From an uncultured Gemmatimonadales bacterium (GTDB taxonomy: Bacteria; Gemmatimonadota; Gemmatimonadetes; JACCXV01; JAHWKZ01): a stretch of DNA of 64,000 bases. A program made the translations under genes and the position numbers. This document shows positions 1-64,000 of this stretch, piece after piece. The stretch is from the NCBI GenBank assembly GCA_947259315.1, contig CAMYLR010000006.1, forward strand, positions 244,493 to 308,492. The letters are read 5' to 3'. The notes under the pieces were generated by a model that had not been told where the DNA came from, ran no database searches, and saw only the letters and a list, made by a program, of their open reading frames with translations. Within the stretch, counting starts at the first letter, position 1. Every line of letters starts with the position of its first letter.

Positions 1-1794
1 CGGCTTGTCGACGTCGCAGTCCCTAAGAACCGCGATGTGGTAGGCCAGCAATTGAAGCGGAACGACGTTTAGGATTGGCGTCAGCATGACGTCGGTCTCG
101 GGCACCTCGATTACATGCTCGGCGATGCGCGCGACATCACGGTCACCCTCGGTTACGACTGCGAGGATTCGCCCGCGGCGCGCGTGCACCTCTTCGAGGT
201 TCGAAAGCACCTTGGGGTATACAGTGTCGCGAGTGGCAATCGCCACGCACGGCATGTTCTCATCGATTAGCGCGATGGGGCCATGCTTCATCTCTGCCGC
301 CGGGTACCCTTCGGCGTGGATATACGAGATTTCCTTGAGCTTGAGCGCGCCCTCCAGCGCTACTGGGAAGTTGAGCCCGCGCCCGAGGTACAGGAAGTTG
401 ACGGCGTTCGCATACTTGGTGGCGATCTCCTTGATCTCACTGCTTCTCTCCAGCACCTGTTGGACCAGGTCCGGCAGTTCCTCGAGCGCCCGAGCCAACT
501 CCCGGCCACGCTCGACCGACAGATGCTTCCGGCGCCCGATGTAGAGCGTCAAGAGCATTAGGGCCGTCAACTGACAAGTGAAAGCCTTGGTGGACGCGAC
601 GCCGATCTCTGGACCGGCGTGGATGTAAATCCCACCGTCCGACTCACGAGGGATCATCGAGCCCACCACGTTTACGATCCCCATCGCCTGTGCCCCGCGT
701 CGCTTGCCCTCTTTGAGTGCCGCCAGGGTATCCGCGGTCTCACCCGATTGGCTAATCGCGAAGAGCAGCGTGCGTTCATCGATAACCGGGTTGCGATACC
801 GAAACTCGCTCGCATACTCGACCTCGACCGGGAGCCGGGCCGCCTCTTCGAGGTAGTGCTCACCAACCAGCGCCGCATGCCACGAGGTACCACATGCAGT
901 CAGCACAATGCGGTTGAACTCGGCCAGTGATTCATCGATGATTCCAAGGCCGCCCAGCATCGCTGTCCCCTCGGACGTCACGAGCCTGCCGCGCAGTGAA
1001 TCTCGGATCGCTTCCGGTTGCTCAAAGATCTCCTTGAGCATGAAGTGGGGATAACCGCCCTTCTCGATCTTCTTCAGGTCCCACGCAATCTCGTCGATCG
1101 CTTTGTTCACGTGAGTGTTCTTGAGGTCGGAGAGGCGGTATCCGTCGCGCGACAACTCGACCATGTTACCGTCATCCAGGTACACCACTTTACGCGTGTG
1201 CCCCACGATCGCGGCCGCATCCGAAGCGATGAAGAGCTCGCCATCGTGAAGCCCTACTAATAGTGGGCTGCCCATTCGTGCAGCGACGATGTCGCCCGGA
1301 TGGTCTAGTGACACCACCGCCAACCCGTACGTGCCTTCAACGTGGCTGAGCGCCGCCCGCACCGCCTCCCCGAGATCATCAGTCAGTTGTTCCTCGATGA
1401 GGTGAGCGAGGACCTCGGTATCGGTTTCGCTGCGGAACGTATGGCCGCGTTCGATCAGATTCTGTCGCAGCGGGGTCGCGTTCTCGATGATCCCGTTGTG
1501 GACCACAGCCACGCGTTCCTTGCAGCAAGTGTGGGGGTGAGCGTTGGCCTCGGTCGGGCGACCATGAGTGGCCCAGCGTGTGTGGGCGATGCCTATTGTA
1601 CCCACCGGTGGAGCCGATCGTACGAGCCGGTCGAGGTCAGCGATCCTGCCCGGTAGCTTGGCGACGTGTAACCCGTCACCGCTTATGATCGCCAGGCCTG
1701 ACGAGTCGTAGCCGCGGTACTCCATCCGATGGAGTCCCTGCAACAGGATGGGCGCGGCTTCCCGCGTTCCGATGTAACCGATTATTCCGCACAT
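1..1794 (-). CDS. glmS: Glutamine-fructose-6-phosphate aminotransferase GlmS, C-terminus cut by window edge
   Basis: GlmS makes glucosamine-6-phosphate from fructose-6-phosphate and glutamine, the first committed step to UDP-GlcNAc. The ATG at 1792-1794 gives MCGIIGYIG, so Cys2, the N-terminal nucleophile of the class II glutamine amidotransferase domain, is directly exposed. The segment HTRWATHG and a following HNGIIEN match the glutaminase domain, and the remainder forms the two SIS isomerase domains. The 598 codons present end in DVDKP, which in the family lies about ten residues before the C-terminus, so only the extreme tail is missing. It follows glmM by 44 bases on the same strand, consistent with a glmM-glmS operon. 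Identification is firm. Confidence 0.96.
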   Translation of the reverse strand, partial: MCGIIGYIGTREAAPILLQGLHRMEYRGYDSSGLAIISGDGLHVAKLPGRIADLDRLVRSAPPVGTIGIAHTRWATHGRPTEANAHPHTCCKERVAVVHNGIIENATPLRQNLIERGHTFRSETDTEVLAHLIEEQLTDDLGEAVRAALSHVEGTYGLAVVSLDHPGDIVAARMGSPLLVGLHDGELFIASDAAAIVGHTRKVVYLDDGNMVELSRDGYRLSDLKNTHVNKAIDEIAWDLKKIEKGGYPHFMLKEIFEQPEAIRDSLRGRLVTSEGTAMLGGLGIIDESLAEFNRIVLTACGTSWHAALVGEHYLEEAARLPVEVEYASEFRYRNPVIDERTLLFAISQSGETADTLAALKEGKRRGAQAMGIVNVVGSMIPRESDGGIYIHAGPEIGVASTKAFTCQLTALMLLTLYIGRRKHLSVERGRELARALEELPDLVQQVLERSSEIKEIATKYANAVNFLYLGRGLNFPVALEGALKLKEISYIHAEGYPAAEMKHGPIALIDENMPCVAIATRDTVYPKVLSNLEEVHARRGRILAVVTEGDRDVARIAEHVIEVPETDVMLTPILNVVPLQLLAYHIAVLRDCDVDKP

Positions 1795-1838
1795 AGTTGC
1801 GGAAATTTAACCGAGATGCGGTTATTCAGCCAGCAGAG

Positions 1839-3227
1839 TCACGGAACACCGGCCAGGTCTCGGGCCTGTCTAACGAGCTCTTTCGCGCGCATCGGATCGG
1901 GTGCCTCAGCGATAACCCGGACCACGGGCTCGGTCCCCGACTGACGAAGCTGGACCCACTCTTGCCGCTCGGGCCAATGCAGCCTGAGGCCATCGGTCTT
2001 GTCGTGCTCGGCACCTTCGAAAGCGACCGCGGCGCGATCCAACAGCCGGCGAGCATGTACACCAGACAGCCAGACCTTTGTCTTTTGAATCGTGTAATCG
2101 GGAAAACGGTCCACGGCTTCGGATAGCGACCGGCCCGTTCGCGCCAGATAGGAGAGAATCAACGCCATCGCGACGGGCGCATCGCGTGTCAGGTGAAGCG
2201 CTGGGTAGATCACACCGCCGTTTCCCTCGCCGCCGATCGGGCTCGCGATCTCCGCCATTCTGAGCGCCACGTTGACCTCACCGACCGGTGTTCGGTCAAC
2301 CGTTGCTCCGTGCAACTCGGCGGCGCGATCGACGACCTGACTCGTCGACAGGTTGGTAACAACGGTCCCGGGCAGCTGGCCATCGATGGCCAGCTCTCCC
2401 AGCACGTAGTCGATCGTCAGCGCCAGCGTCATGTCCTCGCCAACTGGCGCACCGGTCTCATCCACCAACGCTAGCCGATCACCATCGGGATCGATCGCGA
2501 ACCCCAGATCTGCGTCCGTGTCTCGCACCCGCGCGGATAATTCACTCAGGTTCGCCGCCACCGGCTCCGGCTCGCGCGGAAACCAACCGGTGGGCAGCAG
2601 GTGGAGGCCGTCGATACTCACACCCAGCGCATCGAGCAAGGGTCGCGCAGCCCGCCCTCCGACGCCCGCGCAACCATCGACGACAACTTTGAAACCGCGA
2701 TCCCAAACCGCTTTGGTGTCGACCAATGAGTCTGCCAGAATAGCCTTGACATGGGCGCGGGTGGCGCCCTCGCGCTCGGTGACTGAACCCAACTCGTCCC
2801 ACGCGACAAAAGAGATGCTGTCTCGCTCGACGGATTCGCGCACGCTCTCGGCTTCTTCGGGCGTCAAGAACATCCCCTTTTCAGATGCCAGTTTGAGCGC
2901 GTTCCACTCAGCCGGGTTGTGGCTGGCGGTGACGGCGATCCCACCAGCGGCTCTTTCACGCTCGATCGCCAACAGAACCGTGGGCGTGCAAGCCAGACCG
3001 ATATCGATCACGTCACACCCGACGCTTTGGAGGCCGGCCATCGCCGCAGCCTGCAACATCGGGCCACTGACCCTCGAATCGCGTCCAACGACAATCGTGT
3101 TGTTTCCAGTGGCAGCCTGCCGTGCGGCGCCGTGGGCAGCCGCATACCGGGCCACGATATCGGGTGTCAGGCCTTGTCCGACGATGCCACGGATGCCGGA
3201 CACGCTGATGATCAACTCGTTCGTCAT
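1839..3227 (-). CDS. glmM: Phosphoglucosamine mutase (alpha-D-phosphohexomutase family)
   Basis: A 462-residue phosphohexomutase, expected to convert glucosamine-6-phosphate to glucosamine-1-phosphate for peptidoglycan and LPS precursors. The catalytic phosphoserine motif TASHNP is at about residues 100-105 (Ser102), and the Mg-binding DPDGDR is at about 246-251. The sugar-specificity loop reads GGEGNGG (about 332-339), where classical GlmM has GEQSGH. Sequence alone therefore leaves phosphoglucomutase or phosphomannomutase activity possible. The glmS gene directly downstream in the same orientation argues for GlmM. The ATG at 3225-3227 gives MTNELIISVSGIRG, the usual family start. Confidence 0.88.
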   Translation of the reverse strand: MTNELIISVSGIRGIVGQGLTPDIVARYAAAHGAARQAATGNNTIVVGRDSRVSGPMLQAAAMAGLQSVGCDVIDIGLACTPTVLLAIERERAAGGIAVTASHNPAEWNALKLASEKGMFLTPEEAESVRESVERDSISFVAWDELGSVTEREGATRAHVKAILADSLVDTKAVWDRGFKVVVDGCAGVGGRAARPLLDALGVSIDGLHLLPTGWFPREPEPVAANLSELSARVRDTDADLGFAIDPDGDRLALVDETGAPVGEDMTLALTIDYVLGELAIDGQLPGTVVTNLSTSQVVDRAAELHGATVDRTPVGEVNVALRMAEIASPIGGEGNGGVIYPALHLTRDAPVAMALILSYLARTGRSLSEAVDRFPDYTIQKTKVWLSGVHARRLLDRAAVAFEGAEHDKTDGLRLHWPERQEWVQLRQSGTEPVVRVIAEAPDPMRAKELVRQARDLAGVP

Positions 3228-3334
3228 CGATTCACCAATTCACTCCGATCGCCAGTCTCGCTTGCTGCAGGATGCGTGCCCGCGCTTCTACCTCATCACC
3301 CTAGCCTCACGCATATTTCGAAGATAGCCTCGGC

Positions 3335-3363
3335 TTGGATCGTATTCATGGACCCTGTATTTT
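3335..3363 (+). promoter_or_regulatory. Candidate sigma-70 promoter for the polyphosphate kinase gene
   Basis: TTGGAT at 3335-3340 and TATTTT at 3358-3363 are separated by 17 bases and end 41 bases before the ATG at 3405, in the gap between the divergent glmM and PPK2 genes. Both hexamers are imperfect, so this is a pattern match only. Confidence 0.35.
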
Positions 3364-3404
3364 CGCTGCGAGAAGTTCCCCTCAACCCGACGAGAACCTG
3401 ACCC

Positions 3405-4304
3405 ATGGCCGACCCAAAGTCCGCGTCTTACTACTTGTCGCCGACGAGCCCGTACCGCGTCCCTTTCGACGGTAGCTTCAAAGTCGCTCGGGCACCCACT
3501 GGCCCACCGGACGACGCGCCCGAACGCAAGCAAAGAAAGAAGCAGCTCAAGAAGACGGTCGATCAGCTCGACGAGCTGCAACGGCTGCTCTACGCCGATG
3601 ATCGGTACTCCGTACTGTGTGTTTTTCAAGCCATGGACGCAGCCGGCAAAGACTCGACGATCCGGGCTGTAACGACCGGGGTCAACCCCGCCGGCTTTCA
3701 AGTCTTCTCCTTCAAAACACCATCAAAGGGTGAGCTGGATCACGACTTTCTGTGGCGAAGTACTGTGCGCCTTCCGGAGCGAGGTCGCATCGGGATCTTC
3801 AACCGCAGCTACTATGAGGAAGTGCTCGTCGTTCGAGTGCACCCTGAATTTCTCGACGGTCAACGGCTACCTCATCGACCCGACGACGACTCGCTGTGGG
3901 CTGAGCGCTACGCTTCAATTCGTGATCACGAGCATCACCTAGCGAGAAACGGAACGGTAATTCTGAAGTTCTGGTTGAACGTCTCCCGCGAAGAACAAGC
4001 GCACCGTTTTGTGCGCCGGATTGATCAGCCCGATAAGAACTGGAAGTTCTCTAGCGGCGACATTATGGAGCGCCGGCGCTGGGACGACTATATGCATGCC
4101 TACCAGGACGCTCTCAACGCGACATCCCGGCCCTGGGCCCCGTGGTACGCGGTCCCCGCCGATGACAAGCCCTTCATGCGATGGTGCGTCGCACAGATCA
4201 TCCGCGACCAGCTCCTGGCGCTTGATATGCGGTACCCATCGCTCCCCGATGACGAGCGAGCCAAGGTGGTGGAGCTCAGACGCGAGCTGGAATCCGAAAG
4301 CTGA
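3405..4304 (+). CDS. Polyphosphate kinase 2 family (polyphosphate:nucleotide phosphotransferase)
   Basis: A 299-residue PPK2-family P-loop kinase that moves phosphate between polyphosphate and nucleotides. Walker A is QAMDAAGKDS (about 75-84) and Walker B is GIFNRSYYEE (about 130-139). The lid region RRIDQPDKNWKFSSGDIMER follows at about 205-224. The length and the N-terminal YRVPFDGSF segment resemble the single-domain polyphosphate:AMP/ADP phosphotransferase branch rather than the large poly(P)-synthesising PPK1. The substrate (AMP or ADP) cannot be settled by eye. The next gene is an exopolyphosphatase that begins at or just after this stop codon, so the two form a polyphosphate turnover unit. 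Confidence 0.92.
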   Translation: MADPKSASYYLSPTSPYRVPFDGSFKVARAPTGPPDDAPERKQRKKQLKKTVDQLDELQRLLYADDRYSVLCVFQAMDAAGKDSTIRAVTTGVNPAGFQVFSFKTPSKGELDHDFLWRSTVRLPERGRIGIFNRSYYEEVLVVRVHPEFLDGQRLPHRPDDDSLWAERYASIRDHEHHLARNGTVILKFWLNVSREEQAHRFVRRIDQPDKNWKFSSGDIMERRRWDDYMHAYQDALNATSRPWAPWYAVPADDKPFMRWCVAQIIRDQLLALDMRYPSLPDDERAKVVELRRELESES

Positions 4305-4396
4305 CAGCTGCCGAACATCTCGAGCTGCAGCGTGAGCCGAGGTCGGCTCGAGTTGACCCTGCGCCGGGATTCCCGTTACGAGTCGCTGTCGTCGAC

Positions 4397-5875
4397 ATGG
4401 GGTCCAATGGCATCCGACTCGTTGTCGCTGAATTCATCTCTCCATCGACGTACACCGAGCTGTTCTACGAGCGAGTTCCCGTCCGACTGGGGCATGCGGT
4501 CTATTACTCGGGCCGCCTCGATCCGGAGTCTATGGATGCTGCTGTCCGCGCTTTGGTTCGTTTTCGTGATGCCCTGACCGAGTACGAGGTCGAGCATTAT
4601 CGGATCGTCTCCACCAGCGCAGTTCGAGAGAGCGAGAACGGCACCGAGTTGATCGATCGCATCAAGGCTGAGACATCACTCTCCGTCGAGCCAATCAACG
4701 GCGCAGAGGAGGCCCGGCTCGTCTATTGGGCGATCAAGAATCGCATGATGCTCGGTGAACAACCTTGGGTCATGGCGGACCTCGGCGGCGGAAGTCTGGA
4801 GGTCGCGCTGGTCGACGACTCTGGATTGCTGGCGGTTGAGTCCCACACCATCGGGTCTGTCAGACTATTGGAACGGTTCCAAGCAAGCCTCGAGGACCGT
4901 CAACACTTTCGCACGCTGATCGATGAGTATCTGAGCGGACTCCGCACGCTGACCACCGCCCCACAACAGTCCAATCGCTTGATCGCCACCGGCGGAAACA
5001 TCGAGGATCTAGCCGGTCTCACCGACGCAAAGCCGGACGAACAAGGCGTCTGCAAAGTCAAACTCAAGGCTCTGGCCAGAGTGATCGAGCGGTTGGCTGA
5101 TCTATCGGTCGAAGAACGGATCGCAAAGCTCGAATTGCGTCCCGACCGAGCGGATGTCGTGCTACCAGCCGCCATGGTGTATCAGCGGTTGGCATCGACA
5201 ATCGGAGCGAAAGCGATTCACGTTCCGTTTGTGGGCGTGAAGGAAGGCGTGATGCTCGATCTGGTCGAAGACCTGGTCGCGCATACCGGCTACACCGAAC
5301 GGCACGCACAAGACGTTTTGGCCGGCGCCGTTGCGCTGGGACGGAGATTCGGTTTTGACGAGGCCCACGGCGTCCATGTCGCCCGGTTGGCGACCAGCTT
5401 GTTCGATCAGCTCGGGCCGATCCACGAGTTGTCCGACGACGCTCGTGAGATCCTGTTGGCCGCAGCAGTGCTTCACGACGTCGGTCAGCAGATCAGCTAC
5501 AAGCGCCATCACAAGCACGCTCACTACCTGATATCACAATCGGAGATCCCGGGTCTCTCCGCGCACAACCTCGAACTAGCGTCGCTGGTGGCCCGCTATC
5601 ATCGAAAAGCGCATCCAGCCAAGAACCACCCGCCGTTCGCCGCCCTGGCAGACGAGGACAGAGTCGTGGTCAGGAAGCTGGCTGGGATTTTGCGCCTCGC
5701 GGATGCGCTCGATCGAGAGCACAGGCAATTGGTGCAGCGCGTGACCGCCATCGCCGCTAACGGGGTTGTAGAGCTCGAGTTGCGCGGCGACGGGGATTTG
5801 ACCCTCGAGCGATGGGCGCTTGAGAAAAAGGCCGACTTGTTCGAGGCAGTGTTTCAAAGGGGTGTTCGACTGTGA
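4397..5875 (+). CDS. Ppx/GppA exopolyphosphatase with C-terminal HD domain
   Basis: Exopolyphosphatase or guanosine pentaphosphatase: an ASKHA-fold N-terminal part (DMGSNGIRLVV, then ADLGGGSLEVALV) and a C-terminal HD phosphohydrolase-like domain (LHDVGQQ near residue 358). The first ATG (4397) falls inside the first beta strand: the preceding in-frame codons read RVAVVD, and family members begin before that strand. The frame is open upstream to and beyond 4301 but has no ATG, GTG or TTG. It does have CTG at 4301, overlapping the PPK2 stop as CTGA, and at 4325. The true start may be a CTG. It is closely coupled to the PPK2 gene upstream and the membrane protein downstream (GTGA overlap). Confidence 0.9.
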   Translation: MGSNGIRLVVAEFISPSTYTELFYERVPVRLGHAVYYSGRLDPESMDAAVRALVRFRDALTEYEVEHYRIVSTSAVRESENGTELIDRIKAETSLSVEPINGAEEARLVYWAIKNRMMLGEQPWVMADLGGGSLEVALVDDSGLLAVESHTIGSVRLLERFQASLEDRQHFRTLIDEYLSGLRTLTTAPQQSNRLIATGGNIEDLAGLTDAKPDEQGVCKVKLKALARVIERLADLSVEERIAKLELRPDRADVVLPAAMVYQRLASTIGAKAIHVPFVGVKEGVMLDLVEDLVAHTGYTERHAQDVLAGAVALGRRFGFDEAHGVHVARLATSLFDQLGPIHELSDDAREILLAAAVLHDVGQQISYKRHHKHAHYLISQSEIPGLSAHNLELASLVARYHRKAHPAKNHPPFAALADEDRVVVRKLAGILRLADALDREHRQLVQRVTAIAANGVVELELRGDGDLTLERWALEKKADLFEAVFQRGVRL

Positions 5876-6714
5876 GTATGCCTGCCAAACCGCTCGAGTT
5901 TGTCATCGATATTCGCGTGGCGACGCGAGTGTTGTTCGTCGTGTGCGTGGTAATCGTGCTCGCGCTGATCGCTCTCGATGCCACCGTCAACTACTCACGC
6001 TGGATTGAGATCGGCGCGATTCGGAGACTCTTCAACATGACCCGCGAAGACGCACTGGGTTCGTGGTTTGGCGTCACCGTCACGTCGCTGACCGCACTGA
6101 CCGCGTGGGCTACCGTGATCGTCGTACGTCGCCAGGAGACATCACGAGCGCGTCGTTGGGGGTGGATCGTGATCGCGCTCTTTCTATCGTGGATGGCGAT
6201 CGATGACGGAGCCGAGGTACATGAGCGACTCGGCACCGCGTTCAAGACGATCAGTCAGGACGCGGTCGCTGCGGGGCGGTTTGGACGACTCGCCCACCTG
6301 CCCGACCTCTTTCCAAGCTACTCATGGCAACTGTTGCTCCTACCGGTATTCGCGGCGCTCGGCACGTTCACGCTTGCGTTTCTGTGGTGGGAGGCCCGTG
6401 TTCCGATGTTGAGAGTCTTAGTTGTCACCGCGATCTCGATCTTCGCGCTTTCGGTCGGGCTCGACTTCATCGAGGGTCTCGATGAGACGCACCGTTGGAA
6501 CCTCTACACACACGCCGCCAACCGGTTCGACCTTGAACCCTTTACCGAGCGCCAGTTCGGGGTTGAGCCCTTCACTGCCCTGCGCCACTTCTCGAAGACC
6601 TTCGAGGAGGGTCTGGAGATCATCGCTATGTCGATGCTCTGGCTCGTTTTACTGCGAAATCTCGCGGAGGTGGCAAAGGAAGTACGAATTCGGGTCGATA
6701 CCGCCTCTCATTAG
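5872..6714 (+). CDS. Hypothetical integral membrane protein, about six TM segments
   Basis: I do not recognise a named family. Hydrophobic stretches near residues 20-40, 66-85, 94-113, 149-172, 178-202 and 250-266 suggest six membrane helices. Acidic patches at the membrane edges (MAIDDGAEVHERLG and GLDFIEGLDETHRW) could bind metal or take part in catalysis. The GTG at 5872 overlaps the exopolyphosphatase stop (GTGA), so the gene is translationally coupled to it; an in-frame ATG at 5878 is the alternative start. Its place in the polyphosphate unit hints at a phosphate- or stress-related role, but that is inference from position only. Confidence 0.75.
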   Translation: MSMPAKPLEFVIDIRVATRVLFVVCVVIVLALIALDATVNYSRWIEIGAIRRLFNMTREDALGSWFGVTVTSLTALTAWATVIVVRRQETSRARRWGWIVIALFLSWMAIDDGAEVHERLGTAFKTISQDAVAAGRFGRLAHLPDLFPSYSWQLLLLPVFAALGTFTLAFLWWEARVPMLRVLVVTAISIFALSVGLDFIEGLDETHRWNLYTHAANRFDLEPFTERQFGVEPFTALRHFSKTFEEGLEIIAMSMLWLVLLRNLAEVAKEVRIRVDTASH

Positions 6715-6905
6715 GTGTCGCTAGGGGTTTCACCGCCCGTCGATAGTCAAGATCACGACGGACATCGCGGTGAACGTCTGCGTTTCGTGAGTGCCACGTC
6801 AGAGCGGGTAGCAATCGCATACCACTTCTGTGGAACGGAGCCGAAGCGACGAGGAACTCAGCGGGTTGGGTCGGCGCAAGTCAACCCGAGTTTGAGGCTC
6901 GCGAA

Positions 6906-6914
6906 TGGTATAAT
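6906..6914 (+). promoter_or_regulatory. Extended -10 promoter candidate for the acidic lipoprotein gene
   Basis: TGGTATAAT at 6906-6914 is a perfect TATAAT preceded by the TGn extension, 49 bases before the ATG at 6964. No good -35 hexamer is seen at the usual spacing, which extended -10 promoters tolerate. The stretch 6715-6905 shows nothing else I can support. Confidence 0.45.
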
Positions 6915-6963
6915 CCCGAGGTTTCGCGACCTCGTTCAACACCAGGCCGCACCGGGAGGTTGT

Positions 6964-7347
6964 ATGCATCGACACGTTACTTGGCTGTTCGGAGTCGTCA
7001 CAATCGCCTTCGTCGTGTGGGCCTGCGATTCGGCTCCCGCTGGGCCCGACAGCCTGAGTCGTTTCGCCGGCGACAGCAGCATCGAGTCTGCCGACGATGA
7101 TAGCCCCGCCGACGACGATTCGAGTTCGGATGCTGACGAGAACTCGACCGACGACATGAGCTCCGACGCGGAGACCGATGCCGCGGCGGCAGACGATGAG
7201 TCTTCCGATGACACGGACGACGAGAGCTCAGACGACGACGAGGACAACGCCAGCGAGGATGACGAAGAGAGTTCGGAAGACGACGAAAGCTCCGAAGAGG
7301 ATAGCGTGGACGAGGACGACTCGAGTTCAGTCGAGGAGAGCGCGTAG
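6964..7347 (+). CDS. Small lipoprotein with hyper-acidic Asp/Glu/Ser-rich tail
   Basis: 127 residues. The frame is open further upstream, but the ATG at 6964 is preceded by GGGAGG and opens a signal peptide (MHRHVTWLFGVVTIAFVVWAC) ending in a lipobox-like VWAC, so lipidation at Cys21 is likely. Everything after residue about 35 is low-complexity Asp, Glu, Ser and Ala in SDD/SED/DDE repeats. There is no Lys or Arg between about residue 40 and the C-terminus. Such a chain should be disordered and strongly negative and might bind Ca2+ or other cations at the cell surface; that is inference. It ends convergently with the sulfotransferase gene. No family recognised. Confidence 0.75.
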   Translation: MHRHVTWLFGVVTIAFVVWACDSAPAGPDSLSRFAGDSSIESADDDSPADDDSSSDADENSTDDMSSDAETDAAAADDESSDDTDDESSDDDEDNASEDDEESSEDDESSEEDSVDEDDSSSVEESA

Positions 7348-7370
7348 TCGCATGCAACTCGGTCGGTTTC

Positions 7371-8249
7371 TCACAACGACCATTGCTCGAACGCGAGCCC
7401 GGTAAGCGCCCTCAAGTCTCGCACATCGTCCACCAGCCGTTCCTCCAACCGGTGCCTCAGCCGATCATTCAGGATCGGCCGGGGCACCGACTGGGCCTCG
7501 TAAAACAGACTGTCTATCGGCAATGTCCTGCGCAATCGCTGGACGCGGTGTCGGCCCAGTTTCTGCCGCGCAAACTGACCCACACGGGTCACTCTTCGTT
7601 TTTCTCTTGATGAGTGCTGTGCCTGCCCGAAATCAGGCGAGACGAAAGAGCTCTCCACACCCAAGAAGTGAAAAACTTCGCGCATCGTGCTTTCCGAGTG
7701 TGTCTTGAGACGCTCGAGCGTTGTCACATGGATCTGGGACAACGGATAATACTCGAGGAAAGCCGAAAGTTGCGCATGGTACAGGCTCGGTTCGACGAAA
7801 TGATTCTGCTCGAGGTTGTCTAGCGCCTCGTCGAGCTCTCGCTCTTCCATGCGACTCGCCCACGCGTGTGCGTAGTGAGAGATGATCCGCTCGATCGGAT
7901 CACGGATGATATAGACCAACCGCACATCGGGTAGAAAGCGAGAAATCCGCTCTGGCACACCGGGGTACATCTGTTTCTTTGTATAACTGGGGGAAGACTC
8001 ACCTCTAACGGGCACGTCAGCCGGGAATCTCGAGCGATACTCCTTGATGTCCGTTGCGCCCAACTCTCGCTGGGTAACAAACAGGTTCACGGCTTTAGGG
8101 CGTGACATCGCCACTTCAGGATGGAGATCGAGGTACCAATGAAGACTGGTCGTCGCGCACTTCATCGCCCCGATCACGATGAGGTTAGGCAACGCGCCAG
8201 GTTCGTACCGAACGGGCCGGTGACGGTACCTCGCTAGAGCCCGTGACAT
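7371..8249 (-). CDS. PAPS-dependent sulfotransferase
   Basis: 292 residues matching the sulfotransferase family that transfers sulfate from PAPS to a carbohydrate or other acceptor. The 5'-phosphosulfate loop is GAMKCATTSLHW (about 27-38), and the 3'-phosphate-binding segment is YIIRDPIERIISHY (about 113-126) with the expected Arg and Ser. No signal peptide is visible and the protein is probably cytosolic. No glycosyltransferase or polysaccharide genes lie nearby, so the acceptor is unknown. It is followed 10 bases on from the DUF4242 gene on the same strand, so the two may be co-transcribed. Confidence 0.88.
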   Translation of the reverse strand: MSRALARYRHRPVRYEPGALPNLIVIGAMKCATTSLHWYLDLHPEVAMSRPKAVNLFVTQRELGATDIKEYRSRFPADVPVRGESSPSYTKKQMYPGVPERISRFLPDVRLVYIIRDPIERIISHYAHAWASRMEERELDEALDNLEQNHFVEPSLYHAQLSAFLEYYPLSQIHVTTLERLKTHSESTMREVFHFLGVESSFVSPDFGQAQHSSREKRRVTRVGQFARQKLGRHRVQRLRRTLPIDSLFYEAQSVPRPILNDRLRHRLEERLVDDVRDLRALTGLAFEQWSL

Positions 8250-8259
8250 TTAGCGCTGC

Positions 8260-8553
8260 CTAGGCATCCTCCGACGGGTCATCGCGCACAACGACCGTAC
8301 CCGCGACGGGAACGACCTCGTCCGCCGCCAGTCCCGCGCGTCCAGCGTGGTCCCGAATCGCCTCTTCCGAAACACCCTGATAAATGCACACTGTGCCCAG
8401 CTTGCCGTCCTCCTCCTGAACGACGTACGACCGGATCCAACGCACTTGATCCGACATCTCTTCGTCGCCTACACGCTTGGAGCGCGCAGCGGCCTGCTCG
8501 AGCTCCTCGGGCGTCGCCCATGCGTTGCGTCGGCGGATTACGTAGGTGTTCAT
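8260..8553 (-). CDS. DUF4242-family small protein (SCO4226-like)
   Basis: 97 residues from ATG 8553 (MNTYVIRRRNAWATPEEL); AGGAGG lies just upstream in the same strand. A GTG at 8568 would add five residues. The IYQGVSEEAIRDHAGRAGL segment resembles the DUF4242/SCO4226-like ferredoxin-fold proteins, one member of which binds nickel. I would not carry the metal assignment over without the ligands. The gene diverges from the 8,701 operon, and the palindrome at 8,628-8,659 sits between them, so it could share that control. Confidence 0.7.
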   Translation of the reverse strand: MNTYVIRRRNAWATPEELEQAAARSKRVGDEEMSDQVRWIRSYVVQEEDGKLGTVCIYQGVSEEAIRDHAGRAGLAADEVVPVAGTVVVRDDPSEDA

Positions 8554-8627
8554 GGACCTCCTCTTCACTTTGGCCGGATTATTTCTAGGTCAGTGAATAT
8601 AGGATCAAGGTGGCTGGTACCTCTTGA

Positions 8628-8659
8628 CAAGTATAGAATGATGTGTCATTCTATACTTG
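8628..8659. promoter_or_regulatory. Perfect 14-bp inverted repeat, likely TetR-type operator
   Basis: CAAGTATAGAATGA (8628-8641), a TGTG spacer, then TCATTCTATACTTG (8646-8659): the arms are exact reverse complements. The left arm overlaps TTGACA (8624-8629), a consensus -35, and the right arm contains TATACT (8652-8657). The spacing between them is 22, so they are not a standard pair. The element lies 41 bases upstream of the 8,701 operon and 74 bases upstream of the divergent DUF4242 gene. The operon ends with a TetR-type gene, the natural candidate to bind here. It is AT-rich against GC-rich surroundings and not followed by a T run, so it does not look like a terminator. Confidence 0.75.
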
Positions 8660-8700
8660 ACGGACGAATCCCTCTCCACGTTCACCGGGGGGTGCACGCC

Positions 8701-9159
8701 ATGAGACACCACATCAAACCCACAGGACCTGGATCTGCGATCCTCGTCGCAGCGTCGCTGCTAATGGGCGCACCTTCAATGGGCCAGGATAGTGCCGCCC
8801 AGCCGCAATCTTCGCCCGCGGTCGCCGTACAGATTCAATTCGTGCCCGGCGGCCAAGGACGCTGGCTCGAAGCCTTCGAGACGCACATGGAGCCAGCAAT
8901 TCGAGCCGCCATCGAGGCCGGGCAATTGAGCGACTTCGCCTACTACGAAGCTGTAGTACCTGGCCAGTCGTATGATTTTATGTTGATCCTGAATGCGGAC
9001 TCATTCGCTTTCTTCGATGATCGCCGCCCGTTCCCCCACTACGCTGCCTTACTTCAGAAAACTGGACTCGAGGAGGGGCGTCGGATCCTCTCCGACATGG
9101 TGCAGCGGGAGGCCAGCGTCTCGGTGAGTCTCTTGCGCGCTTATGGAGGTGACCTATGA
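8701..9159 (+). CDS. Exported protein of unknown function, first gene of a TetR-controlled operon
   Basis: 152 residues from ATG 8701; in-frame codons upstream run through the palindrome and are unlikely to be translated. A signal peptide (hydrophobic SAILVAASLLMG) with a probable cleavage near SMGQ-DS sends it out of the cytoplasm. The mature part (VAVQIQFVPGGQGRWLEAFE... and YDFMLILNADSFAFFDD) is compatible with a small alpha-beta fold. I do not recognise a family. Its stop overlaps the next ATG (ATGA at 9156), so it is coupled to the epimerase-like gene. Confidence 0.75.
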   Translation: MRHHIKPTGPGSAILVAASLLMGAPSMGQDSAAQPQSSPAVAVQIQFVPGGQGRWLEAFETHMEPAIRAAIEAGQLSDFAYYEAVVPGQSYDFMLILNADSFAFFDDRRPFPHYAALLQKTGLEEGRRILSDMVQREASVSVSLLRAYGGDL

Positions 9160-10085
9160 GCTCCGTCTTGGTCACAGGTGCGGGCGGTTTCATCGGTCGT
9201 CGCGTCGTCGCCGCCGCTCACGACGCGGGCTTCGACGTCATTCCGGTCGCGCGGCGATCCCTGCCGGAGAGATCGGTGACGCTTGACCTGACCGAACCGC
9301 TAGATCAGCTCCCGGATGCCGACGCGATCTTCCATCTCGCAGGCGGGTACGCGGGGGCGAGCACCGAAACCCTAGAACAATGCGACCTGAGGATCGCCAG
9401 GAACTTGATTGAGTGGGGCATCAGAGCCGGAGTTCGCAACTGGGTGTTCGCCAGCGCAGCCGAGGTCTACGGCTGCTGCACGCAACCGGTCGACGAGCAT
9501 GCAACCACCGCTCCGATTATCCCGTACGGGCGAGTAAAGCTCGATATCGAGCACGAATTGGCCAAGCTGTCCGAGCAAATCCCGGACAGCCGAGTTGTTG
9601 TGCTTAGGATCGGAGAGGTCTACGGTCGTGACGGAACCTTGATCGAGGAGCTGACTCGACGGTTTCGCTCCGGGTTCTGTCCCTGGTTCGGGAGCGGGAG
9701 GATCCCGGTGAGCTTCGTCCACGTCGACGACGTGGCTCGGTCGTTCGTCGCCGCGGCGCAACGCAGCCAAACCGGGTTCTCGGTAGTCAACGTAGCGGAC
9801 GAGCGGCCTGTGGAGTGGCGAGAGTTTCTGGACCACTTGGCTAGCATTCTGGGGACTCGTGGTCCGATCGGTTTGCCCTTGACGGTCTCGTTCTCCTATG
9901 CGGCTGCGAGCACGGCTCTGGATCGATTGTGCAGACGTCGGCCGACGGTGACCCGACACATTGTCAAGCTCCTCACTACCGCAAAACCGATGTCCAACAC
10001 CAAGCTACAGACATGGCTGGACCTGGATCTGCGCTACCCTGATTTCCACAGCGGACTGCGGGAAGCGACCACCGGACCGGCCTGA
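9156..10085 (+). CDS. NAD-dependent epimerase/dehydratase (extended SDR)
   Basis: 309 residues of extended short-chain dehydrogenase type: Rossmann motif TGAGGFIG (about 7-14) and catalytic YGRVK (Tyr-x3-Lys, about 127-131). A serine is present in the FASAAEVYG strand. It resembles nucleotide-sugar epimerases or dehydratases, but the actual substrate cannot be read from the sequence. The ATG at 9156 overlaps the upstream stop. Together with a membrane methyltransferase and a TetR regulator the operon may modify a small molecule, possibly in response to a ligand; that is inference. Confidence 0.85.
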   Translation: MSSVLVTGAGGFIGRRVVAAAHDAGFDVIPVARRSLPERSVTLDLTEPLDQLPDADAIFHLAGGYAGASTETLEQCDLRIARNLIEWGIRAGVRNWVFASAAEVYGCCTQPVDEHATTAPIIPYGRVKLDIEHELAKLSEQIPDSRVVVLRIGEVYGRDGTLIEELTRRFRSGFCPWFGSGRIPVSFVHVDDVARSFVAAAQRSQTGFSVVNVADERPVEWREFLDHLASILGTRGPIGLPLTVSFSYAAASTALDRLCRRRPTVTRHIVKLLTTAKPMSNTKLQTWLDLDLRYPDFHSGLREATTGPA

Positions 10086-10096
10086 TCGGTGAACCG

Positions 10097-10597
10097 GTGA
10101 GAAGCCTTCTCCGAGCCGTCGTTTGGGCCGCACCAGCTATCGCGATCTACGTCATCCTGCTTCCGGTTGTTGCGATCCGGCTCGACTACACATTGGCACT
10201 CGGCTCGCTCCCCGGGTGGGCAAAGTGGCCAGCGTTGGCCCCGCTGATTGTGGGCGCAGGCATGGCGCTGTGGACGATCTGGCTATTCGCTGTCATGGGC
10301 CGGGGAACGCCAAACCCGCTCGCGCCACCGCGACGACTCGTTGTAGAGGGGCCCTACCGATGCACTCGCAACCCAATGATGCTTGGAGCCTGGTCCGTGG
10401 GGATCGGCCTGGCCCTGTTCCTTCGCTCCCCGACCCTGCTCGTCTTCCTCGTAATTGTCATCATCTTGGGCGCGGCTTATGTACGAGCGATCGAGGAACC
10501 GCTCTTGCGCCAGCGGTACGGCCAAGCGTATTCCCAGTACGAGAACGACGTTCCTCGTTGGCTGCGAATCTCTCGAGGCTGCACGCAGGCACGATGA
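10097..10597 (+). CDS. Membrane methyltransferase of the isoprenylcysteine/phospholipid methyltransferase family
   Basis: 166 residues with four to five hydrophobic segments. The family signature is clear: NPLAPPRRLVVEGPYRCTRN (about 71-90) followed by PMMLGAW, then a C-terminal EEPLLRQRYGQAYSQYENDV helix that contributes to SAM binding. Such enzymes methylate lipids, prenyl groups or small molecules at the membrane. The start is the GTG at 10097; no ATG precedes it after the epimerase stop. Its stop overlaps an ATG at 10594 of the regulator frame. Confidence 0.82.
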   Translation: MRSLLRAVVWAAPAIAIYVILLPVVAIRLDYTLALGSLPGWAKWPALAPLIVGAGMALWTIWLFAVMGRGTPNPLAPPRRLVVEGPYRCTRNPMMLGAWSVGIGLALFLRSPTLLVFLVIVIILGAAYVRAIEEPLLRQRYGQAYSQYENDVPRWLRISRGCTQAR

Positions 10598-10608
10598 AGG
10601 GAGAATCT

Positions 10609-11220
10609 ATGGTATACCGAACCACCCCAAGAATGGCCCAGCGCAAAGCAGATCGACGACGTCGATTCCTCAAAACCAGCAAACGATTATTCGGTGAACA
10701 GGGCTATCATGCGACAACTGTGCCCATGATCGTCAATGCGGCCGGGAGCTCAACCGGCAGCTTCTACTTCTACTTCCGAAACAAGGAGGATGTTTTTGTC
10801 GCGGTGCTGGAAGAGGCGGACGAAGCCCTCGCTTCCCATCTGAATAAAGCAATTGATCAGCGCACGGATCCCGAGGAAAAAATGAGAGTCGCCGTGGAGG
10901 GTCTCTTTCTCTACCTGGCGAACGATCCGCATGCGGCACGAATCCTGATCATCGATTCAGCCTGCCTAGGAGGTCGGGTCGAGGAGGTGAGAAAGGCGAT
11001 CTTTTCTCGTCACACGATTGGTGTCGCAAATGCCATCGCGAGTCTGGACGAGAGTCCTTTCGGCGAGGACAACATGATCGCCGCTTGGTGTTGGACAGGA
11101 GCCGTGCACGAGGCTGTCAAGCACTGGCTTGAAGAACCGCCCGAGGAGCGCCGCACCGCGGAGGAAGTGGCCCGGTGCGTGAGGGAGTACAACCTTCGCG
11201 CTGTCGGGGTGAGGGGCTGA
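10609..11220 (+). CDS. TetR/AcrR-family transcriptional regulator
   Basis: 203 residues. The N-terminal helix-turn-helix is typical of TetR (KRLFGEQGYHATTVPMIVNA, then GSSTGSFYFYFRNKEDVFVA). The C-terminal ligand domain is helical and unspecific. ATG 10609 has GGGAGA at good spacing; ATG 10594, overlapping the upstream stop as ATGA, would add five residues. It is the last gene of the 8,701 operon. A TetR at the end of its own operon and a long palindrome at the head suggest ligand-relieved autorepression. Binding to that site is inferred, not seen. Confidence 0.9.
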   Translation: MVYRTTPRMAQRKADRRRRFLKTSKRLFGEQGYHATTVPMIVNAAGSSTGSFYFYFRNKEDVFVAVLEEADEALASHLNKAIDQRTDPEEKMRVAVEGLFLYLANDPHAARILIIDSACLGGRVEEVRKAIFSRHTIGVANAIASLDESPFGEDNMIAAWCWTGAVHEAVKHWLEEPPEERRTAEEVARCVREYNLRAVGVRG

Positions 11221-11233
11221 ACCCACTAAACCC

Positions 11234-11309
11234 TGGAGCCACCGAGCGGACTCGAACCGCTGACCTGCTCATTACGAGTGAGCTGCTCTTCCAACTGAGC
11301 TACGGTGGC
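11234..11309 (-). tRNA. tRNA-Thr (anticodon CGU)
   Basis: On the minus strand a 76-base cloverleaf starts GCCACCGTAGCTC. The anticodon stem-loop has the 7-base loop CTCGTAA (anticodon CGT), the T arm contains GGTTCGAGTCC, and the 3' end is CGGTGGC-T-CCA with CCA encoded. The acceptor stem GCCACCG/CGGTGGC pairs fully. Confidence 0.96.
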
Positions 11310-11355
11310 TCGTGGGCATTTGGGCGCGGCGGGAAAGACTCGGCGCGCCGGACTA

Positions 11356-11431
11356 TGGTGCCTGGGGACGGAATTGAACCGCCGACACCGGGATTTTCAG
11401 TCCCGTGCTCTACCAACTGAGCTACCCAGGC
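11356..11431 (-). tRNA. tRNA-Phe (anticodon GAA)
   Basis: On the minus strand a 76-base cloverleaf starts GCCTGGGTAGCTCAGTTGG. The anticodon loop is CTGAAAA (anticodon GAA), the T arm has GGTTCAATTCC, and the 3' end is CCCAGGC-A-CCA with CCA encoded. It lies 46 bases upstream of tRNA-Thr in the same orientation, so the two are probably one transcript. Confidence 0.97.
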
Positions 11432-11538
11432 GTCAAGCCCGGGCAAGCTACGACCGGCCTAATGACCAGTCAACGATACCAGCTCGCCTCTGGCTTGATT
11501 GCAAGGGCACGGGCGCCTAGCCTCGCCTCCAACACAAG

Positions 11539-13305
11539 ATGACCATCGAGATCTTCCTCGTGCTTTCGCTGGTGGTGGCCGCCATGGTGGTCTTCACCCT
11601 CGAATGGCTGCCGGTCGACGTCACGACCCTGCTCATTCTCATGGCGCTGATGCTGACCGGCATTCTCTCCCCCAGCGAGGCGTTCGCCGGCTTCGCCAGT
11701 GAGATCATCGTTATTCTGGCGTCGATCTTTGTCATCTCGGGTGCCCTCGTGCGGACCGGCGTTATGAGCTGGCTGGGCCACTTCATCGACCGCCAGTTGG
11801 GCAAGTCGGAGAACAAGATCGTGTTGTTCATCATGACGCTCAGCGCGTCACTGTCGGCGTTCATAAACAACACCAACGCGACCGCCGTCTTGATGCCGGC
11901 CGCACTCGATCTCTCCAAGCGCAACGAGATGAGCCCGTCAAAACTCCTCATGCCGCTGGCTTTCGCATCGATCCTCGGCGGCACCTGCACACTTATCGGG
12001 ACCAGCACCAACATCGCCGCCAGCGGGATGCTGCAAAGACTGGGGTTCGAACCCTACTCGCTGTTCGAGTTCTCGATCGTCGGGATCGTCGTGGTCATCG
12101 TAGGGGTCCTCTACTTCTCAATCGTGGGGTACCGGTTTTTACCGGAAACCGCTGTCGCCAGCCTGAGCGAGAAGTACGAGATCGAAGCCTACCTATCCTC
12201 GCTCCTCGTGCCGGAGGACTCTTCGCTGATCGATCAGACGCTCGACCAGGCGCCATTTTCGGACCTGGGGCTGACGGTGTTGGCGATCGAGCGCGCCGGC
12301 GAGCGTCTTCTCCCGCGCCCGGACAGCGCGATCGGCGCGGGAGACGTGCTCGTCGTTCACGGCGATCGCGAAGCCCTGATCAGGGCTAAAGAAAGCCCTG
12401 AGCTCCATATCGAGACCGACGCCACGTTGGGCGAGGAGGTTCTCGCCGCTGAAGATGCCAAGCTGGTCGAGGCGATCGTCATGCCGTCGTCGAGCCTTGT
12501 CCAGCGGAACCTCAAGCAACTTCGGTTTCGACAGCGATTCGGGGCATCGGTACTCGGGATCTATCGCAGACAACACGGGCTAGCCTCGGGGATCCGCGAT
12601 CTTCCGCTGCGGGTCGGCGACGTAGTGCTGCTTCAGGGTTCGACCACACGGCTCAACGCGCTACAGGATCGGCGGGATGTCTGGTTGTTGGGGGAAGTCG
12701 AGCATGTGCCGGTGCGACCGAGGCGTGGCGCGATCGCGGTGCTCGCCCTGACCACGGCGATAGTCCTCAGCGCCACAAAGCTCTTGCCACTCTCGGTCGC
12801 CCTCTTGCTGGCCGGACTCGTCGTCGTCCTGGCGCGGTGCATCCCGGCACAAGAGATCTACACGCTGATCGAGTGGCGACTGCTCGTTTTGATCGGTGGG
12901 ATGACCGCCGTCGGGGCTGCCATGGTAAAGACCGACGCCGCCGAGCTGGTGGCTGGCGCGATCGTCCAGCTGGCGATCCCGTACGGGCTCTACTTCGTGC
13001 TTGGCGCGCTGGCGATTCTGACGATCGTTCTCACCCAGCCGTTATCCAACGCCGCCGCGGTACTAGTCGTCCTCCCGATCGCGCTATCGACGGCGGATCA
13101 GTTGGCGCTCAATCCCCGAACCTTCGCGGTCATGGTTACGCTCGCGGCGTCACTCTCTTTCATCACGCCGTTCGAGCCGTCGTCGCTGCTGGTTTACGGA
13201 CCCGGCGGGTATCGCTTCCGAGACTTCGTCAAGGCGGGCCTCGTCATGACCGTAATCGCACTGGCGATCCTGATCGTGCTAGTGCCAGTCGTCTGGCCCC
13301 CGTGA
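11539..13305 (+). CDS. SLC13/DASS-family transporter with two internal RCK_C (TrkA-C) domains
   Basis: 588 residues. Membrane segments cover about 1-195 and 395-588, with two cytoplasmic TrkA-C-like domains between them. The first is near 213-285 (LVPEDSSLIDQTLDQAPF... ending GDVLVVHGDREAL) and the second near 308-380 (EAIVMPSSSLVQRNLKQLRF... ending GDVVLLQGS). The first half has the SxFINNTNATAVLMPA hairpin, and TLIGTSTNI follows. This layout is typical of bacterial Na+-coupled dicarboxylate or sulfate-type carriers. The substrate is undetermined. It stands alone on the plus strand after the tRNAs. Confidence 0.87.
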   Translation: MTIEIFLVLSLVVAAMVVFTLEWLPVDVTTLLILMALMLTGILSPSEAFAGFASEIIVILASIFVISGALVRTGVMSWLGHFIDRQLGKSENKIVLFIMTLSASLSAFINNTNATAVLMPAALDLSKRNEMSPSKLLMPLAFASILGGTCTLIGTSTNIAASGMLQRLGFEPYSLFEFSIVGIVVVIVGVLYFSIVGYRFLPETAVASLSEKYEIEAYLSSLLVPEDSSLIDQTLDQAPFSDLGLTVLAIERAGERLLPRPDSAIGAGDVLVVHGDREALIRAKESPELHIETDATLGEEVLAAEDAKLVEAIVMPSSSLVQRNLKQLRFRQRFGASVLGIYRRQHGLASGIRDLPLRVGDVVLLQGSTTRLNALQDRRDVWLLGEVEHVPVRPRRGAIAVLALTTAIVLSATKLLPLSVALLLAGLVVVLARCIPAQEIYTLIEWRLLVLIGGMTAVGAAMVKTDAAELVAGAIVQLAIPYGLYFVLGALAILTIVLTQPLSNAAAVLVVLPIALSTADQLALNPRTFAVMVTLAASLSFITPFEPSSLLVYGPGGYRFRDFVKAGLVMTVIALAILIVLVPVVWPP

Positions 13306-13327
13306 TCGAAATCGCCAAACCGTACCG

Positions 13328-14116
13328 TCAGTTCGCGAAGTATGGCGCGAGGAGCTCGTTGAAGACGGCAACCGGCTGGGCGCCGACGACCCGCCGACCG
13401 TTGACAAAGAAACTCGGCGTCGCATCCACACCGATCCGATCGGCTTCAGCTTGATCGGCGGCTATCTCGCTCGCCATCTCGCGGTTCTCAAAGCACTGGC
13501 GGAACGCCTCCAGGTCCAGCCCCAACGACTGCGCGTGACCGTCTAGCGTCTCGCGGCTCAGCTCGGCATGACTCGCAAAGACGAGATCGGCGTACTGCCA
13601 GAAGCGACCCTGGCGATGGGCGCACTCCGAAGCCAACGCCGCCGATTCGGCCATCGGATGTCCGGCTGAGAAGAAACGGTTCACGAACACCCACCGGACC
13701 TGGTCGCCGTACAGCGATCTGAGCACCGGGAAGATCTCGCCGTGAAAGCGGGCGCAGTACGGGCACTCGAAATCCGAAAACTCGACGATCGTGACCCGTG
13801 CGTTGTCGGCTCCGATGCGCGGATCGTTGGAGATATCGATCCCATTTGGCACCGCTGGGCCCGCTGAAGCCAAGCTCTCCGCCGGCGCATCGGCAAGCGC
13901 CGCTGCGGCCGTGACCGTGGGCCCACTCGCGTCAAGGTCAAGTGGAGTGGGACCAGGGCCTGCCGCCTGCTCGCTGTCACCGATCGCCGAATCTCCCTCT
14001 GAAGGCTTGGCCACAAACCAAACGACCGCCGCCGCCAATGCTAGACCAACCATGACACCACCCCACCGAATCCACAGTTTAGCCTGTGGCTGCGTCGGTT
14101 TCTTCCCTTTCGCCAT
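13328..14116 (-). CDS. Membrane-anchored DsbA-like thiol oxidoreductase
   Basis: 262 residues: an N-terminal transmembrane anchor (about 17-36), an Ala/Pro-rich linker to about 95, then a thioredoxin-fold DsbA/Thioredoxin_4 domain. The redox site is CPYC (Cys118-Cys121) and the cis-Pro loop is ATPSFFVNG near the C-terminus. It should act on the periplasmic side in disulfide formation or isomerisation. No DsbB or DsbD partner is visible nearby. The gene lies 13 bases downstream of dusB on the same strand. Confidence 0.88.
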   Translation of the reverse strand: MAKGKKPTQPQAKLWIRWGGVMVGLALAAAVVWFVAKPSEGDSAIGDSEQAAGPGPTPLDLDASGPTVTAAAALADAPAESLASAGPAVPNGIDISNDPRIGADNARVTIVEFSDFECPYCARFHGEIFPVLRSLYGDQVRWVFVNRFFSAGHPMAESAALASECAHRQGRFWQYADLVFASHAELSRETLDGHAQSLGLDLEAFRQCFENREMASEIAADQAEADRIGVDATPSFFVNGRRVVGAQPVAVFNELLAPYFAN

Positions 14117-14129
14117 CTTCCTATGCCTC

Positions 14130-15134
14130 CTATTGAATGATCTGTGTCGTCGCCGCGCCCACCGGTGTGACGCCGAGCTCGGCGGCGTAGTTCAACAACC
14201 TTTCAATCACCGGATCCGGCTCGGTCCACTGCATGATCTCGGTACGAACCACTGTCGATTCGGGGAGCCCCTTGAGATACCCCTTATAGTGCTTGCGAAA
14301 CTCAATCGTGCCGCGGCGTTCCCCCTTATACTGCACAGACAAATCGAAGTGCTCAAGGCACGTTCCGATGCGCTCACCAGGTTCGATCTCTGGAACCCGA
14401 CCGGTGTCCAGATGGGCCTTCGCCTGCAAGAAAATCCATGGGTTCGCGATCGCCCCGCGGCCAATCATGACGCCGTCCACGCCAGTCTCTTCGAACATCC
14501 TAGCGACATCCTCCGGAGCCTTGATGTCGCCGTTCCCAAACACCGGGATCGAAACCGCTTCCTTGGCGCGTTTGATCCATCCCCAGTCAGCGACACCTTT
14601 GCGCTGTTGAGCTCGGGTTCGACCGTGGATTGCGACCGCTCGAGCACCAAGACGCTCGAACAGCTGCGCGTTCTCGATGATCCGGATCGATTCATGATCC
14701 CACCCAAGCCGCGTCTTTACCGTCACCGGCAGATCGACGGCTTCGATGATTCCGGCCACGATCGCTTCCATCAGCGCCGGGTTCTTGAGCAGACCCGCGC
14801 CAGCGCCCCGGCCGGCCACGCACTTGACCGGGCACCCGATATTGATGTCGATCATCTCAGGACCGGCCCGTTCAGCGATCCGGGCAGCCTCGACCATCAC
14901 CTCCACCGACGAACCGAAAATCTGTATCCCAACCGGCCGCTCTCCATCGGCTAGCTGGAGCTTCTCCAGGCATTTTGCCGCGTCGCGGATCAACCCCTCC
15001 GACGAGATGAACTCGGTGTACACGACGTCGGCCCCCAACCGGCGGCACATCAGCCTGAATGGCTGATCGGAAACGTCCTCCATTGGGGCCAGCAACAGTG
15101 GGTGCTCGAGGGTCAGGGATCCGATGCTAAACAT
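14130..15134 (-). CDS. dusB: tRNA-dihydrouridine synthase, DusB-like
   Basis: 334 residues from ATG 15134 (MFSIGSLTLEHPLLLAPMED), the normal family start; an upstream TTG at 15203 would add 23 unconserved residues. It is a flavin TIM barrel with the catalytic cysteine in NIGCPVKCVAGRGAGAGLL (Cys101), IHGRTRAQ and the phosphate-binding GNGDI...MIGRGAIANPW. It reduces specific uridines in tRNA D-loops. DusB is the closest type by eye; DusA and DusC have different N-termini. The gene diverges from citrate synthase. Confidence 0.9.
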   Translation of the reverse strand: MFSIGSLTLEHPLLLAPMEDVSDQPFRLMCRRLGADVVYTEFISSEGLIRDAAKCLEKLQLADGERPVGIQIFGSSVEVMVEAARIAERAGPEMIDINIGCPVKCVAGRGAGAGLLKNPALMEAIVAGIIEAVDLPVTVKTRLGWDHESIRIIENAQLFERLGARAVAIHGRTRAQQRKGVADWGWIKRAKEAVSIPVFGNGDIKAPEDVARMFEETGVDGVMIGRGAIANPWIFLQAKAHLDTGRVPEIEPGERIGTCLEHFDLSVQYKGERRGTIEFRKHYKGYLKGLPESTVVRTEIMQWTEPDPVIERLLNYAAELGVTPVGAATTQIIQ

Positions 15135-15222
15135 TTTTGTAATGTCGCTATTTGGGGGATGTAGGGTCAAACCGTACACGGGTTTGCGTATTACCCCCGA
15201 CAAACGAGATTACAGGTGTGTG

Positions 15223-15228
15223 TATAAT
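15223..15228 (+). promoter_or_regulatory. -10 element of a candidate promoter for citrate synthase
   Basis: A perfect TATAAT at 15223-15228, 49 bases before the gltA ATG, in the 142-base divergent gap with dusB. The only -35-like bases are a weak CCGACA at 15197-15202 with an over-long spacer, so activator dependence is possible. Confidence 0.4.
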
Positions 15229-15276
15229 GGTTAAAGAAAGCTCGATCAAGCCAACAGTCCAAGTGGAGATGGTACG

Positions 15277-16551
15277 ATGAGTGTCACGAAAATGGCTATA
15301 AACGGCAAGGAACTCGAGCTACCCGTCATCGTCGGGACCGAAGACGAGACGGGAATCGATATCAGCCAGCTCCGGAAACGGTCCGGGGTGGTCACACTCG
15401 ATACCGGCTACGGGAACACCGGGTCCTGCCAGAGCGCGATCACGTTTATCAACGGTGAGAAGGGGATCCTTCGCTATCGCGGCTACCCGATTGAACAGAT
15501 CGCGACCACGACACGGTTCCCGGAGGTGTGCTACCTGCTCATCTACGGCGAGCTCCCGACCCAAGAGCAGTACACGGAGTTCCGGGAGGGTTTGACCCAC
15601 CACACGCTGATCCATGAGGACATGAAGAAGTTCTTCGAGGGGTATGCGATCACCGCACATCCGATGGCGATCCTCTCCTCGATGGTGGCTGCCCTCTCTT
15701 CTTACTACGAAGCAGCGGAAGATGACGAGGCAATGAACCTGAACATCGTCCGGCTACTCGCTAAAGCAAAGACGATCGCTGCCTTCTCGTACAAGAAATC
15801 GGTTGGACAACCGTTCGTCTATCCGCAGAACCATCTGTCGTACACGCAGAACTTCCTGCACATGATGTTCTCCGTGCCGGCGGAGCCGTACGAGGTACCC
15901 CCGGTGCTCGACGAGGCGCTGAATCTGTTGTTGATTCTGCACGCCGATCATGAGCAGAACTGTTCGACCTCGACGGTGCGCATGGTGGGTTCGAGCGAGA
16001 CAAACCTGTTCGCGTCGATCTCGGCCGGGATCAACGCGCTGTGGGGTCCGCTCCATGGCGGTGCCAACCAGAAAGTCATCGAGATGCTACAGCACATTAT
16101 CGATGACGGCGGTGACTACAAGAAGTACGTCGACATGGCCAAGGACAAGGACTCCCCATTCCGGCTCATGGGCTTTGGTCACCGGGTCTACAAGAACTAC
16201 GATCCGCGGGCCAAGATCCTGAAGGAGTCTGCCGATCAGGTGCTCGGTCAGCTGGGCGTCGACGACCCGCTGCTGGAGATCGCGAAACACCTCGAAGAGA
16301 TTGCGCTCGAGGACGACTACTTCGTTTCGCGCAAGCTCTACCCGAACGTTGACTTTTACAGCGGTATCCTCTATCGGGCGATGGGGATCCCGACCAACAT
16401 GTTCACGGTGATGTTCGCGCTCGGTCGTCTACCGGGTTGGATCGCGCATTGGAGGGAGATGCGCCTTGACCCGGCCGGCCGGATCCATCGGCCGCGGCAG
16501 ATCTACACCGGCCCGAAGATGAGAGACGTGGTGGCCCTGGCCGAGCGGTAA
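15277..16551 (+). CDS. gltA: Citrate synthase
   Basis: 424 residues; condenses acetyl-CoA and oxaloacetate to citrate. The three catalytic residues are visible: His260 in GPLHGGAN, His302 in GFGHRVYKNYDPR and Asp359 in NVDFYSG. Length and N-terminal domain match the long hexameric type II form found in Gram-negative bacteria, which is often NADH-regulated. The ATG at 15277 has GGAG at 15264-15267. It is monocistronic and convergent with glpD. Confidence 0.96.
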   Translation: MSVTKMAINGKELELPVIVGTEDETGIDISQLRKRSGVVTLDTGYGNTGSCQSAITFINGEKGILRYRGYPIEQIATTTRFPEVCYLLIYGELPTQEQYTEFREGLTHHTLIHEDMKKFFEGYAITAHPMAILSSMVAALSSYYEAAEDDEAMNLNIVRLLAKAKTIAAFSYKKSVGQPFVYPQNHLSYTQNFLHMMFSVPAEPYEVPPVLDEALNLLLILHADHEQNCSTSTVRMVGSSETNLFASISAGINALWGPLHGGANQKVIEMLQHIIDDGGDYKKYVDMAKDKDSPFRLMGFGHRVYKNYDPRAKILKESADQVLGQLGVDDPLLEIAKHLEEIALEDDYFVSRKLYPNVDFYSGILYRAMGIPTNMFTVMFALGRLPGWIAHWREMRLDPAGRIHRPRQIYTGPKMRDVVALAER

Positions 16552-16564
16552 CGGGCTCCACGAC

Positions 16565-18166
16565 TCACGGGTGGTGTTCTGACCTTCGGAACGCCTCGAC
16601 CTCGGCGGCCTGACGCACCTCGTCCCACCCCAACACAGGCGCCGCGGCACGGGCGACGTTGATGAGTACGTCCTTCTCGATGGGAACACCACCCGGCAGG
16701 ACGCTCAACCGTCGATCGACCAGATCCTCGAGCGTCTCGACCATCTCGCGAGAAGCGCGCTCGACCTCGGCGGCCGTGTAACGAGTCTCAGAGCCAAGCG
16801 GTTCTGCGGTGGCCGGGTCTTCGCGCCAACGAACGAATACATCATCGGCATCGGACCCGAAGAGCTCGCGCACGCGACCGGCGTCGGCCGGATCGACGCC
16901 GGCGGACGGTTTCTGCCCGCCTATGCGGGCTGGGACAAGCGGCCGCCGGGTCGTCTCGCACGGCTTGAGATTCCAACCAACATTCTCGGCTAATCGGGTC
17001 ACCGTTTCCTCGGCCATCAGCCGATACGTCGTCAATTTGCCACCGGTCACCGTGATAAAGCGGGAGGCCGTTTGCTCGATGACCTCCTCACGAGAGATCG
17101 CGCTCGGGTCGCGGGAAGAGGCGGCGCGTACCAAGGGTCGCCACCCCGCCCAAGCACCGACCACATCTTCGTCAGAGATCTTGCAGCTCAGTGCATCGCA
17201 GGCGGCACCGACGAGGTACGCGATGTCTTCACCCGAAACCCCAAAGTCATCGATGTTGCCACCGTTGTGTGTGTCGGTCGTTCCGATGTACGTCCAACGT
17301 CCTTCCGGGACGGCGAAGTAGAGCCGGCCGTCACCGGCAAATAGCGCGGTCGGATCACGGAGTGGGAGCACGTCGCGCGGCACGACGATGTGCACGCCCT
17401 TGGTCGGGTCGAGAAGTCGCGTGCTGCCCGGACGAACTCGGCGGCGGAGCCGATCCGACCACGGCCCGGTCGCGTTGACCCACGCTCGCCCCTCGAGTGT
17501 AAAGGAGCTGAAGCCGCGGCGGTCTTCGACATCGCCCACCCAACCCGCTCGTGAGCGCTCGAGGTCTCGAACCGCGCAGTACGACGCGGTGACAGCTCCT
17601 GCGCGTCGGGCATCGGCGATCGTCTCTATCACCAACCGTGCGTCTCGCACCCGTGCATCCCAATAGACACCAGCGCCGCGAAGGCCTGTTTCCGATAGCA
17701 GCGGCTCCCGCGCGAGCGCGCCTTCTCGGTCGAGCATCTGGTGCCGACCAAACCGAGTGCGACCGGCGAGTGCGTCGTACAGCGCGAGCCCGACCTTGAG
17801 CTTCCAGCCCGGTCGAGATCGTCCTTTGTACGAAGGGATGAGGAACGGCGTCGCCCGGGTCAGGTGCGGGGCGATCGAGAGCAATACCGCCCGTTCGGTC
17901 AACGCCTCACGTACGAGCTCCAAATCGAGCATCTCGAGATACCGCAATCCGCCATGCGCGAACTTGGTCGTCCTGGACGAAGTCCCACCGGCAAAGTCAC
18001 CCGCTTCGACGAGCGCCACGCGAAGACCGCGCAGAGCGGCATCCCGCGCCACGCCAGCACCGGTGACACCGCCTCCGACCACAACCACATCCCACGTTTC
18101 AGCGCTTAGCCCGTTCAGCGCTGCCTGGCGATCCCAAGTCTCGGTCCGGTGTCCGTCAGCGTTCAT
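16565..18166 (-). CDS. glpD: Glycerol-3-phosphate dehydrogenase, FAD-dependent
   Basis: 533 residues. The FAD-binding motif VVVVGGGVTGAG is at about 28-39, followed by the GlpD-typical GGTSSRTTKFAHGGLRYLE. Later come TKGVHIVVPRD, YIGTTDTHNGG and VTGGKLTTYRLMAEETV. It oxidises sn-glycerol-3-phosphate to DHAP at the membrane and passes electrons to quinone. ATG at 18164-18166. No glpF, glpK or glpR is seen next to it, but a glycerophosphodiesterase at 37,964 could supply its substrate. Confidence 0.93.
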   Translation of the reverse strand: MNADGHRTETWDRQAALNGLSAETWDVVVVGGGVTGAGVARDAALRGLRVALVEAGDFAGGTSSRTTKFAHGGLRYLEMLDLELVREALTERAVLLSIAPHLTRATPFLIPSYKGRSRPGWKLKVGLALYDALAGRTRFGRHQMLDREGALAREPLLSETGLRGAGVYWDARVRDARLVIETIADARRAGAVTASYCAVRDLERSRAGWVGDVEDRRGFSSFTLEGRAWVNATGPWSDRLRRRVRPGSTRLLDPTKGVHIVVPRDVLPLRDPTALFAGDGRLYFAVPEGRWTYIGTTDTHNGGNIDDFGVSGEDIAYLVGAACDALSCKISDEDVVGAWAGWRPLVRAASSRDPSAISREEVIEQTASRFITVTGGKLTTYRLMAEETVTRLAENVGWNLKPCETTRRPLVPARIGGQKPSAGVDPADAGRVRELFGSDADDVFVRWREDPATAEPLGSETRYTAAEVERASREMVETLEDLVDRRLSVLPGGVPIEKDVLINVARAAAPVLGWDEVRQAAEVEAFRRSEHHP

Positions 18167-18253
18167 GCGACGCGATCGAGCTGCACGTTGGCTTGCCGAT
18201 CCGTGGTCATGCGCGATAAGTTACTAATTGTCCTAAACAATCGGCGTCGATCT

Positions 18254-18279
18254 CGCGGCACACTGCGGCCGCGTTTTTT
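18254..18279 (+). terminator. Intrinsic-terminator-like hairpin in the leader of the GreA-like gene
   Basis: CGCGGC (18254-18259), an 8-base loop, GCCGCG (18268-18273), then six T (18274-18279), on the plus strand and ending 26 bases before the ATG at 18306. The gene upstream (glpD) is on the other strand, so there is no obvious transcript for it to end except the greA leader itself. It may act as an attenuator. Confidence 0.6.
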
Positions 18280-18305
18280 GTTGACCAAACATCGTCAGAG
18301 GCATC

Positions 18306-18818
18306 ATGCTCGATGAGCTTCGGAACCGGCTTCACGAACAGATCGCCGACCTCGACCGTGAGCTTCGAGTCGAGCTTCCGGAGTTGATCGCCAAGGCGGT
18401 CGCCATGGGTGACCTGCGTGAGAACGCTGAGTACTCGGCCGCACTCGAACGCCAGGAGTTCGTTCGTGCCCGTCTCTCCCAGCTCACTCGTCGACAGAGC
18501 GAGCTCAGCGCGATCAACTTGCGGGATCTCCCCCGTGACCGAGCGGCCTTCGGGTCTCGAGTCGAGCTGGAAGATGGAGACGGCGACCGCCAGGAGTGGC
18601 ATCTCGTTTTTCCCGAGTTCGTCGATTTTGACGGCGGGATGATCTCGACCGCATCTCCGTTGGGTCGGGCGATCCTCGGGGCCCGACCGGGAGACGAAGT
18701 GACACTCGAAGCACCCGACGGCGCCCGTGCCTATGTCGTGATCGAAGTCATTACGCTGCACGGGGACAGGGTATCCGGCGCATCCGACGCGGACCAGGAG
18801 GAGAAAAGCGATGGCTGA
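18306..18818 (+). CDS. GreA/GreB-family transcript cleavage factor
   Basis: 170 residues: N-terminal antiparallel coiled coil to about residue 75, then a C-terminal FKBP-like domain (SPLGRAILGARPGDEVTLEAP). The tip carries MGDLRENAEYSAA with Asp36 and Glu39, equivalent to the acidic pair that binds Mg2+ in the RNA polymerase active centre, so cleavage activity should be intact. It rescues backtracked RNA polymerase. The C-terminal tail ADQEEKSDG is acidic. Its end overlaps the YggX-like gene by 8 bases, and the leader contains the terminator-like hairpin described at 18,254. Confidence 0.88.
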   Translation: MLDELRNRLHEQIADLDRELRVELPELIAKAVAMGDLRENAEYSAALERQEFVRARLSQLTRRQSELSAINLRDLPRDRAAFGSRVELEDGDGDRQEWHLVFPEFVDFDGGMISTASPLGRAILGARPGDEVTLEAPDGARAYVVIEVITLHGDRVSGASDADQEEKSDG

Positions 18819-19056
18819 GGTAACGTGCACCAGATGCAGTCAGACCAGAGAAGCCCTCGAAAGCGCGCCGTATCCAGACGATATGGGCCAAGAGATCCTC
18901 GAAAAGATCTGCGCCGCATGCTGGCATCAGTGCAAAGAGATGCAAGTAATGGTGATCAACGAGTACCGGCTCGACTTGAGCGACCCAAAAGCCCACGAGA
19001 TCCTCGAAAAATCAATCCGTGACTTCCTGGGACTAAATCCACCGACGGCTAGCTAG
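18811..19056 (+). CDS. YggX-like Fe(II)-trafficking protein with extra Cys pairs
   Basis: 81 residues resembling YggX, a small protein linked to iron handling and protection of Fe-S clusters from oxidation. It matches in PDDMGQEILEKICAACWHQC (compare the family's GKRIYNEISKEAWAQW), in MVINEYRLDLSDP and in the C-terminal helix IRDFLGL. Unlike E. coli YggX, which has a single Cys near the N-terminus, it has CTRC at 6-9 and CAACWHQC near 33-40, which could bind a metal. ATG 18811 follows GGAGGAG and overlaps the greA-like stop. Confidence 0.78.
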   Translation: MAEVTCTRCSQTREALESAPYPDDMGQEILEKICAACWHQCKEMQVMVINEYRLDLSDPKAHEILEKSIRDFLGLNPPTAS

Positions 19057-19058
19057 CT

Positions 19059-19406
19059 ATGGCACGAGCGCGGCGCGTCGTTGAAGAGATCGAAGCCGAG
19101 CTTCATAAGGTGCCCAAGCCCCGGTTTTTCAACATCGAGCAAGGCGAGCTCGAGCTCAAGACATACGAAGACGGTGCCAAGAAGCTCGACATCTTCTTTC
19201 GTGGCATCAAAGGTCCCGACGGATCGGTTGCCCAGGTCCTGGTCGATGGCGACGTCCTGTGCGAGCTGCCACTCGAACGTGGATGCGGACAACACGAGTA
19301 CAACAGCGAGAACGGCGACCAGGTCCCGGAGTTACGTGTCGGTCAAGTCGTCGAGGTCCAGTACGGCGGGAGGGTGTTTCTCAAGGGGACGTTCACGCCT
19401 GACTGA
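19059..19406 (+). CDS. Hypothetical protein, third gene of the greA-yggX operon
   Basis: 115 residues, no signal peptide and no membrane segment. It is rich in beta-type sequence (ELELKTYEDGAKKLDIFFRG, VAQVLVDGDVLCELPL, VGQVVEVQYGGRVFLKGTF). I do not recognise it. It starts 2 bases after the YggX-like stop, so it is probably co-translated, and it overlaps the convergent oxidoreductase gene by 14 bases at the 3' ends. Confidence 0.65.
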   Translation: MARARRVVEEIEAELHKVPKPRFFNIEQGELELKTYEDGAKKLDIFFRGIKGPDGSVAQVLVDGDVLCELPLERGCGQHEYNSENGDQVPELRVGQVVEVQYGGRVFLKGTFTPD

Positions 19407-20493
19407 TCTGCCGCGTGATCTCGGCGATGTTCGCTCCGCCGATCGAGAACGCTGCTACCGCTCGCCCGTCACGCTCTCCAACAGCCAAACCCTTGCCACC
19501 TCCCAGGTCACTCTCCGTGACCCACTCGCGCGCCAGTTCCGGTGCGCCAACGACCGCGACCGGAATGCCAAACAACTCAGTGTCGTACGACGAAACACGG
19601 CTATACGGCGTGGGCTCATCGGTAATCATGTTCTCGGCTGCGTGACGCCCCTGGTGTTGGGCGTGAAGCCAGTGCTCGACGCGGTGACGCACGCCGGTCA
19701 ATGGATCGTCGTAGGCGGCCACGTCACCGGCGGCATATAGACCCGGCAACTTGGTGCGCAAGCAGGCATCAACGCGGACTCCGTCGCCATCGGCGAGTGA
19801 GGTGCCCTCGAGAAACTCGACGTTCGGTTTGACACCCACTCCGACCGGGACCAAATCCGCCTGAAACTCGCGCCCGTCGGTCGTGTGGACGTTGAGGTTG
19901 TCGCCGTCTCGATCGATCGTCTCTGCGGCCGCCTCCAACTCGAGCGTCACGCCCCCCGATCGCATGATCGTTTCCAGCGCCACCCCGATCTCTTCGGGTG
20001 CCAGGTGGCCGAACAACCACGGCTCGAGCGCTAGCAGCGTGCACGTGACGCCGCGCTTGGTCAGTGCCGCCGCCACCTCGACGCCGATCAACCCACCACC
20101 GATGATCACCGCCCGCGTCGCGTCACGTGCCGCCGCGCGCAACGCCACTGCATCCGCCAGCGGGCGTAGCACGACCACCCCCTGGAGATCGATACCCGGC
20201 ACCCCCAGCTGAATGGGCCGCGCGTCGGGATCCAGGCCAACCGCCCTGGTCTTCGGCTTCAGCTCGATTCCCTGGGCAGCGTGGACATCCGCTGGCTTGA
20301 TGACGACGTCCTCGGGCGACAGATCGTCGCTCTCGAGAAACGATTTGGAGAGAAGGATCCGGTTGTAGAAGGGATACCGATCGTCAGAGACGACCACGAC
20401 ACGCGCTTCCCGATCACGCTTCCTCAGCGTCTCCGACCCGCGCGTGCCCGCGGGTCCGGAGCCCAACACCACGTATCTGGCGTGCTCGACCAC
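19393..20493 (-). CDS. FAD/NAD(P)-dependent pyridine nucleotide-disulfide-type oxidoreductase
   Basis: 366 residues. FAD motif VVLGSGPAGTRG (about 8-19), NAD(P)-binding VIIGGGLIGVEVA (about 149-161) and the late FAD motif LYAAGDVAAYDD (about 273-284) resemble rubredoxin reductase or the NirB N-terminal half. There is no CxxC redox pair, so it should pass electrons to an external partner. The GTG at 20493 is the only reasonable start, but its ribosome site is poor. It lies 30 bases downstream of the SelW-like selenoprotein candidate, which could be such a partner; that link is inference. Confidence 0.82.
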   Translation of the reverse strand: MVEHARYVVLGSGPAGTRGSETLRKRDREARVVVVSDDRYPFYNRILLSKSFLESDDLSPEDVVIKPADVHAAQGIELKPKTRAVGLDPDARPIQLGVPGIDLQGVVVLRPLADAVALRAAARDATRAVIIGGGLIGVEVAAALTKRGVTCTLLALEPWLFGHLAPEEIGVALETIMRSGGVTLELEAAAETIDRDGDNLNVHTTDGREFQADLVPVGVGVKPNVEFLEGTSLADGDGVRVDACLRTKLPGLYAAGDVAAYDDPLTGVRHRVEHWLHAQHQGRHAAENMITDEPTPYSRVSSYDTELFGIPVAVVGAPELAREWVTESDLGGGKGLAVGERDGRAVAAFSIGGANIAEITRQISQA

Positions 20494-20523
20494 CTCCGCG
20501 TTGTTAACCCGGACGGCCCCTCG

Positions 20524-20748
20524 CTACCGCTTACTCAACGCGGCAACGATGGCCTTTTCCCGCGGGAACTCGCCGGTCTGTTTCTTGGAGTAGATAAGGT
20601 CACCGTTGACCTCAACTTCAAATACGCCTCCCCCTGAGGCGATCAACTCGACGTCGGCGGATTCAATATTGTCCTCGATGGTGGCGGCCAAACTGGACGC
20701 CTGCGGCTCGTAGTTTCAAGCCGCGCAGTATTCGATCGTGATCTTCAC
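20524..20748 (-). CDS. SelW/Rdx-family selenoprotein candidate (CxxU, in-frame UGA)
   Basis: Reading GTG 20748 to TAG 20524 gives 74 residues with a single in-frame TGA at codon 11 (20716-20718). The N-terminus is VKITIEYCAA-U-NYEPQAS; the rest includes ELIASGGGVFEVEVNGDLIY and a final TGEFPREKAIVAALSKR. This matches the Rdx/SelW thioredoxin-like fold end to end: EYC at the first strand, the GGGVFEV core and the FP motif before the last helix. The UGA occupies exactly the second position of the family's CxxC/CxxU redox pair, so selenocysteine is the simplest reading. GGAGGT lies 4 bases upstream of the GTG. The gene starts 2 bases after the upstream stop and has FAD oxidoreductase downstream. 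A nonsense mutation or sequencing error is the alternative. Confidence 0.82.
20690..20718 (-). promoter_or_regulatory. Candidate bacterial SECIS hairpin at the UGA codon
   Basis: From the A of the TGA codon on the minus strand: AAACT (20716-20712) pairs with AGTTT (20694-20690), ACG (20711-20709) with CGT (20699-20697), and CC (20706-20705) with GG (20701-20700). The apical loop is GCA, with small bulges AG and CC. A hairpin starting at the Sec codon is the expected place for a bSECIS. The loop is small and the G is close to the UGA, so SelB binding is unproven. Confidence 0.45.
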
Positions 20749-20750
20749 GT

Positions 20751-21041
20751 CTACCTCCAGTCGCAGGGGCATAAACCGAAGAAACGATCCTCGGCGGCCT
20801 TCTTGAACGCATCCCCAAGCTCGAGCCCTTGGCGCTTGAAGCGTAGAATGTCGCGCAACTTGTTCATGTCGGCGTCGCTCCACCAGCGCGGATCATCTCC
20901 TCCGAGGTGCGCCTCAGGGGTGACGTATCCGGCCGATTGACAGGCGTCGAGCGTTCGCTGGTCTAGGCCGGTGACGCGGCGTAGGAGCTCGTCGGTACGC
21001 ACGATGGCGGTCAGGCTAGGCGGTGGGTCTGTTGTCGTCAA
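20751..21041 (-). CDS. Small MerR-like/HTH protein of unknown function
   Basis: 96 residues from a TTG at 21041; a GTG at 21002 is a shorter alternative. TAIVRTDELLRRVTGLDQRT, then LDACQSAGYVTP and DMNKLRDILRFKRQGLELG, look like the winged-helix layout of MerR-type DNA-binding domains, in which a later helix continues as RFKRQGLELGDAF. It ends FFGLCPCDWR, with a CPC motif that could sense redox or metal. It is the first gene of the unit leading to the SelW-like gene (2-base gap) and the oxidoreductase, so it may regulate them. Confidence 0.6.
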   Translation of the reverse strand: MTTTDPPPSLTAIVRTDELLRRVTGLDQRTLDACQSAGYVTPEAHLGGDDPRWWSDADMNKLRDILRFKRQGLELGDAFKKAAEDRFFGLCPCDWR

Positions 21042-21098
21042 CCGACCGACGACAATCCGCTGGTGATTCCCGGCCCGCCGGGCTTAGATTCCAGTTCG

Positions 21099-22442
21099 AT
21101 GGAACCTGCGTTGTCTGGACTCGACATCTTCTTTCGACTGCTGGCCGTTCTACTCCTGGTGGGAGCGAACGGTTTTTTCGTGGCCAGCGAGTTCGCGCTC
21201 GTCACCGTGCGCAGGACGCGAATCAAGGAGCTCGAGCGGAAGGGTCGCCCGATGGCCCGAACTGTCCGCGAAGCGCTCGACGATATCGACACGTACATCG
21301 CCGCGACCCAGCTCGGGATCACGATGGCATCGATCGGGCTGGGCTGGATCGGCGAGCCGGCACTGGCCGGGCTCATCGAGCCGCTACTCGGGTGGCTGCC
21401 GGCTACTTGGAGCTGGCTGACGGCCCACGCAGTGGCGGTTGCGGTCGCCTTTGCAATCATTACCGGACTCCACATCGTGCTCGGCGAGCTGGCACCAAAG
21501 ACGATCGCCATTCAGCGGCCAGAGAAAACTTCGCTCTACGTCGCGCTTCCAACCCGGTGGTTTCTCAAACTCTTCAAACCATTCATTGTGTTCCTGAACG
21601 GGGTTGGATTGCTGGTCGTCCGGGCATTCGGTTTTCGACCCGTGGCAGCGGGTCACCACGTCGTCCACTCCGAGGAAGAGCTCAAGATGATCGTGTCGGC
21701 CAGTACCGAGGCCGGGGTGCTCGAACCCCAAGAGGAAGAGCTCATTCATCGGGTGTTCCAATTCGCTGATCTGACCGCTAATCGGCTCATGGTGCCACGG
21801 ACGGAGGTCATCGGACTTCAGCTCGCGGCTCCGCGACCAAAGGTCGAAGCCATACTGAAGGAGCATGGCTTTACCCGCTACCCGGTCTACGATGGGTCGC
21901 TCGACAACATCGTCGGGATCGTCAACGTGAAAGACCTGTTGCCGCTGCTCGCCAAGGAAGGCGCGACGCTCGACTTGCGACGTGTTCTGCGACCACCTGT
22001 CGTCCTGCCCGAATCGATACGCGTGTTTCAGCTGTTGGCCGACATGCAAGCCGACCGCCGCCACATCGTTGTTCTGATCGACGAGTTTGGTGGCACCGCT
22101 GGGATCGTCACACTGCGCGACGTAATGGAACGCATCGTCGGCGAGGTGCGAAGCGAAGAGGAAACCGACTGGCCCGACGTCGAAGAGATCGAGCCCGGTC
22201 AAGCGTTGGTCGACGGCTTGATGCTGATCCCCGACTTCAACGAGCGGTTCTCGCTCACACTCGACGAAGAGGAGTACCATACGATCGGTGGGTACGTGTT
22301 TGGCGAGTTGGGTCGGCGACCCGAGATCGGAGACGTCACTGACGCGCCGGGTTGCCGCCTGACGGTCGAAGCTCTCGACGGAATGCGTGTCAGTCGATTG
22401 CGAGTGTTTATCGAGGAGCCAGCCGAATCCCCACGCGACTAA
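21099..22442 (+). CDS. CNNM/HlyC-family membrane protein with CBS pair and CorC domain
   Basis: 447 residues from ATG 21099 (MEPALSGLDIFFRLLAVLLL); 21063 is a longer alternative. The N-terminal DUF21 (CNNM) transmembrane domain to about 190 has ANGFFVASEFALVTVRRTR and ATQLGITMASIGLGWIGEPA. A CBS pair follows (about 205-330; RLMVPRTEVIGL, then GFTRYPVYDGSLDNIVGIV) and a CorC_HlyC domain at about 350-430. Members export or sense Mg2+ or other divalent ions. The older name hemolysin C is misleading. Confidence 0.9.
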   Translation: MEPALSGLDIFFRLLAVLLLVGANGFFVASEFALVTVRRTRIKELERKGRPMARTVREALDDIDTYIAATQLGITMASIGLGWIGEPALAGLIEPLLGWLPATWSWLTAHAVAVAVAFAIITGLHIVLGELAPKTIAIQRPEKTSLYVALPTRWFLKLFKPFIVFLNGVGLLVVRAFGFRPVAAGHHVVHSEEELKMIVSASTEAGVLEPQEEELIHRVFQFADLTANRLMVPRTEVIGLQLAAPRPKVEAILKEHGFTRYPVYDGSLDNIVGIVNVKDLLPLLAKEGATLDLRRVLRPPVVLPESIRVFQLLADMQADRRHIVVLIDEFGGTAGIVTLRDVMERIVGEVRSEEETDWPDVEEIEPGQALVDGLMLIPDFNERFSLTLDEEEYHTIGGYVFGELGRRPEIGDVTDAPGCRLTVEALDGMRVSRLRVFIEEPAESPRD

Positions 22443-23845
22443 GGACCCGGTACGTAGCTAAACACGTACAAGCCGCTAGCCATGTCGCTCACCACAAATC
22501 GGCCGTCGGCTGTCCAATGGACCCCCCACGCGCCATCGTAGATCGACTGCTCGTCTTTTTCATGCGCCAGCGACAGGACGTTCGCCGCGCCGTCGGGATC
22601 GGCTTGCGCGCCGGCGAACGTGTCGTAAAAACCCACCAACTGGGGCGCTAACGGATCCGTGACGTCGAGCACCTCGACACCATGCTTGTAATGCGCCAAA
22701 TAGGCCCGCTCTCCGTCGACGATCGCCAATTGGTGAGGGATCGTTCCAACGCGCGGTTGATAGGTCGCAGCTAGAACTGGAGCGGCGGGATTCGACACAT
22801 CCAAGATGCGAATCGGAGCGTTGATGATCTCGTCGGCCACGTAGAGAAACCGTCCATCTTCTGTGAGCCACGAACTGTGCGTGAATGCGCCCGGATAGGT
22901 GTGAAACGCGAGCGGCATCAAGCCGGCGTCGGCGTCCGTTGCTACAACGAGCTCACTGAACTCACCCTCTCGTATCCCCAAATACGATCCGTACACGACA
23001 CCGTCCCGAACGTGAATATCGTGGGGGGTACCGTTGGTCGATGACAGCGTACCCAACGGTCGTGGAGCCTCCGGATTACTCACGTCATAGGCGTGGATCT
23101 CACGCGGCGCGGCGATGTAGAGCCGGGATCGATCAATCCAAACGTTGTGCGCACCAGCCGCTTCGGTTCGCGGTATGGCGCTCAAAAACATCAGTTGAGT
23201 GGGATCACCGACATCGACGATCGTAACCGAGTTCGGATGGGTGTCGCCTTCGTGTGAAACGTAGGCGATTCCGTCCGCCACCTTGACGTCCTGAGTAAAG
23301 AGTCCAGCCGCGTTAAAACGGCCGACCTCACGCGGTGCGCCATCCAACGCGATAATCGATATGCCACCCGCGATGCGCCGAGCCAAGAAAGCGTGGTTGT
23401 TTTCGATCCACACGTCGCCAACGGTTCGCGCGGGCAGAGTCAGCTGGCCCTCGAGCCGAACGTTCCAGCTCTGGCGGTAGTCCACAGCCACGTTCACGCC
23501 GTGCCGGGCGAGCTCCTGATCGCCGGAGTAGAGCACCGCCTCGATCCTCGTCGTACCCGGCTTGAGCGCCGCGGTCGTGATCTCGAGTCCGGTGCCAAGA
23601 ACAACCGGTTGGCCGAGGTAAAAGTCGTCCAGTGAACGCCACTCGATTGTCGCCCCTACGGGCGCGTTTCTGATCGTCGCTACGAGCCGTTCCGGCGCAC
23701 CCCAATCGGCACGGCTACCGTCCCACTCGATTGTCAGACTGGGATTGGTTCCAGCCGGATCCGGAACCGGATCAGTCGGTGACCCACCGTCAGTGCTGCT
23801 GCACGCGACCGCAGTCAACGAGAGAAGGACAATGACGCGCTTCAT
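22439..23845 (-). CDS. LVIVD-repeat lipoprotein
   Basis: 468 residues from ATG 23845, which opens MKRVIVLLSLTAVACSS with a lipobox and lipid Cys15. An Ig-like region covers about 40-135. It is followed by a beta-propeller-like set of LVIVD repeats, visible as SVTIVDVGDPTQLMFL, IHAYDVSNPEAPRPLG, IRILDVSNPAAPVLAA and VEVLDVTDPLAPQLVG. Such repeats occur in surface proteins of unknown binding partner. It overlaps the convergent CNNM gene by 4 bases and follows the aminotransferase at the end of the aro operon by 47 bases, so it may be read from that transcript. Confidence 0.85.
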   Translation of the reverse strand: MKRVIVLLSLTAVACSSTDGGSPTDPVPDPAGTNPSLTIEWDGSRADWGAPERLVATIRNAPVGATIEWRSLDDFYLGQPVVLGTGLEITTAALKPGTTRIEAVLYSGDQELARHGVNVAVDYRQSWNVRLEGQLTLPARTVGDVWIENNHAFLARRIAGGISIIALDGAPREVGRFNAAGLFTQDVKVADGIAYVSHEGDTHPNSVTIVDVGDPTQLMFLSAIPRTEAAGAHNVWIDRSRLYIAAPREIHAYDVSNPEAPRPLGTLSSTNGTPHDIHVRDGVVYGSYLGIREGEFSELVVATDADAGLMPLAFHTYPGAFTHSSWLTEDGRFLYVADEIINAPIRILDVSNPAAPVLAATYQPRVGTIPHQLAIVDGERAYLAHYKHGVEVLDVTDPLAPQLVGFYDTFAGAQADPDGAANVLSLAHEKDEQSIYDGAWGVHWTADGRFVVSDMASGLYVFSYVPGP

Positions 23846-23892
23846 GTCGTGCAAATAGTGCGTCCTCAGCTCGGGTTGCATCTGCGGGATGT

Positions 23893-25293
23893 TCAACGCC
23901 TTGCGATCTCGGCTACTGCATCGTCCAATGCGGGGAAAAAACCCTCAAGCTGTCGCTCGCTGATCGTCAACGGCGGCGTGAGCGAGAGCACGTTGCCGTA
24001 TGGACCACCAGCCAGCGCGAGATAACCGCGTTCTGCCAACCCGGCTGAGAGCGCCTTGGCGATCCGATTGTCGGGAGCGCCGGTAACGGCATCACCGATC
24101 ACATCGATCCCCCACATCGCTCCGACACCCCGGACGTCACCGATGATCGGATGTCGACGTGCGACACGACCCAGCTGACGCTTCATCAGCTTTCCGATCG
24201 TCCTCGCGCGAGCGGGCAAGTCACGGCGCGCGATCTCAGCCAGCGCCGCTCGCGATGCCGCCACCGCCAACGGGTGAGCCATAAAGGTGGCCGCGTGACG
24301 GGCCTCACCCTCCCCTTCCCACACCCGCATGAGTGATCGGCGACCGATCGTCGCCGCCAGCGGCAAACCTCCGGCGATCCCTTTTCCGATCGTCACGACG
24401 TCCGGCTTGAGCGGACCACCGGCCCACCAGCGGCCGGTCCGGCCGCCGCCGGTCAAGATTTCGTCCGCGATGACGACCAGTCGCCGCTCGCGAGCGGCTT
24501 CGCCCAACGCCTTGAGGTAGCCACGAGGCGGCACGACAACGCCCTCACGGCCCAACACAGGCTCGACGATCCAGGCGCCGAGCGGGGGGCGAGAGTCGTC
24601 GCTATTCCAAGCGTCGATCTCGGCTACCGCAGCGTCCAAACACGCCGTTCCGCACGCTGGATACGTCAGTCGATACGGGCAACGAAAGCAACCCGCGAAT
24701 GGCACCCTGAGCGTGGCTGGCGCCAGTGCCGCCTCGAACGGATGTCGAAACCGTCGCCGGCTCGTTGCGCGCAAGGCGCCCAAACCGCTGCCGTGATAAC
24801 CGCCATGAAACGCCACCACACCCTGCCTCCCAGTCGCCACGTGAGCTGTCTTGAGCGCAATATCGACCGCCTCTGCGCCGGACCCGGCGAACATCACGCG
24901 ACCACGCTTGATCGGACCGAGCCGGGAGAGTTCGCTTGCCAATTTCACGCGCTCCGGGTGCGGCGCGGCATCCGCCAAGCCATGCAGAAGTTGGTTTGAT
25001 GCTCGATTGACGGCGTTGACCACGCGGCGGTTTCGGTGACCGACAAGCGCGGCGCCAAACCCACCCGTCAGGTCCACGTACCGATTGCCGTCGACGTCCA
25101 CCACGTTCGCGCCTCGCGCCCGACTCCATGCGATCGGCGCGACACCATGGATGGCTCCAAACTGTGGTGCGGGTTCCAACTCGGCGAGCTCGTTCGCCAA
25201 CCGGCGACTGGCCGACCCCGGTGGTTTGGCGACGATCTTTGGGAGCGCGTTACCCCCAGGATCGGACGCCGAGGAGCGGCGACTAATGGCCAC
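23893..25293 (-). CDS. Class-III aminotransferase with Cys cluster
   Basis: 466 residues, PLP-dependent. The PLP lysine is Lys304 in TIGKGIAGGLP, and the cofactor-ring Asp is Asp277 in VVIADEIL. The phosphate-binding GSGAEAVD precedes them at about 138-145. It resembles 4-aminobutyrate and related omega-aminotransferases. Residues 202-218 carry C-x2-C-x8-C-x3-C (GCFRCPYRLTYPACGTAC), a pattern I recall from some class-III members and compatible with a metal or Fe-S site. GTG 25293 overlaps the aroQ stop by 11 bases, so it is the last clear gene of the aro operon. Class-III enzymes do not normally act on aromatic amino acids; the substrate is open. Confidence 0.88.
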   Translation of the reverse strand: MAISRRSSASDPGGNALPKIVAKPPGSASRRLANELAELEPAPQFGAIHGVAPIAWSRARGANVVDVDGNRYVDLTGGFGAALVGHRNRRVVNAVNRASNQLLHGLADAAPHPERVKLASELSRLGPIKRGRVMFAGSGAEAVDIALKTAHVATGRQGVVAFHGGYHGSGLGALRATSRRRFRHPFEAALAPATLRVPFAGCFRCPYRLTYPACGTACLDAAVAEIDAWNSDDSRPPLGAWIVEPVLGREGVVVPPRGYLKALGEAARERRLVVIADEILTGGGRTGRWWAGGPLKPDVVTIGKGIAGGLPLAATIGRRSLMRVWEGEGEARHAATFMAHPLAVAASRAALAEIARRDLPARARTIGKLMKRQLGRVARRHPIIGDVRGVGAMWGIDVIGDAVTGAPDNRIAKALSAGLAERGYLALAGGPYGNVLSLTPPLTISERQLEGFFPALDDAVAEIARR

Positions 25294-25723
25294 CGTCCAA
25301 CCGACGGGCGAGGGCCAGCAGCGCTACCCGATACGAGTCGGCACCCAAACCGCTCACCACGTCGACGCAAACGTCGGCCAGAACCGACTCGCGGCGCCAC
25401 CGCTCGCGCGTCTGAACATCCGACATGTGGACTTCGACCACCGGTTTCGCGAACGCACGGACCGCGTCGGCTAACGCGTAGCTGTAGTGCGTTAGCGCGC
25501 CACCGTTGAGGAGCGCACCATCAGCCCAATCCGCCCGAGCCTCCAACCTATCGATTAGTGCACCCTCGTGGTTCGATTGAAACCACTCGAGCGTGGCGTC
25601 GATCTCGTTAGCGACCGGTTCAAGTCCAGCCTCGATCTCGGCCAACGTCTGGTGGCCATAGACCTCGGGCTCGCGCGTGCCAAGCTTTCCCAAGTTGGGG
25701 CCGTTGAGGACGAGGACGTTCAT
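25283..25723 (-). CDS. aroQ: Type II 3-dehydroquinate dehydratase
   Basis: 146 residues; dehydrates 3-dehydroquinate to 3-dehydroshikimate. The family opening is VLNGPNLGKLGTREPEVYG with the catalytic Arg and Tyr; the more usual NLNLLG reads NLGKLG here. The second signature is ALLNGGALTHYSYALADAV, and the third (EVHMSDVQTRERWRRESV) carries the catalytic His. ATG 25723 overlaps the aroKB stop by 4 bases. Confidence 0.94.
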   Translation of the reverse strand: MNVLVLNGPNLGKLGTREPEVYGHQTLAEIEAGLEPVANEIDATLEWFQSNHEGALIDRLEARADWADGALLNGGALTHYSYALADAVRAFAKPVVEVHMSDVQTRERWRRESVLADVCVDVVSGLGADSYRVALLALARRLDGGH

Positions 25724-27303
25724 CCGATCGTCTCATCCACCCATGCGCGAACGGTCGCATCGTCGATCGGCTGAATTCGAACCTCGCCTGGTGTGACCGG
25801 CAATACGACTTGCAACGCGTCCTCGACGCGCTTCTTGTCGTGGCGCAGCGCGTCCAGCACGCGATCGTGATCCACGTCCGCGGCGCGGGTCGGCAGACCG
25901 AGAGCCTGCAACGAAGCAACGGTCTGATCGGCCAGACCGAGTTGGGTGATCTCTAGCCGCTCGCCCAGACGCGCGGCCGCAACGAGCCCGATCGCTACCG
26001 CCTCACCGTGCGTCCACTTTCCCCCACCCGCCATCTCCAGCGCGTGACCCAGCGTGTGCCCCAGGTTCAGCGCTCGGCGCGGTCCGGCCTCGCGGGGATC
26101 TTCATCCACGATCCTCGTTTTCACGGCGATCGCCGCCGCCAGGGCGTGCTCGACCGAGTCCAGCTCTCGTCTGGCCAGCGAATCGGCCTCACGGCAGCAG
26201 AACGTGAAGAGATCCGCGTCGTTGATCATTCCAGCTTTGACGACCTCGGCCCAACCCGATCGGTAATCGCGTTCCGGCAGCGTCAACAAACACAGCGGGT
26301 CGACGACGACCGCCTTTGGCAAGTAAAACGCACCGACCAAGTTTTTGACGCCAGCGAAGTCGATCGCGTTCTTCCCGCCGATCGCCGCATCGACCTGCGA
26401 AAGCAACGTCGTCGGAAACAGAAACAACGGCAGGCCACGTTTATACGTCGCCGCGGCCAAACCGCCTACGTCGCCCGCAGCACCTCCACCCAACACGACC
26501 AGCGGCGTGTCCCGATCGGCGCCGCGCTCGCGGAGCGCGTTCCAAAGCCGAGCCAGGACGGCCTCGCTTTTCGCCGCTTCACCCGGGGGCAACAGGTATG
26601 GCACCGCCTCCCATCCGACTTCGGCCAAGCCTGTTCGTAGAGCATCTCCATGGAGTCGCCAGACACGATCGTCGGTAGCTACGACAACTTGTGCCGCGGT
26701 GTGAGCTGCGGGCGCGTGATCCACAACGTCGCTCGCGTACGACAGCGCGTTGCGTCCCAACCAGATGGACTTGGCGATCGGCACCGGGGGCGGCCACTCG
26801 AGCGCGCGCACGACATCAACCGCGATCGCTTCCGGGCCACGACCGTTGGCATTCACGCGATGTGGCAACGCCTCGTAGCGCGGTTGTCGAGCCGACGCCA
26901 GCGCTCGGAGTCGATCGATCGGCGCTCCACCCTCCAGCAGCGGTCGCTCGGTCGAAGCCCCAACCCGATCGGCCAGCGTCTCGACCGGAGCCTCCAGGAA
27001 AACCCCCGACCCCCAACCGGCCAGCATCTCCCGACTGGCGGCGTGCTCGAGCGTGCCTCCGCCGAGCGCGGCCACAACCGGACCCGAGTGCTCCACCAGA
27101 TGCTCGACCGCGGCCTGCTCCAGGCGCCGAAAACCGGCTTCACCCTCGGCTCGCCACACCGCCGCGACGGTGCAACCAGCGGCGCGCTCGACCTCGCGAT
27201 CGATGTCGACAACCGGCCACCCAAGCCAACCCGCGATCTGTTCGGCCACGGTCGTCTTGCCGGCTCCCGATAGACCCGCCAGGTACACCTTCGTCGAGCG
27301 CAC
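25720..27303 (-). CDS. aroKB: Shikimate kinase-3-dehydroquinate synthase fusion
   Basis: 527 residues combining two shikimate-pathway enzymes. Residues 1 to about 165 are shikimate kinase (P-loop GLSGAGKTT at 9-17, then VVDIDREVE, AALGGGTLE and ERPLLEG). Residues about 175-527 are dehydroquinate synthase (VVLGGGAAGDVGGLAAATYK, FPTTLLSQVDAAIGGKNAID, and the zinc-binding LNLGHTLGHALE with KWTHGEAVAIG). Both active sites appear intact. The start is the GTG at 27303, 9 bases after the aroC stop. The two reactions are not consecutive in the pathway, so the fusion probably secures stoichiometry rather than channelling. Confidence 0.94.
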   Translation of the reverse strand: MRSTKVYLAGLSGAGKTTVAEQIAGWLGWPVVDIDREVERAAGCTVAAVWRAEGEAGFRRLEQAAVEHLVEHSGPVVAALGGGTLEHAASREMLAGWGSGVFLEAPVETLADRVGASTERPLLEGGAPIDRLRALASARQPRYEALPHRVNANGRGPEAIAVDVVRALEWPPPVPIAKSIWLGRNALSYASDVVDHAPAAHTAAQVVVATDDRVWRLHGDALRTGLAEVGWEAVPYLLPPGEAAKSEAVLARLWNALRERGADRDTPLVVLGGGAAGDVGGLAAATYKRGLPLFLFPTTLLSQVDAAIGGKNAIDFAGVKNLVGAFYLPKAVVVDPLCLLTLPERDYRSGWAEVVKAGMINDADLFTFCCREADSLARRELDSVEHALAAAIAVKTRIVDEDPREAGPRRALNLGHTLGHALEMAGGGKWTHGEAVAIGLVAAARLGERLEITQLGLADQTVASLQALGLPTRAADVDHDRVLDALRHDKKRVEDALQVVLPVTPGEVRIQPIDDATVRAWVDETIG

Positions 27304-27312
27304 GTCGTCCAG

Positions 27313-28512
27313 CTAGACCTCCTCAGCCGGAGCCTCGACCGGCTCGGGTGGCGGCGCGGGCGCGGCGCGCAAAGCGTCCGGAAGCACTGGAGCACGCCAC
27401 GGAATCCGTTCTACGTACCGTTCAAACGCCGCACGCGTGTCGTCCAACTGATCTCCACCCAGCTTGTCGAGCAGCGCTTCGACGATCGTCAAGGCCACCA
27501 TCGCTTCGGCCACCACGCTGCCCGCCGGAACGATCAGCGTGTCCGAACGGATGTAGCGGCATTCGGTCTCCTCGCCGGTCGTCAGATCGACCGACCGCAA
27601 TGGTCGCCGTTGGGTAGCGATCGGCTTGAAGAACGCTTTGACGACGATCGGCTCCCCGTTCGAGATCCCACCTTCGATCCCACCGGCGCGATTCGTCCGC
27701 CGGACGACACCCTCCTGCCAAAAGAGCTCGTCTTGCGCATCGCGACCAAAGTCCAACGGCGTCTCGGTTCCGTCGCCAATCGAGGTCGCTTTGACCGACT
27801 GAATCGACAAGATCGCCCGAGCGAGCGAGGCCTCGAGCCGGCGATCCCACTGCGCATAAGAGCCCAGGCCGGGTGGCACACCCAGCGCCACCACCTCGGC
27901 TACCCCGCCCAGCGTTTCCTCTCGCGCTCGCGCGGCCTCGATCTTGGACAACATCTCCTCTTCTACGGATCGGTCAGCGCAATAGAGGGGTGAACGATCG
28001 CGCTCCGCGACGAGCTCCCCCCAATCCGATCGATCCGGTGAAGCTTGTACGCCACCAACGACGATGACGTGACCAACGACAGCGATGTCGAACGCGCGCA
28101 AGAACGTGTGCGCGACGGCGCCAAGCGCGACTCGCATCGCCGTCTCTCGTGCGCTGGCGCGTTCGATCGCTGGATTGGCGTCGTCAAAACCATACTTCAA
28201 CATTCCGGTCATATCGGCGTGTCCGGGCCGCGGCACGGTTCGCGGCGGCTGCTTGTGATGCGGGATCTCACTCCGATTGGGGATCGACAGACCGATAGGC
28301 GCACCCGTCGTCTCGCCTTTCCACAGGCCGCTCACGATGCGCACTCGGTCGCGTTCGATGTTCATGCGAGCTCCGCGCCCGACACCCCCCTGGCGCCGCC
28401 ACAAGTATCCATCGATGTCATCAACTGAAAGCGGGAGCCCTGCCGGAACGCCTTCTAGGACCCCGATCAGCTCCTCGCCGTGCGATTCGCCGGCGGTCAT
28501 ATACCTCAACAT
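27313..28512 (-). CDS. aroC: Chorismate synthase
   Basis: 399 residues; converts EPSP to chorismate with reduced FMN. The opening MLRYMTAGESHGEELIGVL is the first family signature. It continues with RMNIERDRVRIVSGLWKGETTGAPIG-type sequence, PGHADMTGMLKYGFDDANPAIERASARETA and the late SDTLIVPAGSVVAEAMVA. A Pro/Glu-rich tail of about 20 residues is extra. ATG 28512 overlaps aroE by 7 bases. Confidence 0.95.
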   Translation of the reverse strand: MLRYMTAGESHGEELIGVLEGVPAGLPLSVDDIDGYLWRRQGGVGRGARMNIERDRVRIVSGLWKGETTGAPIGLSIPNRSEIPHHKQPPRTVPRPGHADMTGMLKYGFDDANPAIERASARETAMRVALGAVAHTFLRAFDIAVVGHVIVVGGVQASPDRSDWGELVAERDRSPLYCADRSVEEEMLSKIEAARAREETLGGVAEVVALGVPPGLGSYAQWDRRLEASLARAILSIQSVKATSIGDGTETPLDFGRDAQDELFWQEGVVRRTNRAGGIEGGISNGEPIVVKAFFKPIATQRRPLRSVDLTTGEETECRYIRSDTLIVPAGSVVAEAMVALTIVEALLDKLGGDQLDDTRAAFERYVERIPWRAPVLPDALRAAPAPPPEPVEAPAEEV

Positions 28513-29342
28513 CGGTGCGCCCGCTCCTTCTGTGCCGCGGTTCTAAAGTCGTTGGCATACCCTGCAGCAGCGCGCGGATCGTCGTCGATCACCAGCGCAG
28601 CTGCCATCGCTGCCTGGTGAACGAGCGTTCCGACACCGTTCATCGCGCGTGCACCCTCGAGCGCCGCCAACTCCAGAAACCGAGTGACCGGCGGATCGTA
28701 GTTGAGATCGACCGCAGCCGCGCTCGGGAACCAAGTGCGGTAGGGTATCGGTGGTTCATCGCCAGCCTGCCGGCCGAGCGGGGTCGCATTGACGACGATC
28801 GTCGGCGACTCCAACAGGTCGAGCGCATCCCAACCGACGCGGTCGCAATCCTCGCATCCGGTCACCGCTCGCTCTGGCGCCCGACTGACGAACGTTACGC
28901 GGGCATCGGAATCGGCAGCTGCGCGCGCCACGGCGCGCCCCGCGCCACCGGTTCCCAACAACGCGATCCGCTGACCGGCCACTGGAACGTCGGCCTCCTC
29001 CAAGCTGCGCAGAAACCCGTAGCCGTCGGTCGTCTCGCCCCGCCAGCCGCTGGACTTCCGAACCACGGTGTTAACAGATGCGATTCGCTCGGCCGCCGAG
29101 GACAACCGGTCACAACGTCCTGCCGCAACTTCCTTGTACGGCGCGGTTACGTTGAACGCGTCGAGGTCAGAATCCCAGACCGCCTCCCAAGCCTCTTTGT
29201 CTCCAGGCTCCGCAGGCCATCGTTGGTATTCGATCTCCAGGCCGCGTCGCTCGCCCATCGTCTCCCACAACTCCGGACTCAAGCTGCTTCTCACCGGCCA
29301 GCCGACGATCGCCAGACGGTAGCTGGACTTGACCTCAGACAC
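28506..29342 (-). CDS. aroE: Shikimate dehydrogenase
   Basis: 278 residues; NADPH-dependent reduction of 3-dehydroshikimate. The substrate site has SSLSPELW (about 19-26), the catalytic Lys in NVTAPYKEVA (about 64-73) and the Asp in TTDGYGFLRSL. The nucleotide-binding loop is LLGTGGAGRAVA. The start is the GTG at 29342, overlapping aroA by 8 bases. Confidence 0.94.
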   Translation of the reverse strand: MSEVKSSYRLAIVGWPVRSSLSPELWETMGERRGLEIEYQRWPAEPGDKEAWEAVWDSDLDAFNVTAPYKEVAAGRCDRLSSAAERIASVNTVVRKSSGWRGETTDGYGFLRSLEEADVPVAGQRIALLGTGGAGRAVARAAADSDARVTFVSRAPERAVTGCEDCDRVGWDALDLLESPTIVVNATPLGRQAGDEPPIPYRTWFPSAAAVDLNYDPPVTRFLELAALEGARAMNGVGTLVHQAAMAAALVIDDDPRAAAGYANDFRTAAQKERAHRC

Positions 29343-30618
29343 GAGCGGACACCCCTACGGATGATGCAAAGTCGGCCAGAAAAGACGGATAGGAGACGTC
29401 GATCCACTCGGCACCATCGAGCGTACTGCCGCCGGTCGCCAGCGCGGCCCCGACCGCCCAAGCCATCCCGATCCGATGATCCCCCGTGGCGTCCAATTGC
29501 GCACCCTCGAGCGGTGTTGGACCGCGGATGTCGAAACCATCGGAGAGGATCTCGATATCGGCTCCCATGCGCGCCAAACCGTCACCGATCGCCTCGATCC
29601 GATCGCTCTCTTTGAGCCTTAGCTCGCTGGCCCCGTGAACGCGCGTAAGACCTTGGGCCTGCGTTGCGATCAGCGCTACAAGAGGCAACTCGTCGATCGC
29701 CCTGGGAACGATCTCAGGCCCCACGTCGATCGCCAAAAGCTCCGCCCCCGTCACTCGCACCTCACCGTAGGGCTCCGGCTCGCTCGCTGTAACTGCCGTT
29801 TCGACCTTTGCTCCGAACGCCCGCAAGAGATCTAGAAACCCAGTGCGAGTCGGGTTGAGCCCGACGCCCTCGACGACGATCTCGCTACCCTCGCGCGCCG
29901 CGGCGAACGCCAGAAACGGCGCCGCGGCCGACAGGTCTCCCGGCACGTCGATATCCAGTGCGCGGAGCCCCCCGGCCCGCACGCGAGCTTCCCTTTCACG
30001 GGTCTCGACACACGCGCCCATCGCGGTCAACAGTCGCTCGGTATGGTCACGGCTGACAGCGGGCTCGATTACCGTGGTCGACCCATCGGCTGCGAGACCC
30101 GCCAGCAGCAGCGCGGTTTTGAGCTGTGCGCTGGCGATATCGAGCCGATGATCAAAACCGGTCAACGGCCGACCGGTGATCGTTATCGGCAACGTGTCGG
30201 TGGGTTCGATCTCGGCGCTCATCCGACGTAGCGGCTCAACCACCCGTCGCATCGGTCGTCGCGAGAGCGATCGATCCCCGATCAACGTGACCGGGGCGGT
30301 CGCCCGCGGGGCCAACAATCCCAGCAGCAGCCGGGCAGTGGTTCCTGAGTTGCGACAATCGATCGATTGCTCTGCGCGCCAGTTGGCGCCTCCAGTAACC
30401 CGGACGATGTCCTCGCCCAAACGCTCGATTTCCACGCCCAACGCCACGAGCGCATCAAGGGTCGCTGCGACGTCGGCTCCAGGAGCCAGTCCGCGCACCG
30501 TCGCCGTACCTTCAGCGATCGCGTTCAACACCAAAGCGCGATGGCTGATCGACTTGTCGCCAGGCACCCGAACCCGCGACCGGACGCGTCCGACCGGTCC
30601 CAGCTCCACCCGGCTCAT
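29335..30618 (-). CDS. aroA: 3-phosphoshikimate 1-carboxyvinyltransferase (EPSP synthase)
   Basis: 427 residues; joins PEP to shikimate-3-phosphate. PGDKSISHRALVLNAIAEGT (about 19-38) is the first signature, NSGTTARLLLGLLA (about 91-104) the second, and LRLKESDRIEAIGDGL the third. The segment NSGTTAR has Thr where glyphosate-sensitive class I enzymes have NAGTA, so this looks like the class II type; that is a motif-based inference. The ATG at 30618 overlaps the aroF stop by 4 bases. Confidence 0.95.
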   Translation of the reverse strand: MSRVELGPVGRVRSRVRVPGDKSISHRALVLNAIAEGTATVRGLAPGADVAATLDALVALGVEIERLGEDIVRVTGGANWRAEQSIDCRNSGTTARLLLGLLAPRATAPVTLIGDRSLSRRPMRRVVEPLRRMSAEIEPTDTLPITITGRPLTGFDHRLDIASAQLKTALLLAGLAADGSTTVIEPAVSRDHTERLLTAMGACVETREREARVRAGGLRALDIDVPGDLSAAAPFLAFAAAREGSEIVVEGVGLNPTRTGFLDLLRAFGAKVETAVTASEPEPYGEVRVTGAELLAIDVGPEIVPRAIDELPLVALIATQAQGLTRVHGASELRLKESDRIEAIGDGLARMGADIEILSDGFDIRGPTPLEGAQLDATGDHRIGMAWAVGAALATGGSTLDGAEWIDVSYPSFLADFASSVGVSARV

Positions 30619-31640
30619 ACCTCGGCCAGGTGCGGTCTCAGTGCTTCCCTGACCCGGACCAAATCGCCCATCATCTCTGTGAACTGCTCGAACGTGAGAC
30701 TCTGGGGGCCATCCGAGAGCGCGTTCTCCGGATCGGGGTGAACCTCGACCATGACTCCATCAGCACCAGCCGCCAACGCGGCGACCGCCAATGGCACTAC
30801 CAAATCTCGGCGACCGGTAGCGTGGCTCGGATCGACGACAACGGGTAGATGCGACAGCTGCTTGAGCAGCGGCACAGCAGCGATGTCGAGGGTGTTCCGC
30901 GTGTAGTTCTCAAACGTTCGGATTCCGCGCTCGCATAGCATCACGTTGGCGTTCCCCTCGGCGACGACGTACTCGGCGGCGAGCAGAAACTCCTCCAAAG
31001 TGGCGCTCTGCCCGCGCTTCAGAAACACCGGTCGATCGCTCTTGCCGACCCGGCGGAGAAGACGAGAGTTCTGCATGTTGCGTGAGCCGACCTGAAGGAT
31101 GTCCGCGAACTCACCCACCTTTTCGACGTCCTCGGCGCTGACCACCTCGGTGATGATCGCGAGCCCCGTCTCCTCGCGCGCATGCGCCAACAGCTCCAAC
31201 CCCTCGATCTCCATTCCCTGAAACGCGTACGGCGACGTTCGAGGCTTGTAGGCCCCGCCGCGCAGGACGTCCGCACCCTGAGCCTTGAGAAAACGCGCGC
31301 ACTCTAGGATCTGCGACTTCGATTCGACGGCGCACGGCCCGGCGATGACCGTGAACCCGCCGCCGCCGACGGCGAACCCACGACCTCGTACCACCGTATC
31401 CTCGGGCTGCAGCTCGCGACCCACGAGCTTGAAGGGGCGCTCCACCGGCACTACATCCTCGACGCCCTCGAACGCACGCAGCCGATCGATCGGGATGCGC
31501 TGCTCTTCGCCGAGGAGGCCGATAACGGTGCGCCCATCGCCGCGCACGATCCGACCGATTCTCAGGCCCCGGTCTTGGATGAAATCGACCAGCTCACCCA
31601 TCGACTCGATCGAAACCCCAGGTTTCAGTATCACGATCAT
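30615..31640 (-). CDS. aroF: DAHP synthase, type I-beta with N-terminal ferredoxin-like regulatory domain
   Basis: 341 residues; condenses PEP and erythrose-4-phosphate, the entry step of the pathway. Residues 1 to about 65 ([20 protein letters not shown]) form the ferredoxin-like domain that in Thermotoga DAHP synthase mediates Tyr/Phe feedback. The TIM-barrel catalytic part has [44 protein letters not shown] and [14 protein letters not shown] 31640 overlaps the aroH stop (4 bases). Confidence 0.94.
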
Positions 31641-32008
31641 GGCTGCTTTCCCGTCTCAATCAAGTCACGCCGCAATGCGGCCGCGGCACCCAAGTAGCAA
31701 TGTTTCGCTTGGGGCTCGCCAGGGGCCGCCGGTACCAACATCAGCACTCGGACGATCCGGGGCATATCGCGTTCGGTCGCGATCTCCTGTGCACCCAGTA
31801 GCGGCACGTCGACCCACCCCAGGCGACGCGCGCCGGCTGCTGCATGGGCGGCGGTCAGGTCCGGGGTCTGGGTGATCCAGATCGCGATCGGCGAACTCGG
31901 ATCGACCTTGTTTCGCTCGCCCATCGTGCTTAGCAGCTCGGCGGTCGCCGATTCGATCCCGTCGATCGTATCCTCCTCGACCTGAATCGCACCGCGGATC
32001 CCGATCAT
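31637..32008 (-). CDS. aroH: Monofunctional chorismate mutase, AroH class
   Basis: 123 residues from ATG 32008 (MIGIRGAIQVEEDTIDGI); ATG 32032 is a longer possibility. The AroH fold is recognisable from GIRGA with the Arg, ITQTPDLTAAHAAAGARRLG, VPLLGAQEI, RVLMLV and the late HCYLGAAAALRRDL. It converts chorismate to prephenate toward Phe and Tyr. It is the first gene of the aro operon, although it acts last, and it precedes the feedback-regulated DAHP synthase. The gap 32,009-32,282 to the divergent gene should hold the operon promoter, but I see no clear one. Confidence 0.9.
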   Translation of the reverse strand: MIGIRGAIQVEEDTIDGIESATAELLSTMGERNKVDPSSPIAIWITQTPDLTAAHAAAGARRLGWVDVPLLGAQEIATERDMPRIVRVLMLVPAAPGEPQAKHCYLGAAAALRRDLIETGKQP

Positions 32009-32282
32009 CGCTTTGTTCTCACGACCACTCATACGCGCCGGGGAAGTTCGCTTTCGGTCCGCGTACCGGCCACGCGGGCGGGTAACGACCCCCAAACGAC
32101 GCTTGGCAGGTTGCCGATATCGGGTCGCAAACCACACTCCGAGCGGTGGGAACGCGTGGTGGCCACCCTCCGCCCCAGTGGAAGCGGTTTACCTACAGTC
32201 GGCAGCCGGCTACCGTTGCCCCGGGGAACCCCTGGGCTTGGGCGGCGTAAGTCGTAGACTGGCATAGAGGGTGCGGCTGTTG

Positions 32283-34333
<2,051 letters not shown>

Positions 34334-34337
<4 letters not shown>

Positions 34338-35452
34338 CTCGCAGACGCGTCGCGCAACTCGACACCGGTATAGCACTCGCCGCGTAAAGACAGGACGTCG
34401 ATTCCACTCTCGGTGACGAGCACGTCATCCTCCCACCTCACACCAAACCGTTCGGGCAGGTAGACACCGGGCTCGACCGTCACCACATCGCCCGGGGCAA
34501 CGACAGTCTCGCTATCGGCTACCAGGTACGGAGGCTCGTGAATCTCGCGACCGAGGCCGTGACCGAGGCGATGCGTGAAGTGTTCTCCGTGACCCGCCTC
34601 GCGGATCACCGAGCGCGCAACTTCATCCACATCCCCGGCGATCGCTCCCGGGCCGAGCGCCGCTAGACCGGCCTCCTGCGCTAGACGGACGAGCTCGTGG
34701 ATAGCCCGATAATCCGCCGGCGCATCAGCGACCGACACGATCCCATCCTCCCACCAGAAAGACCGCGTCAGGTCGGCGCTAAAACCGTCCAACCAGCCGC
34801 CCCAATCGATGAGCACCGATTGGCCCGGTGTGAGCGCACGTTCGCTCGGCTCCCCATGCGGAACGGAGGAGCCAGGCCCGAACTGCACCAACGCCCAACC
34901 CTCAGCATGATGTTGCCGGAACCCGTCGATAAACCGGTCGCCGACGACGTGTTCGGTAAGACCCGCTTCGAGCGTCCCTAAGACCTCGCCAAAAACGGTC
35001 CAGGCGATCTCGATCGCGCGTTCGAGTAACGCCACCTCTTCTCGATCCTTCGAGCGGCGTAACCGTTCGAACAGCGGGGCACCGTCAACCAATCGCGCCG
35101 ACGTGGCAGCGGCCAACCGCTCGGCGTCGTGGAACGCAGTCGATGGCTCGACGGCCCAAGTACCGCCGTTGCCAGCTTCGATCTGTTTCGCGGCGATCGC
35201 GAACGGGGCTTCGGTTTCCTCCCAACCGAGCACGTTCGCCCACTCGATCTGCGAGGCCAGATGATCTCGCTCGAACGCAGGGCATACGATCCAAGGCTCA
35301 CCATCGCGTGGCACGCCGAGACACGTCAGTCGCTCGGTCCGCCACAACGACACCCCGGTCAGGTAGGTGAAGTTGACGCCCGGGGTAGCGAGCAAGCCGT
35401 CACAACCGTGCTCAATCAATCCATCCCGAGCTCGTATCCACCGCTCGCTCAT
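34334..35452 (-). CDS. M24-family metallopeptidase (Xaa-Pro aminopeptidase-like)
   Basis: 372 residues. N-terminal creatinase-like domain to about 130, then the pita-bread fold. The five metal ligands are visible: the Asp pair in VLIDWGGWLDGFSADLTRSF, His in HRLGHGLGREIHEPP, Glu in VTVEPGVYLP and Glu in VRWEDDVLVTESG. Cleavage of an N-terminal residue before proline is the usual activity, but dipeptidase activity cannot be excluded. ATG 35452 overlaps the glutaredoxin stop (ATGA), and the 3' end overlaps the convergent metallopeptidase gene by 4 bases. Confidence 0.93.
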
Positions 35453-35727
35453 GGCTTGAGTCCCGCCAGTTTTCCTTCGCGATCATAAACCACCAGCTCG
35501 CGGTATCCGCCGATGAGCTCACCGTTGACCACGATCTGGGGAAAAGTGCGGGCGTCGGGCGCCACCTCGGCTAGACGCGCTCTTCCCTCGGGAGTGCGCA
35601 AAAGGTGCTCCTCGTGGTATGGGATTCCGCGCGCTTCCAACAACAGCTTAGCCCGGATACAAAACGAGCACGGATCGGTCGTGTAGACGACGACCCGGAT
35701 GGCGTCTGCGTCGTTGGCGCCCGTCAC
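35449..35727 (-). CDS. Glutaredoxin (GrxC-like)
   Basis: 92 residues from GTG 35727, which overlaps the stop of the FakA-FakB fusion gene (GTGA). The redox site is DPCSFC (Cys20, Cys23); TFPQIVVNGELIGGYREL supplies the cis-Pro and the GG glutathione-binding loop. It reduces disulfides or glutathione mixed disulfides in the cytoplasm. It lies in a three-gene unit between the fatty-acid kinase fusion and the M24 peptidase; there is no evident functional link. Confidence 0.88.
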   Translation of the reverse strand: MTGANDADAIRVVVYTTDPCSFCIRAKLLLEARGIPYHEEHLLRTPEGRARLAEVAPDARTFPQIVVNGELIGGYRELVVYDREGKLAGLKP

Positions 35728-37523
35728 GAAGGCGCTCGCAAGTACCCGACCGCCACCGCGCCAGGACCCGCGTGGACACCCAGAACGGGTCCCACCTCGA
35801 CGACGTCGAACTCGCTCTCCGGCGCCAGTTCGGCGAGCTCTGACCGGTAGGCGTCGGCGACCCCTGGAGCGCCCGCGTGGGCGATCCAGATTCGATCGGG
35901 ACGCGGGGACTCGCGTTTTAGCGTCTTGCGGGCTCGATCGAGAATGTTCAGATGGATGCGCCCTCGGCGCGCGACACCGATCACCTTGGGTGCCCCTCGT
36001 GCGATCGGGACCGTAATCACCGGGACCAGCCCGAGTCTTTCGGCGACGCGGATCTTCCAACCCCCAACCCGTCCACCGCGCGCGAGAAACTCCAGCGTCG
36101 GGAACCCGACCCACATCCGAACGCGCTCACGAGCGTCTTCGGCGGCTGCCACCACATCCTCAACCGAGCCACCTTCTAACGCGCACTCGGCGGCGGCCTG
36201 AACGATCAACCCTTGGGCGACCGATGCGGTGCCGGTATCGACCACCGTGACGCGACCATCACCCACGAGCTCGCTCCCCTTCCGGGCGGCATTCATCGTT
36301 CCGCTAAGAGCTGCCGACAACGACACCACGACGATCGACGTGTAGTGCTCGAATAAGTACTTGTATAGAGCGGCGTAATCGCCCGGGGGTGGCTGGGACG
36401 TTCCAACTGTCTGCTCGCCACGTCGCAACCGTTCGTAGACCTCATCCGGATTGAGTGTCTGTTTGTCGAGATACGCAGCCGATCCGAGAAGCACGCGCAG
36501 AGGCACGACGTGGATGCGGAGATGCTGCTGATCCCGTTCCGGCAGATCTGCTGCAGTGTCCGTCACCACCGCCACCCTCTCACGACCGAATTGCTCAACG
36601 TGCTGAATCCGCATGTCGTCGGCCTTTGTTCTGACGACCTCTCCGAACTCGGCGACCGCACCAAAGACCGCCTCAGGATCGTCAGAGTGAACGTGGACCC
36701 TCAGCCTGTGCGGTGAACCGGCGACTACCAGTGAGTCGCCAAACCGTCCGATCGCAGCGCGCACGGTCGCCAAATCGAGCCCTCGCCCCTCGACCAGACA
36801 CTCGGTGCAGTAGCGGTAGGTGATCTCCTCTGGACTCTCGACGATCGCGGCGCGTTCGAGAGGTGCCGCGTGGTCGCCCTCTTCAATCACCGCGCCCGCC
36901 AATCGTCCTTCGGCGAAATGGTTGATCCCCTCGAGGAAATACACGAACCCCTGTGCGCCGGCATCCACGACACCGGCGCGAGCCAGGACCTTGAGTTGTT
37001 TCGGAGTTTCAGCGAGTGCGTCGCGCGCGGCTGTCAACGCCCCGCCGAAGACCTGCAGCAGGTCCGCACCATCCCTTGCGCTGTCGGCAGAAAACCGATC
37101 TGCCCACACCCGCATTACACTTAGGATCGTTCCCTCTCGAGGTTCCTCGAGCGCTTGTTGGGCGGCCCGGTTGGCGTTCGTGACCGCTCGCGCCAATCCC
37201 TGGCCGTTGGCTCTCTCCCAACCATCCAGAGCGGCCGCAAAACCTTCAAAGAACTGGGCTACGATCGCACCGGAGTTACCGCACGCACCAAACAGCGCGC
37301 CGTCGGCCAACGCCCGACTGACTTTCCCGATGCTGCGGCTCCGGACCCGCTGTGCCTGCTCGACGGCGCTGACCAGGGTCGCCGCCATGTTCGTGCCGGT
37401 ATCTCCATCCGGGACGGGAAACACGTTGATTCCATTGAGGTTCTCTTGCCGCTGGCTGACCCAGCGCGCAGCCGCTCGCGTCGAGCGTCTGAGCCGCACC
37501 CCATCGAGATAATGAACCGCCAT
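35724..37523 (-). CDS. Fused fatty-acid kinase: DAK2 (FakA-like) plus DegV (FakB-like)
   Basis: 599 residues. The N-terminal half is a DAK2 kinase domain with NVFPVPDGDTGTNMAATL (about 34-51), GACGNSGAIVAQFFEG and AGVVDAGAQGFVYFLEG. A middle FakA-type domain follows (ITYRYCTECLVEG... RVHVHSDDPEAVF, about 232-275). From about 317 a DegV lipid-binding domain begins (VAVVTDTAADLPERD, GTSQPPPGDYAALYKYLFE, VVSLSAALSGTMNAA, FPTLEFLARGGRVG). In Firmicutes FakA and FakB are separate chains that together phosphorylate fatty acids. Here both are in one protein. It is the first gene of the unit with glutaredoxin and the M24 peptidase. Confidence 0.9.
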   Translation of the reverse strand: MAVHYLDGVRLRRSTRAAARWVSQRQENLNGINVFPVPDGDTGTNMAATLVSAVEQAQRVRSRSIGKVSRALADGALFGACGNSGAIVAQFFEGFAAALDGWERANGQGLARAVTNANRAAQQALEEPREGTILSVMRVWADRFSADSARDGADLLQVFGGALTAARDALAETPKQLKVLARAGVVDAGAQGFVYFLEGINHFAEGRLAGAVIEEGDHAAPLERAAIVESPEEITYRYCTECLVEGRGLDLATVRAAIGRFGDSLVVAGSPHRLRVHVHSDDPEAVFGAVAEFGEVVRTKADDMRIQHVEQFGRERVAVVTDTAADLPERDQQHLRIHVVPLRVLLGSAAYLDKQTLNPDEVYERLRRGEQTVGTSQPPPGDYAALYKYLFEHYTSIVVVSLSAALSGTMNAARKGSELVGDGRVTVVDTGTASVAQGLIVQAAAECALEGGSVEDVVAAAEDARERVRMWVGFPTLEFLARGGRVGGWKIRVAERLGLVPVITVPIARGAPKVIGVARRGRIHLNILDRARKTLKRESPRPDRIWIAHAGAPGVADAYRSELAELAPESEFDVVEVGPVLGVHAGPGAVAVGYLRAPS

Positions 37524-37550
37524 GGGTCCACTCTACTCCCGTTTGAACCT

Positions 37551-37578
37551 AAACAAAAGGCATCCGCGTCCGGATGCC
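37551..37578 (-). terminator. Intrinsic terminator downstream of hup
   Basis: On the minus strand GGCATCCG, loop GACG, CGGATGCC, then TTTTGTTT. The 8-bp stem is perfect (37559-37566 with 37571-37578) and lies 34 bases after the hup stop. Confidence 0.85.
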
Positions 37579-37612
37579 TCTTGCTGCCGTTTCTTTGGCC
37601 TGCCAGCGGGAA

Positions 37613-37903
37613 TTACTTGTCTACTCGGTCCTTGAGGCCCTTGCCAGCCTTGAAAGCCGGGTAACGGGCAGCAGAAATCTTAATCGTCTCACCCGTCTGC
37701 GGATTACGCCCCGTGCGGGCTTTCCGCTTCCGTTGCTCGAAAGTCCCAAACCCAGTGATCTGGACCCGACGTCCAGCTCTTAGCTCGCTAGAGATGATCC
37801 CCCCTCGCTCGGTGGAAAACAACGCGTTAAGCGTGTCCTCCGCGTCTCTCTTGGTGAGACCCGTCTTGCGGGCCAAGGCGTCACGCAACTCGGTTTTGTT
37901 CAT
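37613..37903 (-). CDS. hup: HU-family DNA-binding protein
   Basis: 96 residues, the normal HU length. It opens MNKTELRDALARKTGLTKRD and has the DNA-binding arm ITGFGTFEQRKRKARTGRNP with the conserved RNPQTGE and the C-terminal PAFKAGKGLKD. It bends and compacts DNA; IHF-type function cannot be excluded. GGAGGTT lies about 10 bases upstream of the ATG, and a strong terminator follows the stop, so it is probably monocistronic and highly expressed. Confidence 0.95.
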   Translation of the reverse strand: MNKTELRDALARKTGLTKRDAEDTLNALFSTERGGIISSELRAGRRVQITGFGTFEQRKRKARTGRNPQTGETIKISAARYPAFKAGKGLKDRVDK

Positions 37904-37963
37904 GCGAACTCTAACCTCCAGGTCAAGATTCTTGTCTGCGGGGAAAGGCGTTACTATCGGACA

Positions 37964-38782
37964 TTACGCTTCTGTGGCGGGGGTGTCAACAGCCGTTCGG
38001 CCAGCAATCACGCGGCGGAGCCGTTCCGGGAAGTCCGAGATCAGCCCATCCACTCCGAGGTCGAGAAGCGCGTTCATCTCGTCGACCTCATTCACGGTCC
38101 AGACAAACACTTCGCGATCGATCGCGTGAGCGGCCCGGACAAAAGCCTTGCTAAGGACCGGAATCCCGTTCCAGTTGACCGGTACCGCGAACGCCGCACC
38201 GGGAGGTTCATACCCGTTCCAGCGCTTGGAGACTACCCGGCGCATGAACCCGGCCACGTCGTTGGGTCCAAACCCCGTTTGATGCTCTGGCACGAGCTCA
38301 CGATATCGATTGAGCGGGCCCTGCTTTAGTGAGAACACGAGCACCCTCGACTGGGCATCCATCGCCTGCAAGACCGTGCTCAGCTGAGACTCCAGCGGCG
38401 GGTCGTCCTGCTTGATCTCAACGATGATCGAGACATCGGGAAACGTCTCCAGCACTTCGGCCAGCGTTGGGATCCCAAGTCCATGCCCGCGAAACGGAAA
38501 AGTCTCGCCGTCATCGAGCGTGAAATTGTAACCCGCATCGAGCGCCCTGAGCTTTTCCAGTGACAGGTCACGAACCTTCCCGCGACCGTTGGTCGTCCGC
38601 TCGAGAGTCGAGTCGTGGATTACGACAACCTCGCCTTCAGCAGAGGTATGAACGTCGAGCTCAAATGCCTCGGCTCCCACTTCCAGGGCCGCCTCGAAGG
38701 CAACAAGGGTGTTCTCGGGGTGGGTGCCGCGCGCCCCGCGATGCGCGAACTGGCGCGGCTTGGGTCCATCAAAGAAAGTCAT
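37964..38782 (-). CDS. Glycerophosphodiester phosphodiesterase
   Basis: 272 residues with the GDPD TIM barrel: AHRGARGTHPENTLVAF (catalytic His and Glu), AFELDVHTSAEGEVVVIHDSTLERTTNGRG (metal Glu/Asp and second His), then VEIKQDD. There is no signal peptide, so it is the cytosolic type. It releases glycerol-3-phosphate from deacylated phospholipids, and the glpD gene in this window could consume it. The HAD gene ends 9 bases upstream on the same strand. Confidence 0.93.
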   Translation of the reverse strand: MTFFDGPKPRQFAHRGARGTHPENTLVAFEAALEVGAEAFELDVHTSAEGEVVVIHDSTLERTTNGRGKVRDLSLEKLRALDAGYNFTLDDGETFPFRGHGLGIPTLAEVLETFPDVSIIVEIKQDDPPLESQLSTVLQAMDAQSRVLVFSLKQGPLNRYRELVPEHQTGFGPNDVAGFMRRVVSKRWNGYEPPGAAFAVPVNWNGIPVLSKAFVRAAHAIDREVFVWTVNEVDEMNALLDLGVDGLISDFPERLRRVIAGRTAVDTPATEA

Positions 38783-38791
38783 GCAGCCAGT

Positions 38792-39520
38792 CTAGGATCG
38801 GTCCGTCAGCCGCGCCAAGTCAGCCACGTCTCGCAAGTCCGTGACTCGTTCCGCGCCCTCGGGGAGTTCACCACCGCGACCACCACGATCGAGCCAAATC
38901 GCTTTCCAGCCTGCATCGAGAGCAGGCTGGATGTCGTGATCGATCTGATCGCCGACCATGATCGGCGCACGATGATCAACAAGCGGGCCGAGTGCGCGGT
39001 GCGCTGCGTCGAATGCTTCCCGTCCAGGCTTGGCCGCGGGTAAACGTCCCGAGACGAGCACCTGAGTAAAAAAACCCCCGAGTCGCAGTTGTTCGAGCAG
39101 CGGCTCGAGTCGACTGTCCCAGTTCGACAAAACGGCCAGTGGAAACCCCGCCCGCCGCAGTCGGCGCAGAGCGGGCCTAACGTCGGCCGGCACCCGCCAA
39201 GCGCACTCAGTCGCGAACCAATCGTAGGCGTGATCGAAAAAGCGCTCAAAATCAAACCCGGTAGGCAACGGACCCGCCGCGGTGATCGCACCCTCGGCGA
39301 CTCGACGCCACCAATCGCGTTCCGATGTTGGATCGTAGGTGCCAAATGCAAGCGGCGGCGCAGCACCAAACGCCCTTCGAAACCCAGCCTCGAGGGCGAC
39401 CGGATCGAGCGAAGCGCCCTCACGCTTGGCCAGTTCGGCGTAGGCCTCGCCAACGCCGGACTGCATTTCGACCAGTGTCCCGGCGGCGTCAAGAACGACA
39501 GTCTGCATCGCGGTCGACAA
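38792..39520 (-). CDS. HAD-superfamily hydrolase (HDHD3-like)
   Basis: 242 residues. Motif I is VVLDAAGTLVE: the nucleophile Asp is present, but the second Asp of DxD is Ala, which removes the usual acid/base of phosphatases. Motif II LSNWDS, motif III Lys in AAKPGREAF and motif IV MVGDQIDHDI are intact. It may have weak or altered activity or be a phosphonatase-type or non-hydrolytic member. TTG 39520 has GGAGGA at good spacing and is preferred to the ATG at 39508, which lies too far from that site. Confidence 0.85.
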   Translation of the reverse strand: MSTAMQTVVLDAAGTLVEMQSGVGEAYAELAKREGASLDPVALEAGFRRAFGAAPPLAFGTYDPTSERDWWRRVAEGAITAAGPLPTGFDFERFFDHAYDWFATECAWRVPADVRPALRRLRRAGFPLAVLSNWDSRLEPLLEQLRLGGFFTQVLVSGRLPAAKPGREAFDAAHRALGPLVDHRAPIMVGDQIDHDIQPALDAGWKAIWLDRGGRGGELPEGAERVTDLRDVADLARLTDRS

Positions 39521-39571
39521 CGTCTCCTCCAGTTGTGCGTGGCACAGAGCGTGCTTAGATACTGTCTAACC

Positions 39572-40153
39572 ATGTCCAGCGCCATTCTCATCCCGATCGT
39601 CGGAATCGGCATCGTCGCGCTCTGGGTAGCGTGGCTATTCAATAGCCTGGTCGGGCTCAGAAACCGACTCCGGGGCGCGTGGGGAGACATCGACGCTTTC
39701 CTCAAGCGCAGAGCCGATCTCATCCCCGGCGTCGTGGCTGCGGTCCGCGGGTACGCCGCGCATGAGGAACGCACGTTGGAAGGCGTCACGGCAGCGCGAA
39801 CGACAGCGATGCTGGCCGGCGGCGGGCCCGAGGGAACGGCATCACGAGCTGCCGCCGAGAACACACTCACGCAGCGCTTGAATCAACTGATGGCGCTGGT
39901 TGAGGATTACCCCGATCTGAAGGCGAGCACGAACTTTCTTCAGCTGCAAGAGGAGCTGACCGAGACCGAGAACCATATCGCCAACGCTCGACGCTATTAC
40001 AACGCGGTAGTGCGCGACTACAACACGCGTCGTGAGACGTTCCCCAACGTCTTGATCTCGGCGCTGCTAGGGTTTGCGCCGGGTGAGTTTTTCGAGCTCA
40101 CGGATTTGGCCCAGCGCGAAGCTCCGGATGTGGGAACCACGGAGCCGGAGTGA
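39572..40153 (+). CDS. lemA: LemA family protein
   Basis: 193 residues from ATG 39572. An N-terminal membrane helix (AILIPIVGIGIVALWVAWLF) is followed by the LemA helical domain with FNSLVGLRNRLRGAWGDIDAFLKRRADLIP, EENTLT-type helices, FLQLQEELTETENHIANARR and YNAVVRDYNTRRETFPN. LemA proteins often sit beside DUF2207 or TPM-domain proteins, as here. Their biochemical role is unsettled. The stop overlaps the next gene's GTG. Confidence 0.93.
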   Translation: MSSAILIPIVGIGIVALWVAWLFNSLVGLRNRLRGAWGDIDAFLKRRADLIPGVVAAVRGYAAHEERTLEGVTAARTTAMLAGGGPEGTASRAAAENTLTQRLNQLMALVEDYPDLKASTNFLQLQEELTETENHIANARRYYNAVVRDYNTRRETFPNVLISALLGFAPGEFFELTDLAQREAPDVGTTEPE

Positions 40154-41946
40154 CCGTCCGCTGTGTGAGCTCGCTCGCGATCGTAGCCTTCTCATTCGCT
40201 CTCGCTTTACCCACCCAGGCTCAAGACACCGGCTGGACGATTACCCGTTTTCACGCCGATTACACCATACTCCCTGATCGTTCGCTAGTTGTCGTCGAGA
40301 CGATCGCGGTCGATTTCAACGAACTCAATCGACACGGCATCTACCGCGATATCCCGGTGAGGTACAAACGCCTCGTTGGCGATCGTGGAGTCGTGCAAGC
40401 CGGGCGGATGACCCTCGATCTCGACGTTCAGCAGGTCACCGACGGAAGTGGCAAAGAGCGGCAAACAAAGGTCAGCCGTGAGGGCAACGACCTCCGAATC
40501 CGAATCGGCGATCCCGATCGCACTGTCTCCGGCCGGCAGACCTACGTCATTGAATACACGCTTTCCGGTGGGTTGGGGTTTTTTGATGAGCATGACGAGC
40601 TGTATTGGCAGGTGACCGGCACGCGCTGGCCAGTCGAGATCGAGCGCGCATCGGCTACCGTGATGCTGCCCCAGGCCTCGGCTCGCGCACACGCCGATGC
40701 TGAAGGTTGGTCGGCTTACTGCTACGCTGGGTGGGCGGAGAGCACGAGCAACGCCCGCTGTAGCGCCGAATACGTGGGCAACGGCCAATACACATACTCG
40801 TCACAACGGCTCGGCGCCGGCGAAGGGTTGACGCTTGTGGCGGCATTTCCAAAGGGCTTAATCGCCCCGCCGACAAGAGCCGAACAAACGGGCGAGTGGC
40901 TCGTCCGTTGGGGTCCAGCGCTCTCACCGTTGTTTGCGATCGCGTTCATGTTTCAACTGTGGCAGCGCCGCGGCCGTGAGCCCGATGCGGGTAGCGTGGT
41001 TGCGACCTGGGAACCGCCAGAGGGAATTCGGCCCGGCCCAGCAGGGACACTCGTCGATCAGCGCGCCGACATGGACGATGTCGTCGCCACGGTACTCGAT
41101 CTCGCGGTCCGCGGGTACGTGGAGATCCGCGAAGTTCCACCGGATGGCATTCTAGGGCAGGTTGACGCCAATTCGTTCGCTGGGCGAGCACTGAGAACTT
41201 TGGGGCTGTCAGAGAACGACTGGCAACTCATCCAAGTCCGGGCCGACACCGACGAGCTCAAGCCGTTTGAGAAGCGAGTACTCACCGGGATCTTCGAAGG
41301 TGAATCCACGCGTCGGATGTCTGACCTCCACAATGAGTTCTACACGCGGCTGCCACAGATCCACGAGTCGCTGTATGCAGATTTGGTTCGGCAACGGTTG
41401 TTTCCAACCAGCCCACATCGCACCCGCGTCAAGTACCTCTGGATCGGTGGCGCGATCATGGCTGCGGGTGTGGCGATCGGAGCGGTGCTCAGCCATATCG
41501 TCTTGCTCATCGGCGTCGTGTTGTCTGGACTCGTGGTGCTGCTGTTCTCGTTTGCGATGCCGGTTATGACGCCGAAAGGCGCCCGGGTGAGGCGCCAACT
41601 CAAGGGGCTCGAGGAATACATACGCCGCGTCGAGAAGGCCGAGATGGAGTTCCGACATGCGCCGGAGAAAACCCCCGAGTTGTTCGAAACGCTGCTCCCA
41701 TTTGCCGTGGCACTCGACGCAAGCGACATCTGGGTCAAGCAGTTCGAAGGTGTGCTCACAGCCGCGCCGGCCTGGTACGGCAGCGATCTGTCGAATTGGA
41801 ATTCGAACGCGTTCGGATCACAGATGGCGGGGTTTCAGAGCGCCGCAACACGTACGTTAGGATCCGCTCCGGGATCAAGCTCGGGTGGCGGCGGTGGCGG
41901 TTCGGTCGGCGGTGGTGGTGGTGGCGGCGGTGGTGGGAGCTGGTAG
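40150..41946 (+). CDS. DUF2207 membrane protein
   Basis: 598 residues. Signal peptide to about residue 24 (FALALPTQAQ), then an extracytoplasmic DUF2207 beta domain (FHADYTILPDRSLVVVETIAVDFN ... HGIYRDIPVRY). A transmembrane segment at about 255-272 precedes a cytoplasmic part. Two further helices lie near 435-475, and the C-terminal tail is Gly/Ser-rich (SSSGGGGGGSVGGGGGGGG) ending SW. The GTG start overlaps the lemA stop (GTGA). Function unknown; the pairing with LemA is widespread. Confidence 0.9.
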   Translation: MTVRCVSSLAIVAFSFALALPTQAQDTGWTITRFHADYTILPDRSLVVVETIAVDFNELNRHGIYRDIPVRYKRLVGDRGVVQAGRMTLDLDVQQVTDGSGKERQTKVSREGNDLRIRIGDPDRTVSGRQTYVIEYTLSGGLGFFDEHDELYWQVTGTRWPVEIERASATVMLPQASARAHADAEGWSAYCYAGWAESTSNARCSAEYVGNGQYTYSSQRLGAGEGLTLVAAFPKGLIAPPTRAEQTGEWLVRWGPALSPLFAIAFMFQLWQRRGREPDAGSVVATWEPPEGIRPGPAGTLVDQRADMDDVVATVLDLAVRGYVEIREVPPDGILGQVDANSFAGRALRTLGLSENDWQLIQVRADTDELKPFEKRVLTGIFEGESTRRMSDLHNEFYTRLPQIHESLYADLVRQRLFPTSPHRTRVKYLWIGGAIMAAGVAIGAVLSHIVLLIGVVLSGLVVLLFSFAMPVMTPKGARVRRQLKGLEEYIRRVEKAEMEFRHAPEKTPELFETLLPFAVALDASDIWVKQFEGVLTAAPAWYGSDLSNWNSNAFGSQMAGFQSAATRTLGSAPGSSSGGGGGGSVGGGGGGGGGGSW

Positions 41947-41950
41947 GCTC

Positions 41951-42421
41951 CTACGCCTGATCCTCACAAGCGTCCGGAATCGCTTCGGGGTCGATCAAAC
42001 ACGGCTGACACAGCTCCAGCACGATCGAGGTCGTCGACTGTATTCGAGGATCCAAGGGCGCGCTAGCGCCGCACAAGAACGGAACGACCGGCGAGAACGT
42101 GATCTCCTCCAATCTCAACGTCCCCGTCTGATCTGGAACGATCACCTCGTCGGTGGCCGTCCGCTGGCCAGCCGGCAACACCACCGTCCCGGCCGGAGTC
42201 TCCCCTATGAACGGCGACGACAACATGTAAAACGCCTCCATCCGCCCATCGACCTTGAAGGGCTCGAGGTCGCCGGCGAGTGAGAGCTGCACGGTGACCA
42301 CCGAGGTGGCAGCGCCCACTCCCTCAGGTCCAGCCGGCTCGTCGTCGCCACACGCGATCAGAATCGCGATCGCCAAGCCAAGCGAGCCGAGTCTCAGACG
42401 GTGCCACAGCGGGCCACTCAT
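41951..42421 (-). CDS. Small lipoprotein, unknown function
   Basis: 156 residues; signal peptide with lipobox LIAC (Cys24) followed by DDEPAGPEG. The mature part is beta-rich (SVVTVQLSLAGDLEPFKVDG, GTLRLEEITFSPVVPFLCG) with four later Cys, including CQPC near the C-terminus. Not recognised as a family. ATG 42421 overlaps the DUF72 stop by 4 bases, so the two are coupled. Confidence 0.72.
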   Translation of the reverse strand: MSGPLWHRLRLGSLGLAIAILIACGDDEPAGPEGVGAATSVVTVQLSLAGDLEPFKVDGRMEAFYMLSSPFIGETPAGTVVLPAGQRTATDEVIVPDQTGTLRLEEITFSPVVPFLCGASAPLDPRIQSTTSIVLELCQPCLIDPEAIPDACEDQA

Positions 42422-43341
42422 GACCCTCCAACGTCGAACAAACCCGGTTGCGCTGGTCGCTCTGCAGCGACATCCGCCAACGCTTCAGGGTATGCAGCGA
42501 GCAGGGATTGAGGCACCGTCACTCGTTTGCCACTAGCCCAAGCTTTGAGCTGCAATGCGTTGACGACGCCTTGACCCTGATAGTGGTTGTTGGTTATCGC
42601 GATCACCTTCTCGACGGTCGAATCGTCTGTCGCCCGCTGGATCCGTTCGACCCACGGCGCGAGCTCGTCCCTATCGTAGAGATAGTCATATCTCTCGCTC
42701 GATGGCCGTCCTTCCGCGAACCACGCATCGAAATTTCGTCCGTGGAGGCGAGCGTACGAGATCGGACCGGTACGCCGATCCACCGCCTCTAGCGAGCCGG
42801 CGTGGAGCGGCTGGTCGATCATCGCCAGGCTGACCCCGCGCTCACCCAGCCACTGGAGCGTATCTCTATCATCCCACGATTCGTGGCGGACTTCAAGCAC
42901 CAGCGGATAGTCATCGAACGTGGCGACGACGTTCTCCAGCCATTGACGCTCTGGCGACCGGTTGCGGAACGACCACGGGAACTGTACGAGCACGGCGAGC
43001 AACCGGTCCTCTTCCGCAATCACGTCGATCCCTTCACGGTAGTCCCTGACATCGACTTGGGCCGGCGGCGCGTCGCGTTCGTGAGTGAACCGACGCCACA
43101 ACTTGGCGGTGAATTGGAAGTGGGGGTGATCTCCCAGTCGTTCCACCCAAGCCCTTGTCCACGCTTTGGGCGGTGGACGGTAGAACGACGTGTTGATCTC
43201 GATCACGTTGAAGTACTTGGCGAGATAGTCGAGGGGGTCGAAGTCGCGCCCGGCACCACTCGGGTAAACAACCCCTTTCCAATCCGCGTACGACCACCCG
43301 GCGGGGCCGATGTACAACTTGGGGTCTGCGCGCTCATTCAT
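42418..43341 (-). CDS. DUF72 family protein (YecE-like TIM barrel)
   Basis: 307 residues. The family opening YIGPAGWSYADWKGVVYP is at about 10-27, followed by YFNVIEINTSFYRPPP, FTAKLWRRFTHERD, VLVQFPWSF, VLEVRHESWD, YARLHGRNF and the late ITNNHYQGQGVVNALQLK. The TIM-barrel fold is known, but the activity is not. It lies downstream of dinB (18 bases) on the same strand. Confidence 0.93.
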   Translation of the reverse strand: MNERADPKLYIGPAGWSYADWKGVVYPSGAGRDFDPLDYLAKYFNVIEINTSFYRPPPKAWTRAWVERLGDHPHFQFTAKLWRRFTHERDAPPAQVDVRDYREGIDVIAEEDRLLAVLVQFPWSFRNRSPERQWLENVVATFDDYPLVLEVRHESWDDRDTLQWLGERGVSLAMIDQPLHAGSLEAVDRRTGPISYARLHGRNFDAWFAEGRPSSERYDYLYDRDELAPWVERIQRATDDSTVEKVIAITNNHYQGQGVVNALQLKAWASGKRVTVPQSLLAAYPEALADVAAERPAQPGLFDVGGS

Positions 43342-43359
43342 CGGGTTACCCTGACCTGC

Positions 43360-44556
43360 CTACTCGGCTGGATCCCGATCGCGGAGCGTCAACGTTGGAC
43401 CGCTGCGAACAACGCCGGTTCCGTATCGCTTTCGTAATCGATCGATTGGGTCCATCAGTCGATCCCACGCCCGCGCCCGGGGAGAAGCGAACAACTCGAG
43501 CTGCGGGGCCGCCATGACGAGGTTCGAAACACCCACGCCCAACAGTCGGATGTTCGGTCGAGGTCCACATGCCACACGGAAAAGTTCACGTGCCGCTTTT
43601 GCAACCGTTCGATCGCTGTCGGTGGGTGACGACAGTGTGATGCTTCGTGCGAGGGTCGTAAAATCGTGGTGTCGGAGCTTTAGTGTCACTGTTCGAGCGG
43701 TCAAACGTTGAGCCCGCAAATCGTGACACACGCGCTCGCTCAGATAGAACAACATCGCCTCGCAGAACTCGAGATCCGTCGTGTCGATATCGAAAGTGCA
43801 CTCGCGGCTCACGGACTTGGGATGTTCACGACTCGCGACCCGCGTCCCACCACCACCGGTGGCACGGGCTAGAAAATGCGAGCCATGCTCACCCAGGGCA
43901 CCGGTCAGAACAGCTTGGTCGAGTCGCGCCAAATCACCCACCGTCTTCAGATTGTACTTGACCAATCGCTCGCGCGTAGCCGGTCCGACACCCGGTAGAC
44001 ATCGCAACGGGAGTGGCGCCAGAAACACCGCCTCGCGGCCAGGCAGCACGTGCAAGAGACCCTCCGGTTTCGCGAGGTCGGATGCGATCTTGGCGATCGT
44101 CTTTGTGGTGCCGAGCCCCATCGAGACCGGCAGCCGCGTCTGCTCGAGAATCGCCGAACGAATGCGCTCGGCTGTCTGCGCCGGCGGCCCATGGAGGCGC
44201 TCAGTGCCAGTGAGATCGAGGTACGCTTCATCGATCGAAACCGGTTCGACTGCCGGGGTGAATTCGACGAACACGCGCCGCACCGCGCGCGCTGCACGCG
44301 CATACAGGTCACGATGTCCGGCCACGTACACACCGCCGGGACAGCGGCGGTACGCTTCGCCGATCGGCATCGCGGAGTGGATCCCAAAAGCCCGTGCTTC
44401 ATAAGACGCAGCGGCGACAACACCGCGACCGCGGCCTCCCCGTGGGTCAGCGCCCACGACGACGGGCTTGCCGACCAGCGAGGGGTCACGCAACCGTTCG
44501 ACCGCTACATAGAAGGCATCGAGATCAACGTGAAGGATCGATCGCGGATCGGGCAC
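43360..44556 (-). CDS. dinB: DNA polymerase IV (Y-family)
   Basis: 398 residues. Palm-domain carboxylates are HVDLDAFYVAVE (Asp9) and SIDEAYLDLTG (Asp/Glu). KIASDLAKPEGLLHVLP and the helix-hairpin-helix LPGVGPATRERL are present, and a little-finger domain follows. It performs translesion synthesis. GTG start at 44556 with no clear ribosome site. I do not see a LexA-box-like element in the 80-base gap upstream. Confidence 0.95.
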   Translation of the reverse strand: MPDPRSILHVDLDAFYVAVERLRDPSLVGKPVVVGADPRGGRGRGVVAAASYEARAFGIHSAMPIGEAYRRCPGGVYVAGHRDLYARAARAVRRVFVEFTPAVEPVSIDEAYLDLTGTERLHGPPAQTAERIRSAILEQTRLPVSMGLGTTKTIAKIASDLAKPEGLLHVLPGREAVFLAPLPLRCLPGVGPATRERLVKYNLKTVGDLARLDQAVLTGALGEHGSHFLARATGGGGTRVASREHPKSVSRECTFDIDTTDLEFCEAMLFYLSERVCHDLRAQRLTARTVTLKLRHHDFTTLARSITLSSPTDSDRTVAKAARELFRVACGPRPNIRLLGVGVSNLVMAAPQLELFASPRARAWDRLMDPIDRLRKRYGTGVVRSGPTLTLRDRDPAE

Positions 44557-44636
44557 GATGATTAAACTCTACCCGAACAAAAACCGAACGTCAACGCTAT
44601 GCTGTCTCTTGGTCCCGCAACCGGTATCATCGACGC

Positions 44637-44975
44637 ATGAAACACGTGATCCACGTCGCCTGCGATGACCTCTTCTTCCGGGCCAAGATCGAGGCCACCG
44701 CGCAAGCGGCCGGTACCGAAGTCGTATTCGTCGACAGCATCGATGGTCTCGAAGGCGATGGAATGGTGTTGGTCGATCTCAATTACCACACCATCGATCC
44801 GATCGCTGCGATCCGACGGCTGAAGTCCAGCTCGGCGACGATGCAAGTGGTAGCGTTCGGCTCACATACGGCCCGGGAAGGGCTTAAGGGCGCCCAGAGC
44901 GCCGGGGCGGACCAGGTCATGGCCCGGTCTACATTTGTCGATCGGTTACCAAAACTGTTGCAGACGCAGGGCTAA
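44637..44975 (+). CDS. Stand-alone receiver-like protein lacking the conserved Lys
   Basis: 112 residues arranged like a CheY receiver: CDDLFFRAKIEATAQAAG (acidic pair after strand 1), GMVLVDLNYHTIDPIAAIRR (Asp after strand 3), MQVVAFGSHT (Ser after strand 4) and GADQVMARSTFVDRLPKLL where strand 5 normally ends in Lys. The Lys position reads Ala or Arg, so it may be a pseudo-receiver. No output domain and no adjacent kinase are present. The similarity is at fold level and I am only moderately sure. Confidence 0.6.
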   Translation: MKHVIHVACDDLFFRAKIEATAQAAGTEVVFVDSIDGLEGDGMVLVDLNYHTIDPIAAIRRLKSSSATMQVVAFGSHTAREGLKGAQSAGADQVMARSTFVDRLPKLLQTQG

Positions 44976-44988
44976 AGCCTGCCGCGGT

Positions 44989-45696
44989 TCAGCGTTCGAG
45001 GGTCATCGCCAAACCCAGCACCGAGCTCTTTCCCGGGGTCGGTCCGCCGCCAGAAATCTCCAGCAGCTCATCGCGGTAGCGCGCGGCAAGGTCCAGGTTG
45101 GCTTGGGGCACGGCGCGGTCGATTCCTTGCGGACTCCGGCCCGACTCCTCCAAGGCACGGTAAGCGCGCGTCAAGGCGAACCCAACCCACACGTACTCAC
45201 TTACCGGCATCTCGTGCTCATCGAGCGCCTCGGCGATCGCGGTCCTAGCATGGGTCAACCCTCGAACGCCAGCGATCACATCCCCAACGCTGGCTTCACC
45301 GCCACGGTCGCCGATCTCACGGCCGCGCTCCTCCAGATCGTCCCACTCCGGCTCGATCTTTCTCCACGCGAGATCGGTAACGGCGAGAAACCGCTCGGCG
45401 CGAGCAGGACCAACCACCCCATCGGCGGGTGGTGAGAAAGGATAGTCGGTCTCCAAACGGTCGATCACCGCGCTGGTCTCGGCCTGACCTTCGATGTCAC
45501 CCGACCATTCCTGAGCCTTGCGACGCAGGAACATTCCGCCAGCGATGCTGGCGATGACGATCCCCACGACCACCACTACCACCAGCACGCCGCAACCAAT
45601 CGCGACTTTCACGCCAGTCGACATCCCCTTCTTCGGCGGAGCGGGCGAGGCTGGCTCCTCGGGTGATGACGAACTCGAAGGCGGTATGTCGGTCAT
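44989..45696 (-). CDS. Single-pass membrane protein, unknown function
   Basis: 235 residues: a Ser/Pro-rich N-terminus (about 1-25), one transmembrane helix (VKVAIGCGVLVVVVVVGIVIAS, about 29-50) and a soluble helical domain (ARAERFLAVTDLAWRKIEPEWDDL ... YVWVGFALTRAYRALEE). No signal peptide; the domain probably lies outside the cytoplasm. Not recognised. It is convergent with the receiver-like gene. Confidence 0.7.
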   Translation of the reverse strand: MTDIPPSSSSSPEEPASPAPPKKGMSTGVKVAIGCGVLVVVVVVGIVIASIAGGMFLRRKAQEWSGDIEGQAETSAVIDRLETDYPFSPPADGVVGPARAERFLAVTDLAWRKIEPEWDDLEERGREIGDRGGEASVGDVIAGVRGLTHARTAIAEALDEHEMPVSEYVWVGFALTRAYRALEESGRSPQGIDRAVPQANLDLAARYRDELLEISGGGPTPGKSSVLGLAMTLER

Positions 45697-45744
45697 GGGA
45701 TATCCGTGTCCGAGAAAGACAGCTGTGTCGGTTCAGGAAAAACG

Positions 45745-46440
45745 CTAGAAGCTGGTTGCTTTCGGTGGCCGGCCGATAAACCGGTTCACCGCATCCAACA
45801 CGGCCCGCACCGCAGCTTCGTGCGGATCGTCGCCGATAAGCGCGGTGCCCAGCATTCGCTCTTGATGCAGCTCGTGCCGGCCCTCGACCAGTACGACCAT
45901 CACGTCGCGCTGGAACACGCTCAACAACTCGAGTCCAGCAACGTAAAACGCCATCTCCTTCTCAACCAGATAGTCGAGCGCCTCTATGACCGCGCGTGCA
46001 GCGGAGTACAAGCGCCCCTTTGGCGTGTCGGTGTCCCGATGGCTGCCCTCGAAGATGACGTCACCGAGCTTCAGCTCGACGTGCGCGGTACACTTGAGCG
46101 GCTCCTCTTGGGTGACCGTCAAACGTTGAAAAACGAGGCGTGGGGCGCGCTTCTTCTTTGGTTTTTCCGTCGCCGCGGGTTCGACCTCGCCCTGGGCGAA
46201 TGGCGCGCCTTCTTTGAGGACTGCGATCGACACGATCCGGTGATCGATCGTAAGCTCGAATGCGGTTTTGAGAAGTGTTTCGATGTTGCGCACGATCTGC
46301 TTGGGAGGCAGCGCGCCATCGCTGAGGATGTGAATCTCCGACAACCCAGATCCGTCGCCGTTCGTGCGCACCCTGGCGCGAACGACCCCGGTTAGGGTCT
46401 GGAGAAGTTGATCGACTCGTACAGCGTCTAGTTCCGGCAT
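45745..46440 (-). CDS. Conserved-looking hypothetical protein, divergent from ferredoxin gene
   Basis: 231 residues from ATG 46440 (MPELDAVRVDQLLQTLTGVV), with AAGGTGAG upstream. An N-terminal region ILSDGALPPKQIVRNIETLLKTAFELTIDHRIVSIAVL is followed by a basic linker KPKKKRAPR. A second alpha-beta region carries VELKLGDVIFEGSHRD and YSAARAVIEALDYLVEKE. No membrane segment. I do not recognise the family. A 12-bp inverted repeat lies 38 bases upstream of its start. Confidence 0.65.
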   Translation of the reverse strand: MPELDAVRVDQLLQTLTGVVRARVRTNGDGSGLSEIHILSDGALPPKQIVRNIETLLKTAFELTIDHRIVSIAVLKEGAPFAQGEVEPAATEKPKKKRAPRLVFQRLTVTQEEPLKCTAHVELKLGDVIFEGSHRDTDTPKGRLYSAARAVIEALDYLVEKEMAFYVAGLELLSVFQRDVMVVLVEGRHELHQERMLGTALIGDDPHEAAVRAVLDAVNRFIGRPPKATSF

Positions 46441-46477
46441 CCGCTCACCTTCGGCGGCCTGAAGGTATTGAGTATAT

Positions 46478-46518
46478 GGCCGGGGCCCGCCGAGGGGCAA
46501 GATTCCCGGGCCCCGGCC
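46478..46518. repeat. 12-bp perfect inverted repeat in the gap upstream of ferredoxin
   Basis: GGCCGGGGCCCG (46478-46489) and CGGGCCCCGGCC (46507-46518) pair exactly around a 17-base loop. No T run follows on either strand, so it is not a typical intrinsic terminator. It lies between the divergent starts at 46440 and 46612 and could be an operator or a leader hairpin. Confidence 0.7.
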
Positions 46519-46611
46519 CTTGCTGGAATGGGTTCCAAAAGCGACCTTTAGTGGTCATCGAATTGCCGATACATCTGATAACGATCCACGATTGAAAGGA
46601 AGGTTCGCTCA

Positions 46612-46848
46612 GTGACATACGTCATCACCGAGCCTTGCATCGGCCTCAAGGATGCCAGTTGCGTAGAAGTCTGTCCGGTGGATTGCATCTACGAGGGCGA
46701 AGACATGTACTACATCCATCCTGATGAGTGCATCGAATGCGCCGCTTGCGAACCGGAGTGTCCGGTCGAGGCGATCTTCGCTCTGGAAGATGTGCCGCCG
46801 GAGATGACGAAGTTCATATCTGTCAACGCCGACTTTTTCAATCAATAA
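46612..46848 (+). CDS. fdxA: Ferredoxin with 7Fe-type cysteine spacing
   Basis: 78 residues from GTG 46612, preceded by AAAGGAAGG. Cys9, 17, 21 and 25 (C-x7-C-x3-C-x3-C) and Cys40, 43, 46 and 50 (C-x2-C-x2-C-x3-CP) match seven-iron ferredoxins that hold one [3Fe-4S] and one [4Fe-4S] cluster. Small cytoplasmic electron carrier. The bioY gene begins 4 bases after its stop, so they are co-transcribed; BioY supplies biotin and no direct link is evident. Confidence 0.93.
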
Positions 46849-46852
46849 GACG

Positions 46853-47410
46853 ATGAGCGCACACTCGACGTCAACGGCTGTCGGTCTTTCGGGTTGGGTT
46901 CGAGCGCAGCCCTCGCACCGCGTGTTGGGGATCGCCGCGTTCGCCATGCTAACCGCGGTTGGCGCCCTGATTCGGATCCCGCTGCCGTTCACACCGGTTC
47001 CGATCACACTGCAGACTCTGTTCGTACTGCTGGCGGGTGTTTACCTCGGCGGCCGCGACGGCGCCCTGAGCCAGCTCGCCTACCTCGGTCTCGGGGCGAT
47101 CGGCCTGCCGCTTTTTGCCGGTAGTGCTGGGTTATTCGGCGCGACCGGTGGTTTTCTGCTCTCGTTTCCGATCGCGGCCTTGCTCGTCGGCTCGTTGCTG
47201 AAGCCCGGCGACTCGGCGTGGCGGGCGATTCCGGTACTTGTCGCCGCCAATCTCGTGATCTTTGGTCTGGGTGCTTCGTGGCTCGCGCGAACGCTCGACG
47301 TGAGCGCGGCACAAGCACTATCGCTGGCCGTGGTACCGTTCCTGCCCGGCGCAGCTTTGAAGCTCGCCATAGTGACCGGGCTCGTCGCCCGCCCACCGTT
47401 CACCCGCTAG
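46853..47410 (+). CDS. bioY: Biotin transporter BioY (ECF S-component)
   Basis: 185 residues with about six hydrophobic segments. Family motifs are IRIPLPFTPVPITLQTLFVLLAG (about 41-63) and GLPLFAGSAGLFGATGGFLLSFP (about 84-106). It binds biotin with high affinity at the membrane, alone or with a shared EcfA/EcfT energising module, which is not in this window. Starts 4 bases after the ferredoxin stop. Confidence 0.93.
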   Translation: MSAHSTSTAVGLSGWVRAQPSHRVLGIAAFAMLTAVGALIRIPLPFTPVPITLQTLFVLLAGVYLGGRDGALSQLAYLGLGAIGLPLFAGSAGLFGATGGFLLSFPIAALLVGSLLKPGDSAWRAIPVLVAANLVIFGLGASWLARTLDVSAAQALSLAVVPFLPGAALKLAIVTGLVARPPFTR

Positions 47411-47422
47411 CGCGACCCCGGA

Positions 47423-48823
47423 CTAGTTCCCTTCCCGTTCCAGCTGCCCGGTCAGGTTCTCGGGTGACAGGATCTCGTTCAGCTGCTCCTCGCTCAAGTC
47501 GCTCCGTTCCCGGGCGACCTCCATGATCGTGCGGTTGGTAGCCAACGCCTCCTTCACGATCTCAGCCGCTGCGGAGTAGCCGAGCACCGGGTTGAGCGCG
47601 GTCGCGAGCGAAGGGCTCTTGTGGGCGAACGACTCGGCTCGCTCGCGGTGAGCGACGATGCCCTCGATGCAACCGGTGCGAAAGACGGGCAGGAAGTTCT
47701 TCAGAATCTCCATCGAGAAGAGCAACTCCCAGATCATGATCGGCATCATGACGTTGAGCTCCAGCTGGCCTGCCTGGGCGCCCAGCGCCACGGCCGTATC
47801 GGCACCGATCACGTGGAACGCGATCTGATTGAGGCATTCCGGCATTACCGGGTTGACCTTACCGGGCATGATCGACGAACCGGGTTGCCTGGCTGGCAGT
47901 GAGATCTCCGCCAGTCCGGTCAGCGGACCCGAGTCGAGCAGTCGCAAGTCGTTGGCGATCCGGGTCAGCTCGAGCGCCAGATTCCGCATGCCACCTGATA
48001 CGGCGGCGATCGCCTGTCGACTCTGGATCTGCTCCCGCGGGTCGGTCGCCTTGGAGAGCTGAAACCCGGTCAGCTCCGACATGTAACGAATGATCTTCGG
48101 TCGATACCCTGGCGGCAGATTTATCCCGGTTCCGGCCGCGTTACCCCCGATCGGAAGCTCGCCCAACTCCTCGACGGTGGTGGTGATCAACGCGACGCTC
48201 CGGTCGATCGCAGCACCCCAGGCGTCAAACTCTTGTCCCATCGTCACCGGCACCGCGTCCTGCAGGTGAGTACGACCCGATTTGACGATGTCGCCAAACT
48301 CATCACCCTTAGCGTGGAACGCGGCGGCCAGATCGGTTAGCACGGGCCGCAGATCACGCCACTGGAGCATCGCCGCCAGATGCATCGCGGTTGGAAACGT
48401 GTCGTTCGTCGACTGCGACATGTTGACGTGATCGTTGGGGTGGAGGCGCGAGTAATCGCCACGCTCAGCGCCAAGGATCTCGAGCGCCCGGTTGGCCAGC
48501 ACCTCATTCACATTCATATGGAATGAAACACCCGCTCCAGCCTGGAATACATCGACCACAAACTGGTCATGTAGCTCACCGGCAAGCACATCGTCGGCGG
48601 CTTGTACGATCGCATCGGCACGCTCTTCGTCGAGCACCCCGATCTCGAGATGGGTCAGTGCAGCCGCCTTCTTGATATAGGCGAATGCAGCGATCAGGTG
48701 CGGATGTTCGCGGAGTCCACTGACCGGGAAGTTCTCGGTCGCCCGTAACGTTTGAATACCGTAGTAGGCGTCAGCCGGGACTTCGCGCGTGCCGAGACTG
48801 TCTTTCTCACTGCGCGTTTGCAT
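47423..48823 (-). CDS. aspA: Aspartate ammonia-lyase
   Basis: 466 residues from ATG 48823 (MQTRSEKDSLGTREVPADAYYGIQTLRA), which matches aspartase more closely than fumarase C. The superfamily signature GSSIMPGKVNPVMPE contains the flexible-loop catalytic Ser. SQSTNDTFPTAMH, SGRTHLQDAVP and AAGTGINL are also present. It deaminates aspartate to fumarate. An in-frame extension upstream to 48,994 carries no conserved sequence. The gene diverges from the SirB1-like gene. Confidence 0.92.
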   Translation of the reverse strand: MQTRSEKDSLGTREVPADAYYGIQTLRATENFPVSGLREHPHLIAAFAYIKKAAALTHLEIGVLDEERADAIVQAADDVLAGELHDQFVVDVFQAGAGVSFHMNVNEVLANRALEILGAERGDYSRLHPNDHVNMSQSTNDTFPTAMHLAAMLQWRDLRPVLTDLAAAFHAKGDEFGDIVKSGRTHLQDAVPVTMGQEFDAWGAAIDRSVALITTTVEELGELPIGGNAAGTGINLPPGYRPKIIRYMSELTGFQLSKATDPREQIQSRQAIAAVSGGMRNLALELTRIANDLRLLDSGPLTGLAEISLPARQPGSSIMPGKVNPVMPECLNQIAFHVIGADTAVALGAQAGQLELNVMMPIMIWELLFSMEILKNFLPVFRTGCIEGIVAHRERAESFAHKSPSLATALNPVLGYSAAAEIVKEALATNRTIMEVARERSDLSEEQLNEILSPENLTGQLEREGN

Positions 48824-48920
48824 TGGACGGCCCCTTTGGGCTTTCAAGTTCATGTCGTGGGACGCAGGAAAGATACAACCTTGTGCGCTCGACGTTGTAC
48901 TCGTCATATTGCGATTTGAC

Positions 48921-49787
48921 ATGAGCGAACCCCTTTCGCCAGAACAGATAAAAGCGCTGATCCGGCTGCTCGACGACGACGACGACAACGTCACGGATCA
49001 CGTGCAGACCCAGCTCCGAACCGCCGGGCCGGTCGCCACTCCATACCTCGAGGCGGCCTCATCGGACCACCCCGTGCCGACGATTCGTAAAGCATCACGA
49101 GGGCTGCTTGACAGGATCCGCAGCGACGAGATCGAACACCAGTGGGTGACCCTGCAAACCGCGCCCGATGGCAACGCCCTCGAAGAGGGTGCCTTTCTGT
49201 TGGAGCGGTTGATCCATCCCGATCGGATCGCCGAACAGCAGCGCGCGCGGGCTGAGCTAGAGTTGCTATCGGCTGGCGCTCGCGAGGCGGTCTCAGCGCA
49301 GGCCGATATCGACATTCGCGTCGATGAGCTGCGTCGCTACATCCACGAGACGTCGCGCTTTCGAGGCAACACCGAGAACTACTACGACCCCGAAAATTCC
49401 TTTCTGTCACAGGTTCTTTCACGGCGCACGGGGATTCCGATCACGTTGGCGCTCATCTACCTGTCGCTGGCACATCGGATCGGAATTCCGCTCGTGGGCG
49501 TCAGTATGCCGATGCATTTCTTGGTTGGATACCAGCTCGATTCAACTTACCGGTATCTGGACCCGTTCTTCGATGGCCGTGAGGTCAGTCGCGGAGAGTG
49601 TATGGTGCTGCTCGAACGCGCCGGGTTCGATCCGGTCGATGACTATCTGAAACCGGCGCCGGTCGTAGCGACGCTGGAACGGATGGCAAAGAACCTCATC
49701 GTCATCTACCAGCATACTGCGCACGAGCGAGAACTCAAGCTGGCACGGCGGTTCGTGACCCTTTTGACCGGTGAAACCGAGTCGTAA
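48921..49787 (+). CDS. SirB1/transglutaminase-like protein
   Basis: 288 residues from ATG 48921. After a helical N-terminus, which begins with an acidic DDDDDN run and looks HEAT-like (TAGPVATPYLEAASSDHPVPTI), comes the SirB1 region. It reads FRGNTENYYDPENSFLSQVL, RRTGIPITLALIYLSLAHRIGIPLVGVSMPMHFLVGY and LDPFFDGREVSRGE. Here the transglutaminase-like fold lacks the nucleophilic Cys (the S-x-PITLAL position), as in many SirB1 proteins. Precise function unknown. It overlaps the dipeptidase gene by 17 bases. Confidence 0.88.
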   Translation: MSEPLSPEQIKALIRLLDDDDDNVTDHVQTQLRTAGPVATPYLEAASSDHPVPTIRKASRGLLDRIRSDEIEHQWVTLQTAPDGNALEEGAFLLERLIHPDRIAEQQRARAELELLSAGAREAVSAQADIDIRVDELRRYIHETSRFRGNTENYYDPENSFLSQVLSRRTGIPITLALIYLSLAHRIGIPLVGVSMPMHFLVGYQLDSTYRYLDPFFDGREVSRGECMVLLERAGFDPVDDYLKPAPVVATLERMAKNLIVIYQHTAHERELKLARRFVTLLTGETES

Positions 49788-50403
49788 CGCTCACCGCGTG
49801 CTGCTTGTCATCGCGCTGGCGATCACGGCAGCGTGCAGCGCAACCCGGCATTCGGGCACAGAGCTCGCCAACGAGCTCGTCGACGTCGGCATAACGTACC
49901 CAGACATTCAACTCGATATTCGCTACGCGAGTGCGGATAACTTCCTCGGGCGAGCGATGTACGCGGCTCCGCGGTGCTATCTCGTGACCGATGCGGCCCA
50001 GCGACTCGCAGCCGCGGATACGGCGCTTCGCCCGGAAGGCTTGCGACTGATCGTCTGGGATTGCTACCGCCCGCGTTCGGTGCAGTACGCGATGTGGGAG
50101 ATCCTTCCGGATCCGACCTACGTGGCCGACCCCGCTCGGGGCTCCCGTCACAATCGAGGCGCGGCGGTGGACGTGGGCGTGATCGGGCTAGACGGCGAGC
50201 CGGTGCCGCTCCCCACCGATCACGATGATTTTACCCCCGCCGCGCACCGCGACGCCGAAGACCTGCCGGCAGTGGCGATCGCCAACCGTGAGCGGCTCGA
50301 ACGCGTCATGGTGGAGGTGGGTTGGATACCGCTGGCCAGCGAGTGGTGGCACTTCGACGCCCCGAATTGGGAGCGATACCCGCTGCGGGACGACCCGCTC
50401 TAG
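49771..50403 (+). CDS. D-alanyl-D-alanine dipeptidase (VanX/DdpX-like), lipoprotein
   Basis: 210 residues from GTG 49771, inside the end of the previous gene. Lipobox ITAAC (Cys22) suggests anchoring in the envelope. Zinc-peptidase residues are visible: His127 and Asp134 in SRHNRGAAVDVGV, Glu191 and His194 in SEWWHFD, and the transition-state Arg in DCYRPRSVQ. It hydrolyses D-Ala-D-Ala. There are no vanH or vanA neighbours, so a peptidoglycan recycling role like DdpX is more likely than glycopeptide resistance. Confidence 0.92.
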   Translation: MKPSRNAHRVLLVIALAITAACSATRHSGTELANELVDVGITYPDIQLDIRYASADNFLGRAMYAAPRCYLVTDAAQRLAAADTALRPEGLRLIVWDCYRPRSVQYAMWEILPDPTYVADPARGSRHNRGAAVDVGVIGLDGEPVPLPTDHDDFTPAAHRDAEDLPAVAIANRERLERVMVEVGWIPLASEWWHFDAPNWERYPLRDDPL

Positions 50404-50933
50404 CGCGTTTGGCGCACCCCGGCGGTGATCGACGCGACCGCCGCATCGACGTCATCGATCCAGGTAATGTGCTCGGTCCCACCGTCGAGATAGGGCCCAC
50501 CCGCAATCGCCTCGACGATCGGCCGCCAAGGATCTTCCCAGACCACGAGTGGACGCGGTTCGACGAGTCCCTTTCGCAGATGCTCCCAAGCCAGCGACAG
50601 CTCGGCCAGCGTGCCGTTTCCTCCCGGGAGGACAACGTAGGCGTCCGCTCGCCGAATCAAGTGTGTCAGTCGCTCGGTCAGGATTTCGGCTTCGACGATT
50701 TCATCGAGATGTGGATTGGGACCGGCGCGCCCAAACTCAGCGCACGTCACACCCACCGTGGGCGCGCCGGTTGACTGAGCACCGGCAGCCGAGGCGCTCA
50801 TCGTCCCGCCGTAGCCGCCGTTAATTACGCCGAATCCAGCGCGGCCGAGAGCGGTTCCAAGCGCGCGCGCGCGTGCTGCGTCCTCTGGCCGATCGGCACC
50901 ACTGCCGAAGACGGCCACCAATGGGCGTGTCAT
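50400..50933 (-). CDS. LOG-family protein (TIGR00725-like)
   Basis: 177 residues from ATG 50933 (MTRPLVAVFGSGADRPEDA). The Rossmann-like core has FGVINGGYGGTMSASAAGA and PGGNGTLAELSLAWEHLRKG, the PGGxGTxxE signature of lysine-decarboxylase-like/LOG phosphoribohydrolases. Cytokinin nucleotide processing is the activity of plant LOGs; the bacterial role is unknown. It overlaps the dipeptidase gene tail by 4 bases. Confidence 0.87.
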   Translation of the reverse strand: MTRPLVAVFGSGADRPEDAARARALGTALGRAGFGVINGGYGGTMSASAAGAQSTGAPTVGVTCAEFGRAGPNPHLDEIVEAEILTERLTHLIRRADAYVVLPGGNGTLAELSLAWEHLRKGLVEPRPLVVWEDPWRPIVEAIAGGPYLDGGTEHITWIDDVDAAVASITAGVRQTR

Positions 50934-50955
50934 GTGGCAGAAAGTAGCTGTGGGA

Positions 50956-51675
50956 CTAGTGGATGAGCAGCAGCCGTTGGCCAGCGATCTCCGCCACCCG
51001 CCGCTCCAAATAACCGAAGCCACGGCGTTCGGCCTCGATCTCGCTGGTCAGCATCCCGAGAACGACCGTGCGCAGCTGCTCCCGCGCCTCTCGCTGGACC
51101 TCTAGCCGATCCCGCGCCGCTTCAGACGGCACACCGGGGCCGGCAACCATTGTCGACGGTAGCGATTGGCGGAACGTCTCCACCGCATCACCGTGGCGCG
51201 CGGCTTGATACGCAACCAGCAGCTCTTCGATGTCGTCCAGGTACGACTCCAGTCGCGCGTCATTGGCGAGCTCCGTCTGGAGTTCGGCCAGCAACTCGGC
51301 TCGCTCGGTAGCCGTCGTGGTCTGGTCGGGATTGCTGTCGCGCATCGCCAAAGTGCCAAGAGCGAACCCGAGCGCCAGCACGGCGGCAAACCCTACTGCC
51401 CGTTGACTCCAACGCTGCCACATTACCGGCTCAACGCGACCACTCAACCGCCGGTCCAACTCCTCTTCGAACCCATCCCAGATGTCGATCGGCGGAGCAG
51501 GATCTGGGATCATCCGACTGATGTCTATCAACTCGCGTACGGCGCGGCGCTCTGCTTGGCACTGCGCGCAGTTTGTCAAGTGATCGACAAGCGCTGGGGT
51601 CAGTGGCTCCGGCCCGGCACTGGCCGCCCGCTCCCACAACGCTTCACTAACCGTATTACAGTGCAGAGGACTCAT
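50956..51675 (-). CDS. Anti-sigma factor, zinc-finger type with one TM segment
   Basis: 239 residues. DHLTNCAQC (His32, Cys36, Cys39) is the HxxxCxxC zinc motif of anti-sigma domains, and a transmembrane helix is at about 91-109 (AVGFAAVLALGFALGTLAM). The periplasmic part is helical with many charged heptads. It overlaps the sigma-factor gene by 20 bases, so it should hold that sigma factor inactive until a signal arrives. The signal is not evident. Confidence 0.85.
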   Translation of the reverse strand: MSPLHCNTVSEALWERAASAGPEPLTPALVDHLTNCAQCQAERRAVRELIDISRMIPDPAPPIDIWDGFEEELDRRLSGRVEPVMWQRWSQRAVGFAAVLALGFALGTLAMRDSNPDQTTTATERAELLAELQTELANDARLESYLDDIEELLVAYQAARHGDAVETFRQSLPSTMVAGPGVPSEAARDRLEVQREAREQLRTVVLGMLTSEIEAERRGFGYLERRVAEIAGQRLLLIH

Positions 51676-52267
51676 CTTCGTCGTTCTCCATTTCTATGCC
51701 GCCTTGCTCCAAGATCTGTCGCAGGCGACGAATAGCATGATAACCGTTCGCCTTCACGGTGCCTTCGGCGCATCCGAGCGCCGCGGCGGTTTCCTTCACT
51801 GATAGTTCTTCCCTGTACCGAAGTATGAATGTGGCACGCTGCATCTGTGGTAATTGTTCGATCGCATCCAGGACCCGCTGGCCGGCTTCCCTCAACGTGG
51901 CTCGATCGAGGGGAGAGAACTCCTCGCTTGGCGCGTCCGGATACGCCATCTCCTCGAGTGGCGAGACGACGTCGTAACGACGCTGCTGTCGCTTCTTCCA
52001 CCCCAGCGATTCGTTGACGGCGATCCGGTACAACCATGACCAAAAAGGTGCCCTCGGCTCCCAACGATCGATGTTCTGGTACACCTTGATGAATACCTGC
52101 TGCAGAACGTCGCGCGCGTCTTCGTAGTTGCCTACGAAACGATACGTCACCCGCAACAGGTCTTGTCGGTAGAAGCGGACCACCTCGTTGAAAGCGATCC
52201 GGTCTCCGGCTTGTGCCCGGCTCAGTATGTCCGGTGCGATGTCCGCCAAGGCTCCCCCTTGTGTCAC
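51656..52267 (-). CDS. ECF-type RNA polymerase sigma factor
   Basis: 203 residues from GTG 52267. Region 2 is visible as FNEVVRFYRQDLLRVTYRFVGNYEDARDVLQQVFIKVYQ, with APFWSWLYRIAVNESLGWKKR following. Region 4 is LPQMQRATFILRYREELSVKETAAALGCAEGTVKANGYHAIRRLR, a clear helix-turn-helix. Its acidic C-terminus ENDEDESSAL is unusual but short. It is paired with the overlapping anti-sigma gene. I could not identify a cognate -35/-10 in this window. Confidence 0.93.
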   Translation of the reverse strand: MTQGGALADIAPDILSRAQAGDRIAFNEVVRFYRQDLLRVTYRFVGNYEDARDVLQQVFIKVYQNIDRWEPRAPFWSWLYRIAVNESLGWKKRQQRRYDVVSPLEEMAYPDAPSEEFSPLDRATLREAGQRVLDAIEQLPQMQRATFILRYREELSVKETAAALGCAEGTVKANGYHAIRRLRQILEQGGIEMENDEDESSAL

Positions 52268-52303
52268 GTCCCAACGGCCAAATGAGGCCTCGTCGGGTCG
52301 GGT

Positions 52304-54199
52304 TTAATGCGCCGGGGCGGTCGCCGACGGGTCCGGCTCCGCCTCGATGGCTGCCCCGAAGGCCGTCCCCAGCCGATCCTCGCCTTCCTGCGTGACGAGC
52401 ACGACCACGCTGTCTCCCGGGCTCCACCGGGTGCCGCCGTGGCAGAGATAGGACCGATCATCACGCAAGGTCAGGACCGGCAATACCCCCGCCGGCAGGT
52501 CCAACTCACCAAGCGGACGCCCGGGCGGCGACTCGCCGAGCGACAACACGGCCTTGCGCGCCCGGTCCCGGGCGAGATCTCGATTCCAATCTTCCACTTC
52601 GAGCGGCCGTCCGAAAGCCAGCTCGGCGCCCGCGTCCTCGAGCAGCCTGTCTCCGACCCCCTTCTCGGCATCGATCAGCACCGGGTATACCGCGGGTACG
52701 TGGTACTCATCGAGCGCCGCCTGACTCACCAGAAAGTTGACCTCCTGGTTCGGGGTCACTGCGATGAGCGCCGTCGCACACTCCATTTGCGCCTCTTCCT
52801 GGACTTGCCGATCGAGGCTGTTACCGACGCGCGCGACGAGCCCCTCGGCTCGTGCCAACCGGACATTCCGAGGATTCGTATCGACCAACAAGGCGTCCCA
52901 ACCGTTGTCGCGGAGAAGCGCGCCGACTCTGCGACCGAGAGGATTCGCGCCGACAATGATCGCATACCGACCGGCCTCGGCGTTGATTCCGAGCAGCCGC
53001 GCTATCGGACCGGCGGTCAATCCCTGAACGACAACCGTGATCGCGATCGTCAGAAACACCAGCGCCAGGAGGCGTTCGCCGTCGAGCGCCGTGAGCCCCA
53101 CCTGGGCGAGCGCCGGCGATCCGGTCTCCATGCGTAAAGCGATGAAGGAAGCGATCGAGATCGCCACGACGCCGCGCGGCGAGATCCACATCAAGAACAA
53201 CCGTTCTCGCCAGGTGACATCGCGACGCCAAGTGCACACCAACACCGAGGTCGTACGAACGACGAACATCAACACGATGACGGTCCACACGCCGGACCAA
53301 CCGACAGCGGCCAGCGTCGCCAGCGGAAGGTGCGCCGACAACATGATGAACAACATCGAGATGAACAGAACGCTGAGCTCGCCTTTAAAGCGGCGCAACT
53401 GATTCTCACGCGGAATCGACTCCCGCCGCACCGCCATGCCGGCGATCACGACTGCCGCCAACCCCGACTCGCTGGCCGACGCCTCGGCGACAGCGAACAG
53501 AACCAGAACCCAGGCCAAGACGACCAAGTTCTTTATGTCATCAGCGAATACGCCTCGGATCCGGAGCACGCGCCCGAGCGACCACCCCCCGGCGAGACCG
53601 ATCGCAACGCCGACCAAGAGCCGCGATACGAACTCGGTGAACCCCAGCCAAACTGACGTCTCGGCCGACAGGATGATGTCGAGCACCACAACGGTGAGGA
53701 TCGCCCCTACCGGATCGATCAGGATCCCTTCGCCCCGCAGAATGGTGTCGACCCGTCGGGTGACGCGGACGCGGTCGAGTAGCGGCGTGATGACGGTTGG
53801 GCCGGTCACGCTGACGATGGCTCCAAAGAGAAACGCCAACGGCCAGGTGAAACCCGCCAGATAGTGGGCCGCTGCTGCCGCGCCAATGACGGTGATACCG
53901 GCCCCGATCGTGACCAGATTACGGATCGTGCCCCCGACCGCGGCCAGATCGAGCAGCCTCAGCTCGAGGCCGCCCTCGAATAGAATCAGCGCTACGGCAA
54001 CGGTGACGATGGCTTGCAGGCCGATGCCGAAGGCGTCGGGCTCAATCCATCCCAGGCCATCCGGTCCCACCAGCACGCCGAACGCCAGCAAGAACACGAT
54101 GCTCGGGAGCCGGGCCCGTCCGGCGACAACTTGAGCCAGAATCCCGACCCCGACGGCGACCGCAACCATGCGGACGAGAATGGGAGCGCTTTCTTGCAT
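52304..54199 (-). CDS. CPA1-type Na+/H+ (or K+/H+) antiporter with TrkA domains
   Basis: 631 residues. Roughly 12 membrane helices to about residue 400 include ALILFEGGLELRL, SVTGPTVITPLL and EGILIDPVGAILTVV, the cation-site and unwound-helix region of CPA1 exchangers. From about 413 a TrkA-N Rossmann domain (YAIIVGANPLGRRVGALLRD) follows, then a TrkA-C-like domain at about 550-620, as in NhaP2-type proteins. It exchanges cations for protons, gated by nucleotides or ions. 12 bases upstream of it on the strand is nth. Confidence 0.9.
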   Translation of the reverse strand: MQESAPILVRMVAVAVGVGILAQVVAGRARLPSIVFLLAFGVLVGPDGLGWIEPDAFGIGLQAIVTVAVALILFEGGLELRLLDLAAVGGTIRNLVTIGAGITVIGAAAAAHYLAGFTWPLAFLFGAIVSVTGPTVITPLLDRVRVTRRVDTILRGEGILIDPVGAILTVVVLDIILSAETSVWLGFTEFVSRLLVGVAIGLAGGWSLGRVLRIRGVFADDIKNLVVLAWVLVLFAVAEASASESGLAAVVIAGMAVRRESIPRENQLRRFKGELSVLFISMLFIMLSAHLPLATLAAVGWSGVWTVIVLMFVVRTTSVLVCTWRRDVTWRERLFLMWISPRGVVAISIASFIALRMETGSPALAQVGLTALDGERLLALVFLTIAITVVVQGLTAGPIARLLGINAEAGRYAIIVGANPLGRRVGALLRDNGWDALLVDTNPRNVRLARAEGLVARVGNSLDRQVQEEAQMECATALIAVTPNQEVNFLVSQAALDEYHVPAVYPVLIDAEKGVGDRLLEDAGAELAFGRPLEVEDWNRDLARDRARKAVLSLGESPPGRPLGELDLPAGVLPVLTLRDDRSYLCHGGTRWSPGDSVVVLVTQEGEDRLGTAFGAAIEAEPDPSATAPAH

Positions 54200-54211
54200 G
54201 TCGAACGGAAC

Positions 54212-54868
54212 CTAAAGGCGCTGGTAGTAGTCGCACCAGCGAGTGAGCGGGCATTGATCGCAAAGCGGACGTTGGGCCTTGCACGTTTGGCGGCCGTGCA
54301 GAATCAATCGATAGTGCGTCGATGACCAGGCGCTCTGCGGGAGGATATCCATGAGCTCCGTCTCGACCACCGCCGGTGTATCTCCGTGCGCCAGCCCCAA
54401 ACGACGCGAGACTCGAAACACGTGCGTGTCAACGGCGATCGTATCGGCGCCAAACGCGTTCGCGAGCACAACGTTGGCCGTCTTGCGACCCACCCCGGGA
54501 AGGCGCATGAGCTCGCTCCTCGTGCCCGGCACCTGGCCATCGAACTCCTCGACCAGCATTCGACTCATGGCGAGCAGATTGCGCGCCTTGCTCCGGAACA
54601 GACCACACGTCTTTATGTAGCGCTCGAGGGTGCGCTGCTCGAGCTTCAGAAACGATTCAACATCCGGATAGTCACGAAACAGGACCGGTGTGACGGCGTT
54701 GACGCGAGCGTCGGTGCATTGGGCCGAGAGCACGGTCGCCACGACGAGCTGGAATGGAGAGTCGTAATGAAGCGCGGTCGTGACGTCGGAGTACTCCGCC
54801 TCCAACCGCCGCAGGATCGCCCTAACCGTGCTGTGATGTTTGCGGACCGGCGCCGCCGCGCGTGTCAC
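54212..54868 (-). CDS. nth: Endonuclease III
   Basis: 218 residues. A longer open frame starts at 54976 but runs 98 bases into the upstream lipoprotein gene, so the GTG at 54868, 10 bases after that gene's end, is preferred. Helix-hairpin-helix LPGVGRKTANVVLANAF carries the catalytic Lys, and VDTHVFRVSRRLG has the catalytic Asp. The [4Fe-4S] cluster ligands are C-x6-C-x2-C-x5-C in CKAQRPLCDQCPLTRWC. It excises oxidised pyrimidines. Confidence 0.94.
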   Translation of the reverse strand: MTRAAAPVRKHHSTVRAILRRLEAEYSDVTTALHYDSPFQLVVATVLSAQCTDARVNAVTPVLFRDYPDVESFLKLEQRTLERYIKTCGLFRSKARNLLAMSRMLVEEFDGQVPGTRSELMRLPGVGRKTANVVLANAFGADTIAVDTHVFRVSRRLGLAHGDTPAVVETELMDILPQSAWSSTHYRLILHGRQTCKAQRPLCDQCPLTRWCDYYQRL

Positions 54869-54878
54869 TTGGAGGGGC

Positions 54879-55427
54879 CTATCGCCGCCGAACGCCTCGC
54901 TCAGCGCCTTCCCGCCGGGATCGATCTCGCACGTTTGTGGTGTCCGGTTCGATCGGTTCACTCGACCGGATTCCAAAGGGGTCGAGCTCTTGGAGGCTAT
55001 CGGCGAAGGTCACCGTGGGGTCGCCGAGCTCGACGACCAATCCCGCGTCAGAGAACAGTGAATCCCCCGAGAACACCAGGCCGATGTTCTGGTCGACCTG
55101 GAACTCGCCGCTGGTCACTTCTTTGTACCCTCGCTCGTCGAGGACGGTGAACGCGTACTGGAAGCCATGGTAGAGGTAGAGGACCTTGATCTCACCGGGT
55201 CGGAGCCGGCCGGTAAACGTCGTCGCTGCACCAAGATGCTGGTCTGGACTCGGTTCTATCGTTAGCGTCTGAGGCTGATCGGTGTCGTTTCTAACCTCGA
55301 CGACTCTCAAATGGTAGGGGCTGCGCATCGTCGAGATCGGGCCGCTGCAAGCGATAGTGGCGGCAACAAGGGCCAATACTAGCCAATTGAAACGTTTTGT
55401 TACCGGCTCTTGACGATCGATAATCAA
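54879..55427 (-). CDS. Lipoprotein of unknown function
   Basis: 182 residues from TTG 55427; no ATG or GTG fits before the signal peptide. KRFNWLVLALVAATIACSG ends in lipobox TIAC. The mature part is beta-rich (RVVEVRNDTDQPQTLTIEPS, FTGRLRPGEIKVLYLYHGF) and the tail is Arg/Glu-rich (RSRREGAERGVRRR). No family recognised. It precedes nth on the same strand and diverges from rpsU. Confidence 0.7.
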   Translation of the reverse strand: MIIDRQEPVTKRFNWLVLALVAATIACSGPISTMRSPYHLRVVEVRNDTDQPQTLTIEPSPDQHLGAATTFTGRLRPGEIKVLYLYHGFQYAFTVLDERGYKEVTSGEFQVDQNIGLVFSGDSLFSDAGLVVELGDPTVTFADSLQELDPFGIRSSEPIEPDTTNVRDRSRREGAERGVRRR

Positions 55428-55501
55428 CGCGCTAAGTTGATAGGCTGTCGAACGTTACCACCACCGTCTGACCCATCATCCGCTCCGGGAGAGCGCTCTG
55501 C

Positions 55502-55672
55502 ATGGCCGAAATCCAAGTCCGCGAGGGTGAATCACTCGAAAGCGCGTTGAAGCGATTTCGAAGAGAGGTGAAGAAGTCAAACATCTTCTCCGAGCTCAAG
55601 CGGAAGCGACACTACGAGAAGCCTAGCGAGCGCCGGCAGCGCAAGTTACGCAGTCGAAACCGACGCAACTGA
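55502..55672 (+). CDS. rpsU: 30S ribosomal protein S21
   Basis: 56 residues from ATG 55502: MAEIQVREGESLESALKRFR, then REVKKSNIFSELKRKRHYEK and a basic tail rich in Arg and Lys ending RSRNRRN. Length and sequence match S21 throughout. It is followed 6 bases later by the CarD-like gene, so the two are likely co-transcribed and growth-linked. Confidence 0.96.
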   Translation: MAEIQVREGESLESALKRFRREVKKSNIFSELKRKRHYEKPSERRQRKLRSRNRRN

Positions 55673-55678
55673 CCGAAT

Positions 55679-56239
55679 ATGGCTACGAAACAGTTTAAGG
55701 TCAACGACAAGGTCGTGCACCCCCAGTACGGGGGGGGCTACGTATCGGGTATCCGGACGATTACGGTCGGTGACGAGGAACTCGAGTGCCTCGAGATCAA
55801 CTGTGTCTCCAAGGACCGGAAGATCTTCGTCCCCCGCAACAGCGTCGAGTTGTCGGCGATACGGCCACCGCTGAACCAGCGCCGGTTCACGGAGCTCAGG
55901 AAAACCCTTACGGGCAAGCCCGAGGACCTGAGCCGCAACTTCAACCGGCGTATGAAGCAAGTAAAGACCAAGCTGGAATCGGGCGATCCGATGGAAGTCG
56001 GCGAGGTGCTTCGCGACCTCTACCCGAAGTGGGCGGAAAACGCCCTCTCCAGCTCCGATCAGCGGATCTTCGAGAAGTGCCGGGACCTGTTGGTGAGCGA
56101 AATGGCGCTCATCAAGGATTACACCTACGAGAAAGCCACCGAGTACTTCGACAAGACGATGGCCAACGGCCGCAAGAAGGCCAAGAATACGGCCAAGAAA
56201 AAGAGCGCGAAGAAAAGCTCAAAGAAGAAGAAGAAGTAA
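55679..56239 (+). CDS. CarD/CdnL-type transcriptional regulator
   Basis: 186 residues. The N-terminal RNA-polymerase-interacting Tudor-like domain is FKVNDKVVHPQYGGGYVSGI (about 6-25) with ELECLEINCVSKDRKIFVPR. The C-terminal helical domain (about 75-160; RRFTELRKTLTGKPEDLSRN, EVLRDLYPKWAENALSSSDQRIFEK) should contact promoter DNA upstream of -10. The last 20 residues are Lys/Ala/Ser-rich, like histone-tail extensions, and may add non-specific DNA binding. CarD stabilises open complexes at rRNA and housekeeping promoters. Confidence 0.92.
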   Translation: MATKQFKVNDKVVHPQYGGGYVSGIRTITVGDEELECLEINCVSKDRKIFVPRNSVELSAIRPPLNQRRFTELRKTLTGKPEDLSRNFNRRMKQVKTKLESGDPMEVGEVLRDLYPKWAENALSSSDQRIFEKCRDLLVSEMALIKDYTYEKATEYFDKTMANGRKKAKNTAKKKSAKKSSKKKKK

Positions 56240-56249
56240 GCCCCGCCTC

Positions 56250-57155
56250 CTAGATCCACTCCGGATTTCGAGCATCCGATTCATTGCTGCGGGTCAGCGA
56301 CTCGACCTTGCTGCCATCAGCTCCCATGACCCACAGGTTGTGTCGACCGTGTGGGCGGCGCGAGACGAACACGATCCTGTCGCCGCGGGGGTTGAACGAA
56401 GGCGCCGAGTCTTCGACTTCGTTGTCTGTGAGCCGAGTCACTTGCTTGGTCGACAAATCCACCAGCGCGATCTCGGCCCCGGATCCCGTACCGCGTTTGA
56501 AGACGATCCGGCTGCCGTCGAGGCTCCAGTTGGGGTCGCTCTGCGGGCCCGTCTCGGCGGGCGTCAGCGGTTCGGAAGCTCCGGTTCGCGCGTCGACGAT
56601 AAAGATCCGCGTCACGCCGTCGCGCACACCCACGACCGCCAATGATCTTCCGTCCGCCGACCAACGGGGCTGACGCCAGGGCCCGCCGTCCTCCAACAAG
56701 ATTCTCGGCTCGGAACCATCGATGGCGGCGATCTCGATGCTGGACTGGCCGCGCTGCGTGCGCGTGTAAGCGAGCTGTGTCTCGTCCGGACTCACCGATG
56801 GATCGCTGAACTCCTCGCCTATCGCCGAGAGCACGACGACCTCATCGCTGCCATCCAACCCAACCGACCAAATCTGCCTCGAGCCTGCCACCACACGGGT
56901 GTAGAAGACCTTTCTCAAGCCGGCCGAGAAATCGGGCGCGCCGTCAAACCCGTCTGCCCCGGTGAGCCGCAGCTCGTTCCCTGATCGCGCCACCAGGAAG
57001 TAGATGTCTTCGCTCTTGCCCAGGGAATCGTCGACCGCCTTCGAGTATATGACGCGCACCGACGACGGCAGGTTGGCGGGCGGGGTAGCGAGACAGCCGA
57101 AACCGACGACCATCAGTAGCGGCAACGCAGCACTCAATCCGAGCGATCTTCTCAC
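56250..57155 (-). CDS. TolB-like beta-propeller (PD40) lipoprotein
   Basis: 301 residues from GTG 57155, preceded by GGAGGAG. The signal ends LLMVVGFGC, with a lipobox Cys21. PD40-type repeats are visible: DPSVSPDETQLAYTRTQRGQ, QPRWSADGRSLAVVGVRDG, DPNWSLDGSRIVFKRGTGSG and APSFNPRGDRIVFVSRRPHG. The layout matches TolB-like propellers found in many envelope proteins. There are no tolQRA or pal neighbours, so calling it TolB itself is not justified. Confidence 0.87.
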   Translation of the reverse strand: MRRSLGLSAALPLLMVVGFGCLATPPANLPSSVRVIYSKAVDDSLGKSEDIYFLVARSGNELRLTGADGFDGAPDFSAGLRKVFYTRVVAGSRQIWSVGLDGSDEVVVLSAIGEEFSDPSVSPDETQLAYTRTQRGQSSIEIAAIDGSEPRILLEDGGPWRQPRWSADGRSLAVVGVRDGVTRIFIVDARTGASEPLTPAETGPQSDPNWSLDGSRIVFKRGTGSGAEIALVDLSTKQVTRLTDNEVEDSAPSFNPRGDRIVFVSRRPHGRHNLWVMGADGSKVESLTRSNESDARNPEWI

Positions 57156-57165
57156 GGGCTCCTCC

Positions 57166-57720
57166 TCATACTCGGGGCAGGGTCAGGCCGCGCTGTGCCT
57201 GGTACTTGCCTTGACGATCGGCGTACGACGTGTCGCAAGGGTCGCTGGATTCGAAGAACAGCACCTGCGCGATCCCCTCCTCGGCGTAGATCTTGGCCGG
57301 TAACGGCGTCGTGTTCGAGATCTCGAGCGTCACATGTCCTTCCCATTCGGGCTCGAAAGGCGTCACGTTCACGATGATTCCACAGCGGGCATAGGTAGAC
57401 TTCCCTACACAAACTGTCAAAACGTTCCGAGGGATGCGGAAGTACTCGATCGACCTGGCCAGGGCGAACGAATTGGGCGGAACCACACATGTGGTGCCGG
57501 TCCAGTCGACAAACGAGCGCGGGTCGAACTGCTTGGGGTCGACCGTCGCTCCATAGACGTCGGTGAAGATCTTGAACTCGTCGGACACCCGCAGGTCGTA
57601 GCCGTAGGACGAGAGACCGTAGGAGATCACGCCCTCCCGTACCTGAGTCTCCTGGAACGGCTCGATCATCCCGTGCTCACGAGCCATGCGGGCGATCCAA
57701 TGGTCGGGGCGGATGCTCAT
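57166..57720 (-). CDS. dcd: dCTP deaminase
   Basis: 184 residues from ATG 57720. [19 protein letters not shown] (about 34-52), [20 protein letters not shown] and [30 protein letters not shown] fit dCTP deaminase, with the catalytic Glu in [21 protein letters not shown]. It makes dUTP from dCTP on the way to dTTP. Whether it is the bifunctional dCTP deaminase/dUTPase cannot be told by eye. ATG overlaps the larE stop by 4 bases. Confidence 0.94.
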
Positions 57721-58550
57721 AGCGCCTCGTTCATGCTGCCGCTGCGGTACCCTTCGAGATCGCACGACACCCAGGTGTAACCGAGCTGCTTGAGCGCGGG
57801 CACGATCGCATCGACCGCCTCCAGCAGTCGGCGGCGGTCAGCGGGCGGGACCTCGATACGGGCCACGTCGCCGTGATGGCGGACCCGCACGACATCGAAA
57901 CCGGCCTCGCGCACGATCCGTTCGGCTTTCCCGACGCGCTCGAGCTCCGGCACGGTGATCGGCTGTCCGTACGGGAAGCGCGAAGCCAGGCATGCGTTGG
58001 CCGGCTTGTCGGCGGTCGGTAACCCCAGCCGACGCGAGAGGGCGCGGATGTCAGCCTTGGTGAAGCCCGCCGCCTTGAGCGGGCTCAAGATCCCTCGTTC
58101 GTCGAGCGCCTTGAGCCCAGGCCGATAGTCGAGCGCGTCATCGGCGTGCGAGCCGTCGATAACGGTCTCGTAGCCGTGTTCCGCGGCCAGCCGCTGGAGA
58201 TCACCATACAGGTCCGCTTTGCAGTAGTAGCAACGCTCGGGCGGGTTCTTGACAAACCCTTCGGCCTCGAGCTCGGTTGACTGAAGCCGCGCATGGCGAG
58301 CGCCCATACTGGCCGCCAACCGGGTCGCCTCGTCGACCTCGTCCGGGTCGTAGGTCGCACTGGCGGCGGTCACCGCCAGCACGCGGTCGGCGCCCAAGAC
58401 GTCGATCGCCTTTTTCAGCAGCAACGTCGAGTCGACGCCACCCGAATAGCCGAGGACGACTGATTTGCAGTCGGCCAGGACAGTCTCGAGCTGACGTTCC
58501 TTGTCAGACAGACGGTCGCGGCCGGTAAGGGTCGGAGCAGGGTGGGTCAT
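57717..58550 (-). CDS. larE: LarE-like ATP-dependent sulfur transferase
   Basis: 277 residues. The PP-loop [12 protein letters not shown] (about 36-47) adenylates the substrate. LarE provides sulfur to the pyridinium cofactor that makes the nickel-pincer nucleotide of lactate racemase. Cys187 in [11 protein letters not shown] corresponds to the sulfur-donor cysteine of sacrificial LarE enzymes. RCYYCK supplies Cys107 and Cys110, giving a three-Cys set that in Thermotoga LarE holds a [4Fe-4S] cluster. No larA, larB or larC is seen nearby. ATG 58550. Confidence 0.87.
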
Positions 58551-58563
58551 GCGAGGCCGGAAG

Positions 58564-60102
58564 CTAAGCCGACGGCCGAGCCGATGCATGCCGATCGAGA
58601 ACTCGGAACTGGATCGCTTCGGCGACGTGCGCCGGTTCGATCGCGTCCGCCCCAGCCAAGTCGGCGATCGTGCGCGCCACGCGCAGGATTCGTACGTGTG
58701 CTCGTGCCGACAGCCCGAGCCGATCGTAGGCCGCCTCGAGCAATCGCTCTCCCTCGGTATCGAGCTCACACCAACGCGTCGTCTGACGTCCATTGATCTG
58801 GGCATTCAGAACGCTCGGACCCATCCGGTTGCCTTGTCTGCGGCGGGCGGCGGTCACCCGAGCCCGAACGATGGTTGCCGACTCGCCCGGCGCTTCACCC
58901 ATCAGGTCTCCAAACGCGACCGGACGAACGCGGACATGGAGGTCGATTCGGTCGAGCAGCGGGCCGGACAGTCGAGCTCGATACCGCTGTCGAGCAGACG
59001 GTAAACACGTACACGGTTTGAGCGCCTCACCCCAATGCCCGCACGGACAGGGATTCATCGCACCCAAGAACATGAACCGCGCGGGAAAGCGGTGGCGACG
59101 ATGAGCAACGCGTCCAATCACGATCTCGCCCTCCTCCAGCGGTTGCCGGAGCCCCTCTAGAGCATCGCGTCGATACTCGGGAAACTCGTCCAGAAACAGC
59201 ACCCCTCGATGAGCCAGGCTGACCTCACCCGGCCGCGGGGGGCGACCACCGCCAAGCAGCGCTGCGGCCGAGATCGTATGATGCGGAGCCCGAAACGGCG
59301 GCGCGTAAATGAGCGGTCGCTCTGGTGACAAGCGACCCCAGGCGGAGTGGATGGCGGTCACCTCGAGCGCCTCACCCGACCCGAGGGGTGGCAGGATCGA
59401 TGGAAAGCGACGCGCCAAGAACGTCTTGCCTACCCCTGGCGGCCCGATCAACAACGCGTTGTGCCCGCCAGCTGCAGCGATCTCAAGGGCGCGCCGGGCA
59501 ACAACCTGACCCCTGACCTCTGACCAGCCGGAGCCACGACCAACCCGAGTAGGCAAACGCGCCGGCACCGCGACCGGTTGGATCGGATTCACGCCCGAAA
59601 GATGATCGACCGCCGCCGCCAGGGCTGGAACCGGAAGCGCCATCAACCCGTCGACGAGTGCCGCTTCTGCGGCGTTCTCGGGGGCGACCAGAACTTCGCG
59701 CGCTCCCACCGCCTTGAGCGCGGCGGCTATCGGCAGAACGCCCCGTACCGGCTGCACCCGTCCGTCCAAGCTGAGCTCGCCGAGCGCCGCCATCGGTGGA
59801 TGATCGGTCGGCGCAGCGATGGTACGCGAAGCCTTGAGGATCGCCAGAGCGATCGGCAAATCGAACCCGGTCCCGCTCTTGGGTTCATCGGCTGGGGCAA
59901 GATTGACGGTGATTCGACGCAGCGGGGCCTCGAATCCACTGTTCGAGAGCGCCGCCATGACTCGTTCTTTGCTCTCACGGACCGCGCCGTCGGGGAGGCC
60001 GACCAAGTGAAAGGCAGGGAGACCGCGCGCGAGATCGACTTCGACCGTGATCGGTCGTGCGGTAAACCCAGCCAGAGCAGCCGTGAAGACGCGCGCCAGC
60101 AC
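58564..60102 (-). CDS. comM: ComM/YifB family Mg-chelatase-like AAA+ protein
   Basis: 512 residues from GTG 60102. The N-terminal Lon-protease-like (ChlI) domain runs to about 165 (GLPAFHLVGLPDGAVRESKERV, SGTGFDLPIALAIL). The AAA+ module follows: Walker A IGPPGVGKTFLARR, Walker B VLFLDEFPEYRRD and MNPCPCGHWGEALKPC, the ComM zinc-site region. A C-terminal helical domain ends RVARTIADLAGADAIEPAHV. In naturally competent bacteria ComM is a helicase that promotes branch migration of incoming DNA. A second copy of the end of this gene lies upstream. Confidence 0.94.
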   Translation of the reverse strand: MLARVFTAALAGFTARPITVEVDLARGLPAFHLVGLPDGAVRESKERVMAALSNSGFEAPLRRITVNLAPADEPKSGTGFDLPIALAILKASRTIAAPTDHPPMAALGELSLDGRVQPVRGVLPIAAALKAVGAREVLVAPENAAEAALVDGLMALPVPALAAAVDHLSGVNPIQPVAVPARLPTRVGRGSGWSEVRGQVVARRALEIAAAGGHNALLIGPPGVGKTFLARRFPSILPPLGSGEALEVTAIHSAWGRLSPERPLIYAPPFRAPHHTISAAALLGGGRPPRPGEVSLAHRGVLFLDEFPEYRRDALEGLRQPLEEGEIVIGRVAHRRHRFPARFMFLGAMNPCPCGHWGEALKPCTCLPSARQRYRARLSGPLLDRIDLHVRVRPVAFGDLMGEAPGESATIVRARVTAARRRQGNRMGPSVLNAQINGRQTTRWCELDTEGERLLEAAYDRLGLSARAHVRILRVARTIADLAGADAIEPAHVAEAIQFRVLDRHASARPSA

Positions 60103-60189
60103 GCGATCACCGATTGCAAGTCGTACACCGCCGGATTTGGAGGATCAGAAGCGCCAGTTTTTGGGCCGATGACTGCGCCGTGCACCCGC

Positions 60190-60317
60190 TTGGTTCATGC
60201 CGATCGAGAACCCGGAACTGGATCGCTTCGGCGACGTGGACCGGTTCGATCGCGTCCGCTCCAGCCAAGTCCGCGATCGTGCGCGCCACGCGCAGAACCC
60301 GCCCGTGCGCGATGGTT
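60190..60317 (-). pseudogene. Decayed fragment of a comM 3' end
   Basis: On the minus strand this stretch reads TIAHGRVLRVARTIADLAGA then DAIEPVHVAEAIQFRVLDRH, nearly the same as the last 40 residues of the intact ComM. In DNA, the roughly 110 bases from 60196 match those from 58587 with only scattered changes (direct repeat, 1,609 bases apart). The rest of the gene is missing and the frame runs on into unrelated sequence toward 60107. It fills most of the gap between comM and the gene ending at 60326. Confidence 0.8.
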
Positions 60318-60325
60318 CGGCTTCG

Positions 60326-62662
60326 TCAGAGCCTGCGAAGGATCGCGCCCGCGACGAGGTAGAGGACGATCGAGAGAACGAGGACCCCGCGGAACCCGAC
60401 GCGCAACGCGAACAGCGGAGCAGCGGCGGCGGCGATCACTGACAGGAAGCCGTTTACGCCCCAGCACCAGGGCATCCATGCCGGGCGATGGTCGGCCACG
60501 CGCTGCAAACCCAGCGGAAACGGAAGCCCCATCACAAACGCGAGTGGTGCGAGCACCGCCACCGCGAGAAATGCGCGCAGCGCGATCGGTGTCGCGGCCG
60601 CAACTTCCCATAGACCCAGTTCCGCCGCGTACGCGACGATGGCGAGTACGGCGATCGCGACAAACGGGGTCCAGCTCGGGATTCGTTTGGCGATTCGATG
60701 GGCACAGGCGCTGCCGAACCCCGCGAATACGAGAAACGTGACGAGCACGACGGTCGTCGCGTAGATCGGCTCGCCGAGGAGCAGGACGAGACGTTGAATC
60801 GCCGAGATCTCGAGCAGCATAAAGGCGAGCCCGAGGGTGGCAAAGTAGATCGCAAGCGAAAGGTGACCGACGGCCGGTGTCGGTATCGACTCGCTCTTGC
60901 GTTCCGCTCGAGGCAGGACGAGCAGCGGAAGGAGGATTAGGAGCGCCGCGATCGGTATCGCCTGCATGAGCGCTACAACGTGTGCCACGATCCCCCACTC
61001 GAAGTATGGGAGCGAAAGCCGACCCTCCCCCCGCCAAAGGCGGAGTAGCTGGCCGGCGTCGAGAAAGTGGAAGAAGAAGGGGGAGTCGTCGGAGACAGGG
61101 GCGATGCGAAACGGATAGGTCGCGATGAACCGCTGGTCATCGGGGCCGAGGAGCCCTTCCGCGCCAAGCCAGAAGCGGTCGGGATCGAGCACGTTGAATC
61201 GATTCGCCTCGGCTGCGGTCACGCCGGGAGCCCAGGCGATGTCGAACCACCGCTCAGCCGCCCACGCTCGCAGGGCAGCGACCTCGTCGTTTGTGAACGG
61301 CGATCGGCTCGCGAGGATCGTCACCGTACCCCACCCGCGGATCAGGGCGACGCGCGAAGCGGGTGTTTGCCCACTGTCCTCGATAACGACGCGGATCGTC
61401 GCCAGCAGCCGAAGGACATCACGCGGGGGGTCCAGCGTCCAGCGTGTGATCGCCACGACCCCGTCATCGCTGAGGGCTCGCCACATGTCCCGGACGCCCT
61501 CGTAGGTAAAGACGTAAGAGACGCCGGCAGCGCCCATCCCAGCTGCTCCCGCATGGAGCGAGCCGATCTCGCTAATCGTGATCAGGTCGTAGGCCTCACG
61601 GCTGGAGTGAACGAACGCGCGCGCGGTCTGAGTGGAGCGGGTGTCGGACGGGGTGATCGTGCCCGGTGCGAGGAGACGATCGATTCGTGGATCAGGGTCG
61701 ACGATCGTCAGCGCGCGGGGGGCTTGAGCGCGCGCGAGCCGCGTTGCTCCGCCTCCACCGAGGCCGATGACGAGAATCGATGGCTTCGAGACCCGGTTGA
61801 TCGCGAACGGTGCCGCGGCCGTCGTCGCGGACAACAGCGCGGTATCCGCCGCCGTTGAGCGAGATCCGAGCGGCTCGCCGTTGAGGTACAGAACCGGCCT
61901 CGCGGGCACCGGCTCCGTCAAGGCGAGGCTCGTCCCTGGCGAATACCTCAAGGATGGGCTGGTGATCACTTCGAGACGGCCCAGCGGGCCGTCGTTGGTC
62001 GCTACGAGGCGGGCTCCCGGCAAACGCATCGCGATGCTCGACTCCTTATAGGCGGAGACAGGGATCGTGGCCGGCGGCGCGAACAAGGCGAACCCGAGGA
62101 CGGCCGGGACCGCGATCCATACCCATCGGGTGAGCGGGATCACCGCGGCGAACGCCAGCAGCCCGACCGCGGTTGGCAATCGCTCAGCGGGGAGCGAGAC
62201 AAGCATCGTCAGACCCACTAAAGCACCGAACCCGGAGCCGCCGAGGTTGGCCGCATAGACGTGGCCGATCCGTTCGGGCCGAGCGAGGAAAGCGACCGCC
62301 ACTGCCGCGCCGGTGAAGAGAAACGGCACACTCAAAACGACGTAGGTCAACGCCAGATGCAGGAACTGTCGTCGCACCGCCAGCAATTCGAACGCGTCAA
62401 AGGGGATCACCCCCGCGGCGCGATAGGCGGGGTCGAAAGTGATCGCCGCCAGCACGACGAGGATGATGAAAGCGCGCTTTTCGCGACCCTCGATCCAGGG
62501 GCGGAACAGCGTGACCAAGCTGCCGCTCGCGCCGAAGCCGAGCATCGCGAGGCTAATCACCAGGGTGGCAAAGTGGGCCCAGTGTGTAACCGAGAAGAGG
62601 TGGACGAGGATGATCTCGTAGGCCAGCGCCGCGGCGGAGAGGACGGCCAGGGCGAAGAGCAT
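60326..62662 (-). CDS. Large membrane protein with internal spermidine-synthase-like domain
   Basis: 778 residues. About six N-terminal helices to residue 215 (LSAAALAYEIILVHLFSVTHW is typical of this group) come first. A soluble Rossmann-like domain at about 225-560 resembles spermidine synthase/methyltransferase cores (ILVIGLGGGGATRLARAQ, TIVDPDPRIDRLL, YDLITISEI). A further six or so helices run from about 575 to 778. The SAM-binding glycine loop is present, but I cannot identify a complete polyamine site. It may be a transporter-linked or membrane-lipid-modifying enzyme. ATG at 62662, 10 bases after the pcm stop. Confidence 0.85.
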   Translation of the reverse strand: MLFALAVLSAAALAYEIILVHLFSVTHWAHFATLVISLAMLGFGASGSLVTLFRPWIEGREKRAFIILVVLAAITFDPAYRAAGVIPFDAFELLAVRRQFLHLALTYVVLSVPFLFTGAAVAVAFLARPERIGHVYAANLGGSGFGALVGLTMLVSLPAERLPTAVGLLAFAAVIPLTRWVWIAVPAVLGFALFAPPATIPVSAYKESSIAMRLPGARLVATNDGPLGRLEVITSPSLRYSPGTSLALTEPVPARPVLYLNGEPLGSRSTAADTALLSATTAAAPFAINRVSKPSILVIGLGGGGATRLARAQAPRALTIVDPDPRIDRLLAPGTITPSDTRSTQTARAFVHSSREAYDLITISEIGSLHAGAAGMGAAGVSYVFTYEGVRDMWRALSDDGVVAITRWTLDPPRDVLRLLATIRVVIEDSGQTPASRVALIRGWGTVTILASRSPFTNDEVAALRAWAAERWFDIAWAPGVTAAEANRFNVLDPDRFWLGAEGLLGPDDQRFIATYPFRIAPVSDDSPFFFHFLDAGQLLRLWRGEGRLSLPYFEWGIVAHVVALMQAIPIAALLILLPLLVLPRAERKSESIPTPAVGHLSLAIYFATLGLAFMLLEISAIQRLVLLLGEPIYATTVVLVTFLVFAGFGSACAHRIAKRIPSWTPFVAIAVLAIVAYAAELGLWEVAAATPIALRAFLAVAVLAPLAFVMGLPFPLGLQRVADHRPAWMPWCWGVNGFLSVIAAAAAPLFALRVGFRGVLVLSIVLYLVAGAILRRL

Positions 62663-62672
62663 GAGCGACCGA

Positions 62673-63431
62673 TTAGTGGCCGACGAGCGGTACGAACGTC
62701 ACCGGGGCGATCGTGCGCGTCATGACCGTCCCGTCCGCATGCTTGACGACGAGAACCAGATGCTGCACCTGAAACGGGGCACCCACCGGGATGATCATTC
62801 GGCCGTCGGTCGCGAGTTGTCGTACGAGCGGTGGTGGGATGTGACCCGCGGCCGCGGTTACGATGATCGCGTCGAACGGCTCCCACTCAGGCCAACCGTA
62901 ATAGCCGTCGGCGTGGCGCGACACGACGTTGCGATACCCTAGCCGCTCGAGGCGTTGCGCCGCGCTCTCGGCGAGGGTCTCGATGATCTCGATCGAGAAG
63001 ACCGAATCGGCGAGCAGGCTCGCGACAGCGGCTTGATACCCGGATCCGGTGCCGATCTCGAGCACTCGATCGCTCGGTTCGAGCTCGAGCAGCTCAGTCA
63101 TCAGGGCAACGATGTAGGGCTGGCTGATCGTCTGCCCCGCTCCGATCGGGAGGGGATGATCGCCGTACGCCTCGCGCTGATATGCTGCGGGTACGAACTC
63201 GTGGCGGGGGGCGGTGAGGAGAGCGTCGAGAACGCCCTGGTCGGAGATCCCCCGGTCCCGGATCTGCTGCCGCACCATCACTGCCCGCTCTGCGACGCGC
63301 TCGGCGCGTGGCGACCCCGTCGGAGGCTGGGTCTCGAGGACTTCCTCCTGGGCTTGAGCCGGTGCGCTCACGAAACCGGTCGCGATCGACAACAGCGCGG
63401 TCGCGTAGAGGGTGAAGCGCCCAAAACTCAC
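62673..63431 (-). CDS. pcm: Exported protein-L-isoaspartate O-methyltransferase
   Basis: 252 residues if GTG 63431 starts it (SFGRFTLYATALLSIATGFVSAPAQAQ); a GTG at 63488 would add 19 residues. The catalytic domain is typical PCMT: MVRQQIRDRGISDQGVLDAL, PRHEFVPAAYQREAYGDHPLPIGAGQTISQPYIVALM, then SAM motif VLEIGTGSGYQAAVASLL. An N-terminal signal peptide with APAQAQ cleavage is unusual, since most PCMTs are cytosolic. SAM is not expected in the periplasm, so either SAM-linked chemistry occurs there or this start is wrong. Confidence 0.87.
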   Translation of the reverse strand: MSFGRFTLYATALLSIATGFVSAPAQAQEEVLETQPPTGSPRAERVAERAVMVRQQIRDRGISDQGVLDALLTAPRHEFVPAAYQREAYGDHPLPIGAGQTISQPYIVALMTELLELEPSDRVLEIGTGSGYQAAVASLLADSVFSIEIIETLAESAAQRLERLGYRNVVSRHADGYYGWPEWEPFDAIIVTAAAGHIPPPLVRQLATDGRMIIPVGAPFQVQHLVLVVKHADGTVMTRTIAPVTFVPLVGH

Positions 63432-63533
63432 AAGCCTAACATACCGCGACGGGACCCCTAGACTCCACAACGAGGCGCACGTCAGCACGCGAGCGACCGC
63501 TGCTAGACATACACATCGCCGCTGTTGGAAATC

Positions 63534-64000
63534 TCAGAAGCGCCAGTTCTGACCGATGACGAGGCCGTGTACCCAGCCGCCTGCAGGCAGGTCGTTCGAG
63601 AAGACCATCGTGTACACGTCGACCCATCCGCTGCCGACCGCCAGCGTTGCGCCGATCGGGTAGAAGCGATTCTGGAACAGCCCGTCGAGGTTTTTTCCCC
63701 ACAGCAACTCGTTGCCGAAGAACAGCGACTGTGCGGGACCTGTGCCACTCAACTGGAAGACAAACCGTGGATAGACGCGGTACAGGATATCGTCGGCAAC
63801 GTCGCCCTCACGCCACCACAGCTCGAGCTGGTTGCGGACGTCGAAGTGAGCCCGCTCGCCTATCTTCCATCGCGGGGTAAGCGCAAGCTCGCCCCGAACG
63901 TTGTCGATCTCGGGTCCGTGCAGCAACCGCTGTCGCATGTACGAGACGTTGCCGTCAAAGGCTAGGTTGTCCCGCCACTGGTAGCGCGCCATGTGCGTCG
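63534..64000 (-). CDS. DUF2490-like outer-membrane protein, N-terminus beyond the window
   Basis: The frame is open to the right edge (codons before the ATG at 63992 read TH), so the gene is probably truncated. At least 152 residues of alternating amphipathic strands are visible: LALTPRWKIGERAHFDVRNQ, LELWWREGDVADDILYRVYP and SGWVDVYTMVFSNDL. The final residues NWRF end in Phe, as in beta-barrel outer-membrane proteins. This resembles DUF2490 barrels; the match is fold-level. Confidence 0.75.
   Translation of the reverse strand, partial: THMARYQWRDNLAFDGNVSYMRQRLLHGPEIDNVRGELALTPRWKIGERAHFDVRNQLELWWREGDVADDILYRVYPRFVFQLSGTGPAQSLFFGNELLWGKNLDGLFQNRFYPIGATLAVGSGWVDVYTMVFSNDLPAGGWVHGLVIGQNWRF

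Follow-up and report, generated by a model that had tools for sequence, protein, structure and literature searches.

The question raised by this locus is whether a short minus-strand reading frame interrupted by an in-frame TGA is a working selenoprotein gene, in which that codon specifies selenocysteine (Sec), or whether the interruption has some other explanation. The frame lies within the window, by which is meant the whole 64,000-nucleotide stretch of DNA analysed, and the coordinates of the relevant features are collected in Table 1.

Table 1. Features of the SelW-like locus (positions are those of the window)
Feature	Position	Strand	Remarks
SelW-like (Rdx family) selenoprotein gene	20524..20748	-	GTG start, TAG stop, 74 residues, Sec at position 11
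In-frame UGA, selenocysteine codon, second redox position of CxxU	20716..20718	-	TGA kept in relatives
CxxU redox motif Cys8-Ala-Ala-Sec11	20716..20727	-	both positions invariant in the alignment of relatives
Ribosome-binding site GGAGGT	20753..20758	-	
Upstream gene of 96 aa that weakly resembles MerR-type HTH proteins	20751..21041	-	C-terminal FFGLCPCDWR
Downstream gene, FAD/NAD(P)-dependent oxidoreductase	19393..20493	-	Pyr_redox_2; ferredoxin/rubredoxin reductase-like
bSECIS hairpin GGCGUCCAGUUUGGCCGCC	20683..20701	-	begins 14 nt past the UGA; changes at synonymous positions compensate each other; model R1
bSECIS apical loop AGUUU	20690..20694	-	GGUCU, AGUCU or similar in relatives
8-bp hairpin around the UGA	20703..20724	-	seen in the window but not kept in relatives; probably not the SECIS

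Reading frame, predicted protein and known relatives

Translation of the minus strand from 20748 to 20524 gave VKITIEYCAAUNYEPQASSLAATIEDNIESADVELIASGGGVFEVEVNGDLIYSKKQTGEFPREKAIVAALSKR, with a single TGA (20718-20716) and with the GTG start located 2 nt past the TAG (20753-20751) of the upstream gene. Profile searches returned a match to Pfam Rdx (PF10262; E = 1.2e-20, residues 2-71) and, as the best NCBIfam match, NF041051 (1.1e-27, above its curated cut-off), both of which spanned the TGA; with the curated cut-offs of PF10262 and TIGR02174/NF041051 passed over the whole protein, membership of the Rdx/SelW-like family was established. The codons 3' of the TGA exhibited a pN/pS of 0.24 relative to the same-genus copy, a value indicating that purifying selection acts on them. 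Judged by the SelW-like protein, the closest named relative was Gemmatimonadetes bacterium isolate 0813_bin4, which places the organism in Gemmatimonadota.

These results bear directly on a preliminary description made from the DNA letters and their open reading frames, which had proposed a complete Rdx-family protein if the TGA was translated, with the stop at the Cys/Sec place of the motif, conservation continuing beyond it, and a GGAGGT ribosome site with a 2-nt gap to the upstream stop. The first proposal was upheld by the two profile matches across the TGA and the second by the alignment, in which the TGA forms the second position of CxxU and the Sec site is invariant; the low pN/pS and the extension of the Rdx match to residue 71 agreed with the third, and both the ribosome site and the gap were seen as described.

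The AlphaFold model of the protein (pLDDT 96) matched solved bacterial SelW-related structures best, with query TM values of about 0.8-0.94, and displayed a thioredoxin-like fold in which the motif (residues 8-11) falls between strand 1 (E2-8) and helix 1 (H14-27). Thioredoxin-like proteins carry their redox site between strand 1 and helix 1. As modelled, the product thus has the thioredoxin fold and, as its redox motif, Cys-Ala-Ala-Sec, and because that motif is placed where thioredoxin-like proteins keep their redox site, the natural inference is that it most likely serves as a small thiol/selenol oxidoreductase, the confidence attached to any exact function being low. In such a role the Cys/Sec pair would cycle between a reduced form and a selenenylsulphide. 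A review states that what SelW-like proteins do in bacteria is not known exactly (PMC13188914).

The bacterial SelW-like (SELENOW-like) selenoproteins, which share with the present gene the Rdx family (PF10262), the CxxU motif and a bSECIS shortly after the UGA (PMC1794560; PMC2398784; PMC13188914), have long been known and are among the most abundant bacterial selenoproteins in the sea, mostly in the Sec form (PMC1794560; PMC2398784; PMC9402790), which in the GOS data predominates with 427 Sec against 56 Cys homologs (PMC2398784). The window's gene therefore adds a member to a family already known from bacteria (PMC1794560; PMC2398784), as the preliminary description had recognised, but differs from those described in its occurrence in Gemmatimonadota and in its operon, which is specific to the window's family and in which a MerR-like gene and a flavin reductase gene flank it. 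The best NCBIfam match, NF041051 (SelTWH_Campy), represents the SelW of Epsilonproteobacteria (PMC4607533), which also contains Sec and has an apical hairpin of 5-6 bp, but comes from another phylum and another gene neighbourhood. The Cys-type Rdx proteins (2fa8, 2obk, 2p0g, 3dex) and MIEN1/C17orf37 (2ljk) belong to the same family and adopt the same fold, but contain CxxC where the window's protein has CxxU. Within Gemmatimonadota the Cys type is a distinct and divergent protein and can occur alongside the Sec type, as in two genomes (G076 and G365) that carry both.

The SECIS hairpin and the Sec machinery of the host genome

Published rules for a bSECIS specify a loop of 3-9 nt, an upper stem of 4-16 bp, a G in the first two loop positions, a distance of 16-37 nt from the UGA and an MFE of -7.5 or below (PMC13188914 Fig. 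2). The hairpin at 20701-20683 satisfied them in loop size, stem length, loop G, distance and energy, with a loop of AGUUU (or GUU), a stem of 6-7 bp including one mismatch (U-C), a spacing of 21-22 nt and an MFE of -9.6 kcal/mol with flanks or -8.1 without. Across 87 distinct sequences 90.7% of stem cells were paired and 29 cells had changed on both sides; the stem covariation score of 0.214 compared with 0.113 after shuffling and was reached in 0/500 shuffles, and shifting the partner by 1-3 columns lowered the score to 0.09 or less. Columns 24/30 were 100% paired, solely as CG (84), GC (2) or AU (1), and columns 21/33 contained six standard pair types, all four columns being third codon positions. 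Paired third-position changes of this kind are not needed by the protein, and selection therefore acts on the RNA.

Within the loop of the same alignment (A4), columns 25/28 also covaried: G25 always occurred with C28 (47/47) and never with U28, while A25 occurred with U28 (27) or C28 (13). The choice of Leu codon thus seems linked to the preceding loop base, a link that may reflect the shape of the SelB-bound loop.

The preliminary description had pointed instead to a hairpin starting right at the UGA. Such a structure does exist, with 8 bp, but it is lacking in relatives outside the closest ones and is probably not the SECIS, the conserved element beginning 14 nt downstream; folding of the sequence after the UGA, which the same description had suggested as a check, thus yielded a covarying bSECIS, although not the hairpin it had noticed.

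The corresponding machinery was sought in the host assembly (2.40 Mb, 96% complete), the preliminary description having held that absence of selA, selB or selC would refute Sec use by the organism. All of these genes were detected together with selD: selA (8.3e-121), selB (2.0e-111), selD (1.0e-109) and, using ARAGORN, selC, the tRNA-Sec with anticodon UCA. SelD is itself a Sec protein in this genome, its frame (G000:C6:214406-215329) containing one TGA at the catalytic site (RCAGUASK). A formate dehydrogenase alpha gene, fdhA (G000:C21:35511-37514), likewise has one in-frame TGA at its Sec site (NCSRAUHAPT), followed 3' by the SECIS GGUCGCCGGUCUGGCGGCC, the apical hairpin of which is near-identical to that of many SelW genes of the phylum; its spacing resembles that in the SelW genes of relatives, with which it also shares an apical GGUCU hairpin, but the protein family differs. 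The host genome thus contains at least three selenoprotein genes (selW-like, selD and fdhA), and the use of Sec by this organism, which had been proposed as the likely novelty, is supported by the machinery, the covarying bSECIS, the conserved UGA and the Sec-site TGAs of selD and fdhA.

When model R1, built from SelW SECIS sequences, was run on the host genome, the fdhA hairpin was the third-best place (E 0.43), a result that is in line with a common SECIS type, although by itself no proof of one. At another match, C3:155170, the TGA was not enclosed by any plausible in-frame gene, and the remaining weak matches examined had no TGA in place, so that fdhA was the only one to correspond to a real selenoprotein site.

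Distribution of the gene and its neighbours

In an order-level sample of six genomes the gene was present in four, all from the window's family, and the TGA was retained in 4/4. Extending the survey to 395 Gemmatimonadota genomes gave an Rdx match in 193, and among the matches listed, beyond which lay about 45 weaker Rdx matches left out of the TGA count, every SelW-like one had a single TGA, the five stop-free matches (L028-L032) constituting the different Cys-type subfamily. A scan of named genomes recovered 80 loci from Gemmatimonadota, Krumholzibacteriota, Acidobacteria, Desulfuromonas, Poribacteria, Planctomycetes and others; the TGA was present in 76/76 readable relatives from several phyla, this count excluding four loci (L074, L086, L092 and L113) that the pattern did not read. 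Because one of the two search patterns omits the Sec position, the prevalence of TGA is not an artefact of the search. The alignment with CxxU relatives proposed in the preliminary description has an invariant Sec site. A plasmid search returned only distant Rdx proteins of less than 60% identity.

SelB exceeded its curated cut-off in 281 of the 395 sampled genomes, a frequency indicating that the host organism shares the use of Sec with most of the phylum as sampled. Rdx and selB occurred together in 175 genomes, Rdx only in 18, selB only in 108 and neither in 94 (Fisher p = 4e-17, a value that is only a guide since the genomes are interrelated and many are incomplete). The 18 Rdx-positive genomes (of 193) without selB at the strict cut-off included some with Cys-type Rdx and many incomplete MAGs, while from the 108 genomes with selB and no Rdx match it follows that other selenoproteins should be common in Gemmatimonadota.

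In all four gene-bearing genomes of the window's family, selW was located between a MerR-like gene of 90-96 aa and a flavin-dependent reductase, an arrangement found within the flanks of none of the other fetched loci. The MerR resemblance of the 96-aa upstream protein fell under the Pfam cut-off; its FFGLCPCDWR C-terminus is conserved, and it adjoins selW only in the window's family. This protein is possibly a redox- or metal-responsive regulator and is a candidate regulator in the operon, and the downstream flavin reductase is a candidate electron source for the SelW-like protein in this family. However, since conservation of these neighbours does not reach beyond the family, they are weak evidence for a functional pairing, and the arrangement suggests, but no more than suggests, a family-specific redox partner for SelW.

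Readings of the UGA and their significance

Taken together, these data make it almost certain that 20748-20524 is a functional SelW-like (Rdx) selenoprotein gene, the UGA of which is decoded as Sec with the hairpin at 20701-20683 as SECIS. The SelB-GTP-Sec-tRNA complex would bind this hairpin and, once bound, would place selenocysteine at UGA 20718-20716. With the family, the CxxU motif, the Sec machinery, the SECIS and the conservation of the UGA established at the sequence level, we infer actual insertion of Sec in the cell with very high confidence.

An Rdx gene of the Cys type that had suffered a TGC-to-TGA mutation, or been misread, would also present a lone TGA at the place occupied by Cys in the Cys-type Rdx proteins (L028-L032), but the odds against such a pseudogene or sequencing error are overwhelming, the same TGA recurring in genomes assembled independently of one another, from the family, from the rest of the phylum and from other phyla, which already contradicts it, purifying selection persisting 3' of the codon, and the genome containing both a SECIS and the full Sec machinery. 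Scarcely more credible is a UGA read as some other amino acid, for example as Trp or by near-cognate readthrough. The frame would indeed be open under any code in which UGA is a sense codon, but TGA is the commonest stop in the window, where its use in 22/40 long ORFs excludes a global recoding; moreover, the site aligns with the Cys/Sec of CxxC/CxxU, and the genome encodes SelB and a tRNA-Sec with a UCA anticodon, besides having a covarying SECIS.

The UGAs of selenoprotein genes generally terminate translation when Sec is scarce, and the codon might consequently act, in addition to being decoded as Sec, as a conditional switch, low selenium leading to a stop at codon 10 and an end to SelW synthesis. 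Translation of the downstream flavin reductase might fall as well, amounting to selenium sensing by polarity, a proposal with which the tight spacing and common direction of the genes would fit. Such a switch is unlikely: the operon is confined to one family, and the UGA is kept where the downstream gene differs.

Decoding as Sec, the preferred reading, has consequences beyond this locus. Gemmatimonadota are mostly aerobic (PMC10581226), and the three COX1-family genes of the host genome, a family that also includes related reductases, fit aerobic respiration. Aerobic bacteria are stated to retain selenoproteins only rarely (PMC13188914), a view with which the detection of SelB in 281/395 sampled genomes contrasts. 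In the literature searched, the common occurrence of SelW-like genes in this mostly aerobic phylum appears to have no prior description: a search of titles and texts, which took in only a minority of subscription papers and no supplementary tables such as that of PMC5029168, returned no paper with Gemmatimonadota selenoproteins as its subject, the phylum is unnamed in the main text of two selenoprotein reviews, and the word stem 'selen' is absent from the main text of a phylum-wide ecogenomics study (PMC10581226). In the parts seen of a trench-sediment study, sel genes are reported from about half of the MAGs and are not tied to Gemmatimonadota (PMC8938466). Genes of the SelW type are easily missed because gene callers stop at the UGA, and in earlier annotations SelW genes were 'completely missed' (PMC4607533).

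There is in our estimation an even chance that Sec use is widespread and possibly ancestral in the mostly aerobic Gemmatimonadota (selB in 281/395 genomes, with UGA-type SelW in close to half), and that in the window's family SelW has in addition become part of a redox operon dedicated to it, complete with a flavin reductase. If true, widespread Sec in this phylum would go against the view that aerobes rarely retain selenoproteins. The locus also provides a clean case of SECIS pairing maintained through synonymous changes, and its family-specific operon suggests a redox partner, open to testing, for a protein whose function is unassigned. A common and mostly aerobic phylum of soils and sediments thus often has the Sec machinery together with a SelW-like selenoprotein.
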